Part shown: positions 1 through 64,000 of the stretch, one piece after another
Layout: each line of letters starts with the position of its first letter
Position numbering within the stretch: the first letter of the stretch is position 1
Assembly (NCBI GenBank): GCA_015490995.1
Contig: WFWT01000069.1
Coordinates: forward strand, 1-64,000
From: Anaerolineae bacterium
Lineage (GTDB): Bacteria > Chloroflexota > Anaerolineae > JAADDB01
Length of the DNA stretch: 64,000 bases
Direction of reading: 5' to 3'
Program-made: the position numbers and the translations under genes
The notes under the pieces: generated by a model
Seen by the model: the letters and a program-made list of their open reading frames with translations, nothing else
What the model was told of the DNA's origin: nothing
Database searches by the model: none

Positions 1-1262
1 CGCAGGGCCTGTTCCAGGGCGCGCACCAGGGCCGGGACGCGATCCCAGGTGCCCGCGGTTTCCACCGTGTCCACGCCGTATCCCATTTCCCAGAGGGTGT
101 TGCGCAAGTAGGGGGACCGGAAGCGGGAGCGAGCCCACTCCTGGGCGACCCGGTGCGGCCCCACGATGCCCCGGTACGTCCGGACAATGTCGGCCACCCG
201 GCGGAGGGTGCGACGCACGTCCTTCTCGTTGCCGGAGGCCGCCGCGATGAGCAAGCACCGCTCCGGACCGGCCCCGCGCCAGGTCAGCCACCGTTCCAGC
301 CAGCGGGTGATCCGCGGGTGCCCGCTCAAGGCCAGCAGCACGCGCGTTTCCGCCGGCGTGCTCAAGCGAAGGAGATCAGCCGGCACCTCTTCCTGGGCCA
401 GGGTGCGGAGCGCGGCCAGGCCGTGGCTCAGGTCGGGGAAGAAGTAGGCGTGGAAGCGCTGCACCGGCGGCAGGGGCGAAATTCGCACGGTGGCTTCGGT
501 GATAACGCCCAGCCGGCCCTCCGACCCCAGCACCACCTGGCGCAAGTCCGGCCCGGCGGCCGAGGCCGGGTGCGGGGGCAAGATCCAGGGCCCCAGGGGC
601 GTTTCCACCCGGCCGCCGACAAACCGCTGGTCAATCCGGCCGTACCGGTGGGATTCCTGGCCCACGGAACGGGTGGCGATCCAGCCGCCCAGCGTGGAGT
701 ATTCGAAGGACTGGGGGAAATGGCCCAGGGTGAACCCCTGCGCCCGCAGCGCGGCTTCCAGGTCCGGACCCCGCACCCCTGCCTGGAAGGTCGCCAGGTG
801 CGTTTCCGCGTCCAACCGCAGCAGGCGGCTCATGCGGTTCATGGCCACGACCACGACCGGCCGGCGCTCGGGCGCAATGCGCAAGTGGCCGACCACGCTG
901 GTGCCTCCGCCGTAGGGCAGGAGCCGGGCCCCAACCTCACGGGCGTACGCGATAAGCGCCTGCACGTCCTCGTTCGAGGTGGGAAAAGCCACCGCATCGG
1001 GAAATGTGGTGAGCGTCCCGAACCGCGCGGCCACCCAATCGGGGAACCCCTGGCCCAGCGCGTGGCGCAGGCGTTGTTCTGGGTCGGTGGTCAGCAGGGG
1101 GTGCGAGGGCAGCGGGCTTGGCGGCACGCGCTGGACCATCTCGGCCAGGGAGACATCGCGCGGGGGCGTTCCCGGCCCCAGATACGCCTTGAGAAACGCG
1201 TGGGCCACCGGGTGCAGGGGATAAGTGACGGACGTCTCCCCCCATCCGTTCCAGCGGCGCAT
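1..1262 (-). CDS. FAD-binding oxidase (GlcD / alkyldihydroxyacetonephosphate synthase-like), 3' part runs off window
   Basis: Minus-strand translation MRRWNGWGETSVTYPLHPVAHAFLKAYLG...FPTSNEDVQALIAYAREVGARLLPYGGGTSVVGHL...GGWIATRSVGQESHRYGRIDQRFVG; FAD-PCMH type motifs; open to window edge. Confidence 0.85.
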   Translation of the reverse strand, partial: MRRWNGWGETSVTYPLHPVAHAFLKAYLGPGTPPRDVSLAEMVQRVPPSPLPSHPLLTTDPEQRLRHALGQGFPDWVAARFGTLTTFPDAVAFPTSNEDVQALIAYAREVGARLLPYGGGTSVVGHLRIAPERRPVVVVAMNRMSRLLRLDAETHLATFQAGVRGPDLEAALRAQGFTLGHFPQSFEYSTLGGWIATRSVGQESHRYGRIDQRFVGGRVETPLGPWILPPHPASAAGPDLRQVVLGSEGRLGVITEATVRISPLPPVQRFHAYFFPDLSHGLAALRTLAQEEVPADLLRLSTPAETRVLLALSGHPRITRWLERWLTWRGAGPERCLLIAAASGNEKDVRRTLRRVADIVRTYRGIVGPHRVAQEWARSRFRSPYLRNTLWEMGYGVDTVETAGTWDRVPALVRALEQAL

Positions 1263-1325
1263 CGCCTTTCCCCTTTTCTTAGGGCAATAGTGTGGCCCGG
1301 CGAAGCCGAGCCACAACACTGTCAA

Positions 1326-2639
1326 TTACTTCCGCACCTGGGCAATGAACCGTTCAACGGCCTCGCGCAGCAGGGCTTCGGCGTCCCAATCGCGGTGGCG
1401 GGCCCAGGCCGCCAGCCAGAAGAGCGCTTCTCCCAGGGCTTCCGGCGTGGTGGCCTCCAGGCGGTCGCTGCAGATCAGGTCGGGCGGTGTCTCGGGCGAC
1501 CAGCCGGCCCGCCGCGCGACCGCGGCGGCCCGCATGAGCGCGGGCAACGCGCGGGGGATGCCTGCGAAGGGGTCGGCTTCACCGTTCTCGCGACGTTCGG
1601 CCTGCTTGATGGCCTCCCAATTGCGGACGACCTCCTCCGCGTCGCGCACCTGGACGTCCCCGAAGACGTGCGGATGCCGGCGGATCATCTTGGCCACAAT
1701 GTGGCCGATCACGTCGCCCAGGAGGAACTCGTTTCCCTCCCCCGCGATGGCCACGTGCAGGCCGATCTGGAGCAGCAGGTCGCCCAGTTCCTCCTTGAGC
1801 GCCTGGGGGTCGTCCCGGTCCAGGGCTTCCAGGACCTCGTAGGTTTCTTCCAGGAGGTAGCGTCGCAGGGTCTGGTGGGTTTGTTTGCGGTCCCAGGGAC
1901 ACCCTTCCGGGGAACGCAGGTGGTGGACCACCTCCTGAAAGGATTCGTAGGAGGAGGGGTGGGGCCAGGGAGGAACCACCAGCGTCGTCATGTGGTCAAA
2001 GTGAGCGTGACGGTCCAGGGTGTAAAGCGGCATCCGGCGGACCTCAACGTCCGGCAGGCCGGCCCGACGGACCAGGATGACCTCGTGATCGGGGGGGTAG
2101 GCGGCCATCAGGGTCAGTTTCACGTCCGAGGCCAGGTCGCGGCTGTAGAGTTGGCCCAGGATCAGGGGTTGGTCGGTGTTGACTTTGGGGAAGTGCTGGG
2201 AGGCCACCAGCATCGCGTCGTACACCGTCAGGCCGTCCAGGGGGTCCAGGTGAACGGCGTTGCAGACCGCGTCCACGAAACTGATGCCCTCCACCACGCG
2301 CACGGGCAGGCCGGCCTCGCGGGCCAGCGCCTCGATGCGGGGGGTGGTGGCTTCGCCCACGCGGGGATGGCCGGGCACCGCGTACACGACGCCTTCCGGT
2401 CGTTCGCCTAACGTGAGCACCCGGCGGGCAATGGTCTCGTACACCTCCGCGAACGTTTCCGCCTGGGTGTACACGTCGTCAAACGTGTATACTTGGACGT
2501 CCGCGGGCAGCGCGGCCAGGGCGGGGTGTTCCCGCGTGCGGGCGTACACCTCTGGTGTGGTGGTGAGCGCTTCCCAGGCGGCCCGCGTCACGTCGGCCGG
2601 ATCGCCCGGCCCGAGCCCCACGATGGTGATGGTACCCAT
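1326..2639 (-). CDS. mazG: Tetrapyrrole methylase domain fused to MazG nucleotide pyrophosphohydrolase (YabN-like)
   Basis: N-term ITIVGLGPGDPADVTRAAWEAL (TP methylase); C-term LRSPEGCPWDRKQTHQTLRRYLLEETYEVLEAL...EELGDLLLQIGLHVAIA (MazG). Confidence 0.9.
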   Translation of the reverse strand: MGTITIVGLGPGDPADVTRAAWEALTTTPEVYARTREHPALAALPADVQVYTFDDVYTQAETFAEVYETIARRVLTLGERPEGVVYAVPGHPRVGEATTPRIEALAREAGLPVRVVEGISFVDAVCNAVHLDPLDGLTVYDAMLVASQHFPKVNTDQPLILGQLYSRDLASDVKLTLMAAYPPDHEVILVRRAGLPDVEVRRMPLYTLDRHAHFDHMTTLVVPPWPHPSSYESFQEVVHHLRSPEGCPWDRKQTHQTLRRYLLEETYEVLEALDRDDPQALKEELGDLLLQIGLHVAIAGEGNEFLLGDVIGHIVAKMIRRHPHVFGDVQVRDAEEVVRNWEAIKQAERRENGEADPFAGIPRALPALMRAAAVARRAGWSPETPPDLICSDRLEATTPEALGEALFWLAAWARHRDWDAEALLREAVERFIAQVRK

Positions 2640-2711
2640 CGTGCCGTTCCTCCTGCGTGAGGCAGCCTAAAAGCAAACGGGCGGGCTCGCGGCCCGCCCG
2701 CATCCACCAGG

Positions 2712-2783
2712 CTGGGGGACAGGGATTCGAACCCCGACTAGCGGATCCAGAGTCCGCTGTCCTGCCCGTTAGACGATCCCCCA
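2712..2783 (-). tRNA. tRNA-Gln (anticodon CTG)
   Basis: TGGGGGATCGTCTAACGGGCAGGACAGCGGACTCTGGATCCGCTAGTCGGGGTTCGAATCCCTGTCCCCCAG; acceptor TGGGGGA/TCCCCCA, loop CTCTGGA, T-loop GTTCGAATC. Confidence 0.95.
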
Positions 2784-3006
2784 TCACCAAGAGCATTTAC
2801 ATTCTATTCCGTCCTTCACACGCCGTCAAATCGGCCAAGAAAGTTCGCCGCACGCCCCCCCATCGCCATCACCGTATCTCACCGTCCGCTCGTCCTCCCG
2901 GGGGCCAACGCGGGCATGTCACTCCGACACGGTTCCAGGTAGCCGAAATAACACATTTGGGGTAGAATATTCCGCCGAACAACCGAATAACATCCTGAAA
3001 AGCGGC

Positions 3007-3214
3007 GGCCTTCGGGGCAGGGTGAGCCCTGTCCATGCGGTTGTAGGACAGGGCAATTCCCGACCGGCGGTGATGGGGGCACGTGCCCCCTCAGCCCGCG
3101 AGCGGCCCCGGGAACTCGTCTCTCCCAAGACGAGTTCAACAGAGGCACATCCGGGGTGTCAGCAGATCCGGTGCAATTCCGGAGCCGACGGTATAGTCCG
3201 GATGGGAGAAGGCC
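3007..3214 (+). promoter_or_regulatory. FMN riboswitch (RFN element) with extra hairpin in L2
   Basis: CTTCGGGGCAGGGTGA...AATTCCCGACCGGCGGT...AGCCCGCGAGCG...CAGATCCGGTGCAATTCCGGAGCCGACGGTATAGTCCGGATGGGAGAAGG; P1 GGCCTTC/GAAGGCC. Confidence 0.95.
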
Positions 3215-3336
3215 CGCGCGCGGTGGTGGTGTGCGCCCACCTGCTCCTGTGGGACTCAGGTGGGTATGCACGTGCGACCGGGTGACGAACGTGGACGTTC
3301 CCCGGCGTTATAAGCGCGTGACAGGTTTGAATGCAG

Positions 3337-3371
3337 CCCCGAAGGCGATCCCCTTCGGGGTTTTCTTTTTG
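3337..3371 (+). terminator. Rho-independent terminator of the FMN riboswitch expression platform
   Basis: CCCCGAAGG cgatcc CCTTCGGGG followed by TTTTCTTTTT. Confidence 0.9.
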
Positions 3372-3415
3372 GAAACATCAGCACACCGGTTGTAATTGGA
3401 AGTGAGGGGACGGAT

Positions 3416-4249
3416 GTGAGGATGCGCTGGCTTCTTAACCCATTGAGCGAATGGCATATACCGTGGACGGTACCCGGCGTCCGCCAACCGGCCCGCTTGT
3501 TGGTCCGTTTAACCACCACGCTTGGTGGGGGAATAGTGCTTCTCCTCCTGTGGGAAGGGTTGGTCCGATGGCAGAACTACCCGCCTTACATTCTTCCCAG
3601 CCCAGGGCTGGTGTGGCACAAATTCCTCGCCGTCGCAGCCGACGGTACCCTGTGGCGTCACACCCGAATTACCCTGCTGGAAGTGGTGGCAGGTCTTGCC
3701 CTGGGGACCCTGACGGCTACGGCCTTAGGGTACATTCTGGCCAAATGCCCTTCCCTGGAATCCCTGATCGGTCCTTATCTCGTTGCTGCACAGGCCATAC
3801 CGGTAGTCGCCATCGCCCCCCTAATTATCATCTGGGCCGGCACCGGGCTCACGGCCAAGATCTTGGTTACCGCGCTCACGCTCTTCTTTCCCGTGCTGGT
3901 GAACACCATGGTTGGCATCCGTTCGGTCGAACAGGACTTGATCGACCTCATGCGTTCGCTGAACGCCTCCCGCTGGCAAACGTTTCGCCTGCTAGAGGTC
4001 CCTGCGGCTCTCCCCATCTTGCTGGGCGGGCTAAAGATCGGGACCGTGCTGGCCGTCATCGGCGCGGTGGTGGGCGAGTTTGTAGCGGCCGACCAGGGGC
4101 TGGGCTTCCTCATTAACCTGACGTCTCGCGGCACCCTGGACACCGCCTTGCTCTTCGTGACCCTCACAACGCTCATGGGCGTTGCCATCACGTTGTACCT
4201 GGCCGTGGTAGCCCTGGAACGACGGGTCCTGCGATGGCGCGACGGGTAG
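3416..4249 (+). CDS. ribX: ABC transporter permease (ThiX/SsuC-like; predicted riboflavin transporter RibX)
   Basis: Polytopic permease with EAA-type loop (LMRSLNASRWQTFRLLEVPAALPILLGGLKIG); first gene after the FMN riboswitch. Start may be ATG 3422. Confidence 0.8.
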   Translation: MRMRWLLNPLSEWHIPWTVPGVRQPARLLVRLTTTLGGGIVLLLLWEGLVRWQNYPPYILPSPGLVWHKFLAVAADGTLWRHTRITLLEVVAGLALGTLTATALGYILAKCPSLESLIGPYLVAAQAIPVVAIAPLIIIWAGTGLTAKILVTALTLFFPVLVNTMVGIRSVEQDLIDLMRSLNASRWQTFRLLEVPAALPILLGGLKIGTVLAVIGAVVGEFVAADQGLGFLINLTSRGTLDTALLFVTLTTLMGVAITLYLAVVALERRVLRWRDG

Positions 4250-4376
4250 GACGGCTAGAAGAGCGTTCGGCAATCCGGGGGGCTTACGCCCGCCCCCTCT
4301 CCCGAATTCGAGGGGAGGGGCAACGGCTCAATATTTCTGTGGGGCAGGCTCCCGGGAACAACCACGAGGAGGGCTT

Positions 4377-5390
4377 ATGGGCACAAAACGCGTGATGTAC
4401 TACGTAGTGTTACTCATCGTCGGTATTGCTCTTGTCGGCTGTGCGCTTCGTCCCCCCACAGCGGCCACACCCTCCGCTCCCCAGGACGTTGTTCTGGCAT
4501 TGGGTTACATCCCAAGTGTCCAGTTTGCCCCTTTCTATGTAGCCCAGGAAAAGGGCTTCTTCACCGACGAAGGGCTCCGGGTGGAGTTCCGGCATGGCTT
4601 TGAGACCGATTTCCTGAAGCTCGTTGCTGCGGGGGAAATTCCCTTCGTTATTGCTTCGGGTGAGGAAGTCATCCTGGCCCGGTCACAGGGCTTGCCGGTC
4701 ACGTATGTGGCCGAGTGGTATACCCGCTTTCCGGTCGCCATGTTTGCCCTGGAAACCTCCGGCATCCGCACGCCCAAGGACGTTGAGGGCCGCACCCTGG
4801 GTGTGCCTGGCCCCTTTGGAGCAACCTATATCGGTTGGAAAGCGCTGGTGTACGCGGCAAAGATCGACGAGGCCCGCGTGAAGGTGGAAAGTATCGGCTT
4901 TACCCAGGCAGCGGCCGTGAGCGAGGGTAAAGTGGACGCGGCGATGGATTACTTGGTCAACGGTCCGGTACGCTTGCGGCTGGCAGGCCAGCCGGTGGTG
5001 GTTTTTCCCGTATCCGATTACATTAACCTCCCCTCCAACGGCCTGGTCACCAACGACCGGTTGCTGCGAGATGACCCACAGCTGGTGGTCCGCATGACCC
5101 GGGCGATGTTGCGAGGCATTCAGTACACCTTGGAAAACCCTGACGAAGCCTTTAACATCGCCCTTCAATACGTCCCGGAGGCGGGTGGGGAACAGACACC
5201 TGTCAGTCGCGCCATTTTCGACGCCTCCCTCCCGCTGTGGACACCTCCCCCAGGTGACGCGTTAGGGCACAGCGATCCTACCCAGTGGGAGGCGGCCGAG
5301 GCCTTCATGCGGGCCATGAGCTTACTGGACCGAGCCGTCAACGTGACCCAAATCATGACCAACGACTTCGTCAAACGAGCAGGGTTTTAA
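4377..5390 (+). CDS. ribY: ABC transporter substrate-binding lipoprotein, NMT1/ThiY-like (predicted RibY)
   Basis: Lipobox ...ALVGCALRPP; LGYIPSVQFAPFYVAQEKGFFTDEGLRVEFRHGFETDF (NMT1 family); FMN riboswitch operon. Confidence 0.85.
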   Translation: MGTKRVMYYVVLLIVGIALVGCALRPPTAATPSAPQDVVLALGYIPSVQFAPFYVAQEKGFFTDEGLRVEFRHGFETDFLKLVAAGEIPFVIASGEEVILARSQGLPVTYVAEWYTRFPVAMFALETSGIRTPKDVEGRTLGVPGPFGATYIGWKALVYAAKIDEARVKVESIGFTQAAAVSEGKVDAAMDYLVNGPVRLRLAGQPVVVFPVSDYINLPSNGLVTNDRLLRDDPQLVVRMTRAMLRGIQYTLENPDEAFNIALQYVPEAGGEQTPVSRAIFDASLPLWTPPPGDALGHSDPTQWEAAEAFMRAMSLLDRAVNVTQIMTNDFVKRAGF

Positions 5391-6167
5391 ATGTCCCGTG
5401 CACGAAGCACCCCCCTCCTGAGCGTGGAGGGGGTCAGCCATTATTACCGGGACGCGCATCCTGTTCACGCCCTGGAGGCGGTCACCCTGCAGGCCTGGCC
5501 GGGGGAATTCGTCACCCTGGTCGGTCCGTCCGGATGTGGCAAGTCCACCCTGCTCCGCATTCTGGGGGGATTGATCCACCCCACCCGAGGCGAGGTACGG
5601 TTTGCCGGTGAACGCCTACAAGGTCCCCGGCCCGACATCGGTATGGTGTTTCAACACGCCAACCTGATGCCCTGGCGAACGGTATTGGCCAACATCCTGT
5701 TGCCCCTGGAAATCGCCGGCGTGCCCCGCAAGGAAGCGGAAGCCCGAGCCCGGGATATGCTTCGGCTGGTAGGTCTAGAAGGGTTTGAGAACGCCTATCC
5801 CCGACAGCTCTCCGGCGGCATGCAGCAGCGCGTCGCCCTGGCCCGTGCCCTGGTGCGCTCCCCACGGTTGCTCCTCCTGGACGAGCCTTTCGGCGCGCTG
5901 GACGCCCTCACCCGAGAACGCATGAACCTGGAACTCCTTCGCATCTGGGCACACCACCGGCAAACGGCCGTCATGGTCACCCACAGCATCCCGGAAGCGG
6001 TCTTCGTTTCGGACCGTGTTCTGGTTATGACCCCCCGACCGGGTCGCATTGCCGGCGAGGTGGTCGTGGACTTGCCCCGTCCTCGTCGCCTGGATATGAT
6101 GGCTACTGCCGCCTTCGGTCGTTTGACACAAGCCGTGCGCGCGCTGATCGACCCGGACACTCAATAA
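5391..6167 (+). CDS. ABC transporter ATP-binding protein (SsuB/TauB/ThiZ family)
   Basis: Walker A GPSGCGKST, signature LSGGMQQRVALARAL, Walker B LLLLDEPFGALD. Confidence 0.9.
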   Translation: MSRARSTPLLSVEGVSHYYRDAHPVHALEAVTLQAWPGEFVTLVGPSGCGKSTLLRILGGLIHPTRGEVRFAGERLQGPRPDIGMVFQHANLMPWRTVLANILLPLEIAGVPRKEAEARARDMLRLVGLEGFENAYPRQLSGGMQQRVALARALVRSPRLLLLDEPFGALDALTRERMNLELLRIWAHHRQTAVMVTHSIPEAVFVSDRVLVMTPRPGRIAGEVVVDLPRPRRLDMMATAAFGRLTQAVRALIDPDTQ

Positions 6168-6257
6168 CACCCAGCCGCACACACCACATACCATCGACGG
6201 CCGTTAGCCGACCCATGCGCAACACAACCTCATAACCCGGTCCTAAGGGAGGAAGCC

Positions 6258-7271
6258 ATGGCCCTGTACGTCTTGATCACCGGTAACTTCACCGACGCGC
6301 ATTTAAACCGCCTGCACAACGCGGTGCCCACCGTGAAGGTGCTCCAGGTGCGCACCCGCACGCTGGATGACGTTCCTGCCGAGTGGAAGGCACAGGCTGA
6401 GGTCCTGTACACTTTCTCTGCCCTACCCCAGACGCCAGAAGAAATGCCTGCCCTACGGTGGATTCAACTCCACAGCGCAGGGGCGGATCACCTTCCCGAT
6501 TGGCTTCGCCACCGGCAGGACATCCGCATTACAACCGCCAGCGGCATCCACGCGGTGCCCATGGCGGAGTACACGTTCATGGTGATGCTGGCGCTCATTC
6601 GGCGTCTGCCACGGATGTTAGCCTACCAGCAGCGCCACGAATGGCCCTCGAACCGGTGGGACCTCTTTGCCGACGGCGAGTTGCGAGGAAGCACGCTAGG
6701 CGTGGTCGGCTATGGAAGCATCGGTCGAGAAATAGGACGGCTGGCCAAGGCCTTTGGCATGCGCCTGCTCGCTATGCGCCGCCACGGCAGCCGTCGCGAG
6801 GACACCGGATACGTCGTCCCCGGCACTGGCGACCCCGAGGGCACCCTGCCCGACGGTTGGTACACGCCGGACCAAAAGCTGGACATGCTGGCCGCATGCG
6901 ACATCGTGGTCAATGTCCTGCCCTTAACGCCGGACACGCGGCACTTTTTCGACGCCCAGGCGTTCGCGGCCATGAAGCCATCCGCCTACTTCATTAACAT
7001 CGGACGCGGGGCTACGGTGGATGAACACGCCTTGATCAGCGCCCTGCAACAGGGTCACCTTGCAGGGGCCGCGCTGGATGTGTTCGCGGAGGAACCCCTG
7101 CCCCCCGATTCCCCGCTGTGGGACATGGAAAACGTCATCATCTCACCTCACATCTCCGCCTTCAGCACCCGCTACGACGATCGGGCGATAGAACTGTTCA
7201 TCGCGAACCTTCAGCGCTACCTGAAGGGAGCTCCCCTGTTCAACGTGTACAACCCACAGCTCCAGTACTAA
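6258..7271 (+). CDS. D-2-hydroxyacid dehydrogenase family protein
   Basis: Rossmann GVVGYGSIGREIGRLAKAFGM; NIGRGATVDEHALISALQQGHLAGAALDVFAEEPLP. Confidence 0.9.
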   Translation: MALYVLITGNFTDAHLNRLHNAVPTVKVLQVRTRTLDDVPAEWKAQAEVLYTFSALPQTPEEMPALRWIQLHSAGADHLPDWLRHRQDIRITTASGIHAVPMAEYTFMVMLALIRRLPRMLAYQQRHEWPSNRWDLFADGELRGSTLGVVGYGSIGREIGRLAKAFGMRLLAMRRHGSRREDTGYVVPGTGDPEGTLPDGWYTPDQKLDMLAACDIVVNVLPLTPDTRHFFDAQAFAAMKPSAYFINIGRGATVDEHALISALQQGHLAGAALDVFAEEPLPPDSPLWDMENVIISPHISAFSTRYDDRAIELFIANLQRYLKGAPLFNVYNPQLQY

Positions 7272-7348
7272 ACGATCGCCCCTCGCTTTTTACCCTGCCG
7301 GACTCTAGATAAGCGGCCGCAGGCCGCATTCAAAGGGAGGAGTGAACC

Positions 7349-10550
<3,202 letters not shown>

Positions 10551-10643
10551 TGTCTTCCTCGCTTTCCCGTTGCAATGCTCCACACCGCGATGATGGGCAA
10601 TCGACCACAGCACAGGGACGGGAAAAGAGGGCCATATCCCCAC

Positions 10644-11636
10644 TTAGGAGGGTACAGGCACCGGGACCTGCCCCGTTTGCTGCATGTGACGGGCCACCCG
10701 ATGAATGGTTTCCTCCAGCGAAATCTCCGGCTTCCAGCCTAACAATTGGTGAATCTTCGAGATGTCCGGCACACGCCGTTGCATGTCCTCAAATCCTGGC
10801 CCGTACGCCTTATCGTAAGGGACGAACACAATCTCGGAAGGGCTCTGCAACTCATCCTTGACCAACTGGGCCAAATCGCGAATGGCGATCTCCCGGGTGC
10901 TGCCGATGTTGAACACCTGCCCCACGGCATCGGGGTGTTCTGCTAGACCGATAATGGCCCGCACCACGTCGGCCACATCACAAAAGGTGCGCGTTTGCGT
11001 GCCGTCACCGTATACCGTGATGGGCTCGCCACACAAAGCCTGCCCCACAAAGCGGGGAATGACCATGCCGTACCGACCGCTTTGGCGGGGCCCTACCGTG
11101 TTGAACAACCGAAAGATCACGGTCGGCAATTGCTGTTCACGCCAATAGGCCAGCGCCAGGAATTCATCCAACATCTTGGAACAAGCGTACGCCCAGCGGG
11201 CTTTCACCGTCGGCCCCAGAACCACGTCATCCTCTTCCCGGAAGGGAAAACGCCCCCCCTTACCGTACACCTCAGAGGTAGACGCGATCAGCGTGCGCTT
11301 TCGATATCGGTTGGCCATGCGGAGCACCGCGTGCGTGCCCAGGACGTTCGTCTCAATGGTGTGCGTAGGGTTGTTCACGATTAACTGGACGCCCACAGCT
11401 GCAGCCAAGTGCACCACCACATCACACTCCGACACCAGGCGGTCCATCACGGTCTCGTTCATGATGTCCTCGATGGCGAACCGAAAGAGGGGGTGTGATG
11501 TCAAGTGGGCAATGTTTTCGAAGCGACCGGTAGAGAGGTCATCCACAACCGTCACATAGTGCCCGCGCGTCAACAATGCTTCTGCCAAATGACTGCCCAC
11601 AAATCCCATGCCGCCGGTGATCAGATAATGCGCCAT
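10644..11636 (-). CDS. NAD-dependent epimerase/dehydratase (SDR, nucleotide-sugar type)
   Basis: MAHYLITGGMGFVGSHLAEALLTRGHYVTVVDDLSTG; YACSKMLDEFLAL (YxxxK). Confidence 0.9.
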   Translation of the reverse strand: MAHYLITGGMGFVGSHLAEALLTRGHYVTVVDDLSTGRFENIAHLTSHPLFRFAIEDIMNETVMDRLVSECDVVVHLAAAVGVQLIVNNPTHTIETNVLGTHAVLRMANRYRKRTLIASTSEVYGKGGRFPFREEDDVVLGPTVKARWAYACSKMLDEFLALAYWREQQLPTVIFRLFNTVGPRQSGRYGMVIPRFVGQALCGEPITVYGDGTQTRTFCDVADVVRAIIGLAEHPDAVGQVFNIGSTREIAIRDLAQLVKDELQSPSEIVFVPYDKAYGPGFEDMQRRVPDISKIHQLLGWKPEISLEETIHRVARHMQQTGQVPVPVPS

Positions 11637-11861
11637 GATGCCCTCCGCCTGGCGTCAAGGGATGCCAACACCTCGGCGACCGCGCGACGGACTCCCATTG
11701 GTCCGAAAAAGCCCCCGAGGGAGAACAACATGGCCGGCCACACCCCAACACCCGCTCCGACCTCTCGTGGACAGGCCGGTCCCAAAGACCGCACCGAGGG
11801 GATGTCAAAAGCCCGGCCACACAGATAAAAACAACATTAAACCTCCTTAGGTATAAAAAGG

Positions 11862-11944
11862 TGCCCCCGGCCCGATTCGAACGGGCACGCCCTTACGGGC
11901 ACGGGCCCTCAACCCGCTGCGTATACCAATTCCGCCACGGGGGC
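11862..11944 (-). tRNA. tRNA-Leu (anticodon GAG)
   Basis: GCCCCCGTGGCGGAATTGGTATACGCAGCGGGTTGAGGGCCCGTGCCCGTAAGGGCGTGCCCGTTCGAATCGGGCCGGGGGCA; class II variable arm. Confidence 0.93.
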
Positions 11945-12057
11945 ACACACCATCAGCCACTTCCCTTGTTCCATCTCCACATTATACCCGACCGAGCAGA
12001 TATGTCAAAAACGACGCCCTTCCGGATGAATACAGTCACCTTCATGCCGAAGCAGAT

Positions 12058-12086
12058 TTGACAACCCGGTGTGATGCAGTTAGGAT
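12058..12086 (+). promoter_or_regulatory. Candidate sigma70-type promoter (TTGACA-17-TAGGAT)
   Basis: TTGACA 12058-12063, 17-bp spacer, TAGGAT 12081-12086. Confidence 0.5.
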
Positions 12087-12092
12087 ATACCA

Positions 12093-12379
12093 TGAGCGTG
12101 ATGGAAAGTGCATTGAGCGGAGTCACACATGTTCACGTTGACACGACGGTGGCATCAAAAGCGGCGGTGCGTGTGTACCGGGCGGGGGGTGTCTGAGCCC
12201 GCCCGGGGTGGCAGGGATTAAACGCGCCGACCACGTGGCGGGCTTCGACGCTCCCCGCGAGTCTGACCGTCCTGTGATGGTTTTGACTCGAGTGGGGAGG
12301 AACCGCCACGATGAGCTGAATGTAAGGCAGCATAACTATTACGTGACTCTTCACCCCCCTCACTCGAGGGGGTTTTTTG
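12093..12379 (+). ncRNA. Unclassified structured leader/ncRNA ending in an intrinsic terminator
   Basis: Hairpin CCGGGCGGG/CCCGCCCGG (12178-12206), rod GTGGCGG...CTCCCC.CGAGTC.CCGTC/GATGG.GACTCG.GGGGAG...CCGCCAC (12235-12309), terminator CCCCCTC/GAGGGGG + TTTTTT. Confidence 0.5.
12353..12379 (+). terminator. Rho-independent terminator upstream of tRNA-Cys
   Basis: CCCCCTC ACTC GAGGGGG TTTTTTGTTT. Confidence 0.8.
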
Positions 12380-12415
12380 TTTATCCGGCCTAACCGGTTC
12401 TTTGGTGTAACGTGT

Positions 12416-12486
12416 GGCGCCGTAGCCAAGGGGTAAGGCAGGGGACTGCAAATCCCCGATCCCCGGTTCGAGTCCGGGCGGCGCCT
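12416..12486 (+). tRNA. tRNA-Cys (anticodon GCA)
   Basis: GGCGCCGTAGCCAAGGGGTAAGGCAGGGGACTGCAAATCCCCGATCCCCGGTTCGAGTCCGGGCGGCGCCT; loop CTGCAAA. Confidence 0.95.
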
Positions 12487-12495
12487 CCTAATAGT

Positions 12496-12548
12496 ACGCA
12501 ACACGCAACACGCAACACGCAACACGCAGCACGCAACACGCAACACAC
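12496..12548 (+). repeat. Tandem heptamer repeat (CAACACG)n with small variations
   Basis: acgcaacacgcaacacgcaacacgcaacacgcagcacgcaacacgcaacac directly after tRNA-Cys. Confidence 0.9.
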
Positions 12549-12561
12549 AAGAGGTAAGACC

Positions 12562-12621
12562 ATGACCTACTTACGACCGCGGCCTGTGCTGCAGTGTATC
12601 TGTACGAAGCGAGGGCAATAG
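12562..12621 (+). CDS. Candidate cysteine leader peptide MTYLRPRPVLQCICTKRGQ
   Basis: 19-codon ORF with RBS agaggt, two TGT Cys codons, overlapping the 5' arms of alternative hairpins upstream of a sulfite/APS reductase gene. Confidence 0.6.
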   Translation: MTYLRPRPVLQCICTKRGQ

Positions 12622-12693
12622 CGCCTCGTTTCGGTTGCGCGCGGTCGTTGTGGACTGTGCTTCCGCCGACACGAGGCGCATTGCCCTCGTGTC
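12605..12693 (+). promoter_or_regulatory. Mutually exclusive hairpins (candidate attenuator)
   Basis: A: CGAAGCGAGG/CCTCGTTTCG (12605-12633); C: GACACGAGG/CCTCGTGTC (12668-12693); B: CGAGGGCAATaGCGCCTCGT (12610-12629) with ACGAGGCGCATTGCCCTCG (12671-12689). Confidence 0.6.
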
Positions 12694-12821
12694 CCCCCAC
12701 AGGTCCTCTCACGTGAACCATTCGGCGTGCACGTAATGTCTGCTCGCGTCCCTTGGACGATCAACGTTCCCTGGGTGTTTATGCCAAACCTGCACGTGTG
12801 TGTTTAAGAAGGAGGTGATCC

Positions 12822-15602
12822 ATGTCCGTGAATCCGAAAGTGGCTATAGCCGAGCGTTTTCGTAAACAACCCAAGCCCACGTGGGATTTAGTATATCGCC
12901 GCAATTACGTGGAGCGGCTGAAGCATGAGAAACACCCGATGGACATCCTTCAGGAATTGCCGGACATGATCCGGCGGGGGTATGAGGACATTCCCGAAGA
13001 GGATATCGTTCGGCTCAACTGGTGGGGATTAACCCATGATAAGCCCAAAGTGGGCACTTTCATGGTGCGCATTAAAGTGCCTGGGGGGCAATTGACCCCT
13101 GCGCAGCTTCGGGCGATAGGGGAGATTTCTGTGCGTTTTGGGCGTAATTACGGTGAGTTGACCACCCGCCAGGGGTTGCAGTTGCATTGGGTGCGCTTGG
13201 ACCAGTTGCCGGAGGTGTTAGCTGCCGTTGAAGCGGCCGGATTGACAACCGCCGGTGGGGAAGGGGATACGGTGCGCAACATTACCAGCTGCCCGGTGGC
13301 CGGTATTAGTCGGGAGGAGCTCTTTGATGTGACACCGGTGCTGCGGGAAGCGGCCCGTTTCTTCTACGGCAATCGGGCGTACTCCAATCTGCCGCGCAAA
13401 CATAAATACACCATTACGGCGTGCCCCTACCAGTGCAGCGCGCCCGAAATTCACGATGTGGCCCTCATCGGTGTGGTGAAGGATGGGCGATACGGGTTTG
13501 CCGTGCGGGTCGGCGGGGGGCTTTCCTCCACCCCGCGTTTGTCTCGCGATTTGGGTGTGTTCGTGCCGGTGGAAGAGGCCATAGAGGTGCTGCGGGCTAT
13601 TACGGATACATGGCAAAACGACCTGCGCTATCGCCTGAGCCGAGCACGGGCCCGGATCAAGTTCATGATTGACGATTACGGGGTGGAACGCTTCCGGGAA
13701 ATGGTGGAGGAACGCTTGGGACGACGGCTTGAGGACGGCCATGCCCCTGAACCAAAGGGTGACACAGCTCACCTGGGCGTTCATCCTCAAAAGCAAGAAG
13801 GGTATTACTACGTGGGCTTCCCTGTGCCCATGGGTTGGATGACCGGCGAGCAGATGAAACGGGTGGCGGACATTGTGGAGGCCGTAGGAGGGGATATTCG
13901 TCTGACCCGTTTGCAGAATTTCATCGTGGGCAACATCCCGGAAGACCGGTTAACCACCTTCTTGGCGGAGATGAAGGCAGCCGGCTTTCCGGCCGATCGA
14001 TATCCGCTCTACGGCACTTCTATAGCATGCACCAGCCATCAGTTCTGCAATTACTCGGTAGCCGAAACCAAAGAGAAGTTGCAGGAAATCGTGCAGACCC
14101 TGGAGGCTCGCTTTGGTCAAGCTGTGGCCGAACTGCGCATCTTTATGGACGGATGCCCTCACGCGTGCGCTCATCACTGGGTGGGGGACATTGGGCTTCA
14201 GGGAACGACCACCAGTGGGCCGAACCGGGAGAAGATAGAAGCTTATGATGTCACCCTTCGGGGAGGGTTGGGACCACGGGCGGCTATCGGTAAACCGCTC
14301 TTACGCCGTGTGCCCCACGACCAGATTATTAACGTGCTGATTCGTCTCATCGAGGCCTGGTTGGCGGAACGTAACGGTCGTGAAGGGTATACCTTCCGGG
14401 ACTTCTGCGAGGCTCATACCGATGAGGAATTGCAGGCGATTGCCCTCGGTCAAGTCCAGGTCGAAAAGGAGATCACCGGTGTGGTGGTACGGGTGCCGGG
14501 TCCTATCCTGCACCTGACCAACGGCGTGGAATTGCTGGAAGTGGAGGCCCGCACCGTCCGAGAAGCCATCCTCGCGGCCGGCAAACTATACCCGGCCTTC
14601 CGCGACCATGTGTTGACGCCGGATGGCAAGGTGAACCCGACCCTCATGATTTATGTGCGTGATGAACCCATCGATGCTTTTGACGGGTTGGAGACCCGGC
14701 TTAATCCTGGGGAAGAGATCGTGATTTTGCCTGCCATCTCCGGTGGTAGCGACGCACAGGCCCACGCCCTGGCCGACGCTGCCTCGGCAGAGGAGGAAGA
14801 GGTACCTACCGGGCCACGGGTCACCTTCGACGACCTGGAGATTGGCGAGATCGCCATGCTGCTCGACTACAGCGAACCCGAGGATGTCATTGCCTGGGCC
14901 TTGGAAACCTTTGGTGACCGGGTTGCTGTGGTCACTGCGCTTCAGGCCGAAGGTATGGTTATCTTGGACATGGCCTATCGCATGAAACCCGATATCCGCG
15001 TGATCACCGTGGACACCGGTCGCCTACCTCAGGAGACATACGAGTTCATGGAGCAGGTGCGCGCGCGATATCCCGAAGCCAAGTTCCAGGTGCTGTTTCC
15101 GGATTACCGCCAGGTGGAGGCGATGGTGCGTCGGCATGGGGTTAACCTGTTTTATAAGTCTGTGGACCTCCGTTTCCTCTGCTGCCACGTACGCAAGGTC
15201 TTACCGTTGATACGGTACTTGCGTCATCTGGACGCCTGGTTTACCGGCTTACGTCGGGAACAGTGGGCTTCTCGGGCCAACATCCGAAAGGTAGAACTGG
15301 ATCACGACCACGGTGGCATCGTGAAGATCAGCCCTTTGGCCGACTGGACCAAGGAGGAGGTATGGGACTACATTCGAACCCACGAGGTACCGTACCATCC
15401 CCTGTATGACAAGGGCTACACGAGCATCGGCTGTGCGCCCTGCACTCGGCCTATCCAACCGGGTGAGGATGACCGGGCTGGTCGCTGGTGGTGGGAGGTC
15501 AACGCGCCGAAGGAGTGCGGTATTCACTGCCCCATTGAGACGGGCGGGTTTGAGCACGAGTTGGAAGCGATCCTGGGGAAGAACGGACAGCACACCAAGT
15601 GA
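12822..15602 (+). CDS. Fusion: ferredoxin-type sulfite reductase - MoaD/ThiS-like domain - APS reductase (CysH-like)
   Basis: Siroheme/4Fe-4S motifs CTSHQFCN and DGCPHACAHH; VVVRVPGPILHLTNGVELLEVEARTVREAI...NPGEEIVILPAISGG (MoaD/ThiS-like); C-term FLCCHVRKV, GCAPCTRPIQPGEDDRAGRWWW, KECGIHC (APS reductase). Confidence 0.9.
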   Translation: MSVNPKVAIAERFRKQPKPTWDLVYRRNYVERLKHEKHPMDILQELPDMIRRGYEDIPEEDIVRLNWWGLTHDKPKVGTFMVRIKVPGGQLTPAQLRAIGEISVRFGRNYGELTTRQGLQLHWVRLDQLPEVLAAVEAAGLTTAGGEGDTVRNITSCPVAGISREELFDVTPVLREAARFFYGNRAYSNLPRKHKYTITACPYQCSAPEIHDVALIGVVKDGRYGFAVRVGGGLSSTPRLSRDLGVFVPVEEAIEVLRAITDTWQNDLRYRLSRARARIKFMIDDYGVERFREMVEERLGRRLEDGHAPEPKGDTAHLGVHPQKQEGYYYVGFPVPMGWMTGEQMKRVADIVEAVGGDIRLTRLQNFIVGNIPEDRLTTFLAEMKAAGFPADRYPLYGTSIACTSHQFCNYSVAETKEKLQEIVQTLEARFGQAVAELRIFMDGCPHACAHHWVGDIGLQGTTTSGPNREKIEAYDVTLRGGLGPRAAIGKPLLRRVPHDQIINVLIRLIEAWLAERNGREGYTFRDFCEAHTDEELQAIALGQVQVEKEITGVVVRVPGPILHLTNGVELLEVEARTVREAILAAGKLYPAFRDHVLTPDGKVNPTLMIYVRDEPIDAFDGLETRLNPGEEIVILPAISGGSDAQAHALADAASAEEEEVPTGPRVTFDDLEIGEIAMLLDYSEPEDVIAWALETFGDRVAVVTALQAEGMVILDMAYRMKPDIRVITVDTGRLPQETYEFMEQVRARYPEAKFQVLFPDYRQVEAMVRRHGVNLFYKSVDLRFLCCHVRKVLPLIRYLRHLDAWFTGLRREQWASRANIRKVELDHDHGGIVKISPLADWTKEEVWDYIRTHEVPYHPLYDKGYTSIGCAPCTRPIQPGEDDRAGRWWWEVNAPKECGIHCPIETGGFEHELEAILGKNGQHTK

Positions 15603-15610
15603 ACGCGTCT

Positions 15611-15688
15611 GAGGGCGTTTGGAAATTCAGGGGCTGTGAAGAACTCACGGGAAAACGCCGAGGTAGATGTAAGTTTCCACACGCTCTC
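15611..15688. repeat. Short MITE-like repeat copy with terminal inverted repeats
   Basis: 5' GAGGGCGTTTGGAAATTCA; 3' reverse complement GAGAGCGTGTGGAAACTTA; internal AAATTCAGGGGCTGTGAAGAACTCACGGG shared with 35059-35216 copy. Confidence 0.6.
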
Positions 15689-15718
15689 GTGTCCAATATG
15701 GAGCACCGAGGAGGTCAC

Positions 15719-16174
15719 ATGAGCATGGTGTTGAAGGATGGGGAGCAACAACTGGTGCTGGAAGTTCTGGACACCTTTATTGGGTCGTTGCGTGATCCTG
15801 TGGCACAGGAAGCGTACGCGACGGTGCGCGACGACGTGGCGCGCGGTGAAGTGACCGGTGCTGCCCTGGAGGCGCTGGCGCGTGTGCTTGCCATCGCGCT
15901 GCAGACCGGCCACGTGCGTCGGCGGTATGACGCCCACGCGGAAAAGGCCTTGGTGCGCGTGTTCCACCGCACCCCCCAGGGGGCGGCCTTGGTAGCGATG
16001 ACCCAGCAGGTCAACGACGCCCTGCAAGCTCTGGTGGGACGCCCCCTGCAGGGCATCTCTGTCACGCCCGGAGTGCCGGGTGAATATCGGCTTACGCTCA
16101 TGACCGAAGGAGCACAGGTGGTGGTTCGCTTTGGCCCACAGGGCGTTGAGGTTGACACTGTGACGGTAGGGTAA
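15719..16174 (+). CDS. Hypothetical protein in sulfite reductase/siroheme cluster
   Basis: ORF with RBS gaggaggt; MSMVLKDGEQQLVLEVLDTFIGSLRDPVAQEAY...; no family recognised. Confidence 0.7.
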   Translation: MSMVLKDGEQQLVLEVLDTFIGSLRDPVAQEAYATVRDDVARGEVTGAALEALARVLAIALQTGHVRRRYDAHAEKALVRVFHRTPQGAALVAMTQQVNDALQALVGRPLQGISVTPGVPGEYRLTLMTEGAQVVVRFGPQGVEVDTVTVG

Positions 16175-16203
16175 TTTCTGACACTCGCCATTACCCTGCG
16201 GTA

Positions 16204-16282
16204 GAGAGGGTTCGAAAATCCGTGTTCTTCACGCCCTCATCCCCACCCTTTGCCGATGGGTAGAACGGGAGGGGATGAGGGC
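16204..16282. repeat. Partial repeat copy plus perfect 12-bp hairpin
   Basis: GAGAGGGTTCGAAAATCCG end; GCCCTCATCCCC/GGGGATGAGGGC. Confidence 0.5.
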
Positions 16283-16300
16283 CCTGAATAGGAGGACATC

Positions 16301-16984
16301 ATGGGATATTACCCGGTATTCCTTGACCTCACCGATCAGCGTTGTGTTGTCATCGGTGGCGGCGAGGTCGCCGAAGGTAAAGTAGAGGGTCTGCTGAAGG
16401 CCGGCGCGCGGGTAACGGTCATTGCTCCGGAGGTCACACCTCGGCTGGCGGAGTGGATCGCTCGGGGGGAGGTGGACTACGTGCCTCGCGCGTACCGGCC
16501 TGGTGACCTGCGCGGCGCACGACTGGTCATCAGCGCGACGGACGATCCGGCCGTTAATCGGGCTGTGTGGGCTGAGGCCGAAGCTCACGGTATTCTCGTG
16601 AACGTGGTAGATGATCCGCCCCGGTGTCGCTTCATTGCGCCGGCCGTTGTCCGTCAGGGGGACCTGATCATCGCCATTTCCACCAGCGGCAAGGCGCCGG
16701 CGTTAGCAGTGCGCTTGCGGCAGTGGCTTGAGCGCGTGTTAGGTCCCGAATACGCCCGGTTTCTGGACCTCGTCGGTCCGTTGCGTGAGCCGCTCCTCCG
16801 TCGCTACCCGGACCTGGAAGAGCGCAAGCAGCGGTGGTATCGGCTGGTGGATTCCGATGTGTTCGATTTGTTGCGGCAGGGTGATGAACGAGCTGCCCGG
16901 CAGCGTATCGTAACCATTCTCGGACTGGCCGATGAGCCTCAATCCCGCCCGGTGGAGGTGTCCACATGGACGCGTACGGGATAG
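16301..16984 (+). CDS. Precorrin-2 dehydrogenase / siroheme synthase N-terminal domain (MET8/CysG-N)
   Basis: MGYYPVFLDLTDQRCVVIGGGEVAEGKVEGLLKAGARVTVIAPE; NVVDDPPRCRFIAPAVVRQGDLIIAISTSGKAPALAVRLRQ. Confidence 0.95.
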   Translation: MGYYPVFLDLTDQRCVVIGGGEVAEGKVEGLLKAGARVTVIAPEVTPRLAEWIARGEVDYVPRAYRPGDLRGARLVISATDDPAVNRAVWAEAEAHGILVNVVDDPPRCRFIAPAVVRQGDLIIAISTSGKAPALAVRLRQWLERVLGPEYARFLDLVGPLREPLLRRYPDLEERKQRWYRLVDSDVFDLLRQGDERAARQRIVTILGLADEPQSRPVEVSTWTRTG

Positions 16985-17760
16985 AACCTCGGCCTGGGGT
17001 GGTGTATCTCGTGGGGGCCGGGCCAGGTGCGCCAGACCTGATTACCGTGCGGGGGTTACGATGCCTCCGGCAGGCCGATGTGGTCATTTACGACCGGCTG
17101 GTGAATGAGGCGTTGCTGGCCGAGGCCCCTCCCCAAGCGGAGCGGATATTTGTCGGCAAGCGGCCCGGGCGGCACGCGTGTTCTCAAGCAGAGATCCACG
17201 CGTTGATGATACAACGGGCCCGCGCGGGAAAGGTGGTGGTGCGCCTCAAAGGGGGGGACCCGTTCATCTTCGGCCGTGGTGGCGAGGAGCTCATGGCCCT
17301 GGCTGCTGCCGGCATTCCGTGTGTCGTTGTGCCCGGTGTGACCAGCGCAACCGGGGTGCCGGCCGCTGTGGGCCTGCCGCTCACCCATCGACATGTAGCC
17401 GGTGCAGTGGCCATCGTCTCCGCACATCACGCTGGGGACCGGGACGATGTGGATTGGGCCGCCCTCGCCCGGGTAGACACGCTGGTGATTTTGATGGGAG
17501 TAGCCCGGCTCTCTCGGGTTGTGGAGCTGTTACGGCACCATGGACGGGCAGCTTCTACGCCGGTGGCCATTATCGAACGAGGTACCTGGCCGGATGAACG
17601 GGTGATCGTTGGCACCCTGGCGGATATTTTATCCCAAGCCGAGGTGGCAGGCGTGTGTCCCCCGGCAATTGTGGTAGTGGGCGAAGTGGTGAACTTGTGG
17701 CGTCAGGGGGCCGGGGTGCCACTGCCGCGCGGGGAACATGTGCTTTCTTTTTCCGACTGA
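16966..17760 (+). CDS. cobA: Uroporphyrinogen-III C-methyltransferase
   Basis: VYLVGAGPGAPDLITVRGLRCLRQADVVIYDRLVNEALL...VVRLKGGDPFIFGRGGEE. Confidence 0.95.
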   Translation: MDAYGIEPRPGVVYLVGAGPGAPDLITVRGLRCLRQADVVIYDRLVNEALLAEAPPQAERIFVGKRPGRHACSQAEIHALMIQRARAGKVVVRLKGGDPFIFGRGGEELMALAAAGIPCVVVPGVTSATGVPAAVGLPLTHRHVAGAVAIVSAHHAGDRDDVDWAALARVDTLVILMGVARLSRVVELLRHHGRAASTPVAIIERGTWPDERVIVGTLADILSQAEVAGVCPPAIVVVGEVVNLWRQGAGVPLPRGEHVLSFSD

Positions 17761-17817
17761 GCACGTGGCGTAGATGCCCTTGCGGCATGGATGGCCCTCC
17801 TTGCCCGTCACCGCAGC

Positions 17818-17847
17818 TGGACGTGTTCCCCTGGGGGAAGGTATAAT
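17818..17847 (+). promoter_or_regulatory. Candidate promoter upstream of tatA (TGGACG-18-TATAAT)
   Basis: Perfect TATAAT at 17842-17847 with -35-like TGGACG. Confidence 0.5.
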
Positions 17848-17935
17848 CCTTTGATGGGAGAACGGAGCGGAGCTTCTGGCGTGCACGCGAGTTCTCCCAT
17901 GGAACCTGTGCCAGAGGTAAATAAGGAGAGGCACC

Positions 17936-18121
17936 ATGCCACAGCTGGGTGTTCCGGAGTTGCTGATCCTGCTTCTGATCGTGGTTATCTTCTTTGGCGT
18001 CGGGCGGTTGCCGGAACTGGGCGGTGCAATCGGCAAGAGCATCCGCGAGTTCCGTAAGGCCATGACGGATGAAGAGGCCGCCCGTCAGCAAGAGGCCCAG
18101 GCGGAAAAGACGGCGGAGTGA
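17936..18121 (+). CDS. tatA: Twin-arginine translocase TatA/TatE family protein
   Basis: [43 protein letters not shown]. Confidence 0.93.
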
Positions 18122-18235
18122 AACGTGGCCCGGGCAAGCGGTGGTTTGCGGGACGCCGGCACCACCGGCGCCCCAAACCACCTCATGATCTTCCCCGCAG
18201 GCCGTGACCGGGAATGCACCGGGAGATGACCACCC

Positions 18236-19246
18236 GTGACCGACCATGAACGTCTCCCCCATGTTTCTCCAAGGCGTTCCCTGCATCCGCACGTCTCCAC
18301 TGCGCCCCGTTGGGTAGCGGCCACCCTCGTGGCCAACACAGTACCCTCGGTTATCGCACAAGCCCAGGCGGTCCGTTCGTGGGTGGATGCTTTGGAGGTG
18401 CGCCTAGATTTTATCCCTCGCGGGGACGTGCGCGCCCTGTGGGCCGAGTTGCCCTTACCCGCGATCGCTACCTGTCGTCCACCTCGCGAGGGAGGACGGT
18501 TTACCGGTGCGGAAGTGGAACGTTTGGCTCTACTGCGAGCAGCGATTGACGCCGGGGCCGTGCTGGTGGACGTGGAGTGGGATGCGGTAGATCGGTTGGG
18601 AGACGTGCCGGTACCCCGCATCGTCTCCCGTCACCTGTTCGACGGGACGCCTACGGACTTAATGGCGTTGTGGCAAGAGATCGCCGCTACCGGGGCTGAG
18701 GTCGTGAAGATTGCTACCTGGGCTCATACCCTGACAGATGCCCTCCGAGTGTGTGCGTTGTACACACAGGTTACCCGACCGACCATTGCCATTGCCATGG
18801 GAGAACCCGGCGTGATCACGCGCCTTCTCGCTCCTGCCTATGCTACCGCTTTTCTGACATACGCTACTGCGGACCGGGAACGCGCGGCCGCACCGGGCCA
18901 GGTGTACGCCCAGGCGATGATCCGCCGTTACGGGGTGGACCGGGTACGCCAGGGTGCCCGGTGTTATGGGTACCTGGCGCCGGATGCCTTGACCGCGCCG
19001 GTCATTGGGCAGGTCAATGCCCGATGGGAAGAGCGCAAGGAGCACGCGGTGCTGTTACCTCTGCCTTGGACCCCTGAAGATGACCTGGAGACCGTCCTGC
19101 AGCTGGCGTGGGATGTGGGCTTGCGTGGGGTGTGGGTATCGACAACGGTGGCCGCGCGATATGGTCTGCACTTGTCCAAGGACGGACAATGGGTGTATCC
19201 TGGGGGACGCGTTGATGACGCACCTTTGGATGCGCCAGCACGATGA
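18236..19246 (+). CDS. aroD: Type I 3-dehydroquinate dehydratase with C-terminal shikimate dehydrogenase-like remnant
   Basis: DALEVRLDFI, VEWD, ATGAEVVKIATWAHTLTDAL, IAIAMGEPGVITRLLAP (AroD); C-term APVIGQVNARWEERKEHAVLLPLPWTPEDDLETVLQLAWDVGLRGVWVSTTVA. Confidence 0.8.
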   Translation: MTDHERLPHVSPRRSLHPHVSTAPRWVAATLVANTVPSVIAQAQAVRSWVDALEVRLDFIPRGDVRALWAELPLPAIATCRPPREGGRFTGAEVERLALLRAAIDAGAVLVDVEWDAVDRLGDVPVPRIVSRHLFDGTPTDLMALWQEIAATGAEVVKIATWAHTLTDALRVCALYTQVTRPTIAIAMGEPGVITRLLAPAYATAFLTYATADRERAAAPGQVYAQAMIRRYGVDRVRQGARCYGYLAPDALTAPVIGQVNARWEERKEHAVLLPLPWTPEDDLETVLQLAWDVGLRGVWVSTTVAARYGLHLSKDGQWVYPGGRVDDAPLDAPAR

Positions 19247-19258
19247 GGGAGGTGGCTT

Positions 19259-19450
19259 ATGGCAACCCACAAAGAAGTTGGTACACCTGAAACCCCCCGC
19301 ACCGAGGTTACCATCGATCCGGGAGAAGCCGTTTGGCTTTGTCGGTGTATGAAGTCCAAGAAATATCCGTTCTGCGACGGGACACACCGGGACATTGAGG
19401 GGTTTGGCCCCGTTAAGGTAGCGTGCAGTGGTGGCCAACAGGCCGGTTAA
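19259..19450 (+). CDS. CDGSH iron-sulfur domain protein
   Basis: CRCMKSKKYPFCDGTH motif. Confidence 0.93.
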   Translation: MATHKEVGTPETPRTEVTIDPGEAVWLCRCMKSKKYPFCDGTHRDIEGFGPVKVACSGGQQAG

Positions 19451-19459
19451 ACGCGTGAG

Positions 19460-19499
19460 CCGCGCACATGGGACAGGTACACCTATCCCATGTGCGCGG
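19460..19499. terminator. Long hairpin between convergent genes
   Basis: CCGCGCACATGGGA...TCCCATGTGCGCGG, 14-bp perfect stem. Confidence 0.7.
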
Positions 19500-19511
19500 G
19501 GATATTCCCCC

Positions 19512-20735
<1,224 letters not shown>

Positions 20736-20883
20736 TTACAACCACGTGTTTATCGATCTATTCGACGTTCACGGTGGGGAAAGGGGGTATGGGCATTCCC
20801 ACCTTGCCACCCACCGGCAGGCACTTAGCCGCTATTCCCATCGCGCACCGGTGCGCACAGAGTGAGGACCGTTCCAAATAAAA

Positions 20884-20923
20884 GCAGGCCCTCGAAGAGC
20901 TTCTCTCCTCTTCGAGGGCCTGC
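20884..20923 (-). terminator. Strong hairpin terminator (U-tract on minus strand)
   Basis: GCAGGCCCTCGAAGAG / CTCTTCGAGGGCCTGC 16-bp perfect stem; minus strand continues TTTTATTTGG. Confidence 0.75.
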
Positions 20924-21112
20924 TCCTTACTTCACTCGACACTACATAAACGTCAAGCGCGCCGGGGAGCGGGCCCTCGGTCCCGCTTCTTCGCGCGCTT
21001 GGCCATCTTGAAGATAATCGTAAATGTATGTTTCACAACCTGCGAAGGGCTCTCCATCATCACTCGCATGGCTGTCCTTAACCCTAAGGGCCGACGGTCA
21101 GGATAACAAATA

Positions 21113-21151
21113 AACCACCGCCGGTACCCTGGTCGAGTACCGGCGGTGGTT
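21113..21151 (-). terminator. Strong hairpin terminator (U-rich tail on minus strand)
   Basis: AACCACCGCCGGTAC...GTACCGGCGGTGGTT followed on minus strand by TATTTGTT. Confidence 0.75.
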
Positions 21152-21353
21152 GGTTGCGGCTACGCGTGCACCGACGGCACCCGACCTAGGGGTAACCCTC
21201 CTTCTTAATGCGCTTGTCGCTCTTGCCGATGAACAGGGTCAGGGCCACGGTGCACTTCTCCTTTACTGCACTGGTATGCACATTTTCCCGTTTTCTGCAG
21301 AAATTGTCAAATTTATGACACTTCGACGTTGCGCGCGGGAGTGGCCTGCGATT

Positions 21354-21761
21354 TTACGCTACTTGTTGGCGTACCAGGGGACGGAACTTATAGCCGTACA
21401 GAATAAGGCCCTCTTCCCCCTCTTCGGTCAGCCGGCGGGTGACCATTTCGACCGGCATCCCAATGGACACTTCCTCCGGATCCACGTCGGTGAGCTGGGC
21501 AGTGAGAATCGGGCCTTCCTCCAGTTTGACCAGCGCGAGGAGGTAAGGCCGATATTGTTCGAAATGGGCAGGTGGCTCATACACCGTCGTGAACGCGTAC
21601 ACGGTTCCCCGGCCGCTGAAGGTGTACGGTGTAGCTGCCGGCTTCCCGCACTCCGGACAGACGTCCCGCGGCGGGAAGAGTGGAGCCCGGCAAGAAGGGC
21701 AGACCTCTCCCTCCAGGGTTAGGCGTTGTCGTTTAAGACGCCAGTGTCCAGCCACACGCAT
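21354..21761 (-). CDS. DUF35-type rubredoxin-like Zn-ribbon/OB-fold protein
   Basis: CPSCRAPLFPPRDVCPECGKPAATPYTFSGRGTVYAFTTVYEPPAHFEQYRPYLLALVKLEEGPILTAQL. Confidence 0.88.
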   Translation of the reverse strand: MRVAGHWRLKRQRLTLEGEVCPSCRAPLFPPRDVCPECGKPAATPYTFSGRGTVYAFTTVYEPPAHFEQYRPYLLALVKLEEGPILTAQLTDVDPEEVSIGMPVEMVTRRLTEEGEEGLILYGYKFRPLVRQQVA

Positions 21762-22125
21762 TGGTCATTCACCTCCTTCATTGCTTGTGGGTGTGGGCCT
21801 CTCAGCCTGGGCGCGCGCTAAAACCCACTCCTTCCCACAGGCCTCTATTGTAGAGAGGGGGGACTGTCAAAACCTATCAGACTGTGTCCACCGACGTAGG
21901 GTTGGCCCGGTACCGCTTCGGTCCCCGGGGATGAGGCACGTTTCCCCATGCTCCCGTGCCTGGGTGATTGTCCCTCCATTCGCCTGTTGTTTATACTTCC
22001 TTCGGGGAACGGTCACACACCGGTCAACGCCATGGCAAGGCGTGGGGAAGCGCTTGGGCCTTGGGCGTAATGGCCGGTGGAGGCCGGATAAGATCACCAC
22101 GTCCCAGGTTATAAGGAGAGCGCCG

Positions 22126-23187
22126 ATGGAGACATGGTACGAGTATGTGGGGAACGTTCACATGCACACGGTGCACAGCGATGGTGAGGGGACTTTTGCG
22201 GACCTGGCACTGGCCGCGCGACGTGCAGGGTTGGATTTTATAGTGGTGACCGACCATAACGTGCTGGTCAAGGATGAGGAAGGGTATCGGCATGGAGTGC
22301 TGGTACTGGTGGGGGAAGAAATTCATGACCGGGAACGGTCCCCAGAAGTGAACCACTTGCTTTGTCTTGGGATCAGGGAGGACTTGGCTCACCTGGCCCA
22401 CGACCCGCAAGCGCTGATCGACGCTGTAAACGAGCAGGGAGGATTAACCTTTATCGCTCATCCCATTGAGCGAAGTGCTCCCTTGGTGCCGGAAACATAC
22501 CCGTGGGTGGACTGGCATGTGCGCGGTTTTACCGGTATTGAGTTGTGGAATTACATGTCCTCGTTGCGGGAGTTTGCCGTGAATCGCTGGGTGGGGTTAG
22601 CCCTTTCCTTCTTTCCTAAGTACTTTGTGAAAGCACCCTTGCCCGAGGTGCTCGGTTTGTGGGATGATCTCTTGCGTGAGGGTAAGGTGGTAGCCATCGG
22701 CGGTTCGGACGCACACGCGCACGTGTATTCCCTAGGCCCTTTCCGTCGGTGTATTTTCCCCTACGAGTTTCTGTTCCGCACCGTGAACACCCATATTTTG
22801 ACACCGACGCCCTTCGTGGGGGATGTGGCCCACGATGCAGCGCTGGTGTATGAAGCCTTGCGCTTGGGACACGTGTGGGTGGGATATGACCTGATCGGTG
22901 ACACGCGACATGTGCGCTTCTGGGCCACCGGTGCGGGGGGCATACACGTTATCATGGGGGACAGCATCCCTGTAAGCCGGAATGTGACCTTGCATGCTGT
23001 GTTGCCGCGACCGGCTCGCATCCTTTTGCGGAAAGATGGGGAGATAGTGCATGAAGTGCGCGGGCAGACACTCACGTATCGCGTGCTGGAACCGGGTGTC
23101 TATCGGCTAGAGGCCTGGCGGCGCTCATGGGGCAAGGAGCGTGGCTGGGTCTTCACCAACCCCATCTACGTGGAAGCGGACAATTAA
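22126..23187 (+). CDS. PHP domain metallophosphoesterase
   Basis: NVHMHTVHSDGEGTFADLALAARRAGLDFIVVTDHN; RBS aaggaga; ORF upstream extension rejected. Confidence 0.88.
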   Translation: METWYEYVGNVHMHTVHSDGEGTFADLALAARRAGLDFIVVTDHNVLVKDEEGYRHGVLVLVGEEIHDRERSPEVNHLLCLGIREDLAHLAHDPQALIDAVNEQGGLTFIAHPIERSAPLVPETYPWVDWHVRGFTGIELWNYMSSLREFAVNRWVGLALSFFPKYFVKAPLPEVLGLWDDLLREGKVVAIGGSDAHAHVYSLGPFRRCIFPYEFLFRTVNTHILTPTPFVGDVAHDAALVYEALRLGHVWVGYDLIGDTRHVRFWATGAGGIHVIMGDSIPVSRNVTLHAVLPRPARILLRKDGEIVHEVRGQTLTYRVLEPGVYRLEAWRRSWGKERGWVFTNPIYVEADN

Positions 23188-24572
23188 TGGGGCGCCCTCT
23201 GCTCATCGTGGTGGCCGTTGGGGCAACAAGGGAGGGTAAACCAGAACGTGCTTCCTCGGCCGGGTGTGCTTGTCACACCAACCTGACCTCCATGGGCTTC
23301 GACCAAACTGCGGACAATGGCCAGGCCCAACCCGGTACCTCCTGCTTCTCGGGTGCGGGCGGGATCACCCCGCCAGAAACGATCGAACACGTGGGGAAGG
23401 TGTTCCGGAGGGATGCCGGGGCCGGTGTCTGTGATCTCCACCCGTACCCATCCCGAAGAGCGGTCTTCCCGGACACGCACGGTGATCTCCCCACCCGGCG
23501 GTGTGTGACGTAAAGCGTTGTTCAGCACATTGTGCATGATTTGGCCCAACCTGTCCGGGTCGCCTGTGATGTGTACGGGATGAGGCGGAGTATGCAGGTG
23601 CACACGGATGTCCTGAGCGGCCGCGGCCAGGTGGAACGTGTCCACAATGTGGTGAATAAAGGCGCGTAGGTCCACGGTCTGACGATGTAGGGGCAAGCGG
23701 CCCATGTCGGCCAGGGCCAGGTCGCGCAGGTCTTCTACCAGGCGGTGCAACAGCCGAACTTCGTCATAAAGGCGTGCTACTTCCCGGCCGTTGATGGGGT
23801 AGACTCCATCCAGCATGGCCTGAAGGTTGGCCTGGATGACTGTTAAAGGGGTGCGGAGTTCATGGGCGATGTCGGCCAACAGCTGACGTTGAGCGTTTTC
23901 CGAGCGTTCCAGTGCGGTGGCCATTTCGTTAAACGCGCGGGCGACGGCTACCACCTCGGCCGGCCCCTTCTCGGGCACGCGATGATGAAATTCGCGACGG
24001 GCCAGGCGACGGGCAGCTGTGGCCACCTGGCGAAGGGGAGCGGTAACGTAGCGCGCGGTTGCCACGCTCAGGAGCACGGCTCCCAGGAGCACAACCAGTA
24101 CGGCCGTCCATAACATGTTGCGCACAGTGGTGAGAAAGGCCTGTTCCAGGGCGGGCAGCCGAGGGCCGACTGTGCCCGGTGGAAGGAATACGGCGTACCC
24201 CACCACTTCCTCGTCCACCCGGATAGGTACGCGCAGTGGGCGGAGGGCGGGGGGAAGCCGTTGGCCAGGCCGCAGCCTTCCAGCACCCACGATTATTCTC
24301 CCGTTCGCATCGGTAAGCACAAGGCGGGGTGCGGATGGATGCTGGCGACGGCGTTGGTTAATGAACTGCCCAATACCTGCCCAGGTACCGTGTGTGCGGT
24401 AATACTCGGCCAGTTCCTCGGTCACTCGGGGCAGGGCGGCCCGAAGGGTGTCCCGCACGTACACGCGGAATGCGGTATCGGTCGCGCGGTTGATCAGCAG
24501 GGCCACTGCCAGGATGCCCAGCGCGATGACCAGGGCAAAGGCCAGACTCAGGCGTGCCCAGAGGTGGTTCAC
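23184..24572 (-). CDS. Sensor histidine kinase (HAMP, HisKA, HATPase)
   Basis: LLADIAHELRTPLTVIQANLQAML; ITDTGPGIPPEHLPHVFDRFWRGDPARTREAGGTGLGLAIVRSLVEAHGG. Confidence 0.95.
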   Translation of the reverse strand: MNHLWARLSLAFALVIALGILAVALLINRATDTAFRVYVRDTLRAALPRVTEELAEYYRTHGTWAGIGQFINQRRRQHPSAPRLVLTDANGRIIVGAGRLRPGQRLPPALRPLRVPIRVDEEVVGYAVFLPPGTVGPRLPALEQAFLTTVRNMLWTAVLVVLLGAVLLSVATARYVTAPLRQVATAARRLARREFHHRVPEKGPAEVVAVARAFNEMATALERSENAQRQLLADIAHELRTPLTVIQANLQAMLDGVYPINGREVARLYDEVRLLHRLVEDLRDLALADMGRLPLHRQTVDLRAFIHHIVDTFHLAAAAQDIRVHLHTPPHPVHITGDPDRLGQIMHNVLNNALRHTPPGGEITVRVREDRSSGWVRVEITDTGPGIPPEHLPHVFDRFWRGDPARTREAGGTGLGLAIVRSLVEAHGGQVGVTSTPGRGSTFWFTLPCCPNGHHDEQRAPH

Positions 24573-25264
24573 CGGTCGTCTCGCAGTCGGTATCCTACAC
24601 CGTACACCGTCTCGATATAACGGGGGTGTTTGGGGTCCTCTTCAATCTTACGGCGTAAGTTTTTGATGTGGCTGTCCACCGTACGTGCCAGCCCCTCGTA
24701 CGAGTGGCCGAACGCGCGTTCGATGAGCTCCAAGCGGGTAAAAGCCCGGCCGGGGTGCTGCATGAACACCCGAAGCAGGGCGAATTCGGCCGGAGTGAGC
24801 TCAACAGGTTGGCCTTGTCGGGTCACTTCGTGTCGTTCCACGTCCATTCGCAGCTCACCCACCACCAACACGGAGGACCGGGGTGAGCTTCCTCCCTGTG
24901 CCCGTCTCAGAACTGCCCGCACACGGGCGACCACTTCCCGTGGGTTGAACGGTTTGGTCACGTAGTCGTCTGCTCCTAGTTCGAGCCCGACGATTTTGTC
25001 GGTGTCATCGACGCGGGCGGTGAGCATGATGATGGGGATGGGAGCAAGATGTTCGTCTCTTCGCACGGTGCGGGTAATCTCCCACCCATCACGGTGAGGC
25101 AGCATAATGTCCAGCACAATCAGGTCAGGGCGCTCGCGGCGGATGACGTGTAGCGCGCTCTCACCATCATAGGCGGTGAGCACGGTAAATCCTTCCTGTT
25201 CCAAGTAGGCACGAAGGACCCGCACGATCTCCCGGTCGTCGTCCACCACCAACACGCGCGTCAT
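24569..25264 (-). CDS. OmpR/PhoB-family response regulator
   Basis: MTRVLVVDDDREIVRVLRAYLEQEGF...DLIVLDIMLPHRDGWEI...GADDYVTKPFNPREVVARVRAVLRR; C-term wHTH. Confidence 0.95.
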   Translation of the reverse strand: MTRVLVVDDDREIVRVLRAYLEQEGFTVLTAYDGESALHVIRRERPDLIVLDIMLPHRDGWEITRTVRRDEHLAPIPIIMLTARVDDTDKIVGLELGADDYVTKPFNPREVVARVRAVLRRAQGGSSPRSSVLVVGELRMDVERHEVTRQGQPVELTPAEFALLRVFMQHPGRAFTRLELIERAFGHSYEGLARTVDSHIKNLRRKIEEDPKHPRYIETVYGVGYRLRDDR

Positions 25265-25596
25265 GGGTCGTGAGACGGTGTTTCTTCCTCCGCCGTGGTT
25301 CCCTCCGGCTGCAGGTAGCCGCCTCGCATCAACAGTTGGCGTACGCGAGGCAGGTTCATGCCAAAACCGATGAGCACTTCGCCGTCAATGACCAGCGTTG
25401 GGGTGATGAAACGGCCGGCAATTTGTTTCAACTCTTCCATGTGTTTAGGGTCCTGCGTGACATCCTTTTCCACGTAAGGGACATGGTGCTTGGCGAAGAA
25501 CCTCTTCGCCGCTTGGCAGTCCCCTCAGGTAGGTTGGGTGTAGATGACAACCCCTTTGGGGGTACGTTGCCAGAGTTGGCTCACTTTTTTCCACAT
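25261..25596 (-). CDS. Glutaredoxin-like predicted selenoprotein (UGA = Sec in UGDC motif)
   Basis: MWKKVSQLWQRTPKGVVIYTQPT[UGA]GDCQAAKRFFAKHHVPYVEKDVTQDPKHMEELKQIAGRFITPTLVIDGEVLIGFG...; RBS CAGGAGG before ATG; in-frame TGA 25525-25527 in the first position of CxxC; hairpin GGCGAAGA-GGT-TCTTCGCC 22 nt downstream. Confidence 0.8.
25492..25510 (-). promoter_or_regulatory. Bacterial SECIS-like hairpin
   Basis: Minus strand GGCGAAGA GGT TCTTCGCC, 8-bp perfect stem with GGU loop inside the coding sequence. Confidence 0.75.
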
Positions 25597-25721
25597 AACT
25601 GCCTCCTGGGGATTACGGGGTGGGCTTGTTTCCGCCGGAGCCATTATGCATGTCTGGCAGTACCTTTGTCAAAAGCTGTCGGTCCGGCGAGGGTGGCGGT
25701 ACAATCATAGTGTGACAGGAT

Positions 25722-26327
25722 ATGGGAATTCGGGGGGAGAGGCAGGTCATGTTGGGTAATCGGGAGATGTACGTGTGGACCCGGCCGGACGGTCGGCGGA
25801 TAGTGGTAGTGCACGGGGATCTCACTGCGGAGCGGGTGGATGCGGTGGTAAACGCGGCCAACGAGCACTTGGTTCACGGTGGTGGTGTGGCCGGCGCTAT
25901 TGTGCGCAAGGGCGGCCAGGAGATTCAGGAGGCAAGTCGTCGCTGGGTGCAGGAACATGGGCCCGTGCCCACCGGCGGTGCGGCCATTACCCCAGGAGGA
26001 CGTTTACCCGCTCGATATGTCATCCACGCGGTAGGTCCACGTTGGGGAATGGGAGATGAGAAGCGCCTTTTGTACCGGGCAGTTCAGAGTGCCTTGCGTC
26101 TTGCCCACGAACATCACCTGACGAGTGTGGCCCTACCCGCCATCTCTACCGGGATATTTGGCTTTCCCAAGCCTCTAGGGGTAAAAGTTATTCTCGACGC
26201 GGTCGTCGATTTTTTGGACGCCCATCCCGAGACCACCCTTCGGGAAGTTCGACTGTGCAACATTGATCGATACACGTGCGATCTCTTCGTGCAAGCGTTG
26301 CAGGAGCGGGCTGGTTCCGGCGAATAG
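25722..26327 (+). CDS. Macro domain (ADP-ribose-1''-phosphate-binding) protein
   Basis: [37 protein letters not shown]...[14 protein letters not shown]; start may be ATG 25749. Confidence 0.92.
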
Positions 26328-26503
26328 TCCGTTAGCGGTGGGCTGGCGCAACGAGGCTCCATCCCCCAGGCCGCGTGGTCAGCGATGTGTGTGCCTCCTT
26401 AGGGTGTCCCTCCGCGCAGCGTTGCGGCGGACTGGCTGTTGAAAGTCCTTGAAAGTAGTGGCTTGCGTTTGTGACTTCGGATGGCAAAGGGGAAGTGTAA
26501 GGA

Positions 26504-27310
26504 ATGTTGGCCAAGCGCATTATTCCTTGCTTGGACGTTCACGCAGGCCGGGTAGTCAAAGGGGTGAACTTTGTCAACCTGCGTGATGCCGGGGATCCGG
26601 TGGAGCAGGCCGCGGTGTACGATGCCGAGGGCGCGGATGAGCTGGTGTTCCTTGACATTACCGCCACTCACGAGGGCAGGGATATCATGGTGGATGTGGT
26701 GCGGCGGGTGGCGGATACGGTGTTCATCCCCTTTACCGTGGGTGGGGGATTGCGCACCGTGGATGATATGTGGCGCATGTTGCAGGCGGGTGCGGATAAG
26801 GTGAGCATCAACTCAGCCGCGGTGCGCACCCCGGAGGTGATTACCGAAGGGGCGAAGCGGTTTGGTTCTCAGTGTATTGTCGTGGCCATTGACGCGCGTC
26901 GGCGACGGCGTCCACCCGCGCCTGGGGAGTCTCCCTGGGAGGTGTATATCAGCGGGGGGCGGGTACCCACCGGCCTGGATGCAGTAGCGTGGGCACGTGA
27001 AGTGGAGGATCGAGGGGCAGGGGAGATTTTGTTGACCAGCATGGACGCGGACGGCACACAGGCAGGATATGACGTGGCGCTCACGCGCGCGGTGGCCGAA
27101 GCAGTGCGTATTCCTGTGATTGCCTCCGGTGGGGCGGGTCGGTTGGAGCACTTTTATCAGGTGTTCACCGAAGGTCGGGCCGACGCGGCTTTAGCTGCCT
27201 CCCTTTTTCACTTCCGGCAGGTGCGCATTGCTGATGTCAAGCAATTCCTCCACGAGCGGGGCATCCCGGTGCGCTTAGTGGACCCCGCACCCGTGGACGC
27301 GGAAGGATGA
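26504..27310 (+). CDS. hisF: Imidazole glycerol phosphate synthase cyclase subunit
   Basis: [34 protein letters not shown]...[31 protein letters not shown]. Confidence 0.98.
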
Positions 27311-28461
27311 CACACATGACCTCGTTCGAAGTGCCCGTCTACGCCAAGCGCGGTTTGACCGTTGTCCGGGGTAAAGGCGCGCTCGTCTGGGATGATGCAG
27401 GGCAGGTGTACGTTGATTGCATCGGAGGGCATGGCGTCGCGGTAGTGGGCCATAGCCATCCTCGCGTCGTTGCGGCCATCTGCCGCCAGGCGGAGCGTCT
27501 GATTATCTGTCCGAACACTCTGGACAACGATGTGCGTCGGGCGTACCTGGAACGCTTGGTGTCCGTTACACCGCCCGGGTTGGACTACGTTTTTCTGGCG
27601 AATTCCGGCGCGGAGGCCGTAGAAGCGGCCATTAAATTCGCGCGCGTGGCCACCGGCAGGACCCGTCTGGTGGCCATGACCCGGAGTTTTCACGGTCGCA
27701 CAATGGGCGCCCTTTCTCTCACCGGTAATCGTAAATACAGGGACCCATTTACGCCTCTGGTGCCCGACGTCGTTCATGTGCCCTTTGGCGATCTGGAAGC
27801 GGCACGTGAAGCCGTGGATGAGCGCACGGCAGCGGTGGTGGTGGAACCAGTACAGGGCGAGGGAGGGGTGCATCCTGCTCCGGACGGATATCTGGCCACT
27901 TTGCGGGCACTGTGTGACAGAGCTGGCGCGTTGCTGGTGGTGGATGAGGTGCAGACCGGCTTTGGGCGCACCGGTGCATGGTTCGCGGTGGAGCACTGGC
28001 AGGTCATACCAGACGTGCTTTGTCTGGCCAAAGGGATAGCCGGAGGGGTGCCGATGGGGGCCACGGTGGTGACCGAGCGGGTTGCCCGCGCGTTGAAACC
28101 CGGGCATCATGGGTCCACCTTTGGCGGCAATCCCCTTGCTTGCGCGGCGGGTTTGGCCGTGCTGGACATCCTCGCGGAGGAGGACCTGGTAGCCCAAGCG
28201 CGTGCCAAAGGGGAATATCTCCTGGCCGGGTTGCGGGCGTTAACCTCATCGCAAGTGCGGGCAGTGCGTGGTTTGGGCTTGATGGTGGGCCTGGAATTGC
28301 GGACTCGTGCAACGCCGTACTTGCGACGGCTCCAGGAGGACTACCGGGTGCTGGCATTGCCGGCCGGGCCAAATGTGATTCGCTTGTTGCCGCCCTTGGT
28401 GATCACGTATGAGCAGCTGGATACCGTGATACAGGCCCTCCAGGAGGTGTTAGAGACGTGA
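27307..28461 (+). CDS. Acetylornithine/[LysW]-aminoadipate semialdehyde aminotransferase (ArgD/LysJ family)
   Basis: Class III aminotransferase; [44 protein letters not shown]; followed by LysK-like gene. Confidence 0.88.
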
Positions 28462-29576
28462 CGACGGTGGCGGACGCGTTGTCCCAGACGCAGAAACCGG
28501 AGATTTCGTTGTTAATAGAGGCGGTGCGTATCCCTTCCCTTTCCGGGCAGGAACGTGCCCTGGCCGAATTCCTGGTGGCCTGGGCGCAAGAGCATGGGTA
28601 CACGCGCGCGTACGTGGATCCGGCAGGCAATGCCGTGGCGGAGATGGGCTCCCCAGACGCGACGCGGACGCTCGTCCTGCTGGGGCATATGGACACCGTG
28701 GCCGGGGAGATCCCCGTGCGTGTGGAAAACGGCAAACTTTACGGTCGAGGGACGGTGGACGCCAAGGGGCCCCTATGCGCGTTTTTGGCCGCGGTAGCCA
28801 ACGTGGGACCGTTGCCTGATGTACGATTTGTCGTGGTGGGAGCCACCGAAGAAGAGGCAGCCACTTCTCGAGGTGCGCGCTTTATTCGTGACCGGTTTCT
28901 GGCCGAGGGCATTCCTCACGGATGCATTATCGGCGAGCCTAGCGGGTGGTCGAGCATCACTTTGGGATACAAGGGGCGGCTGCTCATTGACTTTACCGCC
29001 CAACAGACGGCCGCTCACACCGCGACGCCCGACGCGCTGGGCATCGCCGACCGGGTTTGCACGTGGTGGGCCGCGTTAAAGGTCTTCTGTCAGGAGTACA
29101 ACCAGGATAAACCCCGTGTCTTTGACCAGATCCTGCCCTCCCTGCGAGAGGTGCGCACCGTCAGCGACGGTCTCTCCGATCGGGTAGAGGCTCGGGTGGG
29201 GTTGCGGTTGCCGCCGGCCATGGATCGGGAAACGCTGGAGGAACGGATACGGACCATGGCCCAAGCGGCAGGGGGGGAGGTGCGTTTCTTCGGTTATGAG
29301 CCGGCGTTTCGGGCCGACAAGCATAACGCGTTGGTCCGAGCCCTGCGGGTAGCTATCCGACGGATGGGGGGGAGGCCGGGGTTTAAGGTCAAGACGGGCA
29401 CCAGTGACATGAACGTGGTGGGACCTGCCTGGAAGTGCCCAATTGTTGCCTATGGCCCTGGGGACTCCCGGCTTGATCACACCCCCAACGAGCATATTGG
29501 CCTGGACGAGTACATGCGAGGAGTGCGTGTGTTGGAGCTGGCCCTGCAACACTGGGCGACGGCGCCTTCTAAGTGA
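28458..29576 (+). CDS. lysK: [LysW]-lysine/ornithine hydrolase-like M20 peptidase (LysK family)
   Basis: [44 protein letters not shown]...[36 protein letters not shown]. Confidence 0.85.
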
Positions 29577-30808
29577 GCCCTGTGATATCGAAGGGGGGCG
29601 GCATGGGTGTCCTCACGGAGCGGCTACAGCGGTATCCCTTTTTAGGTAGTGGCCGTTTTGTGGCTGCGGCCCTTGGGCATTTTGTGGTCGATTTCATGAA
29701 CAGCCAGCGGCCCTTGCTCTTGGCCGCGTTCAGCGTGATGTTCGGCCTGAGCAACACCGAGGTGGGGTTCTTCGCCATGAACGCGACCCTCATGGCGGCA
29801 CTCTCCCAACCCTTGTTCGGGTGGCTGGCAGATCGGTACGGCGGGCGCTGGATAGCCGCGCTGGCCCTGGTATGGATGGGCGTGTTTTACATTTGGGTCG
29901 GCCTCTGGAAGACGCGGGCAGTGCTCTGGCTTTTGGTACTGGCCAGTTTGGGGTCTGCCGCGTTTCATCCCCAGGGTGCCATGAACGCTGCTCAATCCGG
30001 TGGGGACAAACGCACCATGGCGACATCCATGTTTTTCACTGCCGGTCAGATGGCTTTGGGGTTGGGGCCGGCGTTAGGTGGTGTGTTGTTGGCCACCTTT
30101 GGGGTGTCTGCCATGGCCGTGATCGGCGCGTTGGCCTTGCCCGTGGCGCTCTTCCTCTGGGTGTATACCCCGGCCGGGAGCACCTCCACGGCCGGTCACG
30201 TTCAGGAGGCGATGTATAAAGAGGCGGTCGGTTTTGGTCGGGGACGACGACGTTGGCTCCTGGTGGGCGTGTTTGTCCTTCTGGTGTTTCTCCGTTCCTG
30301 GGCCGGTCACAGCAACATCGCCTTTTTGCCCAAGTTTCTCCAGGAGCGAGGATGGCCTCAGGAAATGCAGGGCTTGGCTCTGACGGCGTACATGTTGACT
30401 TCCGCGTTTGCCGTGATCGTGTTTGGGCGGCTGGCCGACGAATTTGGCCGCCGACGGATGTTGACCTTGGGCCTGGCTTTGGCCGTCGTGCCTTTGTACT
30501 TCTATCCCTGGGTGAACGGTGTGTGGATCCTCTTGCTGGTCGCGCTGACGGGTGCGTTCATCGGCGGGGTTCACAGCATTCTTATCGTTATGGCACAAAA
30601 CCTTTTGCCCTCTCACATGGCGCTGGCCTCAGGACTGGCTTTAGGATTTATGTTCGCCTCCGGCGCGGTGGGCCAGATGCTCACCGGAGTGCTTGCCGAC
30701 GCGTTTGGGCTGGACGTGGTCCTGAGCGCCTTAAGCCTGCCCCTACTGGTCGCGGCCGGTCTAAGCCGGTGGTTGCCTCGAGAGGATGTTAAAGTTTCGG
30801 GCGTATAG
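29573..30808 (+). CDS. MFS transporter
   Basis: 12-TM type hydrophobic profile; FGWLADRYGGRWIAAL and FGRLADEFGRRRMLTLG motifs. Confidence 0.9.
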   Translation: MSPVISKGGGMGVLTERLQRYPFLGSGRFVAAALGHFVVDFMNSQRPLLLAAFSVMFGLSNTEVGFFAMNATLMAALSQPLFGWLADRYGGRWIAALALVWMGVFYIWVGLWKTRAVLWLLVLASLGSAAFHPQGAMNAAQSGGDKRTMATSMFFTAGQMALGLGPALGGVLLATFGVSAMAVIGALALPVALFLWVYTPAGSTSTAGHVQEAMYKEAVGFGRGRRRWLLVGVFVLLVFLRSWAGHSNIAFLPKFLQERGWPQEMQGLALTAYMLTSAFAVIVFGRLADEFGRRRMLTLGLALAVVPLYFYPWVNGVWILLLVALTGAFIGGVHSILIVMAQNLLPSHMALASGLALGFMFASGAVGQMLTGVLADAFGLDVVLSALSLPLLVAAGLSRWLPREDVKVSGV

Positions 30809-30854
30809 CCAGCTGGCCCCCATGACGGTTTGTCCGTCTTCACCGCGGTTGTGT

Positions 30855-30860
30855 TACAAT
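30855..30860 (+). promoter_or_regulatory. Candidate -10 element (TACAAT) upstream of structured RNA region
   Basis: gttgtgtTACAATgcaaggg. Confidence 0.4.
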
Positions 30861-30865
30861 GCAAG

Positions 30866-31140
30866 GGTGGAGGACTTCTAACATGTTGGGTGGATGATAG
30901 CCGACCTGCAGGGTCGGAGTGTGTTCGTGGGGCCGCGGGTATTGAAGGTGAATTACCCCAAAGAATCCTGCCCAACATGTGCTTCTTTCACCGGGAGGCC
31001 GGGCAAGCGATGGCACGCCCGGGATGGACAGCCTTGGAAGTTAGGCCCTCCAGACGACTGTGCTTGCTGTTGAGGTAGTCCCAAGGGTGTGATATCAACG
31101 TACTCAGAGTAGTACATGAGGGCATCACCGAGGGACACAT
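30866..31140 (+). ncRNA. Unclassified structured RNA candidate upstream of S41 peptidase gene
   Basis: Closing helices GGTG/CACC and ACATGTTGGG/CCCAACATGT enclosing CCGACC/GGTCGG and GGGTA/TACCC hairpins; second module GTCCC..GGT..GAT..GTACT/AGTAC..ATCACC..GGGAC. Confidence 0.45.
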
Positions 31141-31226
31141 AGTCTCAGGAAAGGGTTTCGGTTGCAGGCGCCATGAGCGGTGCCATGTGCTCAAATTAAG
31201 GCATGAAGTGTAGGGAGGATGACGGT

Positions 31227-32534
31227 ATGATGCGAGAGTGGCCAACATCGGTACGGGTGGCGCTGGTTCTGCTTCTAACGGTGGCCATAGCCATGTCCTC
31301 GATGAGCGTTGGTTTGGCCGTCGGGTTCGGCCTGGGCCGCATGAGCGCGTCGCGCGGGCCACAGGCTGTGCTTCCGGTAGGGAGCGATGCGGAGAAGATA
31401 ATTGAACCCTTCCTTACCCCGACGACCGAACCCCAGACAGAGGTGGAGCCACCCCCTGCGCCTGCCGGCGCCCCTGAAAACTTCGATGTCTTTTGGGAAG
31501 CCCTGGAGATCCTCAACGAATACTATTACGGCGATATGCCCCAGGGCAACGATATCACCTACGCGGCGATCCGTGGGCTGCTCAAGGCCCTGGGCGATCC
31601 GTTTACCTCATTCCTGGACCCCAAGACCGCCGAAATATTCTCCGCGGACATCAGTGGTTCCTTTGAGGGGATCGGGGCTCGGGTGGAACAGGCGGAAAAC
31701 GGTGGTGTGCGCTTGATCCAGGTTTTCCCCGGGTCACCGGCGGAAAAGGCCGGCTTGCAGGATGGAGACATTATCATCGCGGTGGATGGCAAGGACATTA
31801 CCGGGTTAACCTTGCTGGAGCAGGTCGCGTTGATTCGCGGGCCGGCAGGGAGCGAGGTGACCCTTACCATCGTGCGGGAGGGGGTGCGTGACCCCTTTGA
31901 CGTGGTCGTCACTCGTGGACGCATTGAAATCCCTATTATCGAGTATCGCATGCTGGAAGGGAACATCGCGTACATCAAGTTCAGCGAATTTAATGCCCTG
32001 GGCACGCGCAAAGTGCGGGAGGCCCTGCGGGAGCTGATGAAAGAGGATCCCAAAGGCCTGATCTTCGACATTCGCGGGAACCCCGGTGGCTTCCTCCACA
32101 TCGCCATTGGGGTGACTTCCCAGTTCCTCCCGGAAGGGCAGGTCATCCTCATTGAACGGTGGAAGGACGGTCGGGAGAAGGTCTATCGCAGCGAGGGCGG
32201 AGATCTGGCAGTCGACATTCCGATGGTCGTGTTGGTGGACCGTGGCAGCGCGAGCGCGTCGGAGATCTTGGCCGGCGCGTTGCAAGATCATGGCCGGGCG
32301 GTTATCATCGGTGAGCGTACCTTCGGCAAGGGGTCCGTACAGCAGTCCTTTGAGCTCAGTGATGGCTCCGAGTTGCGGGTGACCATCGCCCGCTGGCTGA
32401 CGCCGAATGGCCGCGAGATCCACCGGAAAGGCATTGAGCCGGACATCCCGGTGGAGGTAACCGATGAGGACGAAGCTGCCGGTCGCGATCCGGTGCTAGA
32501 GCGGGCATTGGAATACTTCCAAACAGGGCAGTGA
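31227..32534 (+). CDS. S41 family C-terminal processing peptidase (CtpA-like, PDZ)
   Basis: PDZ GSPAEKAGLQDGDIIIAVDGKDITGLTLLEQVALIRGPAGSEVTLTIVR; GSASASEILAGALQDHGRAVIIGERTFGKGSVQ. Confidence 0.95.
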   Translation: MMREWPTSVRVALVLLLTVAIAMSSMSVGLAVGFGLGRMSASRGPQAVLPVGSDAEKIIEPFLTPTTEPQTEVEPPPAPAGAPENFDVFWEALEILNEYYYGDMPQGNDITYAAIRGLLKALGDPFTSFLDPKTAEIFSADISGSFEGIGARVEQAENGGVRLIQVFPGSPAEKAGLQDGDIIIAVDGKDITGLTLLEQVALIRGPAGSEVTLTIVREGVRDPFDVVVTRGRIEIPIIEYRMLEGNIAYIKFSEFNALGTRKVREALRELMKEDPKGLIFDIRGNPGGFLHIAIGVTSQFLPEGQVILIERWKDGREKVYRSEGGDLAVDIPMVVLVDRGSASASEILAGALQDHGRAVIIGERTFGKGSVQQSFELSDGSELRVTIARWLTPNGREIHRKGIEPDIPVEVTDEDEAAGRDPVLERALEYFQTGQ

Positions 32535-32537
32535 GAT

Positions 32538-33005
32538 ATGGCCGAGCCGGTGCGGGTGGTGGCTACCAACCGTAAGGCCAAACACGATTACGAGATCATC
32601 GAGACGTATGAGGCAGGTATTGCCTTAACCGGTACCGAAATCAAATCGGTACGGGAGGGGCGGGTTAACCTGCAGGACGGGTTTGTCCTGATAAAGGACG
32701 GCGAGGCGTGGTTGATGAACGTCCACATCTCTCCGTATCACCATGGCTCGCTGTTCAACCACGAGCCGCGTCGGCCGCGCAAGCTGCTCTTACACAAGTG
32801 GGAAATTAATCGCCTGGCCGGGCGGGTAAAGGAGAAGGGGTGGACGATTGTGCCCCTGCGGATGTACATCAAAAATGGATGGGCTAAAGTGGAAATCGCC
32901 CTGGTACGTGGGCGCAAACAGTACGATAAACGGCGGGAGATCGCTAAGCGCGAGTTTGAGCGAGAAAAGGCCCGCTACCTCAAACGATGGGGTGTTAAGA
33001 CGTGA
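32538..33005 (+). CDS. smpB: SsrA-binding protein SmpB
   Basis: VVATNRKAKHDYEIIETYEAGIALTGTEIKSVREGRVNLQDGFV...LVRGRKQYDKRREIAKREFEREKARYLK. Confidence 0.98.
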   Translation: MAEPVRVVATNRKAKHDYEIIETYEAGIALTGTEIKSVREGRVNLQDGFVLIKDGEAWLMNVHISPYHHGSLFNHEPRRPRKLLLHKWEINRLAGRVKEKGWTIVPLRMYIKNGWAKVEIALVRGRKQYDKRREIAKREFEREKARYLKRWGVKT

Positions 33006-33035
33006 CCGGTGGTGATATCGTCCAGTAATCTTTAA

Positions 33036-33069
33036 GGGGAAGGCCGGAAGGAATTTCCCGGCCCTCCCC
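33036..33069 (+). terminator. GC-rich hairpin after smpB
   Basis: GGGGAaGGCCGG aaggaatttc CCGGCCcTCCCC. Confidence 0.6.
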
Positions 33070-33092
33070 TCCGGCCCTGACAATGGGCCGAC

Positions 33093-34910
33093 CTAATGGG
33101 GTTTTTCCGGCGTGGTCTCGGCGGGTGTTGTTAAGGCCGTCAGCTGGTTGAGCAAGTCCTCGGCCACGTTGAACCCCTGTTGCCAGAACTGTGGATCGTT
33201 GATGTCCACTCCCACCTCTTGGAGGATCTCTGCCGGGCGTCCTGCCCCCCCATAGGCGAGCAGGCGGAGATAATAAGGCTTAAACTGTTCTCCTTCCTCC
33301 TTGTACCGCTGGTACAGGGCCAATGTCAGAAGCTGGCCAAAACTGTACGCGTAACAGTAGAAGGGGGTGTAATAGAAGTGCGGAATGCTCACCCACTCGT
33401 GCTGAAATTCTTCGGTTAACTCCACACTGTCCCCGAATTGCTCCTGCAAGTTCTCGAAGTAGAGGCGGTTGAGATCCTCGTGGGCAGCACCTTGTTGCAC
33501 CGCGTCGTGAGCCGCGATTTCGAAGAGGACAAAGTACGCCTGTCGCATGACGGTCCCGTAAATGTCATCCAGCGCGGCGCCCAAGATTGTGCGACGTACG
33601 GCCGGATCCTGTTCCTCTGCCAACAACCGGTCGGTAAGGAGCATCTCTGCGAAGACGGAGGCGGTCTCCGCGAGGGGCAGGGGGGGATGCTGCGTCAAGA
33701 TGGAATGATGTGCGGCCAGCAGGCTGTGAATAGCGTGCCCGAGTTCGTGGGCCATGGTCGCCACGTCGCGAATGCGCTCTGTGTAGTTGAGGAGCACCCA
33801 TGGGGTGTACTTGGGGCTCACGGTCATGCAAAAGGCCCCCATCCGTTTGCCCGGGCGGACTTCACTGTCCACGTGCTGTTCGGCAAAGACCCGTTCCGCG
33901 TGCGCGCTTACCTGAGGATCGAAGCGGCGTAAGGTGTCCAGCACCAAGGAGACGGCTTCTTCATAGGGGACGTGACGTTCCTGCGTGCTCAACGGCGCGT
34001 AGATGTCGTACCGGCGCAGTTTGGCCATCCCCAGCCACTGCGCTTTAAGCTTGAAGTAGCGTTGGAAGAGGGGGGCGTTCTGCCGGCAGACATCCAGCAA
34101 CACCTCGACGGCTTCGTCGGGAATGTCATTGGATACGTTGCGCACGGCAATAGGGGAGGAGAACCCGCGCACACGCACAAATTCGTTGTACCAGTCGCGC
34201 ACCCTGTTGATGTAGATCTGGGCCAGCACGGGCGCTTCCTGCGAGAAGACCCGGTACATCTCTTGATATGCAGCAGCCCGCAAGGACGCGTCGGGTGACA
34301 TCACGTACTTGCTCAGTTCCGCCCGGGTCAAACGCCGCACTTCGCCGTCCACCTCAAGGGTGAACTCCAAGCGGTTGGTGAGCATGGAATACAGGGTCAC
34401 CAGCGCGTCGATACCGTTCGCGTTTTTGAGGTTAATGATCTGCTCGCGGTGTTCGTCCAACGTGTAAGGCTTCAGACGCCGCTGGCTCTGGAGGAAGTGC
34501 CGGTAGTCCGCATGCTCCTCTGCTGTGGGAAGCAGACGTTCTGCTTCCTCGTCGGTGAGGCTTTTCCACCACAGTTCGAAGAAGAGCACCCGGTTTTGGT
34601 AATCGGTCAACGCGTGCTGTATCCGGTTACGCAAGGCCAGGGCCTCGCTGTTTTGGGTGTTCTCCGAGAACCAGAGCTCGGCGTAACTGCCCAGAACCCG
34701 CATGTCCTCCACAAGGCTTTCGTACGCCTGCAGGATGTTCAGGAATTCCTCAGGGGACATGTCCGGGCGCAGACGATCGCGGTAGGCCTCAAAGGCAGTG
34801 ACCGCCGCCTCTAGGGCTTCCAGGCGCTGTTGGATCACCGTCGGCGAGGGCTCCGGCAGTAGCTCGGATAGGTCCCAACGGCCGAGTGAATACGTCGTTA
34901 CCTGCGTCAT
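33093..34910 (-). CDS. pepF: Oligoendopeptidase F (M3 family)
   Basis: MTQVTTYSLGRWDLSELLPEPSP...VATMAHELGHAIHSLLAAHHSILTQHPPLPLAETASVFAEML (HExxH). Confidence 0.95.
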   Translation of the reverse strand: MTQVTTYSLGRWDLSELLPEPSPTVIQQRLEALEAAVTAFEAYRDRLRPDMSPEEFLNILQAYESLVEDMRVLGSYAELWFSENTQNSEALALRNRIQHALTDYQNRVLFFELWWKSLTDEEAERLLPTAEEHADYRHFLQSQRRLKPYTLDEHREQIINLKNANGIDALVTLYSMLTNRLEFTLEVDGEVRRLTRAELSKYVMSPDASLRAAAYQEMYRVFSQEAPVLAQIYINRVRDWYNEFVRVRGFSSPIAVRNVSNDIPDEAVEVLLDVCRQNAPLFQRYFKLKAQWLGMAKLRRYDIYAPLSTQERHVPYEEAVSLVLDTLRRFDPQVSAHAERVFAEQHVDSEVRPGKRMGAFCMTVSPKYTPWVLLNYTERIRDVATMAHELGHAIHSLLAAHHSILTQHPPLPLAETASVFAEMLLTDRLLAEEQDPAVRRTILGAALDDIYGTVMRQAYFVLFEIAAHDAVQQGAAHEDLNRLYFENLQEQFGDSVELTEEFQHEWVSIPHFYYTPFYCYAYSFGQLLTLALYQRYKEEGEQFKPYYLRLLAYGGAGRPAEILQEVGVDINDPQFWQQGFNVAEDLLNQLTALTTPAETTPEKPH

Positions 34911-35058
34911 CGATGGTTTACCTCCTTTCTGACTCCAACATGAAGCAAGCCCTATCCGTCGCTTGCTTGCGTCGTTTGTAATAAGGATACGTTGTCCCCT
35001 CATGAGGGGAAACAACCAGGGACACAGGATACGACAGGAAACGGGAAATACACAAGAA

Positions 35059-35216
35059 GAGAGCGTTCGAAAACTCGGCCTTTCGGCCCTCCCGGCAAAC
35101 GGGCAGCTCTGAGGAAATCGGGCCATTCCCCCTCTCTGTCAAATTGGGGAAAGGGTGAGGCCGCGTCCGTGTTTCCCCGTGAGACGTTCACAGGCTCTGA
35201 ATTTGCGAGCGCTCTC
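35059..35216. mobile_element. MITE-like element with terminal inverted repeats and 5-bp flanking duplication
   Basis: 5' GAGAGCGTTCGAAAACTC; 3' reverse complement GAGAGCGCTCGCAAATTC (15/18); flanked by AAGAA at 35054-35058 and 35217-35221. Confidence 0.65.
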
Positions 35217-35263
35217 AAGAAGAGCACACGTCCAAGGCCTGGCAGGCGTAAGGGAGGGGAAAC

Positions 35264-35292
35264 TTGGCGTTGGAAATGAGACAAAGTATACT
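35264..35292 (+). promoter_or_regulatory. Candidate sigma70-type promoter (TTGGCG-17-TATACT)
   Basis: TTGGCG 35264-35269, 17-bp spacer, TATACT 35287-35292, upstream of Trm112-like gene. Confidence 0.55.
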
Positions 35293-35403
35293 ACCTCCGG
35301 TCGATGAGATGTCATCGGACGGCCATTGTATGAGGTCGGCAATGCCCCGGCAGCACCTTGAGATGGGTGCCCATTCACCTCGTATGACAAGGGAGGTTGG
35401 CCA

Positions 35404-35646
35404 ATGGCTGTGGACCAGGAGCTTCTGGAGATTTTGCGTTGTCCCGCGTGCGTGCGCGACGGCCCAGATGCGGGAATGCTGGACCTGGTGCGGGATGGAA
35501 CCTGGCTGGTATGTCGGGATTGCGACCGTAAATACCCCATTCGTGAGGACATCCCCGTGATGTTGATCGAGGAAGGGGATAAGTGGCGGGGGACGCCGGT
35601 AGACTCCCTGCCCGACCCAGGTCCCCTGGTACCAGAGGAGGGGTAA
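35404..35646 (+). CDS. Trm112-family (UPF0434) zinc-binding protein
   Basis: LLEILRCPACVRDG...WLVCRDCDRKYPIREDIPVMLIEEG. Confidence 0.93.
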   Translation: MAVDQELLEILRCPACVRDGPDAGMLDLVRDGTWLVCRDCDRKYPIREDIPVMLIEEGDKWRGTPVDSLPDPGPLVPEEG

Positions 35647-35671
35647 AGCGTAGCCCGTGGTTGAGAGAAGG

Positions 35672-35707
35672 GGCGCAGGGGCTGTGGTCGAGAGGAGTCC
35701 CTGCGCC
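35672..35707. terminator. Hairpin between convergent genes
   Basis: GGCGCAGGG...CCCTGCGCC. Confidence 0.6.
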
Positions 35708-35718
35708 TTAATGTGTTC

Positions 35719-36678
35719 TCACGTGCTGGATGGCTTGGATGTCAACAAGTTGGTGCGGGAAAGGTCGTTCCGGCGGATGGCAAAACGGTCGAAGTCCCGG
35801 GCTACGACGACGTTAGGGAAAATGGCAGATGCTTCCGCAAGGACCTGCTCTTCGGTGTAGCGTCGGGAGATGTGGGTGAGGATCAGGTGTTTGACGCCGG
35901 CCTCCCGGGCCAGGCGGGCAGCCTGAGAGGCCGTAAGGTGACCGAAAGCACGGGCGAGATCGGCTTCCGGTTGAAGGTACGTGGCTTCGATGACCAGCGC
36001 GTCCACACCGGCACAGTAGGGGATAAGTGGTTCAACAGCTGCCGCATCGCCGACAAAGGCGAGCCGTACGCCGGGACGGTATGGCCCCAACACTTCGTCC
36101 GGGTGCACGACACGCCCCGAGGGGAGCACCACGCTTTCGCCCCGCACCAGGCGTCGGCGTTCCGGACCTGGGGGAATGCCCAGGGCTTCTGCTTTCTCCG
36201 GCAGGAAAGGACGGCGGCCAGGTTCCTCGAAAAGGAAGCCATAGCACCCCTCTCCCCGGTGAATCACGGGGAAGACGGTTACTTTTAGCGCAGCATCCTC
36301 AAACAACACTCCCGGCTCGATGGGGATAAGGTCCACCCGCAGCGGGTATTGTCCCGGTCCGAAAACCACGTCAAGCAGCCCCTTTACCCGCTGGAGTGGC
36401 CATTCTCCTCCGTAAATGCGCACATGGTCCATCATCTCCCATCGGCCCATGGTGGAGAGCAGGCCGCCCAACCCAAGAATGTGATCCAGGTGGCCGTGGG
36501 TGAGCAGTATGGTGTGCAAACGTCGAAATCCTAAGCCGCTGAGGAGAAGCTGGCGCTGGGTCCCCTCCCCACAGTCGATCATGAAGCGTTTGTCTTGGTG
36601 CAACAGCACCGCGGAGGAAAGCCCGCGTTCTTTTGAGGGTGCAGAGGCCGAGGTGCCGAGAAAGACTAATTCGAACAT
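35719..36678 (-). CDS. rnz: Ribonuclease Z (tRNase Z)
   Basis: [77 protein letters not shown]. Confidence 0.95.
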
Positions 36679-37733
36679 TGGACGATCACCCGGTCGGTTT
36701 CTTCGTGCAGGGTGATGTGAGCTGGGACAAACTGCGTACTCAGCCAAATTACGGTGCGCAGATGGTTCGTCGCCTGAGGCGTGCTATATCGCCAGCGAGA
36801 TATACCCCGAGCCAACAAGGGGACCACCACCTGGTCCGCTAAAAAAGGGTCCAGCGCGGCGGGCGACCGGTGAAAGGCGAGGAACTCGTCCACCGCCTCA
36901 TCCGCGACGCGCTCCGCCGGTTTGCCTCGAGCACCCAGGGCAACGCCCCCGCCCCAGCCGTTTTCATACGCGCCGATAACTATCACGCATGTCCCAATGC
37001 CCGGGCTGGGTGCGTCCACCACGTCGACGGTGTCGGGGGAAAGGCCTGCACTTTGCAGCCGTCGTCGTGCCTGCTTTGCCTGCCGTTCTCGGATGTGATC
37101 GGGTAGGTTACTGCTGGCCGAGAGCACCCACAAGTGGGTGAGATCCCCTCGTTCGACCCAATCCACGTCCTGCGGGGCAGGGGTAGGAGGACGCACGGCC
37201 GCCTGGACGCGTCCCCCCCCACGGGGATACCACCCCCAGCGCTTTATGTGTAGGCTCACACGCCATCCCAATACTTCGGTCGCAGGGGTAAACACGCGTT
37301 GCAGGTAATGAAAGGGAGGGCTCCACGGCACGTGAGTGCCTCCTGTCACGCTGACCCACGAGGGCGCTGTCGCCTCGGCCAGCGGTGGGATAAGGGTTTG
37401 GAGGATGAGGCCGGTAGCGCCTGCGGTGCCCACGTCGAACCGATAGCTTCCCGGTTGTGCCGGTTGTTGAGGCGCGAAGTACAGCTCTTGACTTCCCTCT
37501 TCAGCCCCCTCCACCACAGCGTGACAGATGGCAGCCGCGGCCTGTACCGCGGTCAAATGTTGGGGGCGTAACCCCGGCCGGGAGCGTTTGGCCCGGATGC
37601 GCACCATGCGAAAAGCCCGTCCCGTCAGGATGGACAGGCTTAAGGCAGCCCGTAAAATCTGTCCGCCCCCTTCACCATAGCTCCCATCAATGACCAGCGG
37701 ATCCTGCATCCCGCGTGGGTTCCCCTCCCCCAT
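36666..37733 (-). CDS. rtcA: RNA 3'-terminal phosphate cyclase
   Basis: [58 protein letters not shown]...[18 protein letters not shown]. Confidence 0.95.
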
Positions 37734-38063
37734 GCCTTTGCCTCAGGTACGGAAAAGTCGTTCAGCCCTTGTGAAGGGCAGTACATCCCACACTACGGAC
37801 AGGGCACTTCCGGATTATATGCCTGACCCTGGGGACGAGTACAATAACGCACGCTGTGTGGTGTTGACCCTGGAGTGATGAAACGGGGCATTGGGGACAC
37901 AGGAACGAGGACATTCACGGGGTTCCCCGGGGAGATCTGTTCAAAGACGGAAGAAGGGGTGTGGGCGTAGATGGGCAACTGAGGGTACAATATGGGGTAG
38001 GTGGGCATCAGGGCAGGCCCACCCGTAGCGGGATAAGCACGGACATCCGACGGGAGGGCGAGA

Positions 38064-39953
38064 GTGAAACGCGAGGAGCGGTATCCCTTTCTAGCTCGTC
38101 TGGCGCAGGCGCCCATCGTGGCCGATGGCGCGATGGGCACAATGATATACAGTAAAGGGGTACCTTTTGACCGGTGTTTTGATGAGTTGAACCTTTCCCA
38201 GCGGGGCTTGATCGGCAGCATCCACGATGCGTATCTGGTCGCGGGCGCGGAGATTCTGGAAACCAACACCTTTGGGGCGTCGCGGGTACGACTGGCGGAG
38301 TATGGGTTGGCCGATAAGGTGTTGGCTATCAATATGGCCGGTGTGCGCATTGCGCAAGAGGCCCGAGAAGCGCGCGGGGTGGAAGCGTTTATCGCCGGTT
38401 CTATCGGACCGACGGGCAAGCGATTGCAGCCTTATGGCCCCCTGTCTCCTGCACAGGCAGAAGCTGCGTTTCGCGAGCAGGCAGAGGCGCTCATCACCGC
38501 CGGGGTGGATCTCCTGATTCTGGAGACGTTCTCTTACCTGGATGAAATCCTGGCCGCGTTGCGGGCGATTCGGGCAGTGAGTGACATTCCCATCATTGCG
38601 GAGATGACCTTCGGGGAGGATCTGCGCACCCTGTCGGGACACACGCCCACGGTGGTCGCGCGCGCCCTCGTAGAGGCGGGTGCGGACGTGGTTGGCGCGA
38701 ATTGTGGTACCGGCCCCTCTGGCGTACTGGCCGTGATGGAGGAGATGGTTCAGGCACAGGTGAATGTGCCTCTTTCGGCCATGCCCAACGCGGGGTTCCC
38801 CGCCCGGGTGGGGCAGCGCTTGATGTATCCCTCCTCACCCCCGTATTTTGCCGACTTCGCCCGACGATTGAAGGCCCTGGGGGTGCGGGTGATCGGTGGC
38901 TGTTGTGGGACCACGCCTGCTCACATCGCGGCCATGGTGGAGGCGGTGCGGGAGCCTTCGTCTGCTACCTCGCGGTCCGTCGCCACGGTTGTGGAGCCCC
39001 TGATCGACGTGACCCTCCCGGCGGAAACGGAAACTTTGCCTCCCACCCAGCTAGAACAGAAGTTGGGTCGTCAGTTCCTCATCACTGTGGAGATGTCCCC
39101 CCCGCGGGGATATCGGCCGGATAAGATGCTGGACGGGGCGCATCGCTTAAAGGAGGCCGGTGTGGATGCCATCAACGTGGCCGACAACCCCATGGCTCGT
39201 ATGCGCATGAGCGCGTGGGCAGCCGCGTTTCTGGTTCAGACCCGTGTGGGGGTGGACACGATTCTGCATTTTCCGGTGCGAGGGCGCAACCTCTTGCGGG
39301 TGCAAAGTGATCTGTTGGCCGTACACGCGCTGGGTATTCGCCACGTGTTCGTGGTGATGGGGGATCCTACCCGCATCGGTGATTATCCGGACGCCGCGGA
39401 CACGTATGACGTTGTGCCTTCAGGGTTGATCCGGTTGATTAAGCAACGGTTTAACCAGGGGCAGGATCAAGCAGGCCAACCTATTGGCCAACCTACCCGC
39501 TTTATCGTCGGTGCCGCGTTGAACATGGGCGCGGCAGACTTGCAGCGGGAAGTGCGGGTTATGCGTCGGAAGCTGGAGGCCGGCGCGGATTTCTTCCTCA
39601 CCCAGCCGGTGTACGATGTGACGACGGTGGAACGGTTCCTGGAACTGACGGGGGATATCCCCGTGCCGGTCATCATGGGGTTGTTGCCGTTGCGCAGTTA
39701 CCGGCATGCAGCGTTCCTGCATCACGAGGTGCCGGGCATCACCATTCCGGAAACGTTGTTGGAACGCATGGCCGCGGCCGGTCCCGACGCACTGGAGGAA
39801 GGCATCCGCATTGCCCAGGAGCTGGCCGTTGCCCTGCAACCTTATGTGCAGGGGTTTTACATTATCCCTCCTTTCGGCCGGTACGACATGGTACCTCCGA
39901 TCCTGCGCGTGCTCGGGGATCGGGCTTTGACCCGGTGGCCAGAGGACAGATAA
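38064..39953 (+). CDS. Bifunctional homocysteine S-methyltransferase / methylenetetrahydrofolate reductase
   Basis: N-term ADGAMGTMIYSKGVPFDRCFDELN...GANCGTGPSG...IGGCCGTTPAHI; C-term TVEMSPPRGYRPDKML...FLTQPVYDVTTVERFLE (MetF). Confidence 0.95.
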   Translation: MKREERYPFLARLAQAPIVADGAMGTMIYSKGVPFDRCFDELNLSQRGLIGSIHDAYLVAGAEILETNTFGASRVRLAEYGLADKVLAINMAGVRIAQEAREARGVEAFIAGSIGPTGKRLQPYGPLSPAQAEAAFREQAEALITAGVDLLILETFSYLDEILAALRAIRAVSDIPIIAEMTFGEDLRTLSGHTPTVVARALVEAGADVVGANCGTGPSGVLAVMEEMVQAQVNVPLSAMPNAGFPARVGQRLMYPSSPPYFADFARRLKALGVRVIGGCCGTTPAHIAAMVEAVREPSSATSRSVATVVEPLIDVTLPAETETLPPTQLEQKLGRQFLITVEMSPPRGYRPDKMLDGAHRLKEAGVDAINVADNPMARMRMSAWAAAFLVQTRVGVDTILHFPVRGRNLLRVQSDLLAVHALGIRHVFVVMGDPTRIGDYPDAADTYDVVPSGLIRLIKQRFNQGQDQAGQPIGQPTRFIVGAALNMGAADLQREVRVMRRKLEAGADFFLTQPVYDVTTVERFLELTGDIPVPVIMGLLPLRSYRHAAFLHHEVPGITIPETLLERMAAAGPDALEEGIRIAQELAVALQPYVQGFYIIPPFGRYDMVPPILRVLGDRALTRWPEDR

Positions 39954-39990
39954 GGGCATCCCTGCGGTCTCAACTTAGGAGGAACAACGT

Positions 39991-42446
<2,456 letters not shown>

Positions 42447-42503
42447 CCTGCAACGGTCGGGAGGCGCTTACAGTATAACGCTGTAACGCGGTCGGCTACG
42501 TGG

Positions 42504-42536
42504 GAAGGGAAGCGCCGTCAAAGGGCGCTTCCCTTC
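42504..42536 (+). terminator. Perfect 13-bp hairpin between gapA and pgk
   Basis: GAAGGGAAGCGCC gtcaaag GGCGCTTCCCTTC; no clear U tract. Confidence 0.55.
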
Positions 42537-42611
42537 TAGAGCAGATCGCCTCCGGGTAACCTATAGGCGGGCAATGAGGCATCATCACATGGTGCGCGCG
42601 GGAGGCCCAAC

Positions 42612-43796
42612 ATGAACAAAAAAACCATCCGGGATGTGAATGTCCAAGGACGGAAGGTGTTGGTGCGCGTGGACTTCAACGTCCCCTTGAAGGACGGTCG
42701 GGTTGTTGACGACACGCGGATTCGGGCGGCGATGCCGACTTTGCAGTATCTCCTGGACCACGGCGCGGCCGTCATTCTCATGTCCCACCTGGGGCGCCCC
42801 AAAGGCAGCCCAGACCCGAAATATTCCCTTCGGCCGGTGGCCGAGCATCTGGCCCAACTTCTAGGACAAGCGGTCCGTTTTGCCCCGGAGCCGGTGGGGC
42901 CGCAGGCAGAAGCCATGGCGCGCGATCTTCGACCGGGCGATGTGTTGCTCCTGGAAAACACGCGCTTTCATCCTGGGGAAACCAAGAACGATCCCGAATT
43001 TGCCCGTCAGTTAGCCGCGCTGGCCGGCCCGGAGGGCCTTTTCGTGAACGACGCGTTTGGCACCGCCCATCGGGCTCACGCTTCCGTAGTGGGCGTGGCC
43101 CAATACTTGCCCGCGGTGGCAGGCTTTCTCATGGAGAAAGAGCTGACCTTCTTGGGGCGTCTGCTCTCGCAGCCCGATAGGCCTTTCATTGCCATTCTGG
43201 GCGGCGCCAAGATATCGGACAAAATTGGGGTCATCCGTAGCCTGCTGGTCCGGGCCGACCGGGTTCTGATCGGGGGAGGGATGGCCAACACGTTCCTGAA
43301 AGCTCAGGGCAAGGAAGTCGGAGATTCCCTGGTCGAGGATGATGCCGTCCCCGAGGCGCGTGCGTTGTTGGACGCGGGGGAGGGGAAGTTGTTCTTACCG
43401 GTTGATGTGGTGATCGCGGACCGTTTCGCGGTGGACGCGGCCAAGCGTGTGGTATCGGTGGATGAGGTGAGCCCAGGATGGCGCATCCTGGACATCGGTC
43501 CCCGGACGGTGGCCCGATTTCGCGAGATATGCCGGGAAGCGCGTACGGTGTTCTGGAATGGGCCGATGGGCGTGTTTGAATTTCCACCCTTTGCAGAGGG
43601 CACATTTGCCATCGCCCGTGCCCTGGCCGAGCTGGAGAGAGCTGTCACCATTGTGGGTGGTGGGGATTCGGTGGCCGCGGTGCGTCAGGCAAACGTGGCC
43701 GATAAGATCACGCATATCTCTACCGGCGGAGGCGCAAGCCTAGAGTTCGTGGAGGGAAAACCACTGCCCGGTGTAGAGGTTCTGGAGGACCGCTGA
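42612..43796 (+). CDS. pgk: Phosphoglycerate kinase
   Basis: [46 protein letters not shown]...[25 protein letters not shown]. Confidence 0.98.
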
Positions 43797-43808
43797 AGAG
43801 GAGGGATT

Positions 43809-44129
43809 ATGTCCTTGTTCGGACGGCTCAAGCAGCTCATTCACCAGAAGAGCGAGGCCATGCGTTTCTATCCGGTGCGGGTGCGATGCGACCGCTGTGG
43901 CGAGATCCTGGAAACGCGCGTGAACCTGCACAATGACCTGTCCGCCCGATATGACGAGCGAGGACGGGTGCAAGGTTATTTTGTGCGCAAGGTGCTTCAC
44001 GGTTCAGGCCGCACGCGGTGTTTCGTGGCGGTGGAAGTGGAGTTGGAGTTTAACGCGCGTCGGGAGCTGGTATCACGGCGAGCACACGGGGGCACCTTTG
44101 TGGATGAGTTCGCGCCCTCATCATCCTGA
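43809..44129 (+). CDS. Conserved-looking hypothetical protein between pgk and tpiA
   Basis: MSLFGRLKQLIHQKSEAMRFYPVRVRCDRCGEILETRVNLHNDLSARYDERGRVQGYFVRKVLHGSGRTRCF; tight intergenic spacing. Confidence 0.8.
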   Translation: MSLFGRLKQLIHQKSEAMRFYPVRVRCDRCGEILETRVNLHNDLSARYDERGRVQGYFVRKVLHGSGRTRCFVAVEVELEFNARRELVSRRAHGGTFVDEFAPSSS

Positions 44130-44155
44130 ACTACCCTGGAAGGAGGACAGATCCC

Positions 44156-44923
44156 ATGCGCACGCCGTTCATCGCAGGCAACTGGAAGATGCACAAGACG
44201 GTCGCCGAAGCGTTGGAGACAGTGCGGGCGTTGCGTCCTCAGGTGATGGACATCACCCATGTGGAGGTCGCAGTGTGCCCACCGTTCACCGCGCTCCATC
44301 CGGTGGCCGAAGCTCTGCAAGGGAGTCGCATTAAGGTAGGAGCCCAGGATGTCTTCTGGGAGGACGCCGGCGCGTACACGGGTGAGATTTCACCCCTTAT
44401 GCTTAAAGAGCTGGCCACATATGTGATCATCGGCCACTCTGAACGCCGTCAGTACTTCGGTGAAACCGATGAGACGGTCAACCGCAAGGTAAAGGCGGTC
44501 CTCCGTCATGGCCTATATCCCATCATTTGCGTCGGCGAGGTACTGGCCGAACGGGAAGCCGGGCGAACAGAAGAGGTGGTGCGCCGACAGGTGTTGGCCG
44601 CGTATCGGGACGTTCCGGCTCAGGATGCCAAACGCACCGTGATCGCGTACGAGCCGGTATGGGCTATTGGCACCGGCCGCGCGGCTACTCCCACAGACGC
44701 GAACAGCGTTATCGGGCTGGTGATCCGGGGAGCACTGGCCGACCTCTACGGTGAAGAGATCGCCCAGAGCGTCCGGGTCCAGTATGGCGGGAGTGTGAAA
44801 CCGGACAACATCGCCGCGTTTATGGAACAGCCGGAGATCGACGGCGCTCTGGTGGGCGGGGCGAGCTTAAACCCTGATGTGTTTGCCGAGATCGTGAAAA
44901 TGACGGCCCGGGTGGTCGGCTAA
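44156..44923 (+). CDS. tpiA: Triosephosphate isomerase
   Basis: MRTPFIAGNWKMHKTVAEALE...YVIIGHSERRQYFGETDE...IAYEPVWAIGTGRAATP...VQYGGSVKPDNI. Confidence 0.98.
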   Translation: MRTPFIAGNWKMHKTVAEALETVRALRPQVMDITHVEVAVCPPFTALHPVAEALQGSRIKVGAQDVFWEDAGAYTGEISPLMLKELATYVIIGHSERRQYFGETDETVNRKVKAVLRHGLYPIICVGEVLAEREAGRTEEVVRRQVLAAYRDVPAQDAKRTVIAYEPVWAIGTGRAATPTDANSVIGLVIRGALADLYGEEIAQSVRVQYGGSVKPDNIAAFMEQPEIDGALVGGASLNPDVFAEIVKMTARVVG

Positions 44924-45000
44924 TCCATCTGTCCCTGCCTTAGGCCGGACCCCTGGGGCGTGGGGTTGCCGTCGAAGACCACCCTACAGGTGACAGGCCC

Positions 45001-45771
45001 ATGTTTGCCGATGTGTTGTACCGGTTGCTGGGAGTGGTGGTCCTGATCCTGGTCCTTTCTCGTCTCAGCGATTGGATTGTCGTGCACTTACAAGGGATCG
45101 GGCTTCTGCTTTCCCGGAGCCCACAGGTTGCCACCTTTTTCATGTTTATCCTGCTGGCGCCGGGGATCCTTTTTCACGAGCTCAGTCACTGGCTGATGGC
45201 TCGCCTGTTGGGGGCACGTACGTCCGGCTTTCGTGTGTGGCCTCGGCGCACCGGGCGCAGTAAAATCCAGCTGGGTGCCGTTCAGGTGCGAGGTGCCGGG
45301 CGTCTGAGCATGGCGCTCATCGGGCTTGCCCCTTTCCTGGTAGGAACGGTAGCGTTGATCTTCCTGGGAGGGTGGTGGCGAACACCCACGGCCGGAATGG
45401 CCGATTGGCGTTCCTGGCTTTCTCCCACCGGTTGGGAGCGGGTGCAGGCCTTTTTTACCCACGGGGATTGGCCTTGGCGTTTCTACGCTCTTTGGGTTAT
45501 TGCGAACTCCATGATGCCCAGTGCGGCCGATCGGGAACCGGTTCGTCCCCTCCTTGTGGGGTTGGTGTTAATAGTGGGCCTCGCTTATTTTGTCGGGGTG
45601 ATGCCTGCAGTTCCGCCCGCGGTTTATCAGGCCCTGATAGACGTGCTGGACCTCTTGGCTGCTGCGTTTCTGCTAGCTGTGGTAGGCAATACCGGCGTTG
45701 CCCTGCTCATCGGAGCGCTGGAGTACCTCCTTGGGTGGCTTCTGGGAACCCGCGTCCACTACGGACGATAA
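45001..45771 (+). CDS. Polytopic membrane protein with HELSH (HExxH-like) motif
   Basis: FILLAPGILFHELSHWLMARLLGARTSGFRVWPRR; multiple TM segments. Confidence 0.75.
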   Translation: MFADVLYRLLGVVVLILVLSRLSDWIVVHLQGIGLLLSRSPQVATFFMFILLAPGILFHELSHWLMARLLGARTSGFRVWPRRTGRSKIQLGAVQVRGAGRLSMALIGLAPFLVGTVALIFLGGWWRTPTAGMADWRSWLSPTGWERVQAFFTHGDWPWRFYALWVIANSMMPSAADREPVRPLLVGLVLIVGLAYFVGVMPAVPPAVYQALIDVLDLLAAAFLLAVVGNTGVALLIGALEYLLGWLLGTRVHYGR

Positions 45772-47633
45772 GCGGTACGCCAATCTTCGAGGAACACAGC
45801 GCGCACCGCGGTGTAGAGTTCAGGGGAAGCAATTCCCAGAGCGAGCTCTCGGTTAACTTTATGAGAGACAGCGCTGCCGTTCAGGCTGGTTAGCACAACC
45901 CACCGTTCCTCTCCGAGGGCTAAAAGCCACACTTTAGCGTGAATGCCCAAGCCGGTGGGGTTGCCCGTGCGCACGACCAGCGGCCACCCCTGTTGAGCAG
46001 CCAGGCGATTTACCGCCGCGGCAACGTCGCGGTTAGGGGAGGGCACGTCGGGGTCACCGAAGAAATCGTCCAGCAACACTCGGACGTGGGCACCGCGTGA
46101 TGCTGCTGCGAAGAGGGCTTGCCAACGGGGGTTGGTGCTCTCGGCCGGGTCGTTGCCTTTTTCTTCCCACCACAGGTTTTCGTATAGACCAAACACTTCC
46201 ACGCGGTCGCCGGTCTGGGCACGATCGATGAGGCCCAGGAGGCCTGTTGTGCTGTGTAAGGTGGCTTCTGGCGCGGTAAAAAGGGTGAAGGTCATCTGGC
46301 CGGTGATGGTTATCGGGGTGGTGAACGTCCAGGGGTAGCCGTTCGGTGGTGGGGTAAAAGTCGGCAACGTCGTGCTTTGATCCTTATCGGTGAGCCACCA
46401 GATGTCCCCGAAGGTGGGACGAATGTCGTAAGCGAAGATCTCACGGGCTCGTGTCACGACTGCAGGCGCATTTGTCCGCAGGAAAAACCCGCGTCGTCCT
46501 TGACGGTGGGGTCCCCACGTAGACGGGGGGAAGGACTCCGGGCCGAAGTTTTCCGTGCTTATAATCAGCCACCGGTCGTCAACCACAGCGTACTTGGCAT
46601 GCATGTAACGATATCGTCGCACCGGGGACGAGGTTGGGCCGTTAATAAGTCCTACTGTGGCGCCACGTTGGACCAGCGCGCGCAACAAGGGCAGTGATTC
46701 GGACGGCAATCCTCCGACAGGGGCGGCCTCTATCAATAACCGTACCTCCACACCCGCGGTGGCTCGCTGAGCCAGCACTTGGGCAATGGTGGGTGAGGTA
46801 AAGGTGTATACCGCCAAGTCGATGCGTTTCTGTGCCTCAGATAGCCATTGGATCAGAAGTTGGTCACCCGTGTCCGGTGTGACGCCCAGAACCACGGTGG
46901 CCTCTTCCTGCACGACAAGCGGAGAACGGAATTGCTCCCACGCCCACCCCGGATAACGTACCCGACGGCCGCGACGGAGGTCGGTGGGATCTTGGGCCCA
47001 ATCGCGTTGGGTGTTGGTGTCCGGAAGGGGAAAAGCAGTTCCCCATTTGCGGTACAGGATCTGGCCCTCCTGGGCAAAGCCGGAGGTAAGGGTGAGGGGA
47101 GGACCTTGCCACAAGGGGGGTGGGACGTAAGCGTCTTTGTAGACAACCGCGTCCATGATCCGACCATCCGGTGCGTAAAGGAAGAGCCGGTCCCCGCGGT
47201 TGGCCATTCGGAAGGGAGTGCCTTGTGCGTTAGGCACAGTGGGATCGGTGTCGGCACCGTACTCGCACGCGGGGAGGGTTCCGGTGACCTGGCGGAAGGC
47301 TAACGCCTCGCGAGCGCACCACACTTCACGGCCGGGGGGCAGAAGTAAAGGCGGTAGGGTAATTGTACGTTCGCCGTCGCCCACCCGCCATTGTGTCAGA
47401 GGAAAAGGGCTGCTCCGCATGTTGGTAAGGGCAAAGGCTTCATCCGGTTCATAAGGGAGTATTCCGTCAAACAGAAGGGCGGAGATCACCACCGGAGACT
47501 GGGCCATTGCCGACCGATGGGCAAGTATGGGCAACGACAAACGGTACGGAGGGGTAAGTTCGTTTATTGCTACAAAGATGCCAATGACCAGAGGCAAGAG
47601 GTATCGTATCATTTCTTCAGCTGTGGTTTTCAC
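45759..47633 (-). CDS. Exported protein with lamin-tail-like domain and two phospholipase D domains
   Basis: HAKYAVVDDRW and HAKVWLLALGEERW HKD motifs; N-term signal/TM. Confidence 0.85.
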   Translation of the reverse strand: MKTTAEEMIRYLLPLVIGIFVAINELTPPYRLSLPILAHRSAMAQSPVVISALLFDGILPYEPDEAFALTNMRSSPFPLTQWRVGDGERTITLPPLLLPPGREVWCAREALAFRQVTGTLPACEYGADTDPTVPNAQGTPFRMANRGDRLFLYAPDGRIMDAVVYKDAYVPPPLWQGPPLTLTSGFAQEGQILYRKWGTAFPLPDTNTQRDWAQDPTDLRRGRRVRYPGWAWEQFRSPLVVQEEATVVLGVTPDTGDQLLIQWLSEAQKRIDLAVYTFTSPTIAQVLAQRATAGVEVRLLIEAAPVGGLPSESLPLLRALVQRGATVGLINGPTSSPVRRYRYMHAKYAVVDDRWLIISTENFGPESFPPSTWGPHRQGRRGFFLRTNAPAVVTRAREIFAYDIRPTFGDIWWLTDKDQSTTLPTFTPPPNGYPWTFTTPITITGQMTFTLFTAPEATLHSTTGLLGLIDRAQTGDRVEVFGLYENLWWEEKGNDPAESTNPRWQALFAAASRGAHVRVLLDDFFGDPDVPSPNRDVAAAVNRLAAQQGWPLVVRTGNPTGLGIHAKVWLLALGEERWVVLTSLNGSAVSHKVNRELALGIASPELYTAVRAVFLEDWRTAYRP

Positions 47634-47717
47634 CGCATGCTCATCGCGCGTGCGGGTATATCTTAGGAAGCCCGCACGCGCGATGGTGTGCTCTGTCTTT
47701 TGGGCAGGTGTTGGGTG

Positions 47718-48047
47718 TTAGCGGTATTCCTCACGGGGCGGATGAAAGACTTCTACCAGAACAGCGTCCACCGTGGCATGGGCAGCATGTTCCACTCCAC
47801 CGGGGATGGCATATCCATCACCCGGGCCACATCGTATGTTCTGATCGCCAATGGTAAAGATCACCTCGCCGGAGATCACGTACCCAACCTGGTCGTGGGG
47901 GTGGGCATGACGTGGCACGGTGGCTCCGGCCTGGAGGCGAATTTCTAACAACATCAGGCGGTCGGTGAGCCCAAGGGTGCGACGCACCACGCCGGGAAGC
48001 ATTTCGACCGGGGTCGCCTCTTCCCAACGGGTTACTTTGCCACTCAT
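47718..48047 (-). CDS. Cupin domain protein
   Basis: LEIRLQAGATVPRHAHPHDQVGYVISGEVIFTIGDQNIRCGPGDGYAIPGGVEHAAHA. Confidence 0.9.
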   Translation of the reverse strand: MSGKVTRWEEATPVEMLPGVVRRTLGLTDRLMLLEIRLQAGATVPRHAHPHDQVGYVISGEVIFTIGDQNIRCGPGDGYAIPGGVEHAAHATVDAVLVEVFHPPREEYR

Positions 48048-48997
48048 GGGTGCTTACCCTCCGCGGTGGGCACCGATTCGTACACGTAGCGGAGCCAGCC
48101 ATGGCGGTCCGGTTTTTCTCCACGCACAATGGCGAAGAATTCTTCTTGCAGGCGTTGCGTGATGGGGCCTCGGCTACCTTTCCCAATAGGAATGCGATCT
48201 ACCGAACGAATGGGGGTGATTTCGGCTGCTGTGCCGGTGAAAAACAGTTCGTCGGCCACGTAGAGCATGTCCCGGCTAATGGGCTGTTCGTACACCTCAT
48301 ATCCCAGGTCATGAGCAAGCGTCATCACACTGTCACGGGTAATGCCCGGTAGAATGGACTGATATGCCGGTGGGGTGTACAGCTTGCCGTCCTTCACCAG
48401 GAAGATGTTCTCACCGCTGCCTTCGGCCACATAACCGTGGACATCTAACACAATCGCTTCGTGGTAACCCAGGTCATGGGCCTCCATGGCCGTGAACTGA
48501 GAGTTCACGTACTGGCCGCCGATTTTGGCCACTGAGGCTGCCGTGTTCGGGGCAAAGCGTCGCCAAGAGCTGACCATCACATCTACACCCTGGGCCAGGG
48601 CCTCCTCGCCCAGGTAGGTTCCCCAGGGTACGGTGCCTATAATCACATGGACCGGACAACCTCGCCCGTCCAGGCCCAGGCGATCGTATCCTCGGAAAGC
48701 CAGCGGTCGGATGTAGCAGGAATCCAGGTTGTTTTTGGCGATGGTTGTCAGTACAGCCTGCTCCAGCTCTTCCAGCGAATAGGGAAGCTCGATGCGCATG
48801 ATGCGGGCGCTGTTGATAAACCGTACCATGTGTTCATGGAGGCGAAACACGGCCGGCCCACGCGGCGTTGCGTAGGCGCGGATACCTTCAAAAACGCTGG
48901 AACCATAGTGCAGCGCGTGGGCAAACACGTGAACTTTCGCATCATCCCAGGGGACAAATTCACCATCCATCCACATCCAGTCCGCTCGCATTGGCAT
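48044..48997 (-). CDS. ilvE: Branched-chain amino acid aminotransferase
   Basis: MDGEFVPWDDAKVHVFAHALHYGSSVFEGIRAYATPRGPAVFRLHEHMVRF...YVAEGSGENIFLVKDGKLYTPP. Confidence 0.96.
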   Translation of the reverse strand: MPMRADWMWMDGEFVPWDDAKVHVFAHALHYGSSVFEGIRAYATPRGPAVFRLHEHMVRFINSARIMRIELPYSLEELEQAVLTTIAKNNLDSCYIRPLAFRGYDRLGLDGRGCPVHVIIGTVPWGTYLGEEALAQGVDVMVSSWRRFAPNTAASVAKIGGQYVNSQFTAMEAHDLGYHEAIVLDVHGYVAEGSGENIFLVKDGKLYTPPAYQSILPGITRDSVMTLAHDLGYEVYEQPISRDMLYVADELFFTGTAAEITPIRSVDRIPIGKGSRGPITQRLQEEFFAIVRGEKPDRHGWLRYVYESVPTAEGKHP

Positions 48998-49141
48998 GAT
49001 GACGTCCCTCCTTTGCGCGTGGGGTTTCGGGGCTCTTATATCGATGCGGGTTCATTATGGTGCAGGATAGGATTTTAAGCAACCTGGGAGCGCTCCAAAA
49101 CGTACCATGTTGGCCTTTCGCCGGCCGCGACCTGTGGAGGT

Positions 49142-50368
49142 TTAAGGTAAGGGTTGGAGATGCCAGGAACGTCGTGGGCGATGCCACAGAAAATGTACCG
49201 CGTGGCCGAGGGCAACGAGCACGACCGGTAGAGCACCCCATGCAGCCGCTTGCATTGTCCACATGCCCCGCCATGGACTGGGCCACAGGCCGGTTAAGGG
49301 AAGTAGGCTGAGCTCCATCGCCAGCACCGAGAGGGTCCATCCCCACAGCCAGTTTCGTTGTTTAAGTTGCCAGACTTCGTCCGCGGCCATTACCAGGCCA
49401 AGGGTCACAAAACCCAGCAACAGCCAGTGGAGGTATGGGATGCGCAACGCGTTCGCCTCAGCCCAGCGTGCCAGCGCGGGCACACTGACCCCGATTTCCC
49501 CAACGGCTTTCAAGGCTAGAAAAGCCAAGGGCACCCGCCACAACGGGCTTACCTGGGGCACCAGAACTGTGAGGTGCAGCAGCAAGCCGAGACCGACCAT
49601 GATACCCGCGATCCCGGCCAGGTAACGCCAGGTCGGTGGGGTGAGTTCAAGGGGTACGCCCAGGAGAAACGTCAAAGGCAAGCCGACCAGCACGCTCCAG
49701 GTGGCCCATTGGGCCCTTCGGGTTTGTGAGATTTCTGCCGGCAACAGCGCGTACAAGACACCCAACAGTGCCAGGACGAACCAGCCATCAGAGAAGGCGA
49801 TCAGGAATAGGTGCACCAGCGCGTTCTCCCAGAACGGGTCTGTAACCTTCATGGCGACCAGTAACGCCCGCCCCCACGCGCCCAGAGACGCCAGCACCAT
49901 GAACACCAGCGAGGCATCCCACAGGCGAACCCAGAGAGGACGTGAAATACCGCGGGTGAGGCGCAGGTAGTGGAGGATGAAAGCGTACCATACCAGCATG
50001 TTCAGGGCTGCCACAATGGTTGCCACAGGAATACGTGCATTTCCTATCCGCACGGGGCTATAACCGAAGAGTAAAAAGGGCACGTAGGCCAACAAGCCTC
50101 CCGCCACCGCGATGCCGGCAAATCGGACAAACAACGGCCCCACGCGTCCTGTGTGGCGTGCCAGTAGAGTGCCTATCAGTAGCATCAGGGCAGGAGTGGC
50201 CCAGCCGAAGTACATGAGGTGAGAGTGTGCATGCCGGATATTTACCGGTTGGAGACCTGCCAAGGGAAAACCCAGCAGGCCCCACCGGAAGAGGGCTCCT
50301 GTTCCTCCGGCAATGGTAAAGGCTATCAGGGCGGCTGTCCATGCCTTGGGTATGCCTTCTTGTTTCAT
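49142..50368 (-). CDS. Polytopic His-rich membrane protein (heme-copper oxidase subunit I-like/NnrS-like)
   Basis: VNIRHAHSHLMYFGWATPALMLLIG, NALVHLFLIAFSDGWFVLALLGVLYAL; about 12 TM. Confidence 0.65.
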   Translation of the reverse strand: MKQEGIPKAWTAALIAFTIAGGTGALFRWGLLGFPLAGLQPVNIRHAHSHLMYFGWATPALMLLIGTLLARHTGRVGPLFVRFAGIAVAGGLLAYVPFLLFGYSPVRIGNARIPVATIVAALNMLVWYAFILHYLRLTRGISRPLWVRLWDASLVFMVLASLGAWGRALLVAMKVTDPFWENALVHLFLIAFSDGWFVLALLGVLYALLPAEISQTRRAQWATWSVLVGLPLTFLLGVPLELTPPTWRYLAGIAGIMVGLGLLLHLTVLVPQVSPLWRVPLAFLALKAVGEIGVSVPALARWAEANALRIPYLHWLLLGFVTLGLVMAADEVWQLKQRNWLWGWTLSVLAMELSLLPLTGLWPSPWRGMWTMQAAAWGALPVVLVALGHAVHFLWHRPRRSWHLQPLP

Positions 50369-50376
50369 GGAGTCCC

Positions 50377-50640
50377 TTACCATGTCCTGTACGTGATCGC
50401 CTGCCACAATTCTATGCCAAATTGCTCTTCTGTCATACCGTACGCACGCGCGGCTTCCCGCACTCGTTCAAAGCGTGCCAGCGGACATCCTACACACATC
50501 ATGCGGTAACGCCAGAACACTCGCGCCGCCTCAGGCCACCGGGTGAGCAAATCGGCTACGGTTGTGTCCAGAATGGCTTGCACGTCCAGCAAGGAATCGC
50601 TTTGCCATTTCACCGAGACGACCTCGCCTGTGTGTCCCAT
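50377..50640 (-). CDS. DUF1858/ScdA N-terminal-like domain protein
   Basis: ILDTTVADLLTRWPEAARVFWRYRMMCVGCPLARFERVREAARAYGMTEEQFGIEL. Confidence 0.85.
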   Translation of the reverse strand: MGHTGEVVSVKWQSDSLLDVQAILDTTVADLLTRWPEAARVFWRYRMMCVGCPLARFERVREAARAYGMTEEQFGIELWQAITYRTW

Positions 50641-50689
50641 GCCCCGCCCACCTACGTGACCTCATTGTACGTCGCGTCGGTTCAAGGTG

Positions 50690-50709
50690 TCTTTGCGGTT
50701 GCGCAAAGA
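50690..50709 (-). promoter_or_regulatory. Palindromic operator (TCTTTGCG-N4-CGCAAAGA), candidate CRP/FNR-family site
   Basis: Perfect 8-bp arms; centred about 42 bp upstream of the TSS inferred from minus-strand -10 TACAAT at 50664-50669. Confidence 0.55.
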
Positions 50710-50785
50710 GTGAGAAGATAATACCAGATGTTACGCCCCACGACGCGTGATGTTCAGGGGTCTATCGGTGTGGGAGGAAGATGTC

Positions 50786-52471
50786 ATGTCTCAGGGCGCG
50801 GAAGGGCGTATTCAGCGCTTGCCGCCGGAGGTCACGCGGCGCATCGCCGCCGGTGAGGTGGTGGAACGGCCGGCCTCTGTCGTGAAAGAGCTGATCGAAA
50901 ACGCCCTTGATGCCGGAGCTACGGCCATTGAGGTAGAGATCCGCGAGGGTGGTTTGCGCTGGATCCGGGTGGCGGACAACGGTTCCGGACTGGCACGGGA
51001 GGAGGTGCCCCTGGCGTTTGAGCGATTCGCTACCAGTAAAATCCGCTCGGTAGAGGATTTGGCTCGTCTGCACACGCTGGGATTTCGAGGCGAGGCCCTA
51101 CCGGCCATCGCCGCGGTAGCCACCGTGGAGATGTTGACCCGGCCGGAAGGCGCGCTGGAGGGCACACGCGCGGTTATCGGCCCGGGACAGTCATTGACCC
51201 TTGCCCCGGCCGCCGCGCCGGTGGGGACCCAGGTGGTCGTCCGAGACCTGTTCGCCGATCTGCCCGCCCGTCGAAAGTTCCTCAAGTCCCCTCTGCGGGA
51301 AGCGGAGCTGGTGCATCAAACGGTGGTTCGTTACAGCGTGGCGTATCCGGAGGTCGCCTTTCGACTGATCGTTAACGGGCGTCCGGTCCTTGTCTTGCCA
51401 CCGGCGTCCCCCGTGCAGCGTATTGGGCAGGTTTTGGGGCGAGATGTGGCGGATCACCTGCTGGAGATCTCTTGGGAAGCGGTGGACCTGCGCGTGCACG
51501 GTTGGATATCCTCGCCACAGGTCAGCCGGGCCACCCGCCAGGCCCAGTTCTTCACCGTCAACCGACGGCCAGTGCGTTCCGGCTTGCTGGCCGTGATGCT
51601 AGAACGTCCATACGCGGGACGACTACCTGCGGGCAGAAAGCCGGTAGCCGTAGTGGAGATAACGGTGGATCCTCGATGGGTGGATGTTAACGTTCACCCG
51701 CGTAAGGTAGAGGTTCGGTTTGCTCAGGAGCGCAGCGTGTATTGGGCCCTCACCCAGGCGGTACAACACGCCCTTGCCCCTTTCCCCGCACTGGAGAATG
51801 AGGCTCCCTTGTGGGAAACAGCGTTTCCTTCTGGAAGTGTGTCGCTTCCGGTGTCACAGGTGGCCGAACCGGTAAACACTTATCGTACTGCGCCGCGCGT
51901 GTTGGGTCAGTTCCGGCGCAGTTACATCCTGGCGGAAAGTGAAGAAGGGTTGTTGCTGATCGACCAGCACGCGGCTCATGAGCAAGTGCTGTTTGAGCGT
52001 TTGCAAGCAGAGGAGGGACGAGGACATCTTTTCTCCCCTCCGGTCATCGTGCACGTTACGCCGCGAGAAGCCGATCACCTTACCGAAGCGTTGTCCTACC
52101 TGGGCCCCTTGGGTCTGGATGTGGAACCCTTTGGCGCCCGTGCTTTTGCCGTGCGCGCGGTGCCCCAACCGATCGCGGAAGCCGTGCCGGACCTGCATCG
52201 GGCCGACACCTTACAGGCGTTGCTGGAAGCCTTGCTGGACGAAGTGCGCCGGTATGGTCACGCGTCCCCAGACGCCTTGGGAGAGCGATTGATTGCCCGA
52301 ATGGCGTGCTTCGCTGCGGTAAAGGCCGGGGATCCACTGACGCTGGAACAGCAAGAGGCGCTGGTTCGTTCCCTGTGGGAAGCATGGTCACCGGCCACTT
52401 GTCCTCATGGACGGCCGGCCTATGTGGTGCTCAGCGAGGAGGAGTTAGCACGGCGGTTTCAGCGCCGATAG
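50786..52471 (+). CDS. mutL: DNA mismatch repair protein MutL
   Basis: IQRLPPEVTRRIAAGEVVERPASVVKELIENALDAGATAIEVEI...GFRGEALPAIAAVA; C-term LLIDQHAAHEQVLFERL. Confidence 0.97.
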   Translation: MSQGAEGRIQRLPPEVTRRIAAGEVVERPASVVKELIENALDAGATAIEVEIREGGLRWIRVADNGSGLAREEVPLAFERFATSKIRSVEDLARLHTLGFRGEALPAIAAVATVEMLTRPEGALEGTRAVIGPGQSLTLAPAAAPVGTQVVVRDLFADLPARRKFLKSPLREAELVHQTVVRYSVAYPEVAFRLIVNGRPVLVLPPASPVQRIGQVLGRDVADHLLEISWEAVDLRVHGWISSPQVSRATRQAQFFTVNRRPVRSGLLAVMLERPYAGRLPAGRKPVAVVEITVDPRWVDVNVHPRKVEVRFAQERSVYWALTQAVQHALAPFPALENEAPLWETAFPSGSVSLPVSQVAEPVNTYRTAPRVLGQFRRSYILAESEEGLLLIDQHAAHEQVLFERLQAEEGRGHLFSPPVIVHVTPREADHLTEALSYLGPLGLDVEPFGARAFAVRAVPQPIAEAVPDLHRADTLQALLEALLDEVRRYGHASPDALGERLIARMACFAAVKAGDPLTLEQQEALVRSLWEAWSPATCPHGRPAYVVLSEEELARRFQRR

Positions 52472-52486
52472 GAGCCTCCTGCGCGG

Positions 52487-53863
52487 TTAATCACCGCCGG
52501 GTGGTGTCACGTTTACCGGGCCAAAGGGGATGAACTGTCGGAAGGAGACCCGGTACTGTTCTACAAAGGGCAGTGGTGAACCTGCCCAGCCTCCTACGAG
52601 GATTAAATCCCCTCCGATTGCCGCGCCCCCCATATGGCGCCAGTTTGGACCGTAAGGCGTGGTTATTCTGGCCCATGTGCCGGTATTGGGGTCGTACCGT
52701 TCAGCACCGTCGACCACCACGGCGATGCCCCCACCGACCACGTAAATGTTTTGGTTCAGCGCGGTGGCCCAGCCTCCCCCTCGCGGGGTGAGCATGGCCG
52801 GCAAAGGGCTCCAGGGGTGTAGGCCCCGGGAGAGCGCCTCGGGATTGAAAGCCCACACTTCCGCCAGGTCCGTTTGGCCGTCAAAGCCACCGATAAGGTA
52901 AATGGCGTTCTCCGTGGTCACCGCGGCGGCAAACGCTCGTCGGCCGGGCAAAGGGGGCAACGACGTCCAACGGCCGCTTTTCGGGTCAAACGCGTACACG
53001 GTTGCCAGATACTGTTCGCCATCCCACCCGCCGAACACGTAGACCTGGCCCTGCCACACCGCCAGCGCGTATCCGGCCAGCGGATGGGGCAAACGGCCCC
53101 CGTCCTGCCATCGGTCTTCTACCGGATCGTAGACTTGAATGCGATCCGTGGGTTGTAATGTGTCATCGGTGCCGCCAAAGATGTAGATCCTATCGTCCAG
53201 CACAGCGGCCTGGACATTGCTGACAGCCGTCGGCAGGGGAGCGATGGCGTCCCATACACCGCGAGCAGGGTCCAGGACGGCAGCGCTGGGCAGGACACCG
53301 TTGGCCCCTTCGCCCCCGAAGACAAATACCTTGCCCTGCCAGACCGCGACTGCCATGCGACTTCGTGGGGTGGTCATGGGTGTTAGGGGAGCCCACCGCG
53401 GCGCGTCTCGGCGAAGAGGAAGGCCCGCGTTGGGTCGGCCTAGGTCTGTGAAGGTGCTATCCCGGGCACGTATTACCCGACTGCCCGCCCACACAGGCCA
53501 GAGGGCAAGCCACAGCACGCTGAGGAGGCCAAGGAGGGCACTTAGAAGGAGGATTTTACCCAGATAGGGAGTTCCTACCGGCATTTCCGAGAGCTCAAGG
53601 GAAGGCTGTGCGCTGGGAGGGGTGGGCTCCATGCCCGGAAGGGTGATGTAGCCCTCTCGCAGGCCGACCATGATGGCCTCAGAACGGTTGGTTACCCCCA
53701 GCTTGGCATATATGTTGCGCAGGTGGACCTTTACCGTATTGGGACTAATGTAGAGGGCACGCGCGATCTCCTGGTTCGTGGCACCTGTGGCCAGGAGGTT
53801 CAGGATCTCCTTTTCCCGTTCACTCAGAGGCTGTGAGGTGTGAGGAGAGGTCACGGCTGCCAT
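52487..53863 (-). CDS. LuxR-type HTH - TM - Kelch beta-propeller protein
   Basis: N-term LSEREKEILNLLATGATNQEIARALYISPNTVKVHLRNIYAKLGVTNRSEAI; TM; Kelch repeats (VFVFGGEGANG, IYIFGGTDD, VYVFGGWDGEQY, IYLIGGFDGQTD). Confidence 0.92.
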   Translation of the reverse strand: MAAVTSPHTSQPLSEREKEILNLLATGATNQEIARALYISPNTVKVHLRNIYAKLGVTNRSEAIMVGLREGYITLPGMEPTPPSAQPSLELSEMPVGTPYLGKILLLSALLGLLSVLWLALWPVWAGSRVIRARDSTFTDLGRPNAGLPLRRDAPRWAPLTPMTTPRSRMAVAVWQGKVFVFGGEGANGVLPSAAVLDPARGVWDAIAPLPTAVSNVQAAVLDDRIYIFGGTDDTLQPTDRIQVYDPVEDRWQDGGRLPHPLAGYALAVWQGQVYVFGGWDGEQYLATVYAFDPKSGRWTSLPPLPGRRAFAAAVTTENAIYLIGGFDGQTDLAEVWAFNPEALSRGLHPWSPLPAMLTPRGGGWATALNQNIYVVGGGIAVVVDGAERYDPNTGTWARITTPYGPNWRHMGGAAIGGDLILVGGWAGSPLPFVEQYRVSFRQFIPFGPVNVTPPGGD

Positions 53864-54531
53864 CCGCTACTCTGCCAGCCGCTCCAGTCATCCGGGAAGG
53901 ATTTCCACGTCCCTTCCTCGTCGATGGTCCAGGTGGGGTCTTCCTCCCAACCGGCCATGTCTTCGGCCCAGAAGATCACCTCGGTGAGTTCCATGCGGCC
54001 GGCCTCGTGGAGGGCGAGACCGGCGGAAAAGCGCACCCGGCGTACAGGGTCCTCCTGGAGCATGGCGAACAATCGTTGACATACCCGTTCCGGTACCGGC
54101 CGGCTCGCTTGTCGGCAGGCACGCACGATGCCCGTGGTCGCCATGTCGCGCACGTCCACTTCCGGATGAGAAAGACATGTTTCCAGGAGTTGAAGCCCTT
54201 TGGTCGCTCCAGAGCTGCCGGTAATGTCCACCACGGCCTCCACCACTTCGGCCAGTGGCGTTTCTCCCCGCAGGTCAGTGTTCGGATCCAGCAGTTCGGC
54301 AAGAAAGTCAAGGGTAGCAGGTTCGCCAATCCGGGTGAGGGCTGTGAGAAGGGCCTCTTCCATGATGCGTTGGACTCGACCTCCGGCGCTTAACACAACC
54401 CGATACAGGGCCAGCAGGGCAGGCACATCTTTCTCGTTCAAGGTGATGTCAAAGCGCACTTGTTGCGCCCACTGGAATTGCTGTTCCTCACTGGCATGTG
54501 GCCACTCTGCCACCATACGTTGCACATCCAT
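53851..54531 (-). CDS. HEAT-repeat-like protein
   Basis: Repeating helical pattern ALLTALTRIGEPATLDFLAELL...VRDMATTGIVRACR...VRRVRFSAGLALHEAG. Confidence 0.65.
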   Translation of the reverse strand: MDVQRMVAEWPHASEEQQFQWAQQVRFDITLNEKDVPALLALYRVVLSAGGRVQRIMEEALLTALTRIGEPATLDFLAELLDPNTDLRGETPLAEVVEAVVDITGSSGATKGLQLLETCLSHPEVDVRDMATTGIVRACRQASRPVPERVCQRLFAMLQEDPVRRVRFSAGLALHEAGRMELTEVIFWAEDMAGWEEDPTWTIDEEGTWKSFPDDWSGWQSSGWQP

Positions 54532-54885
54532 GTGAGCCCCCCATCGCTCCGCCTCGCACGGTCCAGGAGGAGGACGGTTGCGTCCACAGGCCGGTTCCCA
54601 AAGTCACATGAAGAGCATGACCTCCCCACATGGTGTGTTTTGAGGGGCGGTCTTTAACAAACAACAGCGCGTGTTAGGCCTTTCTTAATCTCCCCCTGGT
54701 GTCCTGCGCGGGGCTTGAATGATGGTACCCTGCCGGCACGGCATAGGCCTACCGATCAGGATGGCCCATTATACTCAGCCCGTTGTTGAAAAGCCAAATT
54801 TTGCCAACATGGAAAATGGAGAGCCTTCGGAAATCCCCGTGCTTCAATATAACCGTGATGGGAGATGGGGACGTGATTTTGTAGG

Positions 54886-56028
54886 CTACGAGCTGAGGAT
54901 ATGCCGGGCAATGACCAGGCGTTGAATCTGGTTGGTGCCTTCGTAGATTTGCATCAGTTTAGCATCGCGCATGTATTTTTCGACCATAAACTCGCGCGTG
55001 TACCCATACCCCCCGAGGATTTGGACGGCGTCTGTGGTCACCTGCATGGCGATATCGGTAGCGTAGGCTTTGGCGATGGCAGAGGCCAGCGTGCTGGGGT
55101 GACCCTGGTCCCACAGCCAGGCGGCCTTCCAGACGGCCAGCCGTGCTGTTTCGATTTTAATCGCCATGTCGGCCAGCATGAACTGGATGGCCTGAAACTG
55201 GGCGATGGGTTGGCCAAACTGGTGGCGTTCCAGCGCGTAGCGACGGGCATCGTCAAACGCGGCCTGAGCCAGGCCCACAGCGGAGGCCGCTATCCCGGGC
55301 CGGGAGGCGTCCAGGGTGCGCATCGCGATGCGCCACCCTTCGCCCTCTTCCCCCAGGCGGTTTTCTACGGGGACACGGACGTTCTCGAAGACCACTTGGG
55401 CTGTGTCCGAGGCCCGCTGTCCCATCTTGTGTTCCACCTTGCCGATGACAATACCGGGTGTGTCTCGGGGCACGACGAACGCGGTGATGCCACGATGACG
55501 GCGTTCTGGAGCGACCGTGGCGAAAACAACGTAGTATGAAGCCACGCTGCCGTTGGTGATAAACTGTTTGGTGCCGTTGAGGATGTACTCATCCCCGTCC
55601 CGTACGGCGCGCGTGCGCAGGCTGGCGGCATCGGAGCCGGCTTCGGGTTCGGTCAGGCAAAAGGCCCCCATAATGGGTTTCTCCACAAAGGGGGGTAAGA
55701 AGCGGCGTTTTTGTTCGTCCGTGCCTGCCAGGATAATCGGGGTGAGGAAGAGGTCGTTGGCCATCATGGCGGTACCCATGCCTGCACAGCCGTAAAACAG
55801 TTCCTCGGCGATGAGGCATTCGGTGAGCTTGTCCGCGCCCACGCCGCCATATTCTTCGGGGATGATGCTGTTCATAAGACCCAGCGCGTGGGCCTTTTCA
55901 ATCACAGGCCAGGGGAAGGATTCGGTCTCATCGTAGTGCCGGGCTACTGGTCGCATTTCGTTCAGGGCGAACTCGCGTGCCAGGCGGCGTACGGCTTCCT
56001 GCTCTTCGGTCAGTCGAAAGTCCACCAT
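54886..56028 (-). CDS. Acyl-CoA dehydrogenase
   Basis: FRLTEEQEAVRRLAREFALNEMRPVARHYDE...AFCLTEPEAGSDAASLRTRAVRDGDEYILNGTKQFITNG...QILGGYGYTREF. Confidence 0.97.
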   Translation of the reverse strand: MVDFRLTEEQEAVRRLAREFALNEMRPVARHYDETESFPWPVIEKAHALGLMNSIIPEEYGGVGADKLTECLIAEELFYGCAGMGTAMMANDLFLTPIILAGTDEQKRRFLPPFVEKPIMGAFCLTEPEAGSDAASLRTRAVRDGDEYILNGTKQFITNGSVASYYVVFATVAPERRHRGITAFVVPRDTPGIVIGKVEHKMGQRASDTAQVVFENVRVPVENRLGEEGEGWRIAMRTLDASRPGIAASAVGLAQAAFDDARRYALERHQFGQPIAQFQAIQFMLADMAIKIETARLAVWKAAWLWDQGHPSTLASAIAKAYATDIAMQVTTDAVQILGGYGYTREFMVEKYMRDAKLMQIYEGTNQIQRLVIARHILSS

Positions 56029-56220
56029 TGTGGTTCCCCTCCTCGCCGGCCGTAATGGACAGTGGGCTGGACGGGCATGACCACCGTGTCACCCCATCCA
56101 GCCCCACCCTTTACCACCCTACTTTACCTAAACGCGGGTGTGTTGTCGGCTCGTTCAGAGGGGGTTTACCGAGCGCGGGTGAGCTTGCGCCGGGAAGACG
56201 GCCGGGCAAGGCCCATCGCG

Positions 56221-56817
56221 TTACAGGCGAGGACGGCCGTAAAGATACCAGTGTTCCTCGCGAGAGAAGTCTTCAGGGGCGAAGTCCTTCAGGGAGAAAT
56301 TCCCCGATTGCCATCGGGATCGGAGAAATTGGTCAAGCTCTTCCAGCATGTGCACCTGGTCAGGGTCCAGCTCAATGCCTAGGCGTCGGGCTTCGTTGAG
56401 TAGGGTCGTCAGCCGCAACCGGTTGTGTACCTCGGCGGGATAGTCCATCACCTTGTCCGGGTTGTCGCGGAGCTCGTCGAGGTACCACTTCCAGGAGTTC
56501 AGGTAGCTGCGGAATTCTCGGCGTAGTCGTTCGGCAACCTGCTGTCGCCGGTATCGGATGGCTTCCTCGTAGGCAGCACGTGCTTTGTCAAGGCGAGCTT
56601 GTTCCTCGGAGGTGAGGGCATCCCGGTGACGTTCCAGGTAGTTGAGTCGTTCCACCAGCCCGCCCAGGCTCATTTTGGGCAGCTCGTCCCCCCACGGGGT
56701 GTGGACGACCAGCTGACGGAACAATTCCTGGCGGGCAAAGTAATCGGAAAGTTCTGATACCATCTGCTCTACAGCCAGCAAAGTGCGGAGGAGTTGACGG
56801 CGTTTTTCCTCGGACAT
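56221..56817 (-). CDS. Hypothetical helical protein
   Basis: Long ORF with RBS aaggaggg; MSEEKRRQLLRTLLAVEQMVSELSDYFARQELFRQLVVHTPW. Confidence 0.7.
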   Translation of the reverse strand: MSEEKRRQLLRTLLAVEQMVSELSDYFARQELFRQLVVHTPWGDELPKMSLGGLVERLNYLERHRDALTSEEQARLDKARAAYEEAIRYRRQQVAERLRREFRSYLNSWKWYLDELRDNPDKVMDYPAEVHNRLRLTTLLNEARRLGIELDPDQVHMLEELDQFLRSRWQSGNFSLKDFAPEDFSREEHWYLYGRPRL

Positions 56818-57005
56818 GGACCGTTCCCTCCTTGGGTATTAGGGTGCCGGTGTCGCCCGGCGGGGTGTGTTGAAACCGTCGGGCAGGGGAGATGCCGGCA
56901 GTTCATGGGCTTATAGTGCGGGTTCTTTGTGGGTTATTGTACCCCGACCACAAGTTGCCGGACAACAAGGATAAACGGGCCGGGAGGAACCGGTGAGGGA
57001 TGGGA

Positions 57006-58823
57006 TTAGGGTGGGGAGGGTGCTTCCAGAACGGGCATTTGGACTACCCGCAGGCGGACAGGACGGCCTAACGATTGGGCCAACCGATCGCGTAGGGCAT
57101 TCACCTGAGTTTGGGTGAGGGGCGCAGAGGTCTCCACGTAAAGCACGATGTGAATGGCCTCGTCCGTTTCGTACCACTCGGTGTCCTTGAGTGTTACTTC
57201 TGGCCAGGCGGTCAGGCTGGCGTGTACCGCGCGGTACACCGCGGCTTGCACCCGAGCGTGGGCAATGTCCCGCTGGGTGAGCCAGGCCAGGGGGACTCCC
57301 ACGAAGATGAGCAGAAGCAGGAGGCCTACGACCCCTTGCCAGAAAACTTGCAGCCGGGTCCGTGACCATAGGCGGGGTCGGAAGCCCAGGAGCAGGAAGA
57401 TCAGGCCACCCCCTCCGGTAATGGAGACGGTGTTGGCGGCATAAAGCAGGGCCGCGCCGGCCGCGACTTGCCACTCTTGCAGGGCCAGCGCGATGCCGAC
57501 CACGCTCAGGGGTGGGACAAGGGAAACCGCGATGGCCACACCGGCCAACGCTTCCTGGACTCCCTTGCGGCTGGCCGTATATCCCCCCGCGATGCCGGAA
57601 GCAAGGGCGACGCTGAGGTCCAGGAGGGTTGGTTGACTGCGGGCTGTGATCTCCCCGGTGAGGGTGGCCAGTGGATCGAGCCAGGCCGTTAGGGCGCTGA
57701 TGACAAGCACCAGCAGGCCACCTTCCAGACTTCGTTCCAGTGCGCGTCGTACCAAGCGAGCGTCCCCCATGACGATGCCCAGTCCGACGGCCAGGAGGGC
57801 GCTCATCAAGGGGGCGACCAGCATGGCACCGATCACCACCGCGGGACTGTTTAACAGCAGGCCCAGGGCGGCTAGAAAGGCGGCCAGGCCCATGCGCAGC
57901 CGAAAATCACCACTGGCGAGGGTGCTTTCCCGCAGGTGACGGTACACCTCGGCCCGTTCCTCTGGGGTCAGTTTGGGGAGGCGCGCGTCTACCCCGGCAA
58001 ATACCCGACGTATCCAGGTACGGCGTCGCGGGGCGCGTCGTTTGGCAATGCCGAGGGGGCGGTCCAGGGTGGCTGCCAGGCGGCGCGGTACATCGCCCAT
58101 TCGTACTCGGCGCCATATGCTTTCCTCCGTGGCACCGATCAGGACGAGGTCATGAGTCGTCGCGGCGGTGACAATACCCTGGATGACGCCCGGTGCTTCC
58201 ACGGCGTGTACGGTAACATAGGGCGCGTTGACCAGATCCCCCAGCATGGCCGCCCATTGTTCCGGAGTAGGTGGGCTTTCCCCTGGTCGGTAGACCCTGA
58301 GAAACGTCAGCGTGCTTTGATAGACTTGACCTAGCGCATGGGCAACCCGTGCGGCGAGGATCACGTTTGGGCCACCGGCGGTGGGGATGAGTATTCGGCG
58401 GGGCCCGGGGGAGGGCAGACGTCCCCGCACTACCAGCACATCACAAATGGGATCGTCCAAGAGGAGGTCGAGCACATCTCCCAGCGAGGCCTGACGCCTT
58501 GTGGGAGTGTCGCCTGACCATCGCAGGAGGAGCAAGGCCGGGGTGTGGACGCGAATTATCTCTCGTAGGGCTTCGCCGACCGAAACGCCGGACACAATTT
58601 GGGTAGAGGCCTGGATCCCTGTCTCCTGAGCAAGCTCTTCCACGGCTGTCAGTAGGCGGGCGGCTTCGGTCCGTTCCCGATGCCAGGCCGCGCTCGGATC
58701 GATCGCGTGGACGAACAACACCGGTCGAGATTCGACGCGTGCCAGGGCATTCCACAGGGGGTGTAGAATTTGTGCGTCCTCCAGGGTGGCGACCGGCACC
58801 AGGATGGGTGCACCTTCAGCCAT
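57006..58823 (-). CDS. Universal stress protein-like domains fused to DUF389 membrane domain
   Basis: N-term USP-like; C-term FRLRMGLAAFLAALGLLLNSPAVVIGAMLVAPLMSALLAVGLGIVMGD (DUF389). Confidence 0.88.
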   Translation of the reverse strand: MAEGAPILVPVATLEDAQILHPLWNALARVESRPVLFVHAIDPSAAWHRERTEAARLLTAVEELAQETGIQASTQIVSGVSVGEALREIIRVHTPALLLLRWSGDTPTRRQASLGDVLDLLLDDPICDVLVVRGRLPSPGPRRILIPTAGGPNVILAARVAHALGQVYQSTLTFLRVYRPGESPPTPEQWAAMLGDLVNAPYVTVHAVEAPGVIQGIVTAATTHDLVLIGATEESIWRRVRMGDVPRRLAATLDRPLGIAKRRAPRRRTWIRRVFAGVDARLPKLTPEERAEVYRHLRESTLASGDFRLRMGLAAFLAALGLLLNSPAVVIGAMLVAPLMSALLAVGLGIVMGDARLVRRALERSLEGGLLVLVISALTAWLDPLATLTGEITARSQPTLLDLSVALASGIAGGYTASRKGVQEALAGVAIAVSLVPPLSVVGIALALQEWQVAAGAALLYAANTVSITGGGGLIFLLLGFRPRLWSRTRLQVFWQGVVGLLLLLIFVGVPLAWLTQRDIAHARVQAAVYRAVHASLTAWPEVTLKDTEWYETDEAIHIVLYVETSAPLTQTQVNALRDRLAQSLGRPVRLRVVQMPVLEAPSPP

Positions 58824-59784
58824 TTGTTTCCCTCACCAGGAGTGCGTCCAGGGCTTCCAGGTCCACGCAGCGGGTGGCCTGAACTCTTCGCCGTTTGGGG
58901 AGGATGCGGGGCACACTCAGCAGGCCAACGATTTGGCCGCGCAGTCGCGCGCGGGCCGCGGCCCCACGCCAGGCTCGCAGCGCGTCCCTTGCGATGCGCC
59001 ATTGAGCGATGACAACAGGACGCCAGTAACGGCGCAATAGAGGTCCTGGCATGTTCTTGGCAATGACCCAAATGGTGTTGCGGCCGGTGTAAAAGCTGGC
59101 TAAAGGCCCACCACCGGTGGCGGACAGGTGATGGTACACCCGCGCGTCAGGGGCGAAGACCGTCCCCCACCCGCGCAGTTGCATGCGCCAGGCCAGGTCT
59201 ACGTCCTCTAAGTACATGAACAGCGCTTCGTCGAATCCACCCAGCTCGTCCCACACCTTTCGGCGGTAAGCAACTGCGCCGCCACACCCGCCGAACACCA
59301 CGCGTTGATGGTCATATTGCCCTCGGTCCACTTCCCATACGCCACGGTTCCGGGGTATACCGTCGATACCCATCATGTCCCCTGCGCTGTGGAGCACATT
59401 GCGGCGGTCAAAGAGCAGCATCTTGCTGGCAGCTGCCCCTGCCCAAGGATGCGCCTCCAGTGCCGCGACCAGCGCGGCCACCCATTCCGGTTCCACTTCG
59501 GTGTCGTTGTTGAGCAACGCCAAGATCTCCCCGCGGGCGATGGACGCGCCCCGGTTGCACGCGGCGGCCAGGCCCCGGTTTTGGCCCATGGTCACCACGC
59601 GCACGTTGGGGAAGTGGGTGCGCACAAAGGTTACCGACCCGTCGGTCGATCCGTCATCGACAAGGATAATTTCCAGACGATCGCGCGGGTAGGTTTGGTG
59701 CATCAGGGCATTTAAGCAGGTTGGCAAAAAGCGGATGCCGTTGTAATTAGGAATGATGACCGATACGGGCGGTTGGGCGGTCAT
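58816..59784 (-). CDS. Family 2 glycosyltransferase
   Basis: VSVIIPNYNGIRFLPTCLNALMHQTYPRDRLEIILVDDGSTDGS...MYLEDVDLAWRMQLRGW. Confidence 0.95.
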   Translation of the reverse strand: MTAQPPVSVIIPNYNGIRFLPTCLNALMHQTYPRDRLEIILVDDGSTDGSVTFVRTHFPNVRVVTMGQNRGLAAACNRGASIARGEILALLNNDTEVEPEWVAALVAALEAHPWAGAAASKMLLFDRRNVLHSAGDMMGIDGIPRNRGVWEVDRGQYDHQRVVFGGCGGAVAYRRKVWDELGGFDEALFMYLEDVDLAWRMQLRGWGTVFAPDARVYHHLSATGGGPLASFYTGRNTIWVIAKNMPGPLLRRYWRPVVIAQWRIARDALRAWRGAAARARLRGQIVGLLSVPRILPKRRRVQATRCVDLEALDALLVRETNG

Positions 59785-60638
59785 GGTTCTGACATGGCGA
59801 GTGCGTTCTCACGGGTGAAGTAGGCCATCAGGGCTTCTCGCCAGGGGCGGAGGGTAATGCCCAGGCGAGGTCCTATGGTGTTGCGCAGGACCGCGTGCCG
59901 GGGCGGAGTGGCCCGTCGCGGCCATTGGTGGTGCTGGATGGGGATGACCGGGATGTGTCCCTGGCCGGCAAGCTCCAGCACGGCCCGCGCGTATTCGTAT
60001 CGTGAGCAATATCCTGTGTTCACAAAGTGATACACGCCGTAATGTCGAGTTTCGATCAAGTGGGCGATAGCTTGGGCCAGGTCCAGCGCATACGTGGGGT
60101 TGCCGAACTCATCGGCCACCACGCGCAAACGCCCCCACCGCGCGGCCGCCGCGAGGATTTTGGTGATGAAGTTGTTCCCCTTGTGGAAGTAAAGCCAGGC
60201 AGTTCGCACAATGTAATGCCGCGGCCACAGGGTTCGCACCAGATGTTCCCCGGCCCACTTGGAACGGGCATACGTGTTTACCGGGCCGGTGGCGTCAAAT
60301 TCGGTGTACACCCGCCCTGGATCGCCGGGAAAGACCTCGTTGGTGCTGACGTGCACTAAGTCCGCGTTGGCCGCTCGTGCGGCCAGGGCAAGGTTTTGCG
60401 CGCCCCACGCGTTCACCGCAAAGGCCGCTTCCGGTTGGTCCTCCGCGGCGTCCACGTGCGTCCAGGCTGCCGCGTTGATGATCACGTCTGGGCGCAGCCC
60501 GGCAATGTGTGGGATCACCTGTGGGTCTGTGATATCCCCTTCCTCGCGGGCAAGCGCGATGACCTCATGCACGGGGTGTAACACCTCTTGTAACGCGCGG
60601 CCCAGCTGGCCGCGAGCGCCGGTTATCACCACGCGCAT
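59781..60638 (-). CDS. rfbD: dTDP-4-dehydrorhamnose reductase
   Basis: MRVVITGARGQLGRALQEVL...DVIINAAAWTHVDAAEDQPEAAFAVNAWGAQNLALAA. Confidence 0.94.
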   Translation of the reverse strand: MRVVITGARGQLGRALQEVLHPVHEVIALAREEGDITDPQVIPHIAGLRPDVIINAAAWTHVDAAEDQPEAAFAVNAWGAQNLALAARAANADLVHVSTNEVFPGDPGRVYTEFDATGPVNTYARSKWAGEHLVRTLWPRHYIVRTAWLYFHKGNNFITKILAAAARWGRLRVVADEFGNPTYALDLAQAIAHLIETRHYGVYHFVNTGYCSRYEYARAVLELAGQGHIPVIPIQHHQWPRRATPPRHAVLRNTIGPRLGITLRPWREALMAYFTRENALAMSEP

Positions 60639-61040
60639 GATCCCCTCCGATGACGTGCGTTCTGTTGGGTCGTCCGCCCTGCGTGGGTGACTCTGGCAGG
60701 AGGATATCTCTAACAAAGAGCTACGTTCCACCCGCCAAGCCGATTGTAACCCAACCGCTGCCCATGTGAAAAGCCCGTTGGGCTCCGTTTTCCCGGGCGG
60801 TGTGGGGGGCAGATATTTGCTCTTCCCCTTGGACCTGTGGTATACCCATCCACACCCCCGCGCTCCACCGGGCAACGCAGCCCTCCGCCTCACCGCGCGT
60901 GGCATGACGCGTTGTTCCCGCTGGCCGTCACATCGAGGTCGGTGATGTGTAGCAACCGGTCAAATGAGTAGGGTAGACGTGTCCTTTGTGGACAGGATGA
61001 ACAGCGTGGCGACACCATGACGGCAGGAGGAGGTGCACAC

Positions 61041-62753
61041 ATGCGGGTGAACGGGGAGACCACCACACGTCGACGGATGCGGTCGGATATTATTAAGCGC
61101 GGCTTTGAGCGGGCGCCCCACCGCAGCTTGTTGCGGGCAACCGGAGTTATCCAGAGCGACGAGGACTTCGATAAACCTTTTATCGCCATCGTGAACTCTT
61201 ATGTGGACATCGTGCCGGGACACGTGCACTTGCAGGAGTTTGGGGAAGTGGTCCGTCAGGCCGTGCGGGAGGCCGGTGGTGTACCCTTTATGTTCAACAC
61301 CATCGGGGTGGATGATGGTATCGCTATGGGGCATTTTGGCATGAAATACTCCCTCCCCAGCCGGGAGCTGATCGCGGATTCGGTGGAGACGATGATCAAC
61401 GCGCATTTCTTTGATGCCATGATCTGTATCCCCAATTGCGATAAAATTACGCCGGGCATGCTGATGGCCGCGGTGCGGGTGAACATACCCACGATTTTCA
61501 TTTCCGGTGGTCCCATGGCCGCAGGGCGCATGCCGGACGGTCGGGTCGTGGACTTGATCAGCGTCTTCGAGGGGGTTGGGGCGTATAAGGCCGGCCGGAT
61601 CGACGACAACGAGCTGGCCCTTCTGGAGCGGGTGGCATGTCCGGGGTGTGGGTCCTGTTCAGGGCTCTTTACCGCGAACAGTATGAACTCTATCTGTGAA
61701 GCGTTGGGCATCGCGTTGCCGGGTAACGGCACCGTGCTGGCCACGGACCCGCGGCGGAAAGAGCTGGCAAAACAGGCAGCACGACAGATCCTGTACCTGT
61801 GGGAGAACGACATTCGCCCGCGGGACATCATCACCGAAAAGGCACTGGATAACGCCTTCGCTCTGGACATGGCCATGGGCGGTTCGACGAACACGATCCT
61901 GCACCTTATGGCCATCGCACACGAGGCGGGCATTGATTATCCCCTCCGTCGCATTGACGAAATTAGCCGACGGACACCGAACCTCTGCCGGATTGCGCCC
62001 TCTTCCCCCTACCACATGGAGGACCTGGACCGGGCAGGGGGCATCAGCGCGGTTCTCTGGGAGTTGGCCAAAAAGTCCGGGTCCCTCCACCTGGACACCC
62101 TGACCGTCACAGGCCGCACATTAGGGGAGAACATTTACGGTCACGATACCCGTGACCCCGATGTGGTACGTCCTCTGGAGAACGCTTACAGCCCGGATGG
62201 AGGCCTGGCAATCCTTTTTGGCAACCTGGCTCCGGAGGGGGCGGTGGTGAAAACCGCCGGGGTCTCGCCCAAAATGATGGTCCACCGGGGGCCGGCGATT
62301 GTGTTCAACTCCCAGGAAGAGGCGGTGGAGGGTATCCTCAACGGCAAGGTGAAGCCAGGTCACGTGGTGGTCATCCGTTACGAGGGGCCCAAAGGGGGGC
62401 CTGGAATGCAGGAGATGCTCGCACCCACGTCCCAGATCATGGGGATGGGCCTAGGTGAGTCGGTTGCCCTTATTACCGACGGCCGTTTCAGCGGAGGCAC
62501 CCGCGGCGCGTGTGTGGGCCATGTGAGTCCTGAAGCCGCTGCCGGAGGTCCCATTGCGTTGGTGGAAGATGGCGATATAATTGTGATCGACATCCCGAAC
62601 CGGCGCCTGGACGTCATGCTTTCAGAGAGCGAGCTGGCCGAGCGACGACGGCGCTGGCGACCGGTGACCCGGGATAACCTGCCGCCCTATCTCCGCCGGT
62701 ACGCGCGCATGGCCACCTCGGCCAGTCAAGGGGCTATTCTGCGATGGGAATAA
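61041..62753 (+). CDS. ilvD: Dihydroxy-acid dehydratase
   Basis: [51 protein letters not shown]...[36 protein letters not shown] aggaggaggt. Confidence 0.97.
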
Positions 62754-63439
62754 CTTCCCTGTGGCAACGGGTATTGCACAAGATATGGAAGTGGTGGCCG
62801 AGGCGGGGTGGGCCCTATGATCGACGGCCTTCCCCGCCTCGTTTGGTGTTGCGAGAACGGGTATTCGATGTCCGGATCGGCCCCCAATATCGTCGCGGGG
62901 TCTTCATTGACGTGCAAAACCTCTATTGGGGCATGCGATCCTTTCACCCCCAGGCATGGATTGATTACTGGCAATTGCAGCACTTCCTCCGCCAGGATGG
63001 GGCAACGGTAACCCTGAGCGCGTTTACGTACTACGACCCGGACAATAAATCGCAAGTGGATTTCATCCACGCCTTGAGCCTGATGGGATATCGGGTGGTC
63101 GCCCGCCCGCTGCGCCGCCTGGCCAGCGGCGCAGTAAAGGGGGACATCGACTTGGAGTTGGCCCTGGCCGTGCTGGACGAGGCTCCCTACCTGGACGAGA
63201 TTGTGCTGGTCACCGGCGATGGTGATTTCGTTCCCCTGGTGAACCGGTTGGTCCAGCAGGGGAAGCTGGTGAAGGTGATTGGGCCCGATAAAGTGACCGC
63301 ACCGGAGTTGATTTGGGCGTGCCACGAGTTCATCAACCTCTCCCAGATCGAAGGAGTGGTCATGGTGGGCGAGAAAACCAAATCCGCGGCCTCCCCTCCC
63401 GCTACCGACAATGAGGGGGACAAGGACACGGAAACGTAA
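62744..63439 (+). CDS. NYN domain (LabA/DUF88-like) protein
   Basis: [20 protein letters not shown]...[47 protein letters not shown]. Confidence 0.9.
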
Positions 63440-63490
63440 CGCGCCGTGCTGAAGAAAGAAAGCGTTCGGAAATCGAGGATCCTCGCGTCC

Positions 63491-64000
63491 TCACCCTTCC
63501 CCATCGCCTCCCTTTCGGCGATATATCAGGAAGCGTTCCACCTGAGTTTCCAGGATGTACGTCCGCTGCAACCAGCGTGCCAGGGCAGGGAAGTAACGCA
63601 ATTGAGCGCGCGAATCTTCTCGCTCCACCGCAGTGACGTCCTGGGTAGCCACCACGATGTAGCGCGGGGGGCTCCGGCGGAGGGCCTGAAGGGCTTCCTG
63701 TTGCCAACGTGGTGTCCACGGGTTGGCCACGTCGATGCTCAGGGGGAGGTCGTAAATGAACCGAGTGGCGGGCCTGCGTTCGGCAAAAAGATAGATGGCC
63801 GGTTCAAACCCCCACACCCAAATGTGGTCCTGCGCTCGCGAGCGCTTGCTCAGAAATTGCGCTACTTCCCAGTCCCCTTGTAAGGAGAAGTGCCCTCGCC
63901 CGTACGTGCCGTAAGCGGGAAAGGCGCGTTCTAAAGGAGCGCCCTGGAGCAGTACTTTTAAGGTGGCCGGCAGTTCGGAGGGCAGGTACAGGAACGCTAT
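63491..64000 (-). CDS. C-terminal part of a membrane glycosyltransferase-like protein (partial, runs off window)
   Basis: ...FLSKRSRAQDHIWVWGFEPAIYLFAERRPATRFIYDLPLSIDVANPWTPRWQQEALQALRRSPPRYIVVATQD; resembles soluble tail of ArnT/PMT-type GTs. Confidence 0.6.
   Translation of the reverse strand: MAFLYLPSELPATLKVLLQGAPLERAFPAYGTYGRGHFSLQGDWEVAQFLSKRSRAQDHIWVWGFEPAIYLFAERRPATRFIYDLPLSIDVANPWTPRWQQEALQALRRSPPRYIVVATQDVTAVEREDSRAQLRYFPALARWLQRTYILETQVERFLIYRRKGGDGEG

Follow-up and report, generated by a model that had tools for sequence, protein, structure and literature searches.

An in-frame UGA and a SECIS-type hairpin in a probable selenoprotein glutaredoxin gene of an Anaerolineae bacterium

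Gene organization and protein fold

The window, a stretch of 64,000 nucleotides from an Anaerolineae bacterium (contig WFWT01000069.1, assembly GCA_015490995.1), carries on its minus strand a small redox gene that appears to be broken by a stop codon (Table 1). The frame starts at an ATG that follows AGGAGG and the spacer CAGTT, passes through an in-frame TGA and ends at a second TGA. An earlier sequence-only reading had noted a good ribosome-binding site in front of this ATG, which the AGGAGG with its 5-nt spacing bears out, and had reported that the ORF track held nothing here except a 70-aa minus-strand ORF. The ordinary ORF list, made without read-through, indeed gives only this ORF, with a GTG start (25261-25473).

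Table 1. Features of the locus in the window
Feature	Position	Strand	Description
RBS AGGAGG	25602..25607	-	Spacer CAGTT, 5 nt, to ATG 25596; read from sequence
Sec-glutaredoxin CDS	25264..25596	-	111 aa, MWKKVSQLWQRTPKGVVIYTQPT-U-GDCQAAKRFFAKHHVPYVEKDV...; stop TGA 25261-25263
UGA codon, predicted to be read as Sec	25525..25527	-	Residue 24, position 1 of UxxC (UGDC)
Bacterial SECIS-type hairpin	25492..25510	-	8-bp stem GGCGAAGA/UCUUCGCC, GGU loop
OmpR-type response regulator	24569..25264	-	Pfam Response_reg and Trans_reg_C; ATG overlaps the glutaredoxin stop (ATGA)
Sensor histidine kinase	23184..24572	-	HAMP, HisKA, HATPase_c; 4-nt overlap with the regulator gene
Macro-domain protein	25722..26327	+	Divergent, upstream of the glutaredoxin gene; Pfam Macro, 2.8e-41

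The Pfam Glutaredoxin domain (PF00462) spans the UGA, matching residues 16-74 (3.3e-17; 62.9 bits, cut-off 22.9). An AlphaFold2 model based on a 19-row alignment (pLDDT 86.9) shows the topology E-H-E-H-E-E-H of a thioredoxin fold, in which strand 16-20 is followed by helix 25-36, with Sec24 positioned just ahead of this first helix. The closest solved structures, with TM-scores given by target length, are thioredoxin-like BC3987 (0.89-0.91) and the glutaredoxin cGrx1 (0.88-0.89), with identities to the two of 31-39%. Both the Pfam score above the cut-off and the fold topology thus place the protein among the glutaredoxins.

Conservation of the UGA codon

Searching 298 genomes from the same bacterial class gave a graded series of matches. 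The closest homologues, at 42-78% identity to the window protein, all have TGA at the Sec column, and the first matches lacking it form a separate group of the CGYC/CPYC type. TGA thus occupies the column in all 20 class loci (the window and 19 homologues), with a Cys codon in none. When the alignment was used to query a species collection, 29 loci were found, 24 of them with TGA: 22 from Chloroflexota, with Ardenticatenia, Caldilineae and Anaerolineales named in the record titles, and two from Zixibacteria. The remaining five, from Bacillota (two), Actinomycetota (two) and Acidobacteriota (one), have a Cys codon. The class set and the species collection share genomes, so these counts are not additive.

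Across the collections compared, Cys forms of the motif occur in other phyla only. UGA was found in every Chloroflexota member of the subfamily that was read, at a column where homologues from Bacillota, Actinomycetota and Acidobacteriota have TGY, which is the pattern expected of a bacterial selenoprotein. This agrees with the sequence-only reading, which had put the TGA exactly at the first Cys of a glutaredoxin CxxC and called for an alignment of this column: the Pfam match crosses the UGA and the distant homologues have Cys.

A TGA one base away from a Cys codon in a 150-contig draft assembly could also reflect a sequencing error, with TGT or TGC as the real codon, or a recent nonsense mutation that left a pseudogene. 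We consider this very improbable, since the same TGA is present in the 19 class homologues and in 24 species-collection loci from separate assemblies, the homologues align with the window protein over most of its length and the frame remains homologous almost to its end. Moreover, the hairpin that follows the UGA is kept by compensatory synonymous changes (see below), for which a sequencing error is a poor account, as the earlier reading had argued. The apparently broken gene is almost certainly intact, with its UGA read as selenocysteine by means of an RNA hairpin.

In a tree of the subfamily, the window protein has L077 as its nearest row, at 82% identity across 79 columns. This tree, in which many branches are weakly supported, requires three changes of the Sec/Cys label, with the Cys rows nested near the Zixibacteria rows, and exchange of Sec and Cys within the subfamily therefore probably happened. 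The same-genus genome G105 has selA and gave no close Sec form, so the distribution of the gene is patchy.

In L062 (around the UGA at reverse-strand position 4087) the motif is UADS, with Ser in place of the resolving Cys. The resolving Cys is therefore not universal, and this copy is possibly a monothiol form or an assembly error. The L064 copy has an extra in-frame TAG (SSD*HEKEL) beyond its Sec codon (UGA at 2471) and may be broken or misassembled. In six loci from five genomes (L054, L056, L059, L060, L062 and L064) a second Sec-glutaredoxin lies directly upstream. It is of the type YTQPGU[LM]FCGKVKEFLSQ (YTQSGULFC in L064) and is accompanied by a conserved hairpin of its own, which in most loci reads GUGAAAGAGUUUCUUUCAC. 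L067, L068 and L069 are fusions in which the Sec-glutaredoxin domain is followed by a C-terminal domain of about 120 residues (IAVVGLSPDPSRPSHGVARYL), presumably similar to a CoA-binding-type domain. A longer, different glutaredoxin family, YTTPTU[GP]YC (L043, L044 and L045), varies across the class: some genomes have UGA, others Cys (CGYC, CPYC or CGFC). It is likely a further selenoprotein group.

Hairpin downstream of the UGA

Measured from the UGA, the stem of the hairpin GGCGAAGA-GGU-UCUUCGCC begins at 14 nt and its loop at 22 nt. A 61-nt region containing the hairpin has a folding energy of -25.0 kcal/mol (z -2.7 relative to dinucleotide-shuffled sequences). In the published model of the bacterial SECIS, the apical loop has 3-9 nt with a G within the first two positions, the upper stem has 4-16 bp and the loop lies 16-37 nt from the UGA (PMC13188914). 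The 3-nt GGU loop, the 8-bp stem and the 22-nt distance all fall inside these ranges, so the SECIS layout described in the earlier reading is present. An Rfam scan of 22000-29000 returned no match, which is uninformative here.

The peptide encoded by the hairpin, AAKRFFA, is hairpin-prone by itself, as GCN-AAR...TTY-TTY-GCN is nearly palindromic. The hairpin could thus be a by-product of the peptide and not a SECIS, even if the UGA is read as Sec, and for this reason codon choice was tested. With synonymous codons randomized, none of 1000 versions was as stable as the window's own hairpin (z -3.8), which therefore exceeds what AAKRFFA would yield by chance. Over 20 loci the synonymous versions likewise folded far worse (mean z -2.2, combined p about 1e-15).

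Codon usage in the stem and loop gives the same picture. In the second Ala and the second Phe codon, the third positions form G-C in 14 rows, A-U in six and a mismatch in none (Fisher p 2.6e-5, an optimistic value because related sequences are not independent), and those of Lys and the first Phe or Tyr form G-C in 18 rows and A-U in two. Two stem pairs thus swap between G-C and A-U, at four third positions that are all synonymously free. The loop codon is AGG in all 12 rows with Arg, where AGG accounts for 3-14% of the Arg codons in the respective genomes (3% in the window), and AGT in all eight rows with Ser, where AGT usage is 3-9%. Both codons preserve a loop with G followed by G or U. One Sec row of the species collection, L088, has CGT for Arg, and its loop still reads G then U.

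In the 19-row alignment, 10 cells were changed on both sides of a pair, against 3.2 after shuffling, and none of 500 shuffles reached as high a count; when the structure was slid by one to three columns, the covariation signal disappeared. The Cys homologues provide a natural control. Five of them contain AAKRFF or AAKRYF, encode the Arg as CGT, AGA, CGC, CGC and CGT, and none had a comparable hairpin. With a covariance model derived from the rows, the window's own stretch scored 61.6 bits, Sec loci 34-64 bits and matching Cys loci 19 bits or less, although this model scores sequence too and many of the scored loci are members of its training set.

These results show RNA-level selection on the hairpin that follows the UGA. 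Its origin as a by-product of the peptide is highly unlikely, given the poor folding of synonymous versions and the Cys homologues with the same peptide that have kept no hairpin. The observation itself, a gene with an in-frame UGA followed by this hairpin, is confirmed.

Selenocysteine machinery of the genome

The earlier reading had called for a genome search for selA, selB, selC and selD, and all four are present in the source genome (3.04 Mb, 99% complete): selA at 588 bits, selB at 310.9 bits (cut-off 242), tRNA-Sec (selC) at 77.8 bits with anticodon tca/UCA (ARAGORN), and selD at 377 bits. Within the class, selA was found in 250 of 298 genomes (84%), so its presence discriminates weakly, and for this reason its co-occurrence with the gene was set aside as weak evidence. 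No selA match was obtained in one genome carrying the gene, G132, which is 86% complete.

Because the glutaredoxin column is normally Cys, the UGA might instead be decoded as Cys, or as Trp, through a reassigned code or near-cognate read-through. Such decoding is extremely unlikely: the gene itself terminates at TGA, so UGA remains a stop codon in the source genome, the Sec machinery is complete, and the selection on the hairpin specifically fits decoding by SelB.

The selD gene has an in-frame TGA of its own (L018; C43 of the source genome, near 2400, minus strand). The encoded sequence is RCAG-U-ASK, and the TGA precedes GGCGCAGGUGCUGCGCC, a stem whose loop contains GGU. SelD is likely a second selenoprotein of this genome. 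It resembles the Sec-glutaredoxin in having the UGA near the N-terminus and a stem with a loop containing GGU, but belongs to another protein family and has its loop farther from the UGA (about 32 nt).

Genomic neighborhood

The Sec-glutaredoxin gene heads an operon of overlapping genes that continues with a two-component system. A conserved link to this regulator/kinase pair was considered and rejected: in G105 the orthologous pair has no glutaredoxin gene in front, and the arrangement is therefore local. BLAST clustering placed regulators close to the gene in just two further loci, in a different arrangement.

A heavy-metal P-type ATPase or YHS cluster from BLAST lies within 4.5 kb in up to 10 of the 19 other loci, a raw count, uncorrected for background, that includes some loci that are close relatives or from the same genome. 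Two of these ATPase neighbors were verified by Pfam (HMA, E1-E2_ATPase). Recurring in smaller numbers are genes for cupredoxin, cytochrome c, CcmF, cytochrome b and DUF302 proteins. We regard the copper/cytochrome link as a lead only.

Proposed function

Together, the data support the interpretation of the sequence-only reading, a Sec-glutaredoxin with a SECIS. The gene very probably encodes a functional selenoprotein glutaredoxin, a dithiol-type oxidoreductase in which SelB and the hairpin direct Sec insertion at UGA codon 24. From known bacterial Sec decoding we infer that SelB carrying Sec-tRNA(Sec) would bind the hairpin just past codon 24, so that selenocysteine would be put in at the UGA. 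The predicted product is an oxidoreductase of thioredoxin fold with the active site Sec-Gly-Asp-Cys. By analogy to the glutaredoxin family, Sec24 would act as the attacking nucleophile and Cys27 as the resolving thiol in thiol/selenol-disulfide exchange.

Its most likely activity is the reduction of cytoplasmic disulfides or mixed disulfides. Because relatives are often found near copper-type P-ATPase or cytochrome genes, the favored guess is a role in copper or cytochrome-thiol redox. It seems rather unlikely that the UGDC/UADC subfamily is dedicated to copper/cytochrome thiol redox and that here Sec insertion may also gate the two-component system. Since the regulator ATG overlaps the glutaredoxin stop, ribosomes halted at the UGA by a shortage of selenium would miss the regulator; if true, selenium supply would tune a signaling pathway through UGA termination upstream of the regulator.

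Relation to known families and significance

Glutaredoxins with Sec (UxxC, PF00462) are listed among the experimentally verified selenoprotein families (PMC13188914) and have been counted earlier in bacterial genomes (PMC1794560), with selenoprotein glutaredoxins reported from Geobacter and Alkaliphilus/Clostridium oremlandii (PMC13188914, PMC1794560). The window protein shares their domain and their UxxC motif with Sec first and Cys last. It differs from them by its UGDC/UADC motif, its occurrence mainly in Chloroflexota and the tandem pairs seen in some loci, the Geobacter protein being compared by description. A literature search for selenoprotein, Chloroflexota and UGA together found no paper. 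What is new here is a Sec-dominated subfamily, mainly from Chloroflexota, of the already known Sec-glutaredoxins.

The best-related selenoprotein model of NCBIfam is NF041212 (Uxx_star), which matched all 19 scanned members at E 1e-12 or better and gave the window protein 62.8 bits against a cut-off of 66. The highest-scoring NCBIfam model for the window protein, TIGR02196 (GlrX_YruB), gave 65 bits against a cut-off of 88.55. The gene is missed by standard ORF calling and its product passes no cut-off of an NCBI curated family. Given the in-frame UGA and the lack of a family model, we infer that annotation pipelines would miss such genes. In at least two dozen genomes, mostly from Chloroflexota and two from Zixibacteria, members of the subfamily are probably either annotated as truncated or left out of the annotation. 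The neighborhood makes a role in copper or cytochrome redox testable, and the subfamily, with AAKRFF present in both Sec and Cys forms, offers a clean natural experiment on selection for a SECIS within a coding sequence.
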